Below are positions 1-40,931 of a DNA stretch of 40,931 nucleotides, piece after piece. Under the pieces are notes generated by a model. That model saw nothing but the letters and a program-made list of their open reading frames with translations, did no database searches and was not told the origin of the DNA. Numbering within the stretch: position 1 is the stretch's first letter; each line of letters starts with the position of its first letter. The DNA is from Planctomycetales bacterium (GTDB lineage Bacteria > Planctomycetota > Planctomycetia > Pirellulales > Pirellulaceae), in the NCBI GenBank assembly GCA_020426595.1, contig JAGQPS010000014.1, positions 1 through 40,931 on the forward strand. Direction: 5' to 3'. Both the position numbers and the translations under genes were made by a program.

Positions 1-2
1 CG

Positions 3-1007
3 ACGCGACCCGTTTCCAGGAATGCCGCGGGAGTCGTGGTGGCGTTGCTCCTATTCCTGGCCGCTCCTTCCCACCTCCTCGGTCAGACGTTGTCGGAGTC
101 GACATCGAGCCCCGAGGAACGGGCCGCCGCGATTCGCTCGATCCCGTTCAACGAACTCACGGATGAGACGCGAGCCAAGCTCGCCAACGTTCTCAATCAT
201 CCGGACCTCTACCGCCGGCTTCCCATCGTCGCGATCGAAAGCGATCCCGACTTGTATCTCCATCTCGTGCGGCATCCCGAGGTGGTGATCAATATTTGGC
301 AATTGATGGGGATCAGCGAGATCCAGGCTCGACGAGTCGGTGACTACGTCATGGACGCATCCGACGGCTCGGGGACGACCAGTCGCATCGAGCTGGTCTA
401 TGGGACGCCCAACCTGCACGTGATGTATGCGGAGGGATTGTACGAAGGACCGTTGCTTCGCAATCCTATCACCGGTCGTTGCGTGTTGGTGCTTCGCAGC
501 GATTATGGTCCTGGCGAGGATGGACAAACCGTCGTCCGCAACCGCCTGGATGTTTTCATGACGGTCGATCAGCGCGGTATCGGCATGTTGGCTCGCAGCC
601 TGCAGAGCTTGGTGGGCAAGGCGGCCGACCATAACTTCGTCGAAACGACGAACTTCCTCGAGCGATTGTCGCAGTCCGCCGAGGAGAACGGCCCTGGCGT
701 GCAACAGATGGCGTCCCAAATGGAGCAAGTCGATCCCCAGGTGAAGCGAGAGTTCTCGGAGCTCGCCATGTTGGCTCATCGCCGAGCCCAGCATCGCCTC
801 ACCGCCGGACTGCGAGTCGATACCGCTCGCCCCGCGACGCCTTCGACAACCGAATCGCCTCGCGAAACGCCCTTGGCGGCCGCTCCCTCGACTTCGGCTT
901 CCGGTGGAGGCCCTTCGGTCGTCGCCGCGAGCACCACGACCGCTCGTCCCGTCTCACTCGAGCGTCAAGTCGCTCCCGCGCCCTCGGGCGCCGGTTCGAT
1001 GGAATAG
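3..1007 (+). CDS. Secreted hypothetical protein, 5' end cut by window edge
   Basis: The reading frame is open to the left edge and has no stop before it. A GTG at 36 could start it, but the codons before that GTG encode a basic stretch (TRPVSRNAAG) that reads as the n-region of a signal peptide running into a hydrophobic core (VVVALLLFLAAP) and a cleavage-like LLGQ. The true start is therefore probably upstream of the window. The mature part has a globular region up to about residue 270 and then a low-complexity Ala/Ser/Thr/Pro tail. I recognise no catalytic motif or named family. It faces the minus-strand fusion gene tail to tail, with 65 bases between them. Base composition resembles its neighbours. 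Function unknown; export is inferred from the signal peptide only. Confidence 0.75.
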   Translation, partial: TRPVSRNAAGVVVALLLFLAAPSHLLGQTLSESTSSPEERAAAIRSIPFNELTDETRAKLANVLNHPDLYRRLPIVAIESDPDLYLHLVRHPEVVINIWQLMGISEIQARRVGDYVMDASDGSGTTSRIELVYGTPNLHVMYAEGLYEGPLLRNPITGRCVLVLRSDYGPGEDGQTVVRNRLDVFMTVDQRGIGMLARSLQSLVGKAADHNFVETTNFLERLSQSAEENGPGVQQMASQMEQVDPQVKREFSELAMLAHRRAQHRLTAGLRVDTARPATPSTTESPRETPLAAAPSTSASGGGPSVVAASTTTARPVSLERQVAPAPSGAGSME

Positions 1008-1072
1008 TCGGCCCGGCGTACTCGCGCGTCGGCGGTGGTACCGGCTTGATGCAAGCCATACTAGCCGAGTCT

Positions 1073-4000
1073 TCAGCCCTGGCTCGCCACACCCGCTCGC
1101 TCGTGACCCAGCGATTGGATTCCCTTGAGATCCAGTTTTCCCGTTCCGAGCACGGGAATCGCGGGCACCTCGTAGAACGAGTCGGCGCCTGGGATGTAGA
1201 GCGGCGGTAGATTAGCCGCTTGCAGACCGGTTCGCATCGTGTCGACCGAGACACCCAGTGGCGTGTAGAGCACGATCAGCCGTTCGCCTTTTCGTTCGTC
1301 GGGCACGCTCGTGACGGCGACGGGATACCCCTCGCCGACGTCTCCTTCTCCACGAGCCCGTAAGGCCTCGTCGACGATTCGCGTGAGTTCTTCCTCGACT
1401 TGGATATGCGGCACCATCTCTCCTCCGATCTTGGAGAAACGGCTAACCCGGCCCGTGATGTGGATGAAGTTATCATCGTCGATCAACGCCATGTCGCCCG
1501 TGCGATACCAACCGTCGATCAGCACTTCGTCCGTGAGATCAGGTCGATGCAAGTAACCCTGCATGACGTTTGGCCCCGAGACCCACAGCATGCCGGGCTG
1601 ATTGGGACCGAGGACGGCGCCCGAATCGACGTCGCGAATCTGGACTTTCACTTCGGGCACGGCCTGCCCGACCGAACCCTCGCGCGAGAGCAAACGGCCA
1701 TCGTTCGGGTCACGCGTCGCCGGCACGTTGACGCTCACCAAGGGTGAGAGTTCCGTCGTGCCATAACCTTCCACGGGACGAACGCCGAACTTTCGTTCAA
1801 ACTCGTCGCTCAAGTCGCGGGGCAACTTCTCGGCCCCGGCGACCACGATTTCGAGTGAACTCAACTGATCGGGCGTGCAGCGTTTGACATAGTTGCGCAA
1901 GAAGGTTGGCGTGGCCAGCAGCACGGTGGCCTTGTTGTCCTTGCAGAGCTTGCCGACTCGTTTCGCATCCAAGGGGCTGTAGTGATAAACCGCCGACACG
2001 GCGAGGTTCATCGTGCCCCACATCGTGACCGTGTAGCCGAAGGAATGGAACAGTGGCAGGATTCCGATCAGCGTGTCGTGTTGATCCAGGCGCACGACAT
2101 CGCGAATCGCCTCGACGTTGCTCGCGATGTTGTCCATCGTGAGCACGACCCCCTTGGGGACTCCCGTCGAACCCGACGTGAAGATCACGGTCAACGGATC
2201 GGAGGGCTTCACTTGGTTGAGCCCGAGCGAACGCACCAGCGAGCCGATGGGACGTAGGACGGCGTCGAAGTAGGAGCCGATCTTGTCCGACAACGTGAGC
2301 TTGTCCTTGAGGTCCTCCAAGTAGACGACTTCGGTATCGAGCTTGATCGGTAGCTTGTCGATCACACGTCGACTCGTCAGGACCTTGCGAATACCGCATA
2401 GTTGGAGACAAGCGTTGAGCGTCTCGGAACTCGCCGTGTAGTTCAAGTTGACCGCGATGCGGCGATCGAGCGTCAGCGCCATGTTGGCGACGACGGCCGG
2501 CACGCTCGGCGGCAAGAGGACTCCAACGAACTTGTCTTGGTCCTGCAACACATGACGACGGAGCAAGCGACGCAAAATCAAAGTGCGGAGCAGCGTGTCG
2601 CGACCGGTTAGCGCGGCTCCCTGGCTATCCGCGATCTTTTGTCGCTTGGCGGCCTCGCGGCAACGATGCAGGAAGGCGATGGGCGGAAGCATGCGGGCCG
2701 GAGCGGTTGAATTGGTCACCGTATTCATCCTTCGATTGCCTAGCGATTCCACCCAACGTCGTAATACCGCGGTGTTCTTCTGTTCGAGCGGACGAGGTTG
2801 TCCCACGGAAAGTTCCGGAGGCCGCCGTCGAGCGGCGTTTAGTGTAGCCCAAACCGACGTGGATCGGGCTCGACTCGGTGATTCATGCACGAAGACCGGG
2901 ACCCAATCGACCTTGATGCCATCGACCAAACGCAACACTTCGTCGGAGTAGGTCAAGCTCGCGTCGCCCTGGGCCGTTGGCCCGATCACGAGGGTCGTTC
3001 CACTCAACAAAGCGCGGCGTGCCCGAGCCATTCCTTCCTGCCGCGCGCTGGGCCCCGAGCCGATCACGATCGTGGTCCATACGCGGTCCCAAAAACGAGT
3101 CCGCCGTTTCCCTCGATCCTCGAAACGGATCTCGACCAGTGGACGCCCGGCCACCAATCCCAAGAGCATCTTTCCAAGGCCGCTGCAGTGATTGGTCACG
3201 ATCAAGACGGTTCGTCCTTCCGGCAAGATCGAGGCATTGGGAATGCGGCACAAGCCCGTGAAACGCAGGGCTCCTCCCACGACGAACCGAAAAGTCGCTT
3301 GAGGCAACCAGCGCAGCGTCAGAAGACTGACGACCAGCGTGACCACGCCGATGAGCAGGAAGATATGGCGGGCCGAGAGGAGTGGCAAACGACCACTTTC
3401 CCGCAAGACTCGTTTAGCGATGCGACGATCGTTGGGATCGGGATATCGATCGTAATACTCGACCGCGACGATCGTTTCACCCAATGCCCGACGAACCGTG
3501 ATCTCGCTCCAGAGCAACGCCCCGAATCGAACCTCATGACTCGCCTCCTCGATCGGATGTTCCTCGATCCATTGATCGATCGATGTGGGGCGTAGCCCCG
3601 GATTCGAGGATTGCCATGCCGACTCGAAGGCCCTGACGTCGAGATCGATCTCGCTTTGCACGAGGGGAGCCGGGGATTCGAGTCCCTCGAACACGCGCCA
3701 GCGCGCGCCCTGGTGCACCGGGTTTCTCAGTCCACTGAGCAACAAACTGCTGAGCAACACTCCCGAGAAGATACAGAAGTTGGCGGCCGAAAGGACCGAG
3801 CCACGAATGCGCGCGGGACTTCGATGTTGCAAGTAGGCGGCCAGGGGAACATCGAACACGCCCGCCGCCGTTCCCATGCCAAACAAGTAGAGCATCGAGA
3901 GGAACAAGTCACCGTTCCAAGCCAACCGCAGCGGACCGAGCTCCCAAGTCTCGAGCGGCACGTTGAAGAATTGTTGATCGATACCGACCAATAGCATCGA

Positions 4001-4957
4001 ACAGATCGCGAGCGCCAAGAGGCTCGGGGGAATCAGTCCGAGCTCGATCCGGCCGCCCGAGAGAATTCCGGCCAAGACACTCCCGACCCCGACGCCGAGA
4101 ACCATGCTGAGCAGAAGCGGAGTCCGCTCCGATTCGTAGTACGTTCCAGCCTCGGATGCGAATTGATCGATGTTGAGCTGTGCGATCGCGGCGACGCTCC
4201 AGAAGAAGACGATCCCCAGCGCGACCATGAATAGCGGCGTGCGGCCCGCCAAGGTCCTCAGGTCATTCCAGATCTCACGATGAGCGGCCCAGGGAAATCG
4301 TCGCTCGGGATGCGCCGGTGGATAGCGTGGAATCACGCATGCCGCCAAGGTGCCGAGCGCTCCGGAACCCAGGAGCGTCGCGACGATGAGCCAGGTGTTT
4401 CGCGAGCCATGGGGATGGGTCGCATCGGCCAGCCAGCCGCCGAGTCCCATACCGACAATCGTCGCCGTCACGGTCGAGAGGCCAAACCAGCCGTTGGCCG
4501 CGGAGATTCGATTGGCCGACATCATTTCGGGCAATAAGCCCATCTTCGCCGGCGCGAACAGCGCGCTTTGGCAACCCATCAGCGCGACGACCAAGAAGAG
4601 CCAAGTCATGCTTTGGGCATGGATCGCCCAAACGCCGAGTCCAAGCACGACGAACTCAACGAGCTTTCCCAACAGCACGGCGTCACGTTTGCTGAAGCGG
4701 TCCGCGAGATAACCGGCGTGACTGGCCAAAAGCAAATAGGGGAGGACGAAGAGCACGAGTCCGATGATGAGGACTCGTGAGTGTTGGGCCGGCTCAACCC
4801 AATCCTTGGCGATCCCGACAACCAACCATCGAAAGGCATTGTCGTTGATGGCGGTAAGCCATTGAGTCGACCACAAGCCCAGGAAGCCGGGAGAATCCAG
4901 ACGCTCTTGTCCGAGCGGCGCGTAGGGCGATCTTTCTCTTGTCGGCGTTCGACCCAT
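1073..4957 (-). CDS. MFS lysophospholipid flippase / degenerate PlsC / acyl-ACP synthetase fusion (LplT-Aas type)
   Basis: Three modules in one ~1,294-residue chain. Residues ~20-410 are an MFS transporter resembling LplT, closing with one more helix near 530-550 after a soluble insert. Residues ~560-735 occupy the place of the PlsC acyltransferase. Residues ~760-1290 are an AMP-forming acyl-ACP/CoA synthetase with P-loop TSGSTGVPKG (~927-936), GYGTTE (~1064-1069), YRTGD (~1151-1155) and the C-terminal GTGKLDL lysine (~1274). In E. coli, LplT and Aas import and re-acylate lysophospholipids at the inner membrane, which is the expected role here. The PlsC part is odd: HX4D reads HCSGLG (His~590, Gly where Asp is expected) and no FPEG box is visible. 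Start chosen at ATG 4957; an in-frame TTG at 4969 is possible. No close operon partner. Confidence 0.88.
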   Translation of the reverse strand: MGRTPTRERSPYAPLGQERLDSPGFLGLWSTQWLTAINDNAFRWLVVGIAKDWVEPAQHSRVLIIGLVLFVLPYLLLASHAGYLADRFSKRDAVLLGKLVEFVVLGLGVWAIHAQSMTWLFLVVALMGCQSALFAPAKMGLLPEMMSANRISAANGWFGLSTVTATIVGMGLGGWLADATHPHGSRNTWLIVATLLGSGALGTLAACVIPRYPPAHPERRFPWAAHREIWNDLRTLAGRTPLFMVALGIVFFWSVAAIAQLNIDQFASEAGTYYESERTPLLLSMVLGVGVGSVLAGILSGGRIELGLIPPSLLALAICSMLLVGIDQQFFNVPLETWELGPLRLAWNGDLFLSMLYLFGMGTAAGVFDVPLAAYLQHRSPARIRGSVLSAANFCIFSGVLLSSLLLSGLRNPVHQGARWRVFEGLESPAPLVQSEIDLDVRAFESAWQSSNPGLRPTSIDQWIEEHPIEEASHEVRFGALLWSEITVRRALGETIVAVEYYDRYPDPNDRRIAKRVLRESGRLPLLSARHIFLLIGVVTLVVSLLTLRWLPQATFRFVVGGALRFTGLCRIPNASILPEGRTVLIVTNHCSGLGKMLLGLVAGRPLVEIRFEDRGKRRTRFWDRVWTTIVIGSGPSARQEGMARARRALLSGTTLVIGPTAQGDASLTYSDEVLRLVDGIKVDWVPVFVHESPSRARSTSVWATLNAARRRPPELSVGQPRPLEQKNTAVLRRWVESLGNRRMNTVTNSTAPARMLPPIAFLHRCREAAKRQKIADSQGAALTGRDTLLRTLILRRLLRRHVLQDQDKFVGVLLPPSVPAVVANMALTLDRRIAVNLNYTASSETLNACLQLCGIRKVLTSRRVIDKLPIKLDTEVVYLEDLKDKLTLSDKIGSYFDAVLRPIGSLVRSLGLNQVKPSDPLTVIFTSGSTGVPKGVVLTMDNIASNVEAIRDVVRLDQHDTLIGILPLFHSFGYTVTMWGTMNLAVSAVYHYSPLDAKRVGKLCKDNKATVLLATPTFLRNYVKRCTPDQLSSLEIVVAGAEKLPRDLSDEFERKFGVRPVEGYGTTELSPLVSVNVPATRDPNDGRLLSREGSVGQAVPEVKVQIRDVDSGAVLGPNQPGMLWVSGPNVMQGYLHRPDLTDEVLIDGWYRTGDMALIDDDNFIHITGRVSRFSKIGGEMVPHIQVEEELTRIVDEALRARGEGDVGEGYPVAVTSVPDERKGERLIVLYTPLGVSVDTMRTGLQAANLPPLYIPGADSFYEVPAIPVLGTGKLDLKGIQSLGHERAGVASQG

Positions 4958-4969
4958 GCCTCGGCTCAA

Positions 4970-5363
4970 CCCACTTGGCCTTTGATTGCGGGACTCCGTC
5001 GAACCGAAATCCTTCTTCCGACTTCGAACCGCCGGTCCCGAAACTCGGGAAGACCAGCAAGCGGCTTTGGAAAGGAACGGCGATTCTGCCCAGCCGCCTC
5101 GGGGGAGTCAAGGGTTCTATCTTACCTGACCCGCGATGCCCGCGAGATCGTTCCGCGGGGCATCCGAGGTACAAGCGAGCCTTTTATGGTCCTTCCGAAG
5201 CCAGCCGGCACGCGACGCCGATAGGACGATCGATTGGCGATTCGAGCGCGCTGAAAGGCTCGCTCGAGCGACTCGAACCGCGGACGGGCTCCCCATTCAA
5301 CGACCCGACCGTGATTTGGCCTGTTCGAAAGCCTCGAACGGCCTTGGCCGTGGAGAATCCACA
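4970..5363. other. Intergenic spacer between divergent genes
   Basis: About 390 bases separate the start of the fusion gene (minus) from the small membrane gene (plus). It must hold promoters for both directions, but I see no convincing -35/-10 pair, hairpin with a T-run, or repeat. The overlapping reading frames here have no recognisable protein features. Confidence 0.5.
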
Positions 5364-5660
5364 ATGGAATTCAATCGCACCCACTATTACGGCATCGGCA
5401 TCGTCGTCTTGCTGCTCGGCATCCAGGTCCACCTGGTCAAGAGCTACGTCTTGACCGAACAAGCCACGACGTTTCTCGCACGCAACTCCGAGAACCTGCC
5501 GGTCGAACAACCCCAATCGTTCGGTACGTACTTGGCCGCCTCCGGCCCTCGACCGGCGATCAAGAAGACGGTCACGCCGCCCAATTGGCTCGGTTGGGCG
5601 ATGATGAGCGTGGGGTCGGTCCTGATCCTGCATAGTTGGGCCTTACCCAAATCCCAGTAA
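5364..5660 (+). CDS. Small two-helix membrane protein, hypothetical
   Basis: A 98-residue protein starting at ATG 5364, which is preceded by GGAGAA at a good ribosome-binding distance. That decides this start over upstream in-frame codons. It has a hydrophobic segment near residues 10-27 (IGIVVLLLGIQVHLV), a polar middle with TEQATTFLARN and a Pro-rich stretch, and a second hydrophobic segment near 75-93 (LGWAMMSVGSVLILHSWAL). It is predicted to sit in a membrane with both ends on the same side. I recognise no family. The next gene follows after 47 bases on the same strand, so the two are likely co-transcribed. Function unknown. Confidence 0.75.
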   Translation: MEFNRTHYYGIGIVVLLLGIQVHLVKSYVLTEQATTFLARNSENLPVEQPQSFGTYLAASGPRPAIKKTVTPPNWLGWAMMSVGSVLILHSWALPKSQ

Positions 5661-5707
5661 CTCGGTCGCGCGAGTTACGTTCATTCCATCGTGCGGGAGT
5701 CGATTCG

Positions 5708-6082
5708 ATGACGCTTTCCCTTCGCCCGTTGATCGCCATCACGATGGTCGCGTTGACGTCCTCGATCCTGGTCGCCGCGTCGCTCAGCCAAGAGGGCATG
5801 GACGAGCAATCGACCGCTTCGGTCACGCGCATGCGCGAAGGGACTCGAATCCAACGCGGAGTCGGCTGGTTCAAACGCGTGGGCGACCGGATCGAGTTCC
5901 AACCGGTCGACGGTACAAGCGTGTTTGTCGCTCTGGAGAATCTCGCGCTGGAGCGCATCGCCGGCGAACTCGAGGGAGAATCGGCGCTGCTGTGGCAAAT
6001 CGATGGGCTCGTGACCGAATTCCACGGTCGCAATTACCTGTTGATCGAACGAGCATTCGTCAAGTCGACGCTCGAACGATAA
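5708..6082 (+). CDS. Small secreted hypothetical protein
   Basis: A 124-residue protein. The ATG at 5708 is preceded by GGGAG and opens a clear signal peptide (MTLSLRPLIAITMVALTSS, then ILVAASLSQ), so I prefer it to the upstream TTG at 5636 that would overlap the previous gene. The mature part is about 100 residues, with segments such as RGVGWFKRVGDRIEFQP and LLWQIDGLVTEFHGRNYLLIE that look like alternating beta strands of a small barrel or OB-like fold (inference from pattern only). It probably forms a transcription unit with the small membrane protein just upstream. It converges with the hydrolase gene, leaving only 19 bases between stops. No known family recognised. Confidence 0.75.
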   Translation: MTLSLRPLIAITMVALTSSILVAASLSQEGMDEQSTASVTRMREGTRIQRGVGWFKRVGDRIEFQPVDGTSVFVALENLALERIAGELEGESALLWQIDGLVTEFHGRNYLLIERAFVKSTLER

Positions 6083-6101
6083 GCCCACGCCGCTCGAGGA
6101 C

Positions 6102-6941
6102 CTAACGGAAGTCGAGCTGGATGAGTGGGGCGAGGTACTGAGAGACAAACCATTGGGTTGTCCAACCGAAGTGTCCGCCCGGGTTGCCCGTCAGAATCAT
6201 CTCGGGCCGATAGCCCACTTGCCGCAGTTCGGGGCCCCATTGGTGGTCCGCCAGTGAACGGGCGGCTCCATTGACCGGCAAATAGGCTCCCGCCTCTAGG
6301 TCTCCCACGATTTCACCACTGGGAGCACGGAATCCCGCGCTCCCCGCGGCGGGGCGCCAAGCTCCATCCATCGTGCCAAACAACGTCGTACCGGTGCCGC
6401 AAAACACGACATCGCTCGGCGAGTAGAAATTCCAGATGCCGCCATCGGCGTGGGAAAGAGCGGTCGTAAGGTCATACTCAGGCGCCAGCGCCGGCGAGAG
6501 CAGAATGACTCGAGTAACGCTGACATCCGCCGGGAGTCGCTCGAGCGCGAACACCGCCATCGCCGCGCCTCCGCTGTGCCCCACCAGATAAATCGGCCGC
6601 CCCGGATACGCATCGTGATAGGCCACGATCTTATCAGCGAGTCGTTGGGCCTCGGTCTCATGTCGCCAACGGCTTCGTAAGTGGGCCAAGGCGAGAACGG
6701 CGAAGCCGGTCGTCCAATCGTCCACTTCGACGGCGGTCGGCACACCCGAGTTCACCAACGCGCGTCCGACATTGGAATTGAAGACGCTCGATCCCTCGAT
6801 TCCTGGCAGGACGAGCGTGTAACCGGCGTCCAATCGTTGCGACTCGAGACGCGGGCGAAAATGGGCGCAGCCCGAGGCGAGACTCATCGCCACGAGAATT
6901 CCGCATCCACACGCCAGTTGACGGAGCGAACGTGGCTCCAT
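6102..6941 (-). CDS. Lipoprotein alpha/beta hydrolase
   Basis: A 279-residue protein starting at ATG 6941, with GGGAAGG upstream; this start gives a textbook lipoprotein signal, LASGC with Cys25 as the lipidation site. Longer in-frame starts would bury it. An alpha/beta hydrolase core follows: GHSGG at 121-125 with nucleophile Ser123, a probable acid residue Asp177 in SPSDVVF, and a probable His257 in GGHFGW. These form a plausible Ser-Asp-His triad. The substrate cannot be told from sequence; an esterase or lipase-like role in the cell envelope is the safest reading. Its 3' end abuts the small secreted protein on the other strand. The zinc-ribbon protein lies 231 bases upstream on the same strand. 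Confidence 0.85.
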   Translation of the reverse strand: MEPRSLRQLACGCGILVAMSLASGCAHFRPRLESQRLDAGYTLVLPGIEGSSVFNSNVGRALVNSGVPTAVEVDDWTTGFAVLALAHLRSRWRHETEAQRLADKIVAYHDAYPGRPIYLVGHSGGAAMAVFALERLPADVSVTRVILLSPALAPEYDLTTALSHADGGIWNFYSPSDVVFCGTGTTLFGTMDGAWRPAAGSAGFRAPSGEIVGDLEAGAYLPVNGAARSLADHQWGPELRQVGYRPEMILTGNPGGHFGWTTQWFVSQYLAPLIQLDFR

Positions 6942-7172
6942 GATCGCCTTCCCTACTCTCAACGTTCGAACGAGACATCGGAAGGCGGACCAGCCCGGCA
7001 GAGTCGGGGCTGCCGTCGATGTCTCTCGAATCAGAGTGGGTGTAGCGAATCCCGCACGGAAGGCAAAGAGCAATTCCTGGGCCGCACAATCAGCAGCGGC
7101 ACCATCGCCAGGTAACCGAGCCAAGCCATCGTGGCCGAGCGGTCGAATTCCTTTCCCGGTGGCCCTCGAGCC

Positions 7173-7976
7173 TTAGAACCCGTCCTCGAAATCCTCGATC
7201 GATTCAAAATCGAGTTGATAGCGTTTGCTCAGCGTTCTCGACAGGTTGTCCTCGATTTCCATCACACGTTCCCGTTCGGCGTCGACCCGGTCGAATTCCG
7301 CATCGCTCTGCAGCAACGCGGGCCGCTTGAGATAGCGGACATAGTTGTCCGCGACCGATTTCCATTGGGCCATCAGCGCGACAAACTCCGGATCGGTGTT
7401 GGTCGTTTGGATGGCTCCGTAGTCTCGCTGCAGCCGCTGCCAATAAAGCAAGGCACCATCCTCCTCGTCCAACAAGACCTCGGCCTGGCTATCGATGCGC
7501 CGCATGTGCTGCCAGGCGGCCAACGTGCGCTGCCCCATGTCGCTCGTTGGAGTCACTTGACTGTACGGGTCACCGTAGCTGGCCGCCGAATTGGCGCGAC
7601 GAGTACTGAGTCCGTCATCGCTGTCGACGGTCAACATGACCAGCCAAATGCCACCTCCAATGAGCCCGGTGGGGACGCAGCACAGAAGCAATACCACCGC
7701 AATGATGATCAGAGGCATCTTGCTCCCGGACGACGGCTTGGCCGGCGCCTGCGGAGAGTAGCCACCTTGCGAGTAACTCGGCGCGGTCGGAACGAATGAC
7801 CGCGGAGTTGGAGCTGGCCCGCTCGAGGTAAAGGAGCCGCCCCCGCCAAGAGGAATCAGGTTGCCACATTTCGGGCACTGTGCGGAGCCAGATGCCGTCG
7901 CCAACACCATCAATCGAGCACGGCAACTCGGACACTCCACGGGCCTTCGCTCTCCAGTTCCTCCACCGGCGCTCAT
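7173..7976 (-). CDS. Zinc-ribbon, single-helix membrane protein, hypothetical
   Basis: 267 residues in three parts. An N-terminal zinc ribbon has paired cysteines CPSC (15-18) and CPKC (34-37). A Pro/Ser/Gly-rich linker covers about 44-86. One transmembrane segment lies near 87-118 (PLIIIAVVLLLCCVP and onward). The remaining ~150 residues are polar and mostly helical, ending in an acidic tail (FESIEDFEDGF). The arrangement suggests a cytoplasmic zinc-binding head and an extracytoplasmic helical domain. Zinc-ribbon/TM proteins of this design are common among planctomycete hypotheticals, but I cannot name a family. The same-strand lipoprotein hydrolase lies downstream after 231 bases and could be transcribed with it. 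Confidence 0.8.
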   Translation of the reverse strand: MSAGGGTGERRPVECPSCRARLMVLATASGSAQCPKCGNLIPLGGGGSFTSSGPAPTPRSFVPTAPSYSQGGYSPQAPAKPSSGSKMPLIIIAVVLLLCCVPTGLIGGGIWLVMLTVDSDDGLSTRRANSAASYGDPYSQVTPTSDMGQRTLAAWQHMRRIDSQAEVLLDEEDGALLYWQRLQRDYGAIQTTNTDPEFVALMAQWKSVADNYVRYLKRPALLQSDAEFDRVDAERERVMEIEDNLSRTLSKRYQLDFESIEDFEDGF

Positions 7977-8748
7977 CGTGATTTCCTCGCTTCAAGAAAC
8001 CGCTCAAACGAATCGAACGGATCGGTTTTCGTTCCCTAGACGCGCGACGCCAAGACCGTGGGTCACAAGGCCGGTGTTTACGCGCGGGACGACTTGTTGC
8101 AACAGGTCGCCCGCCATCACTCCGGCGCCTCCTGGGGAGTCCCGCGATCCGCCGCTTCGGCCTGTCACCGAGGCGAGTCGACAGCGGCCATCCATGAGTC
8201 GTGACTCAAACGCCAAGGCCCCAAGATACAACGTCCGACCCGTGACATGTCGACGTTATGCTCGATTGGGTCGCCATTGTTCGCGAGGTTTACTGGCTCG
8301 AGTCTGGGGACAAACCCGCTTGAGGGGATGTGGGTACCTCGGGAGACCCAACGCCGAGCTACCCAACTCGAAATCGCATCGCTCTCGACACTCGAGCAGG
8401 ACCTCCGCGGACAACTCGGCTTGAGCCTCGAACCGGGCGTGGCAACAGGGGAATCGTTTGAATGCGTCAGCGGCGCACCGTCGAGTCGAGCACGAGAGAG
8501 CCTCGAGGTGGTTCGCTTTGACCCTGCGACTTTCACGCTTCGCCCCAGTCGTCCAACTCAAGAGCGTGGCAAAACCAAAGGAAACCCGAAGCGTGAGCGA
8601 GGGATTCTTCGACTTCTCGCATAAGCCACCAACCCGTTACGCCTCGAACACTTCCGCTTCGCTCCATCCATGAAAGCGCAACATCGAGGAGCGTTGGCGA
8701 GACAGCAGGGGACCGGGCGGTTGGAGCGAGACCTGCCGCGAGCCGAGT
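7977..8748. other. 772-base intergenic region containing one dispersed repeat copy
   Basis: No convincing gene: the reading frames here lack conserved motifs, signal peptides or ribosome sites. The right-hand end holds a copy of the dispersed repeat described at 8571-8670. The rest shows no terminator or structured RNA that I can support. Confidence 0.6.
8571..8670 (+). repeat. Dispersed intergenic repeat, copy 1
   Basis: About 100 bases shared with copies at 20456-20573 and 20824-20934. All carry an A-rich lead (aaaaccaaagg), then a core reading cccgaagcgtgagcgaggg here and in copy 2 but shortened to ccggtcagcgaggg in copy 3. They continue with a ttcttcgacttctc-like stretch, a cc(a/c)accaac-like stretch and a 3' part resembling aacacttccg...ccatcc. 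The unit lies only in intergenic DNA and encodes nothing obvious. Confidence 0.8.
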
Positions 8749-9300
8749 TCAATTCGAATTATCGAGAATCATGCGCAGCTCAATGCTGCGATTGAGCTTC
8801 AGACCGAGCTCTTCAAGATCTCCCTTGATCTTGTCCTCGATGGCCTTGAGCGCGACGCTCCCTCCCCACTTCGCCCAACCCTTGAGGTTCCCATCCGCGA
8901 CGACATGCAACTCGGTTTGCGAATCGAGTCGCAAGATGGTGTAGGTGAGCGTCGCCTCGAACGGTTCCGTTTCGATCTTGACGACGAGCCGATTGGGCTT
9001 GGCGAGCTCGACGATCTCCTCGGTAAAGGCGTAGACCTTGTCACCATCCACCACGCTGTAGGTGACCCGAGTCCCAACCTTGAAGTCGCCAGGAGTCTCG
9101 ACAACGTAATTGGTCCGCGCGTTACCCCAAAACTGCTGCAGGTCTCGATCGGTCAGAACGCGGTAGACCTGATCCATCGACAGATCGGTTTTCACTTCAT
9201 GCTCGAACGTGAACCCCTTGGCTCCATTGGCGAACCAAATCACGCCCCCCAGAAACGCAACGATGAGTGAGATCCCCAGAAAGAGCACGACGCGTTTCAT
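8749..9300 (-). CDS. SRPBCC (START/Bet v 1-like) family protein with N-terminal membrane anchor
   Basis: 183 residues from ATG 9300; a GTG at 9312 would add four residues, and neither has a strong ribosome site. A hydrophobic segment (VVLFLGISLIVAFLGGVIWF) near the start anchors or exports the protein. The rest fits a polyketide-cyclase/SRPBCC lipid-binding fold: DLSMDQVYRVLTDRDLQQFW at the entry helix, alternating strands such as VGTRVTYSVVDG and NRLVVKIET, and a long C-terminal helix (ALKAIEDKIKGDLEELG). Proteins of this fold bind hydrophobic ligands, but no catalytic residue or ligand is evident. It is transcribed away from the TlpA-type gene across ~295 bases. The fold assignment is moderately sure; the function is not. 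Confidence 0.75.
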   Translation of the reverse strand: MKRVVLFLGISLIVAFLGGVIWFANGAKGFTFEHEVKTDLSMDQVYRVLTDRDLQQFWGNARTNYVVETPGDFKVGTRVTYSVVDGDKVYAFTEEIVELAKPNRLVVKIETEPFEATLTYTILRLDSQTELHVVADGNLKGWAKWGGSVALKAIEDKIKGDLEELGLKLNRSIELRMILDNSN

Positions 9301-9595
9301 AAAGTGGAACACCCGGAGCGGAGAGGATGGAATTCGGTGGTTTTGGGGGATATCGCGTGTGACTCAGGACGCCGCTTCGCTCCCAAGTCGTCCCCATTCA
9401 GTCTAATTGGTGGCCCGCCGATCCCAACAACACTCTTGAGCCGAGTGGCCAGCCACCCATTTGCTTCCAGGTTTTCGCCTCGTCACCGACAAACTTGTCG
9501 TAATCGGTCTGCACTCGCAGGGGGAGATGGTTCAAAATGCTTACTAGCGGAGTCGGCCGGCGGCTCCACCTGAACTTGACTGAAAGGATCAACCG

Positions 9596-11065
9596 ATGCC
9601 CCGCTCGACCTGGCAAACGATGCTTGGTGTCCTGTGCTTCATCTCGTTGGGACTAGGGGCTCTCCCCGCGCGAGGGCAAGACGCGGCTCCTCCACAAGAA
9701 TCGGCCACCGGCGATAAAACCGAGGCCGAGCATCTCGCGGAGATCCAGAAATACATCGCCGCTCAAGACTTCGACAACGCCTTGTTGGCGTGGCGTGGAG
9801 CCGTGGCCGGGCACCCTTCGTCCACGGACATCTTCAACAGCGGCTTACTGCTCGCGACCAACCTCATGCGCGGTGGCCAGCTGGAATTGGCGTCGACCGT
9901 CGCCACCGAAGTGGTCCAAGGCGTCACGCCACTTGCCGCGGATGACGCCAACGCGTTGCGAATCCTGACGCTTTCCTTGTCACTCAACTCCGGCGTGGCA
10001 TTGCAGATGGAGAAGTTCGACTCCGCTCTCGCATTGCATGACGAGAGCATCGAACAACTGACCGCACATCCGGCGATCGTCGATGAGCTGCTGCGAACCA
10101 AGGCGTTGGCGCTCTATCGGGCCCAACGACTTGAGGCGATGCGTGAGCTGGTCAACGAGGAGTTGGCGAAGGCCAAGTTGCGGCTCAACGACGCTTCGTC
10201 CGATCCAGAAACCCGCATCTCGATCGTTGAATGGCTCAAACTCAAATCATCGCTGATCGCGGCCTCGAATAGCGATCCCTCCGAAAGTCTTCCCAGCTTG
10301 AACGAGGCGGATGCGGTGCTCGACCTGCAGTGGGTGTGGAATCACCGGGGCGTCGACAATGTCTTCGCCGCTTGGACGAACGTTCGCATCCGCAAGATCA
10401 ACACCGAGCTGCAAATCGAGCCACTCGCCGCGCGAGACACGCTGGAGAAGTTTCGCACCGATCTGGAGTACGTGCTCGACGGACTGAAGCCGACTCCCGC
10501 GAGCGCGCCGGTGATCGAGCGATCGATCGCCGCCTTGGAACAGCGGATCAACGTCGCACTCAAGCACGTTACCTTGATCGGTGAACCGAGCATGCCAATC
10601 CTGCCAGCCGCTTGGGTCAACGGCGATGCGATCCCTCCCGCGGACCTCAAGGGGAAGGTCGTACTAATTGACTTTTGGGCCGTGTGGTGTGGACCTTGCA
10701 TCGCGACTTTCCCCCACCTCCGCGAATGGAACGAGCAATACGCGGAGCAAGGCCTCGTGACGGTCGGAGTGACTCGCTACTACAAGTACGACTGGGACGA
10801 AGCGGCTCAACGCCCCGTGGCGAAGGGTGAGCTCTCGGCGGAAGCCGAGCACCGGGCACTCGAGGAGTTCGCGCGCTTTCACGAACTCAAACATGTGTTC
10901 GCCGTCATGGACGACACTCAGCTGCAAGAGTTCTATGGCGTCACTGGGATTCCCCAGGCGGTACTGATTGATCGCGAGGGACGCGTCCGCATGATCAAGG
11001 TCGGCAGTGGAGAAGACAACGCGCGGGCACTGGACGCGATGATCCAGCAACTCCTGGCCGAGTAG
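9596..11065 (+). CDS. Secreted TlpA-type thioredoxin-fold protein with helical N-terminal domain
   Basis: 489 residues, preceded by AAAGGAT at a good distance. Signal peptide at 1-28 (LGVLCFISLGLGALPARGQ). Residues ~40-325 are helical and TPR-like in texture. Residues ~327-489 form a redoxin/TlpA domain: WCGPC with the active-site Cys pair CGPC at 365-368, and the cis-proline segment GIPQAV with Pro453. TlpA-like proteins reduce or exchange disulfides outside the cytoplasm, often for cytochrome maturation or protein repair. The long N-terminal domain may recruit a partner (inference). A strong terminator at 11221-11248 ends the unit, which appears to be a single gene. No cytochrome-maturation genes lie nearby. 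Confidence 0.88.
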   Translation: MPRSTWQTMLGVLCFISLGLGALPARGQDAAPPQESATGDKTEAEHLAEIQKYIAAQDFDNALLAWRGAVAGHPSSTDIFNSGLLLATNLMRGGQLELASTVATEVVQGVTPLAADDANALRILTLSLSLNSGVALQMEKFDSALALHDESIEQLTAHPAIVDELLRTKALALYRAQRLEAMRELVNEELAKAKLRLNDASSDPETRISIVEWLKLKSSLIAASNSDPSESLPSLNEADAVLDLQWVWNHRGVDNVFAAWTNVRIRKINTELQIEPLAARDTLEKFRTDLEYVLDGLKPTPASAPVIERSIAALEQRINVALKHVTLIGEPSMPILPAAWVNGDAIPPADLKGKVVLIDFWAVWCGPCIATFPHLREWNEQYAEQGLVTVGVTRYYKYDWDEAAQRPVAKGELSAEAEHRALEEFARFHELKHVFAVMDDTQLQEFYGVTGIPQAVLIDREGRVRMIKVGSGEDNARALDAMIQQLLAE

Positions 11066-11220
11066 CCAAACGGTTCCCACGGCCTCCGCGATTGACGAGG
11101 ACGGTGAACGCAAGAGCGGATCGACGCGGCGTCGAAACAAGACCGAGTGACGATGCCGTGTCGGGAGCCAGAACACGAATCACGGCTCAGCGGACTTCCG
11201 TGATTCAGGATGAAGACGAA

Positions 11221-11248
11221 AAAAGGCGACTCTTGCGAGTCGCCTTTT
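11221..11248 (+). terminator. Intrinsic terminator after the TlpA-type gene
   Basis: Perfect 12-bp stem AAAAGGCGACTC / GAGTCGCCTTTT with a TTGC tetraloop. The right arm ends in TTTT and runs into CTCTT. It lies 155 bases after the stop codon. The A-run on the left means it could also work for the opposite strand. Confidence 0.9.
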
Positions 11249-12373
11249 CTCTTGCGCGGTCTTGTGATCGTGTTGCTCGACCTTGGCGGGCCGAACGAAC
11301 TTGAACTAGCGGTGCGTCGCTCCGGTCAAGTAGCCGCTATTCAATCGCTAAGGAGCTGTCCGATCGCAAAAGAGATTGGGGGGTCATCCGATCCCCGGTT
11401 CTAAAACCGACGACAGTCGAATCCCTCAGTCGCCGCCCCCGCTCATCTCTTGGAAATTCTTGGTGTACGTCTTGGTGGCTACCGCGTCGCGAGACTCCGT
11501 CTCGCCAATGATCGTTGTCTTGCTTGAAACTCGTTCTACCACGCTTCGTCGCGATCGGACACCCGTGCATCAAGCAAGTAAATTCGTCGCTCGCGAACTC
11601 GTCCACGAAACAGACCGTGAAGGAAACTGGCTGAAGACGAAAGCCCGACGATTCGCCAATCTTGATTCGCCAATTCCGACCCGACAATTCCCACGCGCGA
11701 CGATGTAGCTGCTCGAGTGGCCACCGTACTTACGGTCCACTCGGTCGAACCGCTCCGCGACGAACAACAAGCAAGTCGCCGCGGAATTCGAGCATGGAGA
11801 AAAGTCTCGACTTCGTGACAAGATCGATGCCGCTTCGCCTGTGGACTTCGTCATTCCCCGTGACTCGTTCGCGCCTCGCGGGAACTCGGACTCGCGTCAG
11901 TCGAAGTACGCCGAAGAAGTTGAACTCGTTCGGCTCTCGTGATCGACGTCGACATTGTGGCGGTACGAGCGAGCCTGTCAAGCAACGATACTGAAAAGTT
12001 TTCCACGCCCGACACGCGTCGAATTCGAATGCGTGGAGACCTCTTGATTCAAGTTCGAGAATCGTGGTATGGGGCTCGTCGCATGACCTAAACTTCGCCC
12101 ATGGGCGACCCTTCGTCGATTGCCTGTTGGGCCGTCAAGGCATCTGGCGTCCAAGTGAAATCGATGGAACGCCACGTCGGGAATCAACGGTGGAACGTGG
12201 TTCGATTTCGTTCGTGATCTCCGCCGCGACGAACCATTTCGCCAGTGAATTTCCGGCTAGAATGAGCACGCCAGCAGCGAGACTTCCAACCCGACTCTCA
12301 TTCACGGCGGGCTTTCGGGGTCGAGTCGCGCGTCGTTTCGCGGTCGACCGTTCAACGCCTCGAGGATCCTTGC
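11249..12373. other. 1.1-kb region without a recognisable gene
   Basis: Several reading frames of 60-115 codons overlap here on both strands, but none has a ribosome site with a plausible protein, a conserved motif, or a signal peptide. Base composition is somewhat less GC-rich than in the flanking genes. A short direct repeat GATTCGCCAAT occurs at 11651-11661 and 11665-11675. No tRNA-like cloverleaf is seen. The region may be regulatory, a decayed gene, or an unrecognised RNA; nothing visible decides. Confidence 0.5.
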
Positions 12374-13156
12374 ATGCCCCGCGTCATTCGTGATGAAGTC
12401 GACCGAGCAACGGAACCCGAACTGAAGTTGCCGGACGATTTTCGTTTGAGCGTGGTCGTGCCGGTCTTCAATGAAGCCAAGACGATCGAGTCGGTGATGC
12501 AACGTCTCCTCCAGATCGCGCTGCCTCTCGAAATCGTGATCGTCGACGACGGCAGCTTGGATGGGACTCGCGCGCTTTTGTCGCGGCGGCTTGACGAGTG
12601 GAGAGCCGCGGTCGAGAGCGACAAACGAATCGAACTCGTCCTGCACGACGGCAACCAAGGTAAGGGAGCCGCGCTGCGAACCGGCTTCCAACGCGTTACC
12701 GGTGACATCGTGCTCATCCAGGACGCCGACTTGGAATACGACCCGAACGAGTTTCCTCGACTCATTCGCCCCTTGCTCGAGGATCGCGCCGATGTCGTGT
12801 ACGGCAGTCGGTTCGCGCGTGGCGCGCATTCCGATTCCCCGTCGTGGCATCGCTGGGGCAACCAACTGATCACGTTCCTCTCGAATCTCATGACTCGCTG
12901 CGATTGGAGCGATGTCGAAACGTGCTACAAGGTCATGCGCACGGCCACCGTCCAGCGACTCGCTCCGTCGCTCAAGGAGCGAGGTTTTGGCATCGAACTC
13001 GAATTGACCGCCAAGCTCGCGAGGCAGTCTGGGATTCGACTGTGCGAGATACCGATTCGATACTCGCGCCGTGGCTACGAGGAAGGCAAGAAGATTGGGC
13101 TCAAGGATGCCTTCCGAGCGCTGTGGTGCATCGTTCGGTTCCGCTTGGGCGACTGA
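12374..13156 (+). CDS. Family 2 glycosyltransferase, dolichyl-phosphate-mannose-synthase-like
   Basis: 260 residues with the GT-A fold signatures of family 2: LSVVVPVFNEAKTIE near 25, VDDGSLDGT with the nucleotide-binding acidic pair at 58-59, and a DXD-type metal site DAD at 117-119. The GSRFARG segment at 144-150 and ETCYK at 182-186 match the polyprenyl-phosphate sugar transferase subgroup (DPM1-like). No C-terminal membrane helices follow, so it is a soluble or peripheral enzyme. It likely moves a sugar from a nucleotide donor to a lipid phosphate carrier or a glycan; the sugar cannot be told from sequence. A GAGGATCC lies just before the ATG. It is a single gene that converges with the beta-propeller-like gene after 125 bases. 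Confidence 0.88.
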   Translation: MPRVIRDEVDRATEPELKLPDDFRLSVVVPVFNEAKTIESVMQRLLQIALPLEIVIVDDGSLDGTRALLSRRLDEWRAAVESDKRIELVLHDGNQGKGAALRTGFQRVTGDIVLIQDADLEYDPNEFPRLIRPLLEDRADVVYGSRFARGAHSDSPSWHRWGNQLITFLSNLMTRCDWSDVETCYKVMRTATVQRLAPSLKERGFGIELELTAKLARQSGIRLCEIPIRYSRRGYEEGKKIGLKDAFRALWCIVRFRLGD

Positions 13157-13281
13157 CCTCACAGATTGGCCGACTGACCTCACCGAGCGATCCCAGGAAG
13201 CTCGCCGGGAGCCCAATCAGCTAGAACGTCTCGCGACGTGTGACCCTCCATCGCCCCGTGGGCGAGCGGCCCGCGCCGACT

Positions 13282-14481
13282 TCAAAGCGAGTCACTCGGG
13301 CAAGTCGGTCGTGGCGGGGCCTCGAACGGTTGCAGCGGAAACGACTCACCACAGCATGAGTCCGACCAGGGATGCAGTGAAAAAATGGTCGACATGCCAG
13401 CGGGTTCCAAGTCGATCTCGCGCGACAATCGACCGTCGGTCAAGTCATGCAGCGCGATGCGAGTCGGAGCCGTCGCGTATTGCCCCACCTTGCGAAAGCC
13501 GTGCTTGACCCAGCTCAGGTAGCCCATGAACTTCGTCGGACGAAGTCGCGAGAAACCAATCCAAGCCTGGTTCGCATCGACGGGCGCGATGCCACGACAC
13601 CAACCCAAAAGCTCGGGCCCGTCGTCGGCACCCACGAGCCGCACGCGATCCAATTCCTCGGACGCCACGTTCGAATCGACGTCGGCCGCCAGCTTGGCCG
13701 GACTTCTAACGACGTGCCCGTCGACGGTGGTGAACCAAACTCGATCACTCCACACGACGCCATCATGCGGTCCCGCGAAGTCCTTACTCTCGGGCTCCCG
13801 CGGAACGGCCGAGAGTCGCCGAGTCGAACCGAGCCCGCCCACCTCACAAGCATCACCAGTGAGATAGCGAGTCACCCACCACCGCCCATCGGCGTGCCAA
13901 ACGTAGTTGGGATGGCTGTGATGGGGTTTCGTGGTCGCGATCTTGCGATAGTCGACCGCGCGATCGAAACGCTCCCAGGTCGGCGTGGAGGCCGTCGACC
14001 ACGCCGCGAAAACTTGCCCATCGAGATCGAGTTCTAACACCTGATCCAGGCCGGTGTTCGCGACCAACAATGTTCCTTCCGCCGTCGGCACGACGTGATG
14101 CACATCGTTGAGCCAAGGATGGGAAACGCGTTTCTCGATCTGCCAATCCCGTGGCCCCACTCGAAGAATCTCGGTCGTCGTACAGAGCCACAAGGCATGA
14201 CGCGTCAATGTCGACGACTTGAATAACACCGACGGAGAACCGTCGGCCAGTCGCCGAGGGTCGCCCGAATAACGCAAGAGCGGAGTGACCACGCCTGTGC
14301 GTAGATCGACCAACACGACGCGCCCCGCTTGAAACGCGGACCACTCCTCGCGGGATACCGCGTCGCCTCGTTGCTCACCTCCGACGACAATCAGATGAGT
14401 CACATCGTGGGGATCCCAAGAAGAGCAACTTGAGGATCGCATGGAGTCGAAACCAGAATACTCGGTCATGAGGCTCCCCAA
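13282..14481 (-). CDS. Beta-propeller-like protein, hypothetical
   Basis: 399 residues without a signal peptide. The sequence shows repeated strand-rich modules of about 50 residues, each with a tryptophan- or valine-rich core: GRVVLVDLRTGVV, HALWLCTTTEIL, GTLLVANTGLDQVLELDLDG, GRWWVTRYLT and DRVWFTTVDGHVV. This is what a five- or six-bladed propeller of the NHL/SMP-30 kind looks like. Histidine clusters recur at similar blade positions (DVHHV, KPHHSHPN, GPHDG), hinting at a shared metal or catalytic site at the axis (inference). The start could be ATG 14481 or ATG 14469. I cannot assign a reaction or name. It lies alone, with a hairpin from the upstream protease unit 105 bases before its start. 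Confidence 0.7.
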   Translation of the reverse strand: MGSLMTEYSGFDSMRSSSCSSWDPHDVTHLIVVGGEQRGDAVSREEWSAFQAGRVVLVDLRTGVVTPLLRYSGDPRRLADGSPSVLFKSSTLTRHALWLCTTTEILRVGPRDWQIEKRVSHPWLNDVHHVVPTAEGTLLVANTGLDQVLELDLDGQVFAAWSTASTPTWERFDRAVDYRKIATTKPHHSHPNYVWHADGRWWVTRYLTGDACEVGGLGSTRRLSAVPREPESKDFAGPHDGVVWSDRVWFTTVDGHVVRSPAKLAADVDSNVASEELDRVRLVGADDGPELLGWCRGIAPVDANQAWIGFSRLRPTKFMGYLSWVKHGFRKVGQYATAPTRIALHDLTDGRLSREIDLEPAGMSTIFSLHPWSDSCCGESFPLQPFEAPPRPTCPSDSL

Positions 14482-14585
14482 TCAAGGCCCTTCCACTTGC
14501 CGCGAAACCGTGGGTAACGTCGTGGGTCCATCTTATCGACCAAGCCTCTCGGCGACTGTTGTGACAAGGGCGGTACCTCAACGCA

Positions 14586-14617
14586 AAGAGGCGTGGCCCA
14601 CTACGACCACGCCTCTT
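14586..14617 (-). terminator. Probable terminator after the tail-specific protease
   Basis: Perfect 11-bp inverted repeat AAGAGGCGTGG (14586-14596) / CCACGCCTCTT (14607-14617) with a 10-base loop. Read on the minus strand it follows the protease stop by about 57 bases and ends in CTCTTTGCGTT. The T-run is short, so termination strength is uncertain. Confidence 0.7.
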
Positions 14618-14674
14618 ATGTTTTGTATCGCGCCACGAGCCACTCGAGAAGCGACTCGTGGTTGCACGAACGAC

Positions 14675-16747
14675 TTAGTTGCGAGCGATCGGTTGGCCGC
14701 TCAGCGATTGCACGTAGTCGACCGTGATGGCCAACACTTCATCCAAGTAGAAATCTCGCTTGATCGCGCCTGGATTGTTGACCTGCTCCTGAATCGTCTC
14801 TTCGTCTTCCTTGTCGGCGTCGAATTCGGCGCGACGAGCGAAGAACTCCTCTTCGTTGAGCGATACGGTCTTACGAGCCTTTTGCTCGCGATACCGCTCG
14901 ATATCCGTCTCGACGTCCTGGAAGTCCTCGGATTGGCCGACTCGAGCGGTCGATTGCTCACGCAGCTGCGCGACGAGGTCGGCGCTGACCATGTTGACCC
15001 TGTCGAAATCGGCTTCCGCGATCTTGTCGAACTCGAGCGCGTGCTCCAGATCCGACTCGCCCACCGGCATGTGGTCGCTAATCGCGGGCAACACGATGTC
15101 CGCCAACACGCCACGTTGCTGCGTGCTGTCGCCGCTGGGACGATAGAACTGCTGCATCGTGACCTTGAGCGCCCCGTAGTTGTCGGGCGGCTGAGCCAAA
15201 CGGAACAAGAAGCGTCCCACGTCCATCAGACTCTGGACCGTTCCCTTACCATGAGTCGCCGTGTCACCGACGATCAATCCTCGGTTGTAGTCCTGAATGG
15301 CTCCCGCCAAGATCTCGCTGGCGCTCGCACTGAACTTGCTCGTCACCACGACCAGCGGTCCATCCCAGGCGACTCCCGGATGATCATCCGACAACACCTC
15401 GGAGCTACCCGTGGAATCCTTGACCTGGACCACGGGGCCTTGATCGATGAACAAGCCGGTGCAGTCGACCGCCTCGGGCAGCGACCCACCACCGTTGGTG
15501 CGTAGATCCAACACGACGGCGTCGACGTTTTGCTCACGGAACTCGCCGAGCAAGCGAGCCACGTCACGAGTCGTGCTCTTGTACTCCTCGACGCCACGTC
15601 GAGCCGCTTCCATGTCGGCATAGAAGCTCGGCAAGTTGATCACGCCGACTCGGTAAGGCGTCCCGTCGGGCTTGGTACCGGCCTCGAAGACGTCGCTTTG
15701 AGCCTCGCTGTCCCGCAATTCGATACGTTCGCGAACGATGGAATAGGTTTTCATCTCATTCGACGCATCGTGCATGATGCCGAGACGAACCACGGTGCCC
15801 GCCGGTCCACGAATCATCGCCACGACATCGTCGAGCTTCATGTCGGCGACATCGATCATCTCGCCCGTTTCGCCTTGGCCCACGCTGACAATCTTGTCCT
15901 CGACATGGATCAAGCCCAGCTTGTCCGCCGCGCCACCGGGAACGATCCGCTTGATCACGGTCACGCCGTCCTCGCTTTGGAGCGAAGCGCCAATGCCCTC
16001 GAGATTCAAACGCATTTGAATCAGGAAGTTCTCGTAGGTGGTCTTCGAGAAATAGGTCGAGTGCGGATCATAGGCCGTGGTCAGAGCCGTGAGGAACATC
16101 TCGGTGACTTCCTCGGCGTCGAACTGCTCCATGCGACGAGCGAACGACGTGTAGCGTCGACGCAACTTGTCCTGAGCCTCGGCGCCCTCGGTCCCTTCGG
16201 CCTTGAGCAACAAGAAGCTGTACTTGATCCGCTGCCGCCAACGGTCTCGCGCTTCCTCGGGCGATGCCGGGTAATCGAGCAGGTCGGGATCGGTGACCAT
16301 CTCTTCCCGCACCGTGTAGTCGTGCTGCATGTCGACCAACTCGTTGATCGTGACCAGCCGCTCTTCGATGCGAGTCAGAAAGCGATTGAAGACGGTGAAG
16401 GCGAACGACAAATCTCCCGCCTTGGCGAAATCATCGAGCCGATCTCCACTCTGCTCGAACTCCTCGATGTCGCTCTTGTAGAAGTAGAGCTTCTGAGGAT
16501 CGAGCCCCTTAATGAGCAGATGCAGGCCTTCGCGCGAGATCTCGTCGTCCATCACTCGATTGCTCAGGTGATAGAGCGGCATTCGGCTCGCGATCGCCTT
16601 CGAGATCTGCCGGTCTTGAAAAGTTGGCTCGCCCAACTCAAACGACCAGACGACAAACGGGACGCAGGCCAAGCTCAACGACAACAGCAAACCTGTCGTC
16701 ATGGAGCGACGGCCAACCGCCCGGGAGCCAAGTTCCGTACGACGCAT
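14675..16747 (-). CDS. prc: Carboxy-terminal (tail-specific) protease, S41 family, Prc type
   Basis: 690 residues from ATG 16747, which has GAGGAA a few bases upstream; longer in-frame starts lack this. A signal/anchor segment lies at about 16-36 (TTGLLLSLSLACVPFVVW). Next come the long helical N-terminal domain typical of Prc (~40-240), a PDZ domain (~245-345) and the S41 protease core (~365-560). SASASEI gives nucleophile Ser475 and HGKGTVQ gives Lys501, the Ser-Lys dyad of the family; the spacing is one residue longer than in E. coli Prc as I recall it. A charged C-terminal helical domain follows (~560-690). Prc enzymes trim or degrade periplasmic and lipoprotein substrates from the C-terminus. 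It is a single-gene unit ending in a hairpin at 14586-14617. Confidence 0.92.
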   Translation of the reverse strand: MRRTELGSRAVGRRSMTTGLLLSLSLACVPFVVWSFELGEPTFQDRQISKAIASRMPLYHLSNRVMDDEISREGLHLLIKGLDPQKLYFYKSDIEEFEQSGDRLDDFAKAGDLSFAFTVFNRFLTRIEERLVTINELVDMQHDYTVREEMVTDPDLLDYPASPEEARDRWRQRIKYSFLLLKAEGTEGAEAQDKLRRRYTSFARRMEQFDAEEVTEMFLTALTTAYDPHSTYFSKTTYENFLIQMRLNLEGIGASLQSEDGVTVIKRIVPGGAADKLGLIHVEDKIVSVGQGETGEMIDVADMKLDDVVAMIRGPAGTVVRLGIMHDASNEMKTYSIVRERIELRDSEAQSDVFEAGTKPDGTPYRVGVINLPSFYADMEAARRGVEEYKSTTRDVARLLGEFREQNVDAVVLDLRTNGGGSLPEAVDCTGLFIDQGPVVQVKDSTGSSEVLSDDHPGVAWDGPLVVVTSKFSASASEILAGAIQDYNRGLIVGDTATHGKGTVQSLMDVGRFLFRLAQPPDNYGALKVTMQQFYRPSGDSTQQRGVLADIVLPAISDHMPVGESDLEHALEFDKIAEADFDRVNMVSADLVAQLREQSTARVGQSEDFQDVETDIERYREQKARKTVSLNEEEFFARRAEFDADKEDEETIQEQVNNPGAIKRDFYLDEVLAITVDYVQSLSGQPIARN

Positions 16748-17602
16748 CGTTATTCCTCGACTTAGTGAAACGAAGCCGCCGCTTACCACGGCTGCTCCGC
16801 GATTCCGACTGAACAAACGCGAGTCGTCATCAACGCTCTGACTCGCTACCGGCCGTGGGCGACCGTGACGCGGACCACTCGGCGGGACATCACCCGCCGC
16901 GACCACCCAACCACCACGCCAGGACCGAACGACGTGGATCCGTCAACCCAATCACCGATCGGGAACGACACGCCGCATGAAAACTGCCAATGATCGATCG
17001 CAGTGAATCAAGGGACGCGGCGGACCGAACTTTCCCGTTGGGCCCCTAGGCGGTATGGGCATCCTAGTCCTTGTGGAAATGCCAAACAAGATCGAACAAC
17101 CGCCGCAAGCTCTCAGTCCCGTTAGGCGTTCGTAAACCGACGCCTCCACATCACTTGGCTCCCGCGATAAGCCTCTCGATACGAGAAAGGCAATCCGCGG
17201 CCTAGCGATCGGAAAACCGACTGAGCCAACTTCCTTGGTCACGCTCACGCCCCGGCGATTACCACAGGGCCGCATGTGCCGACTCGGTTTCGCGGCGGGA
17301 GAGGGTTGCCGAACAACCGACATTCTTTCTGACCGCTGCGAACAAGAGGCGTTCACGCCGCGCCATACGAGATGAGCCAACACGTGGCTGACAACCAGAG
17401 AGAGCTGGCAAACGGTTTCGATTCGTGTCGCGAGGGGCGAAACCGGTTACGCGCCGATTGGGCGAGTCGGACAGGAGCACGGGCGCGCTCAAGGCAGCCA
17501 CCGCCGAACAATAAGAAACTTCACGAGGAAAAGGCGGTAGGGGCTTGGGGTAAGTGGGGCAGCATTTCCCCTCACCCACTACCGCGCAACGGCCTCGTGG
17601 AT

Positions 17603-17637
17603 GGAACATTCGCTCGGCAAGGCAAAGCGAATATTCC
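17603..17637. other. Stem-loop in gene-free region
   Basis: GGAACATTCGCT (17603-17614) pairs with AGCGAATATTCC (17626-17637) at 11 of 12 positions around an 11-base loop. There is no T-run next to it, so it is not a typical terminator. It could belong to a non-coding RNA or be a protein-binding site. Confidence 0.5.
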
Positions 17638-18385
17638 GGCAGTTCTCGCCAAACAAGACAGCCGCGGACCCTTCAGTAGCCGTCCACCACTCTCAACCGA
17701 TCGGGGTGAATCCCGATCAGCTCGCTTGGCGATGAATACGACTCAACGCAACGGGCGTGCCACACATGCCGCCGCGGCGATCCTCAAAAACAGAAATGGA
17801 CGTTGGGGGGCGATAATCGCGGTCAGAATTCTTCCACCGCTCAATGCACCTCGATCCAACACCCCCTCGTCGAGCCTCTTTGGCTGTCTCATCCCAGGAC
17901 TCGGTCTCTCAAGCTGCGACAACGATTCTCGAATCGAGACAATCGCGACGTCGGCCGCGACAAATCGAGACGCTCATCATGCTCTGCGTCTCAAAGGTGC
18001 CCACGATGGAGTTGACGAGCCAGCTAACGGAGGAGGCGTGACGCGTCCGGCTAGCCGCATATCGCCACCCTTGGGGGCCTTGGGCGACTCTCGGGGAGAT
18101 TGCTCGGGGACCTTGGCGAGCTGATAGGCCGGACGAACTCCGAACCTTGGGCGGACAGGCTCGATCGACGACACGAACCGACCGTTTGCGACGGATGCCG
18201 ACTGGCTTCGCAAGCTGGGGAGCCTTGCTTCCAGAATCGCACGCAAGATCGACTCCGCAAGCTTGTCGCGGTTGGCAAGCTGCGTCACGGAGTTCCTTAT
18301 CTGGACACCGCCGACTGAATGCACGTCGCCGTGACTCGGCTGGCGAAGCGTGACGACACAGGCCCCTTAATGCGAGCGATTAACG

Positions 18386-18391
18386 TATAAT
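18386..18391 (+). promoter_or_regulatory. Candidate -10 box for the sigma54 activator gene
   Basis: An exact TATAAT lies 36 bases before the ATG at 18427. The matching -35 position shows only a weak CCTTAA-like sequence. A GGGAGTAAGG stretch follows before the start codon and could serve as the ribosome site. Confidence 0.45.
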
Positions 18392-18426
18392 CGGCGGAGG
18401 TTGAGAGGGAGTAAGGCGCACACTCG

Positions 18427-20337
18427 ATGGCGCACCTCCCACTCCCAACCGACTGTCCCACACTCCTCGCCCTGCTAGCTCCCTCTTCTCGAGCTCATGA
18501 GACCATCTGCGTGAACGTGTTCTTGATGATGATCGAGGGCCCTCTTGTCGGCTCCCGTTACCCGATGTCTCCCAATCAGCCGAATCTCATCGGACGTGAC
18601 AAGGAGTGCACGGTGGTGCTCGGAGATCCAAGATGCTCGCGCGTGCATGCTTGCGTCTACCGCTCCGAGGGTCTGTGGTGGGTCGAGGATCGCGAGAGCA
18701 GCAACGGGACGTTCGTTAACAGTCAGAAGATCGACACCGCGCAGCTTGTCGATTCGACGATGATCGTCGTGGGGAGCACTCGGTTTCGCTTCTTGCTCGA
18801 GGAACCCAGCACGGCTCAGCCAACGGAACCTGGCGTGCCATCCCCATCGATCGTGATGGAGGAAGCCCTGCGTTCCGAGAATACGGGACAGTTCGCCCTG
18901 CCCGAATTGAAGGGCATTCGCTCGGGCGAGGATATCTACCAGCTGTTTCGAGTCGCCTATTGGCTCCTGTCCGATCTCGATGGGAACGCAGTCATCAACG
19001 AATGTCTGCGGCAACTTCGCGATCGCACCAAGGCGGATGTCGTCGGCTTCCTGTGGCTCGATGATCAAGGCGCGTTGCGGCCTCAAACCGTGTTGCCGGC
19101 GGAACGAGGAGCCGAACTCAAACTGGATGAAGTGGCCACTCAGCTCATTTCCAATCAGCGCCATCGCATCGCGATCGAACAACCCTCGAACATTCCACAC
19201 GAAGTCGACAGCTCGTTCACGCACTCGTATTGGGTCCCTCTGATCGATGGCGATGAGGTGAAGGGGGCGATCGGCATCAGTCGGTACGAAGGCCAATTCA
19301 ATCGAGGACACCTCGATTGGACCAGCTCATTGGGCAACCTGCTGGTCCGAGCGTTGGTGCGAGTCCGACGTCAAGCGACGCTCGAACAACAGCATCAACG
19401 GCTCAAGCAATCCGCCGGCGACACCGACGAGCTCATCGGTGAAAGCCCGGCGATGCTGGATTTGAAGAGCCGGATTCGCCGAGTCGCGCGGGCCGCCGGT
19501 TGCGTCCTCATCCGTGGCGAAAGTGGCGCGGGCAAGGAACTGGTGGCTCGGGCCGTGCATCGTTCAAGCCAACGTTACGACCGTCCGATGCTGAGCGTGA
19601 ACTGCGCCGCGATTCCGGTCGACCTGATGGAGAGCCAGCTATTCGGTCACAAGAAGGGCGCGTTCACCAGCGCCGATTCGGACCACATCGGTTTCTTTCA
19701 GCAAGCCGATTCGGGGACGTTGTTCCTGGACGAAGTCGGTGAGCTCACGCTCGAGGGACAAGCCAAGTTGCTCCGGATTCTCGAGGGGCATCCCTTCTTG
19801 CCCGTGGGTGGAATTCACGAAGTGAAGGTCGATGTGCGCGTGATCGCCGCGACCAATCGCGACCTGCGCGAGTACGTCTCCGAAAAGAAATTCCGCGAGG
19901 ACCTGTACTATCGCTTGAGCGTGTTCGAGCTCTACGTGCCTCCGCTGCGGGAACGAGGCAAGGACATCGAGATGTTGCTTCGACACTTTCTCGATCACTT
20001 CAAGCGCATCCACGGACGCCCCGATCTCGATCTCTCCGATGAAGCCCGTCAGCATCTGTTGAGTTATCAATGGCCCGGCAATGTCCGGCAGATGCGCAAC
20101 GTGATCGATAGCGCGATCGTGATGGCGGAAGGGAAGCGCATCGAGGTGGAGGACCTGGCGCTGCGAGGCACGAGCTCCGACGCGCTCGACTCGCTGCGTA
20201 TCGACCATTGGGAACAACGGCTCATCCGAGAGGCGTTGCAGCGCACCGAAGGCAATGTCCCCGAGGCGGCGAAACTACTGGGCATCAGCCGAGCCACGCT
20301 CTATCGCAAGATCGATGAGTACGGCATCAAGAAGTAG
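18427..20337 (+). CDS. FHA-GAF-AAA sigma54-dependent transcriptional activator
   Basis: 636 residues. An FHA domain at ~53-105 (IGRDKECTVVLGDPRCSRVHA, then ESSNGTFVNSQ) reads phosphothreonine. A GAF-like sensor covers ~170-310. The AAA+ enhancer-binding domain spans ~335-560: Walker A GESGAGKE with Lys370, Walker B LFLDEV (432-437) and RFREDLYYRL-type sensor segments. A Fis-type helix-turn-helix ends it (~605-632, PEAAKLLGISRATLYRKI). Such proteins activate RNA polymerase carrying sigma54; the FHA domain suggests control by Ser/Thr kinases rather than a response-regulator receiver. The sigma54-contact loop reads GAFTSA (411-416) instead of GAFTGA. An alternative start is GTG 18511, just before the FHA domain. 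Targets unknown; it stands alone. Confidence 0.93.
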   Translation: MAHLPLPTDCPTLLALLAPSSRAHETICVNVFLMMIEGPLVGSRYPMSPNQPNLIGRDKECTVVLGDPRCSRVHACVYRSEGLWWVEDRESSNGTFVNSQKIDTAQLVDSTMIVVGSTRFRFLLEEPSTAQPTEPGVPSPSIVMEEALRSENTGQFALPELKGIRSGEDIYQLFRVAYWLLSDLDGNAVINECLRQLRDRTKADVVGFLWLDDQGALRPQTVLPAERGAELKLDEVATQLISNQRHRIAIEQPSNIPHEVDSSFTHSYWVPLIDGDEVKGAIGISRYEGQFNRGHLDWTSSLGNLLVRALVRVRRQATLEQQHQRLKQSAGDTDELIGESPAMLDLKSRIRRVARAAGCVLIRGESGAGKELVARAVHRSSQRYDRPMLSVNCAAIPVDLMESQLFGHKKGAFTSADSDHIGFFQQADSGTLFLDEVGELTLEGQAKLLRILEGHPFLPVGGIHEVKVDVRVIAATNRDLREYVSEKKFREDLYYRLSVFELYVPPLRERGKDIEMLLRHFLDHFKRIHGRPDLDLSDEARQHLLSYQWPGNVRQMRNVIDSAIVMAEGKRIEVEDLALRGTSSDALDSLRIDHWEQRLIREALQRTEGNVPEAAKLLGISRATLYRKIDEYGIKK

Positions 20338-20455
20338 CGCGCCCGGTACGTTCCATCCAAAATGTCCGTCGGCTCTGTGTGCCGGTGGCTCGGCGGCTCA
20401 ATCGTAGTGTCGCGCGGCTCACCTCTCAGCCCCAGCGGCCAATTCAAAAGCCTGG

Positions 20456-20573
20456 AAAACCAAGGAAACCCGAAGCGTGAGCGAGGGATTCTTCGAGTTC
20501 CCAATTAACCCACCAACTCTCTACATCACCAACACTTCGGTCCAACGCCATCCCCGATAACACGACACCGTCA
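20456..20573 (+). repeat. Dispersed intergenic repeat, copy 2
   Basis: Contains the core cccgaagcgtgagcgaggg identical to copy 1, followed by attcttcgagttccc, an aacccaccaactct stretch, aacacttcgg and ccaacgccatcc. The final ccgataacacgacacc matches copy 3, so copies 2 and 3 share a longer 3' end than copy 1. Confidence 0.85.
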
Positions 20574-20735
20574 GCGCAAGCGGCTGGCGGTGCAATCAGC
20601 CGCGCCGCATCGTGCGGCCGTGAGTCGCCCATCGAGGTCGTCTCACGGATTGGATTTTGGGGTGGGAATTCGTCGACCTAGGGCTGCGTCGCCCCACGCT
20701 TCGCTTGGGCTCCTGACCCTAGGCTGTGGAGCGGC

Positions 20736-20749
20736 GCCCCCAAGGGGGC
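20736..20749. repeat. Perfect short hairpin in repeat region
   Basis: GCCCCC and GGGGGC form a perfect 6-bp stem with an AA spacer, or a CAAG tetraloop on a 5-bp stem. There is no T-run, so it is not a standard terminator. Confidence 0.5.
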
Positions 20750-20823
20750 TTAGCCATCGGTGGTGTGACTGTTTTGCACTTAGAAACGTCGATTGCGGGA
20801 AGCTGTAACGCAACTAGTTGGAC

Positions 20824-20934
20824 TGAAACCAACAGGCCGGTCAGCGAGGGACTCTTCGACTTCTCAATCAACCCAACAACTCCTTGCACCGACAACACTT
20901 CCGACCAACGCCATCCCTGATAACACGACACCAT
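20824..20934 (+). repeat. Dispersed intergenic repeat, copy 3
   Basis: Matches copy 2 along most of its length, through actcttcgacttctcaatc, aacccaacaactcc, aacacttccg, ccaacgccatccc and tgataacacgacacc. It replaces the cccgaagcgtgagcgag core by an acaggccggtcagcgag variant. Confidence 0.8.
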
Positions 20935-21047
20935 CGGGGCGCGAACGAGGTTCGATGACGTGGCTCGTCGCTTCACCCCAAGGCGATGGACTCGGCCGAG
21001 ATTTGGTAGGTGAGACGGCCTGGTCGCCCGCTGGCTTGCTCATTTCT

Positions 21048-21062
21048 GGGGTTGGCCCCACC
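21048..21062 (+). repeat. Short palindromic repeat GGGGTTGGCCCCACC, copy 1
   Basis: The 15-base element recurs at 40856-40870 in the other large repeat-bearing spacer. Its GGGG and CCCC ends can pair. Both copies are intergenic. Confidence 0.5.
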
Positions 21063-21126
21063 GCGTGGTTTTGGGAAGAATAGGGAGTGTTAACCCGAAA
21101 CGTTCCCCCTTGCGGACGCGAGTTCC

Positions 21127-22209
21127 ATGAACCGTTCAGTGAATCCGTCGTATCGCCGGCGATTGATGCAGTTTCCTCGCTGGCTCGTCGTCACGATTCT
21201 GCTGGGTCTGGGATTTCCGGTCGCGGTCGTGGGGCAATCGCCTTCGTTGGACGAACCCCGTTCCCCTCTCCCCGCTCCCGATCCAAACGAGGAACCGGTT
21301 GGGTATCTCAACTTCTCGCTCGGCACGATGGGCGGCAAGCAGTTCTGGACCGATTGGTACCATCGAGCTGGTTGGCGTATTCAGCAAAACGTCTTCTCCG
21401 GCCACTACCGCTTGCTGGACGAGAACAATACGCGGCACGCCTGGGGCAACTACTCGCACTGCCTGCAAGAGCTCAATCGGCTCCAGCCGCGCGACCCCGA
21501 CGCCGATCGACTCCCGGATGTCGTTATCTTGTTGCACGGTCTTGGTCGCAGTCGTTCCTCGTGGGACTCGCTGGAAACGTCGCTTCATCGCGATGGTTTT
21601 CGCGTGGTCGACTTCGGCTACGCGAGCACGCGGGCGACGATCGATGAACATGCCGATGCGTTGCATCACGTGATCACGCATCTGGATAACGTCGAGCATA
21701 TTTCGTTCGTCGGACACAGCTTGGGCAATCTCGTCGTCCGCCGTTACCTCGCCAAGTATCCACCGCGGGCCAATGAGCGCCCCGAGCACAAACGCATGGT
21801 GATGCTGGGTCCGCCTAACCAGGGCGCGGAACTCGCCCGTCGACTCCGCGACAACGCGATTTTCTATCTATTCGGTGGAGAGCCAGGCCAGCAACTCGCC
21901 CGCGAGTGGCAGGACGTCGAGCCGCTCTTGGCGACTCCGGAATTTGAGTTCGGCATCCTGGCGGGAGGCGAGGACTCCGACTTCTCCAATCCCCTGGTGC
22001 GTGGCGAGGACGACCTGATCGTGAGCTTGGAGGAGACTCGTTTGCCGGGAGCGGTCGACTTTCGTCACGTGGAATCGATGCACACATTCATGCCTTGGAA
22101 CGAGGAAGTCATGCGGATGACTCGGCACTTTCTCGCGGAAGGCAATTTCGAATCCCACGCGACTCGACAACCCATCGCTCGCGAACCCGCGGACCCGTTT
22201 CGGCGGTGA
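21127..22209 (+). CDS. Secreted lipase-like alpha/beta hydrolase
   Basis: 360 residues. An N-terminal hydrophobic segment (WLVVTILLGLGFPVAVVGQ, about 19-37) follows a basic n-region and ends in a signal-peptidase-like site. The core resembles class 2/PGAP1-type lipases: ILLHGLGRSRSSWD (134-147) forms the oxyanion strand, GHSLG (196-200) carries nucleophile Ser198, GEDDLIVS supplies Asp295 or Asp296, and MHTFMPW supplies His319. LGPPNQGAELA matches the conserved segment after the nucleophile elbow in these lipases. Likely an exported esterase or lipase; substrate unknown. The start at 21127 has no strong ribosome site, and ATG 21166 is an alternative with a shorter n-region. The next gene, ruvX, lies 285 bases downstream. 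Confidence 0.85.
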   Translation: MNRSVNPSYRRRLMQFPRWLVVTILLGLGFPVAVVGQSPSLDEPRSPLPAPDPNEEPVGYLNFSLGTMGGKQFWTDWYHRAGWRIQQNVFSGHYRLLDENNTRHAWGNYSHCLQELNRLQPRDPDADRLPDVVILLHGLGRSRSSWDSLETSLHRDGFRVVDFGYASTRATIDEHADALHHVITHLDNVEHISFVGHSLGNLVVRRYLAKYPPRANERPEHKRMVMLGPPNQGAELARRLRDNAIFYLFGGEPGQQLAREWQDVEPLLATPEFEFGILAGGEDSDFSNPLVRGEDDLIVSLEETRLPGAVDFRHVESMHTFMPWNEEVMRMTRHFLAEGNFESHATRQPIAREPADPFRR

Positions 22210-22357
22210 ACGCCTTGTCGGTCGGTTCGCCGCGCTGCCTCCACCACGCGTCCCAGGGATGGACCGTTCTCCATCGGTTGACCGACGGATCGAGGACACG
22301 CTTTCAAAGCCACGAGACGAAGCGAGGCTTGTGGGATCCCCACGGTCGTATTCTTCG

Positions 22358-22440
22358 GACCGAAATCGACAGGCCGAAGGGCGAGGGAGTTTTCGCGACC
22401 TCGAACGAAGCGGCCAATCGTTACACTACCGTCATCCCTG
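22358..22440 (+). repeat. Degenerate copy of the dispersed repeat
   Basis: Weakly matches copy 3: gaccgaaatcgacaggccg aligns with gactgaaaccaacaggccg, then gcgaggga(g/c), a ttcg-gac-tc stretch and gtcatccctg. It lies between the lipase-like gene and ruvX. Confidence 0.45.
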
Positions 22441-22494
22441 GCCATTCCCAACCGCGATCCCGCGACACCCAAACCCACACTCCAGGCGCACGCC

Positions 22495-22992
22495 ATGCCT
22501 CCTCGCAACGACACCCTGCCCGAACAGGGCCGCTTGGCGGGCATCGATTTTGGCACGGTACGAATCGGCATCGCGATGACCGATCCCGATCGGATGTTGG
22601 CGAGCCCTTGGGAGACGTACAACCGTCGCTCACCGGCGCTTGATGCGCAGTACTTCGCGCGGCTGGCCAAGGAAGAGCGAATCGTGGGCTGGGTGCTGGG
22701 CTGGCCCATTCATCTGGATGGCAACGACAGTGGCAAGTCGCGTGAGGTCGAGGCGTTCGCGAACTGGTTGCGAGAGCTCACGAATCTCCCCATCGCGCTG
22801 CAAGACGAACGCTTTTCCTCCGCGTTCGCGCGAGAAGTCCTTGGGGAGGCGGGGCTAAGCCGGAGAAAGACCAAGGCCCGTATCGACCGAGTCGCGGCTC
22901 AAATCCTCCTGGCCGCCTATCTCGAATCCGCCCGCCCCCAGCCTCGTGCCGATGGGCAGGTGAAGTACGATCCCGGTTCGATCGACGATTAG
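22495..22992 (+). CDS. ruvX: Holliday junction resolvase-like nuclease RuvX/YqgF
   Basis: 165 residues, the usual length for YqgF plus a short tail. The RNase H-like fold is clear: GIDFGTVRIGIAMTD at 16-30 with catalytic Asp18, VGWVLGWPIHLDG around 64-76, LQDERFSS with Asp104-Glu105, and the C-terminal KARIDRVAAQILLAAYL helix with Asp131. YqgF homologues act in 16S rRNA 5' maturation in E. coli and were proposed as Holliday junction resolvases. Cytoplasmic. The gene stands between the lipase-like gene and, converging from the other strand, the HhH-GPD protein of the translation cluster. A tandem repeat follows its stop directly. Confidence 0.93.
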   Translation: MPPRNDTLPEQGRLAGIDFGTVRIGIAMTDPDRMLASPWETYNRRSPALDAQYFARLAKEERIVGWVLGWPIHLDGNDSGKSREVEAFANWLRELTNLPIALQDERFSSAFAREVLGEAGLSRRKTKARIDRVAAQILLAAYLESARPQPRADGQVKYDPGSIDD

Positions 22993-23038
22993 CCGACGAA
23001 GATAAGCCGACGAAGATTAGCCGACGACGAATAGCCAA
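22989..23038 (+). repeat. 15-base tandem repeat after ruvX
   Basis: Just over three units of a taagccgacgaagat-like 15-mer (ttagccgacgaagat / aagccgacgaagatt / agccgacgacgaata / agcc) begin at the ruvX stop codon and fill the space to the convergent gene. The 15-base period keeps frame, and each unit carries a TAG or TAA, so the repeat is a stack of stop codons after the gene. Confidence 0.8.
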
Positions 23039-23054
23039 CCGTGCGATTCGAGGA

Positions 23055-24128
23055 TCAGCGAGGCTTCTTCTTGCTGATCTTCTTGGCCGGCTTGCTGGCG
23101 GTCTTCTTAACCGCCTTCTTAGCGGGCGTGGCCGGCTTCTTGCCTGTATTGCCTGACGGCTTCGCCGCTTTCGGTTGCGGCTTCTTCGTCGGGCTCGGCT
23201 TGCTACCGCTGGCGACCGCCTTTTTGGGAGGAGCGGTCTTCGCGGGCCGCTTGGGCGCGGCCTTCACCGGAGCCGCCTTGGCTCCCTTGACATCCGGCTT
23301 GCCCGAGGGCGCCGCGGGCTTCTTGCCGGCGGCCTTCGCGGCGGCCGCTTGCTTGGCGGCCAACTTCTTGGCTTGCTTCTCGGCTTCCTTTTCGCGAGCC
23401 AACTTGGCGGCGGCGGCTTCCTTCTCGGCCGCTTCCGCGGCCGCCTTCACCGCGGCGTTATGCCGGGAACGCGCGTCGGAATCGATTTCGGCGATCAGAG
23501 CCCACACCTTGTTGCTGTTGGGTGAGGCGAGAAACTGCACGGCCAATTGATGGGCGGTGGAAAAGAACTCGGCTCCCTTGGCTTTTGGAATCGCTCGCTC
23601 AAGGCCCGAGACATTGCCGGAGGCCAACTCCTTGGGAGTCGCCAGATCGAGGACGCCCAACAACTTGAGCATCGCCTCGTCCAACGGAATCACGTGGCCA
23701 CCGAGGGCGGACTGAGCCACATAGCCGGCTCCAAAATCGGTGACTCCCTTGAACGACTTGAGCTTCTCCACCGCCTTGCCCAAGTTCTCTTTTCGCAGGA
23801 ACTCGAGATCGAACGCGTAGTACGTCTCGAAGACGCTGTGCAGCGATCGTTTGACGCGAGCCGCGCTCGCCGTCGGGTCGACGAAACCGACCATCGACTC
23901 GGCGAGTTCCGGGATCGTCGTGACTCGGACCTCGTTCCAGTCGTGGTAGATCTCCTGGAGTCGAGCGTAGGCTTCCTCGGCCTGCTCGTAGCCGGAGTTC
24001 TCGAGACAGCAAGCGAAAATCAGCGTCTCGAACACCGAGCGGTCGCTGGCGGACTTGACCGGCTGGAAGTGCTTACGAGCGACTTTTTGGAGCTTGCCGA
24101 ACTGATCAGCGCGATTGGAAGATGCCAT
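23055..24128 (-). CDS. HhH-GPD-fold protein with histone-H1-like Lys/Ala/Pro tail
   Basis: 357 residues. Residues 1-~215 follow the endonuclease III layout: an N-terminal helical part, a helix-hairpin-helix GPD segment FKGVTDFGAGYVAQ (126-139), then IPLDEAMLK with Asp150 at the catalytic aspartate position. The catalytic lysine of EndoIII (LPGVGRKTA) is replaced by Phe132, and no C-terminal four-cysteine Fe-S motif is present. Residues ~222-357 form a basic tail rich in AAKAA, KKPAAP and PAKKAVKK, like bacterial H1-like Hc1 proteins. I infer a non-glycosylase DNA-binding or structural role. It follows rbfA by 129 bases on the same strand and may be read with the nusA-infB-rbfA cluster. Its name is uncertain; the fold call rests on motif reading. 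Confidence 0.78.
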   Translation of the reverse strand: MASSNRADQFGKLQKVARKHFQPVKSASDRSVFETLIFACCLENSGYEQAEEAYARLQEIYHDWNEVRVTTIPELAESMVGFVDPTASAARVKRSLHSVFETYYAFDLEFLRKENLGKAVEKLKSFKGVTDFGAGYVAQSALGGHVIPLDEAMLKLLGVLDLATPKELASGNVSGLERAIPKAKGAEFFSTAHQLAVQFLASPNSNKVWALIAEIDSDARSRHNAAVKAAAEAAEKEAAAAKLAREKEAEKQAKKLAAKQAAAAKAAGKKPAAPSGKPDVKGAKAAPVKAAPKRPAKTAPPKKAVASGSKPSPTKKPQPKAAKPSGNTGKKPATPAKKAVKKTASKPAKKISKKKPR

Positions 24129-24257
24129 GGTAGCGAGCCTATCGAGATGGCGAGTTGCTGTTAGGGTCTGTGGGACGACGCGAACCGCGCGGGCGAAACC
24201 CGCGGGCCATCGATGGTCGCCGCGGAATCAACCTTCGACGGTTCGACCGCCGGGCGT

Positions 24258-24716
24258 TCATGAATCGGACTTGCTGTCTTCCGAAGCCTCGTCATCCTCC
24301 GGCGAGTCTTCAGGTTCACTTCCGGCTTCCGGAACGTCATCGACCAGCTCTTCCTCCGAGACGTCGTCCTCGGCCGGGGGCAGGACTTGATCCAGGATCC
24401 GCGCGACCGCCAGTGAGTGCTTGACACCCTTGTCGATCACGAAGCGGAGGCGAGGAATGTAGCGCGTGTCGAGCCGATCGGCGACCTTGCGTTGCAGGAA
24501 TCCCGCGGCGCTCTCGAGTCCATGCAGGGCGAGGGTTTCCTTCCGTTCATCGCCCATGATGCTGACATGCACCTTGGCGTGACGGAGGTCGGCCGACACC
24601 TCGACATAAGTCACGGTGACGTCGCGCACACGCGGGTCGCGAATTTCCGTGAGTATCGCGAGGCTAACCGTTTCGCGAATCGCTTCGGCAACTTTGAGAA
24701 CGCGTCGAGAGGTCAT
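24258..24716 (-). CDS. rbfA: Ribosome-binding factor A
   Basis: 152 residues from ATG 24716; a GTG at 24773 is in frame, but the family begins with a helix like SRRVLKVAEAIRETVSLA, which fits the later start. The KH-like core shows DPRVRDVTVTYVEVSADLRHAKVHVSI, then FLQRKVADRLDTRYIPRLRF and LDQVLPPA near the end, all as in RbfA. RbfA binds 30S precursors and helps mature the 16S rRNA 5' region. The C-terminus carries an extra acidic Glu/Asp/Ser tail of about 35 residues (EDSPEDDEASEDS), a style shared with NusA here. It lies downstream of infB, the usual order. No clear ribosome site, suggesting coupled translation. Confidence 0.95.
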   Translation of the reverse strand: MTSRRVLKVAEAIRETVSLAILTEIRDPRVRDVTVTYVEVSADLRHAKVHVSIMGDERKETLALHGLESAAGFLQRKVADRLDTRYIPRLRFVIDKGVKHSLAVARILDQVLPPAEDDVSEEELVDDVPEAGSEPEDSPEDDEASEDSKSDS

Positions 24717-24899
24717 CAGGTTCGTCGTACGGAGGATGGACAGTCGAGGGATCCGGGGGACGCATCGTGGCACGCGAGCGCGAGAGCAACGATGGCGTGA
24801 CTAAGCCGATCAGGAGACGAAATCTCCGCGGCACCCATCGAGATGCCGCGGAGTTGATTCGCCGTTTCGGTACGCTCGCGTACGAATCGCGAACGACCG

Positions 24900-25175
24900 T
24901 TAGAGAGTCCGCGCGACATGCTCGATCCGATAGGCCTCGAGCGTGTCGGCTTCCTTAACATCGTTGAAGTTCATCAACTTGATACCGCATTCCATGCCTT
25001 GACGAACTTCCTTCACGTCGTCCTTCTCACGACGCAAGGTGTCGATGGCGTAGTCGCCGATCACGCGGTTCTCGCGAATGACCCGAATTCGGCTATCGCG
25101 TTCGATCGAACCACGCATGACTCGGCAGCCCGCGATCGTTCCGACTCGGCTGACCGTGAACGTCTTGAGCACCAT
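24900..25175 (-). CDS. infB: C-terminal domain of IF-2 in a shifted frame (part of infB)
   Basis: 91 codons from an internal ATG to a [23 protein letters not shown] and [20 protein letters not shown] are the domain IV signatures of IF-2, which binds initiator tRNA. The frame differs from the main infB frame. There is no ribosome site before the ATG (the preceding bases are TGCGGCACCGCC), so independent translation is unlikely; it is best read as the displaced end of infB. Confidence 0.88.
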
Positions 25176-27841
25176 GGCGGTGCCGCAGTATCCACGGTGG
25201 TTTCGGTCGGCTTGAGCTTGCCTTCGAGGGTCGCTTTGATGTCGTCCGCCACCTTGTAGATGATGTCGTAACGACGCACCTCGACCTGACGCTCGTCGGC
25301 CAGGGACCGAGCGACTTCGTCGGGCACCACGTTGAAGGCGATGATCACCGCTTGCGAAGCCTGGGCGAGCGTCACGTCGGCCACCGAAACTCCGCCGACA
25401 CTCGCCTGCAGGATTCGGATCTCGACTTCCGGATGGGAAAGCTTGCCAAGCTCCTTTTGAATCGCCTCGATCGAACCGCGCGTATCGGCCCGAATGATGA
25501 GGTTGAGCGTGACCTTTTCCTCGGTCTTACCCAGCGTGCCGCTTTCGAGCATCGATTGGAAATCGACCAACGAGACCTTGGTCGTGATCCCCGAAAGGCT
25601 CTGCTCGCGACTGCGGTCCGAACGAGTCTCGGCGATCTCGCGGGCCTTGGCGATGTCATCGACCACGTAGAACCGATCACCGGCTCCGGGAGCGACATCG
25701 AGACCCGAGAGGTTGACCGGAGTACTCGGTCCCGCCTCTTCCAACCGTTCGTTGGGACGAAGCGTGTCGTACATCGCCTTCACGCGACCGTAGGCTCCAC
25801 CGCAGACGACGACATCGCCGACTCGCAGCGTACCTTGCTGCACCATGATCTTGGCCATCACGCCTCGGTCCGACTCTTGCTCGGCTTCCAAGCAAACGCC
25901 GGTCGCGGCTCCGTCCTGACGCGCCTTGAGCTCATAAAGCTCGGCGGTCGCCAACAGGGTTTCGAGCAGCGTATCGATGCCGTCGCCGGTAATGGCGCTC
26001 GTGCGAATCACTTCGACGTCGCCACCCCATTCACTCGGCAGCAACTCGTGTTGAGCCAGTCCTTGGTAGACCCGGTCGAAGTTCACGCCTGGCAGGTCGC
26101 TCTTGTTGAGCGCCACCACGATCGGCACTCCAGCGGCCCGAGCATGCGAGATCGCTTCCTCGGTTTGCGGCATCACACCGTCGTCGGCCGCGACAACCAA
26201 CACCGCGATGTCGGTCACGTTGGCTCCGCGAGCCCGCATTTCAGTAAATGCTTCGTGGCCCGGCGTATCGACGAAGGCGATCCGACGACCATCCTTCTCC
26301 ACCGAGTAGGCTCGAATGTGCTGGGTGATACCACCCGCCTCGCCCGACACGACATTGATGCCGATGATGCGATCGAGCAAGCTCGTCTTGCCGTGATCGA
26401 CGTGGCCCAGGAAGGTCACGATCGGCGGCCGGCCCTCGAGGTTCGCCTCGTCCGGCTCGACCTCGAATTCCTCGAGCAACTGATCCTCCAGCGAATGCGC
26501 CTGGCGGATTTCGAGCTTGAGCCCCATGTGCTCGGTCAGGAACCGAGCGGTCTCATCCTCGAGCGTCGCGTTGATGTTGGCCATCTGGCCCATCTCCATC
26601 AGCGACTTCAGCACGAGCCCAGCGGGAACTCCGGCGGCTTCCGAGAACTCACGAATGGAGCAAGGAAGTTGCAGGACCGCGGCCTCCTTGCGTGGAGCCG
26701 AGGTGCTGACCGAGGCCTGACGCCGTCCCCGTCGGAAACGACGATACTCGGCGGGCGACATTGGCGAATCATCGTCACGGCCGTCGAACGAGCGACGACG
26801 GGCTCGCTTCGCCGTGCGAGCATCGCGGGCATTCCCCATGCCTGGTTCGGAATCGGAGTCCTTCCCAGCTGGTGATTTCTTCTTGGGACCGCCTCGCCGA
26901 TTGTTCGGATCGGTATCGATCAGACCTCCCGGGGGCCCTGGGACCTCGCGTCCCCGGTCCTTGCCTTCGCCCTTCCGCTTCTCTTGCTTCGCCTTGCTGC
27001 TCTCGGCGAATTGCTGCAGAGGAGCCATGCCACCGCCCGACTTGGCCTTGCGGATCGCATCCTGGGGGAGGGCGATATCCGGCTTTTGCACCTTCTCGGT
27101 CGGAGCCTTCGGCTGCATCGAGGGCTGCTTGACGTCGGGCATCGCCGCGACTCGCACGACCGGGTCTCGACGCCCCACGTCGCGTTTGGCGCCACCCTGA
27201 CGATCATCGTCCCGGCCGCCTCGAGTTCGAGCGGTCAGATCGCGCAGCGGACCGGTCCGATTGCGGAACATGTCGTTACGCGATGGACGAGTTGGCGCGG
27301 CCGGTTCCGTCACTTCGCGTTCCCCACCGTCACTCCGCTGAGGCGGTTCGGGAGCGCGAGTCGGCGGAGCGGGATTGGCTCGTCCGGTCAGCGGTCCCGA
27401 TCCAGCGGGCGTCGGAGTCGACGCGGGAGTCGTCGGAGGAGCCACCGGCGCCACCACCTCGGGCGACGTCTCGACGGGAGCGGCTTTCGCGGCGACGGAA
27501 GGAGTCTCGACCGGCTCCACCGCTTCGGAAGCTTCCGGGGCGGGAGTCGCGGACGGGCTACTGGTGGGAATCACCGGAATTTGCCCCTTCGGTCCAGGAG
27601 CGGCACCACGAATCGGTGCCGAACGGACCGCCGGTCCAATCGTCGCCCCAGATGGGGGCTGATTCGTCGGCGCGCTATGGGCGGAAGGCGCGAGGTGACT
27701 CTTGACTTTGTCTACCTCGTCATCGGTCAGGCTGGCCAGGGCCGAGCCTTTTCCGTGAATGCCGAGCTTGGCGCAGATATCAACGAGCTGCTTATTCTCA
27801 ATGCCGAGGTCTTTGGCGAGCGTATAGATCCGAATGGGCAC
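24900..27841 (-). CDS. infB: Translation initiation factor IF-2, with apparent frameshift near the 3' end
   Basis: Begins at GTG 27841 with AAGGAGGG upstream. The first frame runs to a stop at 25061 (926 codons), but only residues 1-885 are IF-2. Visible: an N-terminal IF2N segment ([17 protein letters not shown]), a long Ala/Pro-rich and charged linker to ~390, and a second IF2N. The GTPase follows: GHVDHGKT (479-486), DTPGHEAF (525-532) and NKSDLP (579-584). Domains II and III run through [15 protein letters not shown] (ending at 885). The remaining conserved domain IV (fMet-tRNA binding) continues in another frame at 24900-25175. Joining at ~25186 restores a normal IF-2, so about one base is missing or the ribosome shifts by -1. 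IF-2 is essential, so a sequencing or assembly error is the most likely cause. Confidence 0.93.
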
Positions 27842-27866
27842 CTAGGCGGCCCTCCTTCGCGGCTAG

Positions 27867-27899
27867 TCCCAAGGGAGTGGATGCGTTCCCTGGGATTTC
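27867..27899 (-). other. Stem-loop just upstream of infB
   Basis: AGTCCCAAGGGA (27867-27878) pairs with TCCCTGGGATT (27889-27899), with one bulged base and a wobble, around a 10-base loop. It lies between nusA and infB, about 25 bases before the infB start. It may shield or pause read-through; no T-run follows. Confidence 0.4.
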
Positions 27900-28057
27900 T
27901 CATCTGTCGCTGGTTACATGCACGGGCCCCACAAAAGGAGTCGCAGTGTCCCGCCTCTAGGCTGGCCAAGCGCCACTCGGGTCCGGTCAACTTCCCGTCG
28001 AAGGTCGACGCACCTTGAAGCCGGGCTGCCTCAAGATACCTGACCAAAAGGTTCAAC

Positions 28058-29593
28058 TTAGGAAGACACGGCCCCTTCGTCTGAATCGGCGGGAGATTCC
28101 CCATCGGAGCTCTCCGCAGGCTCCGAGGATGAATCCGGTGTGATCGCTTCGTCGGTAGGCGATGATGGTTTCTTGCCCTCGGCGGTCTCGTCCGTGGACT
28201 CCGCTTCCTCCACCACGCCTTCGTCGGTGGTGGTGGTCGAGTCAGTGGTGGTCGAGTCGGCTGATTCCCCAGTATCGACCGCGGCTTCAGCTTCGGCGGG
28301 AGCCTCGGTCGAGGACTCAGTGGGAACCTCGGTCGAAGCTCCAGTGGAGCCGGTTTCGACCGCTTCACCCGACGCGAAGGCGGCATCGGCGGCATCGATC
28401 TTGGCTTGTTCTCGCTGTCGGCGTCGTTGCTCTTGAGCAACCGCCTCGGCTTCCTCCGCCTTCGCCTCGGCCTGTTCGACGATCTCGTCGACCTGCTCTT
28501 CGGTGAGGCCGCCCATTTCCATCAAATCGTCCGGTTCGATCACGGAAAGATCATCGTAAGACAAATAGCCTTCACCGACCAGACGGTTGGCCAACTCTTC
28601 ATCAACTCCGGTCAAAACCATGAAGCCTCGTACGGCTCGGTCGATTTGCTCTTCCAACTCCTCCTGGGTCATGATCTCGATGTCCCAGCCACAGAGCTTG
28701 CTGGCAAGCCGCACATTCTGGCCTCGGCGACCAATCGCAAGGGACAGTTGGTCCTCACGCACCAGCACGATGGCTCGGCCAAGCATCTGACAGAGGATCA
28801 CCTCGTCGACCTCGGCGGGCTGCAGGGCATTGCGAATCAGCACCTGCGGATCGGCATCGAATCGAACGATGTCGATTCGCTCCCCACCCAACTCGTCGAC
28901 GATGTTCTTAATGCGGTTACCCCGCACGCCAACACAGGCTCCCACGCAGTCGACTCGTTGATCGATGCTGCTGACGGCCACCTTGCTCCGATATCCCGGC
29001 TCACGGGCGATCGAGTTGATATTAATGACGCTGTCGGCGATCTCGGGGATTTCCTGCTCGAACAAGCGCTGCACGAGCAACGGTCGCGTTCGGCTGAGCA
29101 CCACCTTCACGCGGCTCCCTTGAGGCCGCACCTCGATGATCATCGCCCGGACTCGCTCGTTCGGATGATGTCCCTCACCCGGAATCTGCTCACTGCGAGG
29201 CAGAATGGCATCGAGCCGCCCCAAGGACACGATCGTCGCGCCACCTTCGTTCTGGCGAACCGTGCCGGAAATCAACTGGTCCCGCAATGCGTCGTACTCG
29301 GCGATCAGCACGTCTCGCTCGGCTTCTCGCACCTTCTGAATAATGACTTGCTTGGCCGTCTGCGCGCCGATTCGACCGATGACTTCCTCGTAGTCGAGCG
29401 ATTCGCCATTGACGGCTCCGTTGATCGTTCCCTTTTCACGATCAATCGTGAACCACACCTCGGCCTCGTCGCCGTAGTGTCGCTTGGCGGCCGTCACGAG
29501 CGCGGATTCAATCGCCCGAAACACGACATCCTTGTCGATGCTCTTCTCTCGGTGCAACGAATCAACGATCCGCAACAAATCGTTCGCGTTCAT
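28058..29593 (-). CDS. nusA: Transcription termination/antitermination factor NusA
   Basis: 511 residues. N-terminal RNA-polymerase-binding domain (1-~100), S1 domain (~108-170, [24 protein letters not shown]), and KH1/KH2 (~195-310) with [27 protein letters not shown] and [14 protein letters not shown]. Then comes one helix-hairpin-helix AR-type repeat (~325-375, [17 protein letters not shown]). NusA tunes pausing, termination and antitermination. The last ~110 residues are an acidic Ser/Thr/Glu/Ala tail with repeating [14 protein letters not shown]-type units and [10 protein letters not shown]. Its ATG overlaps the stop of the upstream ABC ATPase gene by four bases, so translation is coupled. 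The rimP gene that usually precedes nusA is missing here. Confidence 0.95.
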
Positions 29594-30969
29594 TCTCGAC
29601 CTGCCTTCAGTAGTCGTCCATCACCATCGCGTGCGAACAGCATGACCCGGTCGCGCTCGCAGATCAAAACCACACGATCCCCCAGCTTCCAAGCCGGCTT
29701 CTCGTCCCGCACCGCCATCACGGACTCGCCTGCGCCATCGAGCCGACCGAGCTCCGTCGCCCAGCTCGCCCCATAGCGATACAAGTCCCTGACCTCCGCT
29801 TCCAACCTCACGCTCGAGACGCCTGGGTCGCCTACGGAATGCGAGCCGTTCGCTCGATTCCGGGCCTCCGGTGAATCAACGGGAACCACGCGCCACGCAC
29901 GAGGCTCGACCGCCACCCAAACCGGAACACACCCCGCGACCGACGAAACACCGTCCGTCGACCAAGCCCATTCGTCCGAGTCCGGCCACCACCGCGCGGC
30001 CAGCAATCCCAGCGGCTCGTCTCGAACCAGCTGAGCCACACTCAAATCGGCCGGCCGGCGACGCAGCTCCTCGAGCCGATCCACTTGCCGCAATCGGCCT
30101 CGCACCAGGACAGCGGTACGCCCCGGAAAACAAGCCGCTTCGCGCCAATCATGAGTCACCAGCAGCGCCGTCGCTCCGGTCTCACTCAACACCCGCCTCA
30201 CATCGCGCCGCAAGGACCAACGCAAGGCCGGATCGAGCCCAGTAAAGGGCTCATCAAACAAAAATGCCGCCGGCTCCCGCACGACAGCGCGACCCAAGGC
30301 CACGCGTCGACGTTCACCGCCGGACAGCTGATGAGGCTTCCGATTGGTCAACTCGGCCAGTCCAAGCAACTCGGCCACTCGCCGCGGATCGGACCATGCC
30401 GCCGCGGAGCGTTCCAAGCCGCTCGTTTTACCCGCCAAGTCTAGTCGACTCTCTCCACTCGCCCCCGCGGAAGTATCAACGGTCGAACCGTCGGTTTCCG
30501 TTTCGGCACCGCCTAGCAAGCCCCGACGCCGACCTTGCCAGGGCCACTTCCCCCAAGGCCAACGCCAAGCCCGCCGACTCAAGTGATCCCCAACCGTCCA
30601 GTCGGGATAGAGAGTCGTCTCCTGAAACACCAACGCCATGCGGCGACGAGCCGGACTCCAACTTTCGATCGACTGCTCGCCGAGCCAGATTCGGCCCGCC
30701 GCGCAACGTTCGAGTCCCGCGATCACACGCAACAGCGTGGTCTTTCCACTGCCACTCGGCCCTAAAACCGTCAGACACTCACCCGATTCGACCGTTAGAT
30801 CGATGTCGTGGAGCACCCGCGACCGGCTTCCACTGACTCGTGAGTCCGCCAACCCTTCCGTCGGTAACGAACCGGAAGCGGACTCCGAACCCGTGTTGGT
30901 TCGAGCAACATCGCTGGCTCGTCCAACAGCCAGATCACAGCTCACGCGTTCCAAGCGGATTGAGGCCAT
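29590..30969 (-). CDS. ABC transporter ATP-binding protein, MalK/UgpC-like, with inserted segment
   Basis: 459 residues from ATG 30969, with GAGGCGAGGG upstream; a longer in-frame start exists, but the ABC fold begins here ([10 protein letters not shown]). Walker A GPSGSGKT (70-77), Q-loop Gln116, signature LSGGERRR (215-222), Walker B FLFDEP (236-241) and H-loop His273 make a complete ATPase. A C-terminal TOBE-like domain (~390-450) resembles sugar/phosphonate importers. Two insertions are unusual: residues ~15-50 between the first two strands, and ~138-198 between Q-loop and signature, both Ser/Gly/Arg-rich. No permease or binding protein is adjacent, so its partner must be elsewhere. It overlaps nusA by four bases (ATGA), making it the first gene of the nusA-infB-rbfA unit, which is an odd place for a transporter subunit. 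Confidence 0.88.
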
Positions 30970-31379
30970 GGAGACCCTCGCCTCAGGCAACCTCGATTCG
31001 CTCGGAAACTCGCCCTGGATACCTCGACTTGAGAGGGACTCGCGATGCCCCACGAAAGCCAGTAAAGCCAAGCAAGCCATGCCCTTATGCTGGACTAAAG
31101 CCAAGTCGTTTAAAGTACAGAGCGGTCTGCGCGGTGTCAACTGAGAGCCGAGCCGCGCGAGCCCAGCCGGGCGGGGTGATCCGCCTCGGGATCACTGGTA
31201 TCGAAGACCCAACTGCGTACGAACGAGGCTAGCGCAAACCAACAGGCCATCCCGCGAACGAGGCAACGGCTCCGATCAAGAGCCTCGACACAGTCGCGGC
31301 CGCCCAGGTTCGAACGCGGGCCGATGGGCTCCTTCCCAAGCTCGGAAAGGTGCGAGCCCGACGCAATGGCCGGCTTCGA
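30970..31379. other. Intergenic spacer between suf cluster and ABC ATPase
   Basis: About 410 bases. A short GCTCG/CGAGC hairpin at 31340-31357 follows the sufD stop on the minus strand but lacks a T-run. The promoter for the ABC-nusA-infB unit should lie here; I see no strong box. In-frame codons before the ATPase extend to 31140 but show no conserved domain. Confidence 0.45.
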
Positions 31380-32693
31380 TTAGTGGAATTCGCGGACTCG
31401 GCGAGCAATCGACTCGCCCAACGCCTCGCGCACGCTTTCGATCGTGATCCGGTCGAACACCTGCTGGAAGAACCCAATCACGATGGCTCGGATCGCCTCG
31501 CGACGAGTGAATCCGCGGCTCCGAGCGTAGAAGATCAACTCCTCGTCGACCCGTCCGCTCGTCGAGCCGTGCGTGCACCGCACGTCATCCGCCTCGATCT
31601 CGAGGCCGGGAATGGAATCGGCTCGAGCCTGCTCGGACAGCAGGAGATTATCATTGCGCTGATACCCGTCGGTCTTCTGAGCGCCTTGATCGACCTTGAT
31701 CATGCCTTGCCAGACGGTCCGCGACTGGTCCTGCAACGCGGCCTTGTACAAGAAGTCCGACCGGCAACTCGGAGCGGCATGATGCTGCAGCGTGTGATAC
31801 GCCAGATGCTGCCGCCCCTCGGTGAACATCACGCCGTTGACTTGGCAGTTGGCCCCTGGGCCCACCAATTCAACATGCTGATTGACCTTCGCGAGACGCG
31901 CGCCCATCGCTCCGATCGTCCACTGCAACGACGCGTCCCGATCGACCACCGCTTTCTGATGGGCGAAGTGCCACACATTGCGTCCCCAATCCTGCAGATT
32001 GACGAACCGCAAGTGAGCCCCCGCTCCGACCAATAGCTCGATGCCGCCGCAGTGGAGTCCGCTCGCCTCAAGCGTGGGGCTCAGGTACTCGGCCAACACC
32101 GTCGCTTCCGCGCCCGGCTCAAGCACCACCAACGTATGGCTCAGATCACAACCGCCGCTAATCCCGGACAACAAGTGCAACGGTCTCTCGACCACGACGC
32201 CACGAGGCACGTACAAGAAGGCTCCGCCCGTCCAGAAGGCGGCATGCAGAGCCGCGAATCGGTCGCGTCCCACGTCGAACGCTTGTTGCTGAAAATACTT
32301 CGCCACGAGTTCGGGATGCTCGACAACCGCCTGCTCGAGAGGCAAGTAGATCACCCCCTTGGCCGCCAATGCCGGATCCAAGGTCGCGGCGACTCCATGG
32401 CCGTCGATCGATCGGACTTGTCCACCGAGATCGACTCCGGTCGACAAAACGCTGGCGTCGGAGGGAACCTGCTCGCCGCTAGCGCCGAGCTGAAAGCGAT
32501 CGAGATGGAACAGACGCAGATCGGTTCGGATCCAGTCTTCCTGTCGTCGATCGGGCCATTCCATTGCCTCGAATGCCGCCCAGGCCTCACGCCGAGCCTG
32601 CGACACCGCGGCGGGCTCCCCACGAGTCTCGATGAATCGTTCCAAACCCGCTGCGTCGAATGAAATACCGGCCGTCGTCGTGCTCATGTCCAT
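31380..32693 (-). CDS. sufD: Fe-S cluster assembly protein SufD
   Basis: 437 residues from ATG 32693; ATG 32687 and TTG 32732 are alternatives. Typical SufD: an N-terminal helical part (RREAWAAFEAMEWPDRRQEDW), then a right-handed beta-helix core (FLYVPRGVVVERPLHL, HTLVVLEPGAEATVLAEY), and the C-terminal segment ADDVRCTHGSTSGRVDEELIFYARSRG, where CTHG holds the conserved histidine used in cluster building. SufD pairs with SufB and SufC in the SufBC2D scaffold, which assembles Fe-S clusters in the cytosol under iron limitation or oxidative stress. It follows sufB by 85 bases on the same strand and is last in the cluster. No sufS or sufU follows. Confidence 0.95.
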   Translation of the reverse strand: MDMSTTTAGISFDAAGLERFIETRGEPAAVSQARREAWAAFEAMEWPDRRQEDWIRTDLRLFHLDRFQLGASGEQVPSDASVLSTGVDLGGQVRSIDGHGVAATLDPALAAKGVIYLPLEQAVVEHPELVAKYFQQQAFDVGRDRFAALHAAFWTGGAFLYVPRGVVVERPLHLLSGISGGCDLSHTLVVLEPGAEATVLAEYLSPTLEASGLHCGGIELLVGAGAHLRFVNLQDWGRNVWHFAHQKAVVDRDASLQWTIGAMGARLAKVNQHVELVGPGANCQVNGVMFTEGRQHLAYHTLQHHAAPSCRSDFLYKAALQDQSRTVWQGMIKVDQGAQKTDGYQRNDNLLLSEQARADSIPGLEIEADDVRCTHGSTSGRVDEELIFYARSRGFTRREAIRAIVIGFFQQVFDRITIESVREALGESIARRVREFH

Positions 32694-32778
32694 CGAAGTT
32701 TCTGCAAAGTGGCAGGATTGGCGAAGCGCCAAGGGATTGGAGTGAATCGAGGGCCGCGCTCCCGCGAGCGCGATCGAC

Positions 32779-34191
32779 CTAGCCGACCGAGCCTTCCATC
32801 TGCAATTGAATCAGCCGATTCAATTCCACGGCGTACTCCATCGGCAACTCCTTCACGAGCGGCTCGATGAAGCCATTGACGATCATCGTGCTCGCCTCGG
32901 CTTCGCTCAGACCACGGCTCATGAGATAGAACAGTTGCTCCTCGCCAATCCGAGAAACACTCGCTTCATGGCCGATCGAAACGTCCTGCTCGAGAATCTC
33001 GATGTACGGGTACGTATCGCTGCGGCTCGCATCGTCGAGGATCAACGCATCGCAGACGACATTGCATCGCGATCCGTGAGCTCCGCGTTCCACACGAGCC
33101 AAACCTCGGTAGCTCGAACGGCCACCGTTCTTCGAAATCGACTTCGATACGATGCGCCCCGTCGTGTTGGGAGCACAGTGCACGAGCTTCGCGCCCGCAT
33201 CCTGATGCTGCCCCGCTCCCGAGAACGCGATCGAAAGAATCTCGCCTCGAGCCCCCGGCTCCATCATATGGACCGCGGGATACTTCATCGTGAGCTGACT
33301 ACCCAAGTTGCCGTCGACCCACTCCATCACCGCGTCCTGATAGGCGTAAGCCCGCTTGGTGACGAGGTTGTAGATGTTGTTGGCCCAGTTTTGAATCGTC
33401 GTATAGCGGCAGCGAGCCCCCTTCTTGACGACCACTTCCACGACCGCCGAGTGGAGACTCTCGGACGAATACATCGGAGCCGTACAGCCCTCGACGTAGT
33501 GCACCTGAGCTCCCTCGTCGACGATGATCAGAGTCCGCTCGAACTGCCCCATGCTCTCGGCATTGATGCGGAAATAGGCCTGCAGCGGGAACTCGATCTT
33601 GACGCCAGGAGGAACGTAGATGAACGAACCACCACTCCAAACCGCGCTGTTGAGCGCCGCGAACTTGTTATCCTCCGGCGGAATCACCGTCGCGAAATAC
33701 TCGCGCATCAGTTCCGGATAATCGCGGATCGCCGAATCCGTGTCGGTGAAGATCACTCCCTTCTCGGCCAGATCCTCCTTGAGCGAACCGTAGACGACCT
33801 CGCTCTCGAACTGAGCCTTCACGCCCGCGAGAAACTTTCGCTCGGCCTCGGGAATACCGAGCCGATCAAAGGTGTCCTTGATCTCCTGAGGCACATCATC
33901 CCAAGACCGCCCCTGATGATCGGTCGGCTTGAGGTAGTAATAGATGTCTTGGAAATCGACGTTGATATCGCCGCCCCAATTCGGCATCGGCTTCGACTCG
34001 AAGATCTCAAGACTCTTGAGGCGAAACTCGAGCATCCACTCCGGCTCGCCCTTGATCTCGGAGATCTGACGAACGATGTCGGCGTCGATACCCTTGCGGG
34101 CCTTGAAGACACCCTTGGTTTCGGTGCGGAAGTTGTACTTATTGATTTCGCCGATCTCATCGGCCGAATCATGAGCTAGGTCAGTCGCCAT
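32779..34191 (-). CDS. sufB: Fe-S cluster assembly protein SufB
   Basis: 470 residues, the family's usual length, with AGGA eight bases before the ATG. Conserved SufB segments: [16 protein letters not shown] (49-64), [24 protein letters not shown] (187-210), EGCTAP (234-239), [13 protein letters not shown] with Cys380 at the position of the key E. coli cysteine, and [22 protein letters not shown] at ~407-428. SufB is the main scaffold on which clusters form and are handed on, in complex with SufC and SufD. It sits between sufC, 163 bases upstream, and sufD. I see no frameshift or missing catalytic residue. Confidence 0.97.
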
Positions 34192-34354
34192 TTCCAGTGA
34201 TCCTAAACACGGGTGCTGGAACGTGTGAGAGCAAAGTGGCTCGGCGTTTTCCTTACCGACGCGCTGTCGTTACCCAGTCGCTGTCGTTAGCGACGCGATG
34301 CCATTACCGTGACGATGCGTCGCGAGCCAGTGGGCCAATCGGAGCTACGACTCC
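34192..34354 (-). other. sufC-sufB spacer with direct and inverted repeats
   Basis: Contains CGCTGTCGTTA twice, 17 bases apart (34262-34272 and 34279-34289), and GCGACGC (34290-34296) pairing with GCGTCGC (34317-34323) around a 20-base loop. These could set the SufC to SufB expression ratio by folding or stabilising the message (inference). Confidence 0.4.
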
Positions 34355-35185
34355 TTAAGCCGATCCGATCGCCTGCCCGGACTCCGCCTCTTCCATGCTG
34401 CGATTCGCTTCGTTGGCATCGGGATGCTCGCGGCGAATTCGCTCATAACCCCGGGAGTGCAACTCCTGGGCGAGCTCGACTCCACCGGTCTCGACGATCC
34501 GGCCACCCAAGATGACGTGGGTGAAGTCGGGCGGGTTGTGCTCGAGCAACTTGTCGTGATGCGTGATGATGAGCAGGCCCATCTTCTCGCGACCGATGTC
34601 CGCGATACTGCGGCTCGCCAATCGCACGGCGTCGGCGTCGAGACCGCTATCCGTTTCATCGAGCACCGCGAACTTGGGCTGCAGCATCGCCAACTGCAGG
34701 ATCTCGGCTCGCTTCATCTCGCCGCCCGAGAATCCATCATTGACGTAGCGCCGTGCGAACTCGGTGTCCATCTTGAGCTCGCCCATCTTCTCGCGAAGCT
34801 CGGCGCGGAACTCACGCATCGGCATGAGTTCCTCTCCTTCCTTGCGTTCCGGGCTTCGCACGTTCGTCGTGGCATGCCGGAGGAAGTCGGCGAGCCGCAC
34901 GCCGGGGATCGCGACCGGGCGCTGGAATGCGAGAAACAAACCGCGGCGAGCTCGCTCGTCGGGACCGAGCTCCAACAAGCTCTCGCCGTTGAGCAGCATG
35001 TCGCCCGATGTCACTTCGTAACCAGGATGCCCCATGATCACGAGACCCAAGGTGCTCTTGCCCGAGCCGTTAGGGCCCATCAGCGCGTGAGTCTCACCAC
35101 GCTTGAGCGTCAAGTTGACGCCCCGCAGAATCTCGGTCCCTTCGACGCTGACATGCAGGTCACGAATTTCAAGTACGTCGGTCAT
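34355..35185 (-). CDS. sufC: Fe-S cluster assembly ATPase SufC
   Basis: 276 residues from ATG 35185; an in-frame ATG at 35197 is possible. ABC ATPase hallmarks: Walker A GPNGSGKST (37-45), Q-loop LAFQRPVAIPG, FSGGE signature (152-156), Walker B FAVLDETDSGLD (172-183) and LIITHHD with His209/His210. The SufC-specific features LGLVIMGHPGYEVTSGD and ARRGLFLAFQ rule out ordinary transport ATPases. SufC dimerises when ATP binds and drives shape changes in the SufBC2D complex. It is the first structural gene of this cluster, 138 bases after sufR, giving the order sufR-C-B-D. The C-terminus has an extra ~20-residue polar tail (NEANRSMEEAESGQAIG). Confidence 0.96.
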   Translation of the reverse strand: MTDVLEIRDLHVSVEGTEILRGVNLTLKRGETHALMGPNGSGKSTLGLVIMGHPGYEVTSGDMLLNGESLLELGPDERARRGLFLAFQRPVAIPGVRLADFLRHATTNVRSPERKEGEELMPMREFRAELREKMGELKMDTEFARRYVNDGFSGGEMKRAEILQLAMLQPKFAVLDETDSGLDADAVRLASRSIADIGREKMGLLIITHHDKLLEHNPPDFTHVILGGRIVETGGVELAQELHSRGYERIRREHPDANEANRSMEEAESGQAIGSA

Positions 35186-35323
35186 TGCTCGTCTCATTCC
35201 GTCGGTGTTGGTTCTCGAATCGCATCAGCGATTCGGGAACGGCCGTCTATTGTTGTTTCTTGTGCCGCGAGCCCCGTGCGGGGACCCCCGAGGAACAATC
35301 CTCTGCCAAGTGCCTGGAATCGC

Positions 35324-36013
35324 CTAACTCTCGCTCGACTCCGTATCGGCGACGGCGAAGCGACAGCAATTGCCCCCCGCCAAAGTGCACTCGCCGAGCT
35401 CCAAGGGTTGCCCCACGAGCTCGCTGAGCAGCGTTCGCTCCATCACGCAAATCGAATCATCGCCGTTCGACAGATCAGGGTAGGGACAAGCCAGCACGCT
35501 GAGCACTGGCAAGGATCGTCCTACTTCCCCCGAAGATCCATCGTTCTCGTCCTCGCAAGGAGCCTCGTCGCTCCCTTGCACCGCGACCGGAATCTGTCGC
35601 TGGCCAAACAAGGCGGCGATCGAGGCCATGCGTTCCTCGGGCGAATCGCCATGGATCTGCCGCGAATACATGCGGGCCAAGCGCTTGGCGATCCCTTCGA
35701 TCAAACGATGGCGAATCGCCTCGTCATCGATCGCTCGCACTTCATCCCACAAGGCGGTCGCCAAATCGGCGAAGTTCTCACCCGCCTTGCGGCGTCCGGA
35801 AGGCGTGAGGCGGTACCCGTGAGTCGGGCGTCCGCGGCTCTGTCGACGGTCGGTTCGCACCACGAGTCCTTGCAGCATGAGCCGCTGGAGCCGCTGGCGC
35901 ACGGCGGTCGCCGTCACCTCGAGCTCGTCCGCCAACTCCGCCACGGTCGACTCGTTCGCCCGACGCAGTACGTCGAGAATCGTGATGTCCGACGAATGAA
36001 AGTTCTCAGTCAT
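35324..36013 (-). CDS. sufR: SufR-type Fe-S-sensing transcriptional regulator
   Basis: 229 residues from ATG 36013, where GGTGG is well spaced; ATG 36025 is in frame just before. An N-terminal winged helix (DITILDVLRRANESTVAELADEL, then VTATAVRQRLQRLMLQGLV) belongs to the DeoR/SufR kind. The C-terminal half carries clustered cysteines: Cys176, Cys189, Cys209 and a CC pair at 216-217, suited to bind a [4Fe-4S] cluster as in cyanobacterial SufR, which represses the suf operon while its cluster is intact. Cys153 lies in a less conserved acidic linker. It heads the suf cluster on the same strand, so it likely controls its own operon through the site at 36121-36172. The family call is good; the exact ligands are inferred. 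Confidence 0.9.
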   Translation of the reverse strand: MTENFHSSDITILDVLRRANESTVAELADELEVTATAVRQRLQRLMLQGLVVRTDRRQSRGRPTHGYRLTPSGRRKAGENFADLATALWDEVRAIDDEAIRHRLIEGIAKRLARMYSRQIHGDSPEERMASIAALFGQRQIPVAVQGSDEAPCEDENDGSSGEVGRSLPVLSVLACPYPDLSNGDDSICVMERTLLSELVGQPLELGECTLAGGNCCRFAVADTESSES

Positions 36014-36120
36014 CCGTTCCACCATCCCCCAATCTGAGCCAACCCACCCCAGCCAAACACACCACTTAAGGGGAAGTGCGAAGCAAGAGCAAACCAGCCG
36101 TTCTTCCGCTGCTCGAAGGC

Positions 36121-36149
36121 GTTATAGACACATTCGACATTTTACACAA
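36121..36149 (-). promoter_or_regulatory. Candidate sigma70-type promoter of the sufRCBD cluster
   Basis: On the minus strand, TTGTGT (36144-36149) and TATAAC (36121-36126) are separated by exactly 17 bases. This gives a start about 100 bases before the sufR ATG. The surroundings are the most AT-rich stretch nearby. Confidence 0.6.
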
Positions 36150-36160
36150 TGAGATCTTCG

Positions 36161-36172
36161 GAAAATATTTTC
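36161..36172. promoter_or_regulatory. Palindrome GAAAATATTTTC, candidate SufR operator
   Basis: A perfect 12-base palindrome 12 bases upstream of the -35 box of the sufR promoter. It sits in the divergent spacer with the PHP metallohydrolase gene, where a regulator of either gene could bind. Confidence 0.45.
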
Positions 36173-36422
36173 GCATTGAAAATTGAGTCAAGTCGAAGCG
36201 ATGGAAAACCCCTCGATCATGGGTCCGAGCCGCCTCCCGGTCTTGCCATGCGGCTCCCTCGAACCAATCAACGATCTCCTCCCCGCCCAGCCACGCCCGC
36301 TGGAGGCTCCGTTCTCACCGCGAGCCGCCTGGCGTCGCCGATTCACCGCCTTCGGTAGCGCGATTCGGCTAAGATCGTGCGCGGCCGCTTTGGTGTCCCA
36401 TGAGTTCAGAATGGAGCGAAGG

Positions 36423-38210
36423 ATGATGAGCCGACTGGTGAGTGCGATTGAGAAGCGAAGCCGAAGGCTCCAATCCGCCGGCGAAGAGGCGGACACTTTG
36501 AGCGCTGCTCGGATTCAGGTTCGAGCCCGAGCTGCTCGGCCATCACCCGCGTGGCTCGCGATCCTAACCATCTCGGTGACACTGCTGGCCATCTCCCACG
36601 GGGCTCAAGCCCAGCAAGTTGACTCCGCGGCGAATCCCGACGAACCCGCGACTCTCGTCGGTCGCATCGTCGACGGAGACAACGAGCCTTTGGCGGCGAG
36701 ACTCTATATCCAGTCGGCGAAAGGCTCGTTCCACACGCTCGACGTCGAGCGGTTCGCGAGCGATCACGCCGGAGCCGAGGCGGCCGTCTATCACGTTGAT
36801 CGCGGCGAGAGTGTCGAGATCCACACCGCTTTGTCGGCTCACCCGTTTCGCCTTGAGCTGCCGCCAGGCGAGTATCGAGTCACGGCGATGCGCGGCAAGG
36901 AGTTCCTACCCGACTCACGGACGATCACGCTGCGCGGCGGCGAGGAGCGTAGGATCGAGCTCCAACTGACGCGGTGGATTTCGATGGCCGAGCGCGGCTG
37001 GTTCAGCGGCGACACGCATGTCCACATGCCGATCGATCGATGCCGCGTGGCTCAGCGAGCCGAGGACCTCAACGTCGCGATACCGTTGACCTATTGGGTA
37101 ACCGACACTCAGCAAACGCCTCTGCGCCACAACCGGGCCGAACCTCCGCGGTCGCCCGAGTTGATTGAAGTCGGCCCGGACTCCGTGATCTGGCCCGTGA
37201 ACACCGAGTACGAAATCTTCTCGGTAGGCGGGCAGCAGCACACGCTGGGAGCCTTCTTCGCGATCAACCATCGCCATCCACTGGACCTCAGCGTCCCGCC
37301 GCTGGCACCGGCCGTCGCCGAGGCTCGCGCGCAGGGAGCTCTGTTCGATCTGGATAAGCACAACTGGCCCTGGTCAATGGTGCTGCCGCCGGTGATTGGC
37401 ATCGACCTGTATGAACTCTCGAACAATCACGTTTGGCAAACCGAGTTCCTGTTTGGCGATTGGTATCCGGAGTACATCGCCGACTGGATGGAGATCGAGC
37501 TCGACGACCAAGGCCACTACGGTGAACGAGGCTGGTTGGAGTTCGGATTTCGCAACTACTACGCGCTGCTCAATTGCGGACTGCGGATCAGCCCAACGGC
37601 GGGAACAGCGACGGGAGTCCATCCGGTGCCGATCGGCTTCGGCCGCGTCTACGTGCACTTGCCCGACGGCTTCGGTTACTCCGAGTGGATCGCGGGGCTG
37701 AAAGCTGGCCACAGTTTCGTGACGACTGGCCCGCTGCTCGACGTTCGGCTGGAGGGACAACTCCCCGGCGACGAATTGGCACTCGAGGCCCCACGGTCCT
37801 TGGAGCTCGCGGGCTGGATCGAGTCGCCTCATCCCATTCGGCTCGTGGAGCTGCTCGTCGACGGTGAAGTGGTCGATCAGTGGCGTCCTGATTCCACGAA
37901 ACAGGAGCTCGGCACCTATCGGGCCTCTCTCGCGCGCGACGTGACTCCCGAGCGTTCGGGTTGGATCGCGGTCCGTTGCTGGGAGGATCGCGCGGATGCT
38001 CGCCCTCGGTTCGCTCACACCGCTCCCTTCTGGATCTCGATCGCCGATCGGCCTCAATCGGCTCGGCGAGTCGAGGTCGAGTATTTGCTGCGACGCGTGA
38101 CCGACGAGTTGACCCGTAGTCGTGATCGGCTCGAGCCCGCCGCGATCGAGGAGTTCGAGCGGGCCGCCACGTTCTATCGCCAGAGGCTCGAATCGGCTCG
38201 TGACGAATAA
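36423..38210 (+). CDS. Secreted CehA/McbA-type PHP-fold metallohydrolase
   Basis: 595 residues from ATG 36423, where GGAG lies six bases upstream; a longer frame back to 36183 exists but starts without a ribosome site. A long basic n-region (~36 residues) precedes a signal peptide core (PAWLAILTISVTLLAISHGAQAQ). Residues ~75-185 form a carboxypeptidase-regulatory/beta-sandwich domain (LVGRIVDGDNEPLAARLYIQ). GWFSGDTHVHMP (His199, His201) is the metal-binding opening of PHP-fold hydrolases of the CehA/McbA type; further acidic and His residues appear in LDKHNWPW and LYELSNNHVW. GHSFVTTGPLLDVRLEG near 429-445 is the conserved C-terminal element. CehA and McbA hydrolyse carbamate esters, but many homologues have unknown substrates. 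Transcribed away from sufR. Confidence 0.85.
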   Translation: MMSRLVSAIEKRSRRLQSAGEEADTLSAARIQVRARAARPSPAWLAILTISVTLLAISHGAQAQQVDSAANPDEPATLVGRIVDGDNEPLAARLYIQSAKGSFHTLDVERFASDHAGAEAAVYHVDRGESVEIHTALSAHPFRLELPPGEYRVTAMRGKEFLPDSRTITLRGGEERRIELQLTRWISMAERGWFSGDTHVHMPIDRCRVAQRAEDLNVAIPLTYWVTDTQQTPLRHNRAEPPRSPELIEVGPDSVIWPVNTEYEIFSVGGQQHTLGAFFAINHRHPLDLSVPPLAPAVAEARAQGALFDLDKHNWPWSMVLPPVIGIDLYELSNNHVWQTEFLFGDWYPEYIADWMEIELDDQGHYGERGWLEFGFRNYYALLNCGLRISPTAGTATGVHPVPIGFGRVYVHLPDGFGYSEWIAGLKAGHSFVTTGPLLDVRLEGQLPGDELALEAPRSLELAGWIESPHPIRLVELLVDGEVVDQWRPDSTKQELGTYRASLARDVTPERSGWIAVRCWEDRADARPRFAHTAPFWISIADRPQSARRVEVEYLLRRVTDELTRSRDRLEPAAIEEFERAATFYRQRLESARDE

Positions 38211-38254
38211 GCGGGAGTGACGTTAACCCGGCTCGAGACGCGAGGGGATTGCGT

Positions 38255-38283
38255 CGTTTCCCGTTGGTTTCCGCCGGGAAACG
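38255..38283 (+). terminator. Stem-loop after the metallohydrolase gene
   Basis: Perfect 9-bp stem CGTTTCCCG (38255-38263) / CGGGAAACG (38275-38283), 11-base loop, 45 bases after the stop codon. Only TTGACTC follows, so it may be a weak or factor-assisted terminator, or a message-stabilising hairpin. Confidence 0.55.
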
Positions 38284-38334
38284 TTGACTCGAGACAAGGG
38301 GTCCAAGTAGAACCTTAACTTCCGGTTAGCCGTG

Positions 38335-38419
38335 AACGTGGGAGAGATCCTGGGGCCAGCCTCCCAAGAGGCGGTGCTGGGAACATGACATTTCCGAATC
38401 GCGGGTTCCCACGTTTTTT
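38335..38419 (+). ncRNA. Candidate structured leader RNA with poly-U end, upstream of the symporter
   Basis: AACGTGGGA (38335-38343) pairs perfectly with TCCCACGTT (38407-38415), and four more T follow (a T6 run at 38414-38419). The enclosed ~63 bases hold a second helix, GCCTC-CCAA-GAGGC (38359-38372). A closing helix with a U-run directly behind it is what a riboswitch or attenuator looks like. It lies ~90 bases before the preferred symporter start. I cannot match it to a known class: it has GGAGAGA like glycine aptamers, but not their GCCGAAGG or CUCUCAGG elements. Confidence 0.45.
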
Positions 38420-38510
38420 CGCTGCAACGACCGGTGCTTTTCGCTCCCCATTTCGAGTCTCAAGCGGGTCCCCTTTCGGTCCGCGTTCTTACTTGAGCCT
38501 GGCGCTGTTG

Positions 38511-40688
38511 ATGATGTACCACTCTGTTTCGCCTGCCTTGCGTCCTCGTGCTTGCTGGCTCGTCGCCGCCGGCCTTTGGATGTTCGTTCTGGGAACGGCC
38601 GCCGCGCCAAACATGGCCTCGGCCCAAGACGCTCCCACGACCGAAGCCGCCGCGCAAGAGACGCCGCCGACCGACACTCAACCATCCGACGCTCAACCAT
38701 CCGACGCTCAACCATCCGACGCTCAACCATCCGACGCTCAACCATCCGCCGGCGATGACAACGCGGCGGCGGCTGAGCCAAGTGAATCCGGTGACGCAGG
38801 CTCGGTCGACGAAGCAACGACGCCCGCGGAAGAGTCGAGCGGTGCCAGCGATGCCGAGGCCGCGACGGAAGACGAGGAAAAAAGCTGGTACGACCATGTC
38901 GACGCGACCTTCGGAGCGTATGTCACCAAGCCGATTGGCGACGCGCTGTCCTACAGCTTTGGGACCGAGTACCTGTTCGGTCGCAAGATTCCGTTTGTCG
39001 TGGTTTGGCTGTTTTGCGGAGCGTTGTTCCTGACGATCCGCATGAGCTTCGTCAACATTCGCTGCTTCTGGCATGCGATCCGATTGACCAAGGGCGACTA
39101 CGACGACAAGTCGGATCCCGGCGAGGTCTCTCACTTTCAGGCCTTGTCGTCCGCTCTCAGCGCGACGGTCGGCCTCGGAAACATCGCGGGTGTCGCCATT
39201 GCCGTCGGCACGGGTGGCCCTGGCGCCATCTTCTGGATGGTGCTGATCGGCCTTCTCGGCATGTCGAGCAAGTTCACCGAATGCACGCTGGGACAGATGT
39301 ATCGCCGAGTCAACGAGGACGGTACGGTCTCGGGCGGTGCGATGATCTATCTGCACAAAGGGCTCAAGGATATCGGGCTCGGTCCCTTGGGCGCTGTCTT
39401 GGCCATCATCTTTTCGGTGTTGTGTATCCTTGCCTCGTTTGGTGGCGGCAATGCATTTCAGGTCGGCCAGAGCCTCGACGCGCTGCGGGCCGATGTTAGC
39501 GTGATCGCGGCGGCCGAACAGGAAGAAGCAACCGCCTCGGATGCCGAGTCGGCTTCGGGCTCGGACAACGCCGTTGACTCGTCTTCCTCCGCTCAGGCCT
39601 CGGACGCGACCGCAAGCGAGGGTGAACAAGGAGCCACGCAGGAGAAGGAGAAGGGTTTTCTCGATAAGTATCCGGTCGTCTATGGCCTGACGATGGCCCT
39701 CTTCGCCGGACTCGTGATCATCGGAGGTATCAAGTCGATTGGACATGTCGCTTCGCTGATCGTGCCGTTCATGTGCATCGCGTATGTCGCCATGGCCTTG
39801 TACATCATCGGCACGAACCTCGATGAGGTGCCGGCGGCTTTTGGCGTGATCATTGGTAGCGCGTGGTCGATGCAAGCGGGCTTCGGCGGGTTGCTGGGTG
39901 TTCTCGTGCTTGGCATCAAGCGAGCCGTCTTCTCCAACGAAGCAGGAACCGGCTCGGCCGCCATCGCCCACTCGGCCGCCAAGACCGACGAGCCGGTGAG
40001 CGAAGGGATCGTGGCTTTGCTCGAGCCGTTCATCGATACGGTGCTAGTTTGCACCATGACCGGGTTGGTGATTGTGATCGCCGGAGGCGTTTGGACTCCC
40101 AACGAGGAGCTGCCGATGCTGAAGATTGGGGATCCGATCGTGGCTGAAGCAAGCGCGGAAACGGAGGCCGATTCGAGTCCGGTTGCCGACGCGGTTGCCG
40201 ACGCGGGGACCGATGCGGAGGCTAAGGAAGTGCCTAAGATCAACTACGAGTTCCTCGAAAAGCAGCCTTTGGGCACTTGGTCGAACCCGGTCTACCAAAA
40301 GTTCGCTGGCGAAGGAGCCGGTGCGTCGCTGACGCTGGCGGCGGTCTCGGGAAAGAAAGGGCTCCCTGCTTTCCGCTGGTTGCTCTACGCGTCGGTGGTG
40401 CTGTTTGCCTTCTCGACGATCATCTCCTGGTCGTATTACGGTGAACGCTGTTGGACCAACTTGTTCGGTCCCCAGTCGTCAATGGTTTACAAGGTGATTT
40501 TCCTGGGCTTCACCGTGCTGGGATCAATTGTGACCAAAGGCAACATCCTCGAGTTCTCGGACGCACTGATCCTCGGCATGTCATTCCCAAACATGGTGGG
40601 GCTCTACTTGCTCAGCGGCAAGGTACGGCGCGAGCTCGATAAGTACACTGGCAAGCTCAAGAGCGGCGAGATCGCTCCGAACAAGTAG
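38511..40688 (+). CDS. Na+:alanine/glycine symporter (AlsT/AGCS family) with signal peptide and acidic insertions
   Basis: 725 residues from ATG 38511. A frame back to 38385 exists, but it would start inside the leader RNA, and the signal-like segment ACWLVAAGLWMFVLGTAAAP with MASAQ begins after 38511. Residues ~50-125 are low-complexity Ala/Asp/Glu with a five-fold PSDAQ repeat. The AGCS core follows: GLGNIAGVAIAVGTGGPGAIFW (222-243) and FSNEAGTGSAAIAHSAAKTDEP (474-495), the Na+/substrate signatures, among about ten membrane helices. Two acidic inserts (~325-380, ~546-575) interrupt loops. Family members take up alanine or glycine with sodium across the inner membrane. A signal peptide plus extracytoplasmic acidic head is unusual for AGCS. 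Single gene with its own leader and terminator. Confidence 0.92.
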   Translation: MMYHSVSPALRPRACWLVAAGLWMFVLGTAAAPNMASAQDAPTTEAAAQETPPTDTQPSDAQPSDAQPSDAQPSDAQPSAGDDNAAAAEPSESGDAGSVDEATTPAEESSGASDAEAATEDEEKSWYDHVDATFGAYVTKPIGDALSYSFGTEYLFGRKIPFVVVWLFCGALFLTIRMSFVNIRCFWHAIRLTKGDYDDKSDPGEVSHFQALSSALSATVGLGNIAGVAIAVGTGGPGAIFWMVLIGLLGMSSKFTECTLGQMYRRVNEDGTVSGGAMIYLHKGLKDIGLGPLGAVLAIIFSVLCILASFGGGNAFQVGQSLDALRADVSVIAAAEQEEATASDAESASGSDNAVDSSSSAQASDATASEGEQGATQEKEKGFLDKYPVVYGLTMALFAGLVIIGGIKSIGHVASLIVPFMCIAYVAMALYIIGTNLDEVPAAFGVIIGSAWSMQAGFGGLLGVLVLGIKRAVFSNEAGTGSAAIAHSAAKTDEPVSEGIVALLEPFIDTVLVCTMTGLVIVIAGGVWTPNEELPMLKIGDPIVAEASAETEADSSPVADAVADAGTDAEAKEVPKINYEFLEKQPLGTWSNPVYQKFAGEGAGASLTLAAVSGKKGLPAFRWLLYASVVLFAFSTIISWSYYGERCWTNLFGPQSSMVYKVIFLGFTVLGSIVTKGNILEFSDALILGMSFPNMVGLYLLSGKVRRELDKYTGKLKSGEIAPNK
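38672..38750 (+). repeat. In-frame 15-base tandem repeat in the symporter gene
   Basis: The unit caaccatccgacgct repeats with period 15 (caaccatcc at 38679, 38694, 38709, 38724 and 38739), encoding five PSDAQ-like steps in the N-terminal acidic head. The near-identity of units at the DNA level points to recent slippage expansion. Confidence 0.9.
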
Positions 40689-40719
40689 GCCTATGAGTCG
40701 CGATCACTGAAACGAGAAT

Positions 40720-40751
40720 CGAGCCGAGGTGCCGCAGGATGCCTCGGCTCG
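40720..40751 (+). terminator. Intrinsic terminator after the symporter
   Basis: Perfect 10-bp stem CGAGCCGAGG (40720-40729) / CCTCGGCTCG (40742-40751) with a 12-base loop, followed by TTCTGTTTCC. It lies 31 bases after the stop codon. Confidence 0.85.
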
Positions 40752-40855
40752 TTCTGTTTCCGTCCACGACATCCCCCGTTGTCAAAATGGGCAAGCTTTT
40801 TCCGCTCCATGGGCCAGTCGTGACGAGCCTCGGCGCTGGAAACTCGTGTGATCTC

Positions 40856-40870
40856 GGGGTTGGCCCCACC
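40856..40870 (+). repeat. Short palindromic repeat GGGGTTGGCCCCACC, copy 2
   Basis: Identical to 21048-21062. An additional GGAGAG/CTCTCC inverted repeat (40880-40908) with a T-rich loop follows it. The rest of the right edge (40752-40931) holds no gene that I can support. Confidence 0.5.
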
Positions 40871-40931
40871 TGATGCCGGGGAGAGGCTTCATTTTTTCGA
40901 GGCTCTCCAAGATCGCTGGCGGCTCGGCGAA

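Follow-up and report, generated by a model that had tools for sequence, protein, structure and literature searches.

Described relatives of the fold and of the genomic slot

The protein studied here, P0001 from a Planctomycetales bacterium, shares features with several described proteins that differ from it in other respects. Monofunctional DNA glycosylases of the DrEndoIII1/DR2438 type (NF053634; PDB 4unf, 8a5c, 8a5f) have the whole HhH-GPD fold in common with P0001 and are its best profile match among solved structures, but DR2438 keeps the catalytic Lys and Asp, the hairpin GxG and the Fe-S cluster, of which P0001 retains only the Asp, and P0001 carries an extra DxNExRV motif and a basic tail. 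In DrEndoIII1, Arg61 and Tyr100 assist in holding the flipped lesion (PMC9268735). DrEndoIII3 (PDB 4uob) likewise has the EndoIII fold and is without detectable activity on the usual substrates (PMC9268735); it differs from P0001 in having both catalytic residues, Lys and Asp, and it is a tight binder of damaged DNA. The plant demethylases ROS1/DME (PDB 7yhp) match P0001 by sequence profile and by structure, but they are active bifunctional 5mC glycosylases and much larger. S. pombe Mag2, likened here by concept and not by sequence, is a non-catalytic paralog within a glycosylase family (PMC4433238), although it is AlkA-type rather than EndoIII-type and has no translation link.

The proteins RimM and RimP are unrelated to P0001 in fold and sequence, but in some lineages the P0001 family has the genomic slot of rimM after rpsP; any functional equivalence would be putative. 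In most bacteria, rimM normally follows rpsP. RimM gives the head of the 30S subunit its shape and is believed to share a pathway with RbfA, acting next to it (PMC8201178, PMC10582724), and both rimM and rimP are >90% conserved outside CPR bacteria (PMC12641178).

P0001 lies directly downstream of rbfA

The window, a 40,931-nt stretch of contig JAGQPS010000014.1, encodes P0001 on the minus strand at positions 23055–24128 (357 aa, ATG start), as an HhH-GPD-fold core followed by a basic tail. The preliminary description had reported an open reading frame at these positions, which holds with the correction that it runs from 24128 to 23055; plus-strand reading of the same interval is interrupted by stops. 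As an ortholog was found in 59 of 60 sampled genomes of the family Pirellulaceae, and as core dN/dS within the genus is ∼0.22 (dN 0.197, dS 0.893), indicating purifying selection, the frame is no chance reading. A search of its own genome found P0001 in single copy, with two canonical HhH-GPD enzymes encoded elsewhere.

Directly upstream lies rbfA (24258–24773, minus strand; Pfam RBFA, E 9e-29), which encodes a 30S assembly factor and is separated from P0001 by 129 bp on the same strand, confirming the earlier placement of the gene after rbfA in a translation cluster. The same gene run continues upstream with infB, encoding IF2 (24900–27841, minus strand; two-frame tblastn match), and a candidate nusA (28058–29593, minus strand) taken from the list of open reading frames and named by reading the sequence rather than by a profile scan. 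The infB frame is broken at 25163–25202, where IF2 homology on the minus strand resumes in another frame; because infB is essential, the break is probably an assembly or sequencing error of a metagenome-type assembly. The ruvX and P0001 genes are convergent. TrmD was also considered as a neighbour and was ruled out, as it is present but on other contigs or far off.

RbfA proteins of planctomycetes have an acidic C-terminal tail, with means of ∼9–13 acidic and <1 basic residue in ∼28 aa across class-wide loci, and the gene for this acidic-tailed RbfA adjoins that of the P0001 family protein, whose tail is strongly basic.

An EndoIII-type fold that has lost its catalytic features

Single-protein scans of Pfam, PHROGs and NCBIfam gave no usable family for P0001. 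An HMM check against the HhH-GPD and Hc1 families had been proposed, and in Pfam at E up to 10 neither matched P0001, nor did any other family; PF00730 (HhH-GPD) was matched by only 2 of 11 members of the set A1 (best E 0.031). The nearest NCBIfam model, MonDNAglycDR2438 (NF053634), scored 26.1 bits (E 5e-6), far under its curated 400-bit cut-off. Searched against solved structures, the A1 family profile matched Deinococcus DrEndoIII1 best (E 3.5e-17), with ROS1 as a second-tier match (E ∼1e-9).

We modelled the core (residues 1–222; 23463–24128, minus strand) with AF2 on an alignment of 63 orthologs, which gave a pLDDT of 95.4 and a pTM of 0.91. The top-ranked structural matches (Foldseek, VIA-align) were all DNA glycosylases: DrEndoIII3 (Z 17.3, level with the entries ranked just below it; rmsd 3.8 over 216 residues), ROS1 (Z 16.8, rmsd 4.2 over 217 residues) and EndoIII (Z 15.8–16.2). 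With Z of 14–17 against EndoIII, ROS1, MutY and OGG1 over 166–217 residues, the two-domain, all-helical EndoIII-like fold is present, in agreement with the HhH-GPD-type fold first read from the sequence.

To compare active-site columns, we used a class alignment of 75 orthologs, 59 from Pirellulaceae and 16 from another Planctomycetia family. Phe132 (codon 23733–23735, minus strand) occupies the position of the catalytic Lys, where every one of the 75 orthologs has F or Y. Two canonical planctomycete glycosylases placed on the same profile (L196, L199) carry Lys at column 132 and Asp at column 150, and alignment with DrEndoIII1 agrees on both columns; the preliminary description was therefore right about the missing Lys and its numbering. 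Its statement that Asp150 (codon 23679–23681, minus strand) is kept applies to P0001 itself, with correct numbering, but not to the family: the column is D in only 28 of the 59 Pirellulaceae members (N in 13, S in 10, C in 5 and G in 3), and in 16/16 of the other family. The EndoIII-type helix-hairpin-helix is likewise degenerate. The second Gly of its GxG is never Gly (T/S/N/P/D in 75/75), and the first is kept in 39/59 own-family members and in 0/16 of the other family. The claimed absence of an Fe-S cysteine cluster was upheld, as the CxnCx2CxnC motif is missing from P0001 and from all 159 Planctomycetia loci.

These columns bear on whether P0001 might be a monofunctional glycosylase that works by a different mechanism, as had been suggested. 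Monofunctional glycosylases need no Lys, and the Asp of P0001 and of all 16 members of the second family would fit such an enzyme. However, the catalytic Asp is gone from 31/59 own-family members and is scattered among members from deeper lineages, and the genome already has its canonical HhH-GPD enzymes. With N, S, C or G replacing the Asp so often within the own family, the suggestion is unsupported, and we regard it as extremely improbable.

The Fe-S motif of EndoIII serves DNA binding, and about half of the deep members (37/65) keep such a motif. Together with the fold shared with DrEndoIII3, this is consistent with a protein that binds damaged DNA non-productively, shielding abasic or damaged sites or recruiting repair without excision. 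There are precedents for such a role, as Mag2, which is non-catalytic and a weak DNA binder, has been proposed to protect AP sites (PMC4433238), and DrEndoIII3 binds damaged DNA while inactive on common substrates (PMC9268735). Nonetheless, DrEndoIII3 keeps the Lys and Asp that the P0001 family does not, the GxG is lost, and the wedge positions equivalent to DrEndoIII1 Arg61 and Tyr100 are N/D and D/E, respectively, in most Planctomycetia orthologs. As the genomic context is moreover one of translation, a damage-binding role appears distinctly unlikely.

In place of the lost residues the family has conserved elements of its own. The hallmark is DWNEVRV (residues 63–69; 23922–23942, minus strand), with N65, E66, R68 and V69 in 75/75 and D63 in 73/75 Planctomycetia orthologs; its N and R are invariant across the phylum set A3. 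A second element, HxxP (residues 145–148; 23685–23696, minus strand), has H145 in 74/75 and P148 in 70/75 class orthologs. The core has a slight net negative charge (−2).

K182 (23583–23585), with which a C-terminal helix begins, is Lys in 74/75 Planctomycetia orthologs and Ala/Glu/Pro in deep members. We considered it as a stand-in catalytic Lys and judged this improbable, as it is not kept in the deep members and lies 50 residues beyond the hairpin position.

The DxNExR family is present in many Planctomycetota families, and in this phylum survey the Lys column usually holds another residue; one surveyed member (L176) does have Lys there, combined with Ser at the position of the catalytic Asp. 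DWNExR[VIM] as an exact motif occurs in 129 of the 294 genomes of the phylum, whereas the reversed pattern gave one match; the count serves as a guide only, as many members read DLNE, DFND and the like and some matches fall outside the family. In a single scan of genome contigs, only Planctomycetota were found among the best 80 of 543 matches. A tblastn search of plasmids with a deep member gave only three matches, all alpha-proteobacterial and two annotated HesB; the two matches examined keep Lys and Asp and are without NExRV. In the tree, a supported branch (100/95) sets the canonical enzymes apart, with many inner forks weak and resolution limited at depth. The main text of a P. limnophila Tn-seq paper (PMC10632474) does not name the gene.

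The loss of the catalytic Lys, of Asp conservation, of the hairpin Gly and of the wedge positions, the gain of a new motif, and the existence of deeper relatives with the Fe-S motif together identify P0001 as related to DR2438/HesB/ROS1-type glycosylases but probably non-catalytic. The predicted structure with its matches, and the absence of the Lys in 75/75, thus support the earlier proposal of a DNA-repair fold that has lost catalytic residues and been turned to another use.

Translation genes flank the family across the phylum

Is the position beside rbfA peculiar to this genome? Among 159 Planctomycetia loci, 156 have rbfA upstream in the same orientation, and yebC, which encodes an RNA-binding translation factor (PMC12234827), lies downstream within 3.5 kb in 86. 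Deeper lineages show three translation settings: after rbfA, after ffh-rpsP and before yebC; in a few loci prfA lies further downstream. Pfam confirmed the neighbours as SRP54, S16, YebC, RbfA and RF-1, and shadow ORFs in the neighbour clusters were read on the opposite strand. In the deep set of 65 unique loci (two duplicates removed), 56 have at least one of rbfA, ffh-rpsP, yebC and prfA no more than 1.5 kb away in the same orientation, and 50 have one within 300 bp; nine have none of the five translation neighbours. Canonical HhH-GPD loci of the phylum had the same five genes nearby in 0/34 (Fisher 1e-18 against 56/65), a comparison in which loci were picked by similarity and not by context, and the five-gene list was picked after the recurrence had been noticed. 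Such recurrent linkage is what would be expected of a 30S assembly/translation factor.

Other genes recur downstream in deep lineages, namely hisG (for example L183, L216, L227), within 300 bp in 17/65 loci, and maf (for example L198, L229), in 14/65. Such neighbours are what would be expected of a passenger in housekeeping operons, whose expression is tied to growth and which acts elsewhere, for example in transcription or in a metabolic complex. Against this, several distinct translation contexts recur, with switches on the tree, and a single operon passed on by descent would not account for that. The context labels need ∼16 changes on the tree, with several switches between translation operons, so that the translation association does not stem only from one inherited arrangement. 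We therefore consider a passenger role very unlikely.

A basic tail beside translation genes

Residues 223–357 (23058–23462, minus strand) form the ∼135-residue Lys/Ala/Pro tail noted at the outset, which contains 36 Lys, 3 Arg, 40 Ala and 17 Pro and only 7 Asp+Glu. Searched alone against its own genome, the tail matched only itself. Its length ranges from 58 to 273 aa in the own family, and it diverges faster than the core in the within-genus comparison. The last 40 residues are basic at 152/159 Planctomycetia loci and in 42/65 deep members, compared with 5/34 canonical controls. Chlamydial Hc1 and eukaryotic H1 tails are similarly basic and Lys/Ala/Pro-rich, but in P0001 it is an HhH-GPD core that bears the tail, and no Hc1 or linker-histone H1 profile in Pfam matched it at E up to 10.

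The predicted fold and the Lys-rich tail would be equally compatible with DNA binding, and the preliminary description had raised a DNA-compacting role. P0001 might accordingly be a nucleoid protein, a dead DNA-binding module whose H1-like tail condenses the chromosome, as the strongly basic tail and the condensed nucleoids described in the phylum, on Gemmata (PMC3440768), could suggest. Apart from the tail, we found no positive evidence for this role. The gene is locked to translation genes and not to DNA-architecture genes, and this conserved neighbourhood points to ribosome assembly or translation; the wedge residues are now N/D, the hairpin Gly is lost, the core carries net negative charge, and the tail lacks an Hc1/H1 match. 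Furthermore, the family and its gene contexts also persist in deep lineages where the basic tail is absent. The nucleoid role is thus unlikely, retaining some weight because any polycationic tail can bind DNA.

RimM and RimP in Planctomycetota

RimM was detected in none of 79 Planctomycetota genomes with two models, whereas 10/10 bacterial controls were positive. RimP (RimP_N) was found in 11 of the 79 genomes and not detected in 68, and it coexists with the P0001-family gene in some genomes (G064, G109, G076). As RimM is missing from the whole phylum sample, its absence cannot be correlated with the gene inside the phylum. Since the gene sits in the usual place of rimM in rpsP-linked lineages, in a phylum where RimM was not detected and RimP only in a minority of genomes, the P0001 family may be a candidate replacement for RimM/RimP.

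Discussion

Overall, we favour P0001 as a repurposed factor of 30S assembly or translation that is assisted by its tail, a function that we infer from context only, on the indirect evidence of neighbouring genes, and consider reasonably probable. A ribosome helper is more likely than a DNA packer, as the gene is almost always beside ribosome-building genes in a phylum without detected RimM. In such a model, a DR2438/HesB/ROS1-like EndoIII ancestor would have given rise in Planctomycetota to a non-catalytic ('pseudo') DNA glycosylase linked to translation. The core fold might dock on the ribosome or a pre-30S particle through a DxNExRV/HxxP surface, while the Lys-rich, disordered tail might grip rRNA or the acidic RbfA tail. 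The protein would work in small-subunit maturation or translation, and in rpsP-linked lineages it could substitute for RimM/RimP. A broader scenario, which we put forward tentatively, is that the EndoIII fold was recruited early in Planctomycetota and took over 30S maturation from RimM/RimP, in a widespread non-orthologous replacement during which Lys, Asp and Fe-S were lost progressively and the basic tail was gained.

Several 30S assembly factors are thought to be near-universal outside CPR bacteria, with which a phylum without detected RimM contrasts, and the non-detection of RimM in all 79 and of RimP in 68 of the 79 Planctomycetota genomes may be of interest by itself. For annotators, the family is a warning that fold alone is insufficient to count such genes as repair enzymes. 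If our reading is true, P0001 and its orthologs would clearly exemplify how the fold of an enzyme can be put to use in building ribosomes.

Follow-up and report, generated by a model that had tools for sequence, protein, structure and literature searches.

A perfect 9-bp long-range helix that ends at a run of T closes an RNA fold upstream of an AgcS/AlsT-type symporter gene of an uncultured planctomycete (Pirellulaceae), and it is interpreted here, with moderate confidence, as a lineage-specific, leaky, intrinsic-terminator-like leader of that gene, i.e. a simple attenuator without sensing. The window, meaning the whole stretch of DNA analyzed, has 40,931 nt (contig JAGQPS010000014.1, assembly GCA_020426595.1), and the features relevant to the interpretation are summarized in Table 1. 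According to the preferred explanation, transcription of the symporter mRNA would begin near 38320, and the first 100 nt would form one rod-like fold, closed by the 9-bp helix that ends at the U-run. For RNA polymerase placed at the U-run, the fold would act as an imperfect intrinsic terminator: some transcripts would stop at about 38419, freeing an RNA of about 100 nt, while the remainder would continue into the symporter gene. The expression of the symporter would thus be reduced by a roughly constant amount, with no sensing step.

Table 1. Features of the window around the symporter leader
Feature	Position	Strand	Basis or remark
Regulator gene, SufR-like	35324–36025	−	Best resemblance to SufR, below the cut-off of that model
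CehA/McbA-type metallohydrolase gene	36183–38210	+	NF038032
Perfect 9-bp hairpin CGTTTCCCG/CGGGAAACG, no T-run	38255–38283	+	Read from sequence
Promoter-like element TTGACT-N18-TAGAAC	38284–38313	+	Recurs at related symporters
Outer helix, 5′ arm CCGGUU	38322–38327	+	MFE fold, single sequence only
Long-range helix, 5′ arm AACGUGGGA	38335–38343	+	Exact match; pair probabilities
Enclosed stem-loop, tip GCCTC-CCAA-GAGGC at 38359–38372	38348–38382	+	MFE fold
Long-range helix, 3′ arm UCCCACGUU	38407–38415	+	Exact match
T6 run at the end of the terminator-like structure	38414–38419	+	Closed structure −39.1 kcal/mol
Outer helix, 3′ arm GACCGG	38429–38434	+	MFE fold
AgcS/AlsT-type Na+:amino-acid symporter gene	38511–40688 (probable start 38511 or 38514)	+	PF01235, TIGR00835

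The arms of the long-range helix, AACGTGGGA and TCCCACGTT, are perfectly complementary over their 9 bp, and the computed pair probabilities ranged from 0.69 to 0.999, with seven of the nine pairs at about 0.96 or higher and the outer two at 0.92 and 0.69. The T6 run shares its first two bases with the 3′ end of the stem; 4 U are left after the complete stem, followed by CGC. The 63 nt that separate the two arms are mostly paired internally: they contain the hairpin with the CCAA loop and, in the MFE fold, a second enclosed helix formed by UCCUGG (38348–38353) and CUGGGA (38377–38382), the fold being thus larger than first described. In a longer RNA, the MFE fold also includes the outer closing helix. 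A previous sequence-only reading had described a perfect 9-bp helix with a T-run and an inner 5-bp helix with a CCAA loop, and had placed them in the leader of an AlsT-type symporter gene; both helices were confirmed, and the gene product matched PF01235 (E 8.9e-119) and, above the cut-off, TIGR00835 (agcS).

Concerning the comparison with chance, perfect 9-bp helices with arms within 100 nt of each other are common on the + strand of the window (26 versus 18.7 in shuffles), so the helix by itself is unremarkable. The helix joined to a TTTTT run is the sole such case on the + strand, with one more on the − strand, versus a mean of 0.04 in shuffled + strands. The closed structure at the T-run was equalled in 3/200 shuffles, and the MFE of the whole 121-nt element (−52.2 kcal/mol, z −2.67) in 4/200, i.e. 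the fold stands moderately, not overwhelmingly, above chance. Among the 11 T-runs of the window, it ranked second in stability (−39.1 versus −50.6 kcal/mol for the most stable one). As in an intrinsic terminator, a G+C-rich stem is followed directly by a U-run, but the loop is not short, and the structure was absent from a hairpin scan that was restricted to loops of 3–8 nt. Terminator-like hairpins showed no enrichment in the window (20 versus 16.4 expected, and 14 versus 19.1 in a second scan), so the lineage may depend little on intrinsic termination.

The symporter reading frame is already open upstream of an ATG at 38385, which was considered as the start codon and rejected because the fold contains it and because no rise in third-position G+C is seen between 38385 and 38504. 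The start codon is probably 38511 or 38514. Judged by eye, the stretch that follows looks like a signal peptide, likewise in G001, the sole further genome of the genus. The structure is very probably part of the symporter 5′ leader. Two other traits of the gene were noted. As read from the sequence, a 15-bp unit stands about five times in tandem around 38678–38748 and codes for a QPSDA repeat within an acidic, low-complexity N-terminal region, and directly past the gene a 12-bp hairpin followed by TTCTGTTTCC (40720–40751) makes a plausible symporter terminator.

The upstream regions of AgcS genes were examined in 50 of the 58 genomes with an AgcS match (33 + 17). The pattern TTGACW-N17/18-TAGAAS preceded 8 of 32 related symporters, the window counted among them and G001 left out because its contig ends; at the same 32 regions it had no occurrence on the reverse strand, none when reversed and none in 200 rounds of shuffling. 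A looser form was present in 12/32 regions, versus 0.005 per shuffle round, and a still looser one in 7/17 members of a second symporter group. Since the pattern was written after viewing the window and several relatives, these shuffle counts are post hoc, and some of the counted symporter genes may be paralogues. Genome-wide counts are the better control: the strict motif matched only twice in the genome of the window and 80 times in 60 genomes, fewer than a control pattern read backwards, and 7 of the 80 matches, that of the window included, were no more than 1 kb ahead of an AgcS match. The backward control being commoner overall, the motif does not represent a general promoter in these genomes. 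It is, as far as sequence comparison goes, a symporter-associated promoter-like motif, and it may be a promoter or contain an operator for the neighbouring SufR-like regulator. From its copy in the window, an RNA start near 38320 is predicted, which makes a start downstream of 38419 unlikely; the structure would then occupy the first 100 nt of a leader about 190 nt long. In several relatives (e.g. L006, L026, L032, L008 and L023) the motif is fuller, approximately TTGACW-N9-TTAT-N4-TAGAAG, often with GTAAA before it; the copy in the window is without the TTAT and GTAAA parts.

A counterpart of the SufR-like regulator gene of the window was found in 17/33 upstream regions, with the symporter on the other strand (the match in G013, one of the 17, spans only 34 residues). 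In about half of the relatives, the regulator is divergent from the symporter, and in the window the CehA/McbA-type gene intervenes. Contig C314 of G001 carries a CehA-like gene with 43% identity, which is not clearly the counterpart of that in the window.

Relatives of the leader were searched in several ways. Rfam gave no match at gathering score on either strand of the 40,931 bases, and at E ≤ 10 the segment 38200–38650 gave merely two chance-level matches (E 4.7 and 5.9). BLAST of 38318–38440 against 241 genomes of the family gave, beyond the element itself, only matches of 18–45 nt with E of at least 0.008. A covariance model, built from this one sequence, found nothing besides the element in its own genome, three weak matches (E 0.38–0.88) in 30 genomes, and, in 240 genomes, its own copy plus one match (E 0.033 per genome) located between rpoC- and proA-like frames, so named by eye. 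Two of these four weak matches (L159 and L186) lie in unrelated contexts. A repeated element in the own genome was also considered and rejected, as there were, besides the element, only chance matches of 18–19 nt. When 14 other candidates bearing the promoter-like motif were folded, none had the structure of the window; related symporters that retain the motif have short or different leaders, and one candidate (in G028) is by eye a tRNA-like stretch and no symporter leader. In G001, the contig stops 75 nt short of the symporter start codon, and the nearest comparison is thus missing. In G064, a strong hairpin of a different kind, CGTTGGGT...ACCCAACG with TATCTTTT after it, stands close to a T-rich stretch, some 290 to 257 nt ahead of symporter match L031, which suggests that leader hairpins arise independently. 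Among the entries listed by literature searches, there was nothing on planctomycete leaders.

Different explanations of the structure have to be considered. It is possible, if rather doubtful, that the fold is incidental and without regulatory effect, the leader being rich in G+C and pairing well beside a short T-run by coincidence. The moderate excess over chance, the failure to find the structure in any relative and the 26 comparable helices on the + strand agree with this, but the combination of helix and T-run is unique on that strand, and its position is where an attenuator would be. Less can be said for a terminator of the upstream metallohydrolase gene that would not concern the symporter: the structure is indeed intergenic, on the same strand and 125 nt past the stop codon, but the promoter-like motif intervenes between gene and structure, and another perfect 9-bp hairpin, abutting the −35 hexamer of the putative promoter, is closer to the stop codon. 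The latter is likely, as read from the sequence, the 3′-end hairpin of the metallohydrolase gene, so the leader structure is not needed as its terminator and this explanation is unlikely, even if the structure could catch read-through transcripts from the upstream gene. It is quite unlikely that 38320–38420 is the gene of a trans-acting small RNA, with its own promoter and terminator. Such a gene would account for the promoter motif, the stable fold of about 100 nt and the U-run end, but no Rfam match and no homologue in the family were found, and in the relatives the motif belongs to the symporter.

The sequence-only reading had put forward, as its first option, a ligand- or ion-sensing attenuator of a new class. 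In the RNA ending at 38419, the long helix dominates the best fold (−41.8 kcal/mol); holding its 3′ arm unpaired gives −34.8 kcal/mol (a cost of 7.0), and holding its 5′ arm unpaired gives −30.1 (a cost of 11.7). When the RNA ends at 38408, the MFE fold consists of two short helices, CCGUGA (38330–38335) with UCGCGG (38399–38404) and GGAGA (38341–38345) with UUUCC (38391–38395), with some bases in common with the long helix. This pair of helices, which would form while the 3′ arm has yet to emerge, is the only candidate antiterminator predicted by the folding model; a competing local hairpin, TGGGAAC (38378–38384) with GTTCCCA (38405–38411), was discarded, its pairing probability being 0.0. 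A riboswitch in which these helices compete with the long one would also suit a gene class that is a riboswitch target in other phyla, according to PMC5829553. Nevertheless, it is very improbable: at 38419 the alternative is weaker by 7 kcal/mol, so that there are no two exclusive folds of similar stability, and neither a conserved aptamer across species or genes, nor a homologue in the family, nor copies at other genes, nor a matching Rfam family was found. Much the same low probability is given to a lineage-specific kinetic switch, where the early helices would serve as antiterminator and be displaced by the terminator helix unless the transported ligand or ion, or a translating ribosome, held them; if true, this RNA would be an orphan sensor, known to date from a single species. 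The proposed sensor is not supported: the genome has one copy only, the alternative fold falls well short in stability, and the structure was not seen in related leaders. For a single species, the riboswitch reading keeps a very low probability, the gene class being all that speaks for it. The best fit is the fallback of the sequence-only reading, a simple terminator whose loop is large, and the absence of a glycine riboswitch that the same reading had claimed was borne out: RF00504 matched nowhere in the window at gathering score and nowhere in 38200–38650 at E ≤ 10, and none turned up in the own genome, while it was above the cut-off in 4 of 60 genomes searched. Attenuation by a leader peptide, in which ribosomes on an 18-codon frame over the 5′ arm would block the long helix, is extremely improbable. 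The frame is present, from GTG 38332 to TGA 38386–38388, and its stop overlaps the ATG at 38385, in the symporter frame. Against it, the start is a GTG located about 12 nt past the inferred transcription start, no ribosome-binding site is visible by eye, the frame holds no run of regulatory codons, and there are no relatives for comparison.

The leaky terminator is favoured because the fold together with the T-run exceeds chance, because the motif lies immediately upstream and is recurrent at related symporters and rare elsewhere, because a hairpin of its own already stands between the end of the metallohydrolase gene and the promoter-like motif, and because one fold dominates at the U-run. 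A single copy, with none found in relatives, is expected of a local terminator-like feature more than of a conserved aptamer. Some points go against a terminator: the mere 4 U past the full stem and the 63-nt "loop" are unlike a classic one, hairpins of that type are not enriched in the window, and another T-run structure is more stable. If it works as proposed, the structure would add another leaky leader terminator before a transporter gene, and its interest would be local. The promoter-like motif that recurs at AgcS genes of planctomycetes beside a SufR-like regulator is of wider use: it gives a definite point from which these leaders can be measured, and it offers a link between this regulator and amino-acid/Na+ uptake that can be tested.

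Compared to known systems, the structure resembles an intrinsic terminator or attenuator of a 5′ leader in its G+C-rich perfect stem followed by a U-run, placed between a promoter motif and a coding region, but it differs in having a structured "loop" of 63 nt rather than 3–8 nt, 4 U past the stem and no proven antiterminator. Leader-peptide attenuators are known from amino-acid operons; the likeness is a short frame that spans the 5′ arm of a stem resembling a terminator, whereas a run of regulatory codons, a visible ribosome-binding site and conservation are lacking here. The glycine riboswitch (RF00504) of AgcS/SAF symporter genes, described in PMC5829553, differs in that its model gave no match even at E 10 and that the own genome yielded no copy. 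The structure does share with it the gene class, the location in a 5′ leader and the presumed premature termination, which in Streptococcus pyogenes takes place at high glycine, at a glycine riboswitch located before the symporter gene (same source).
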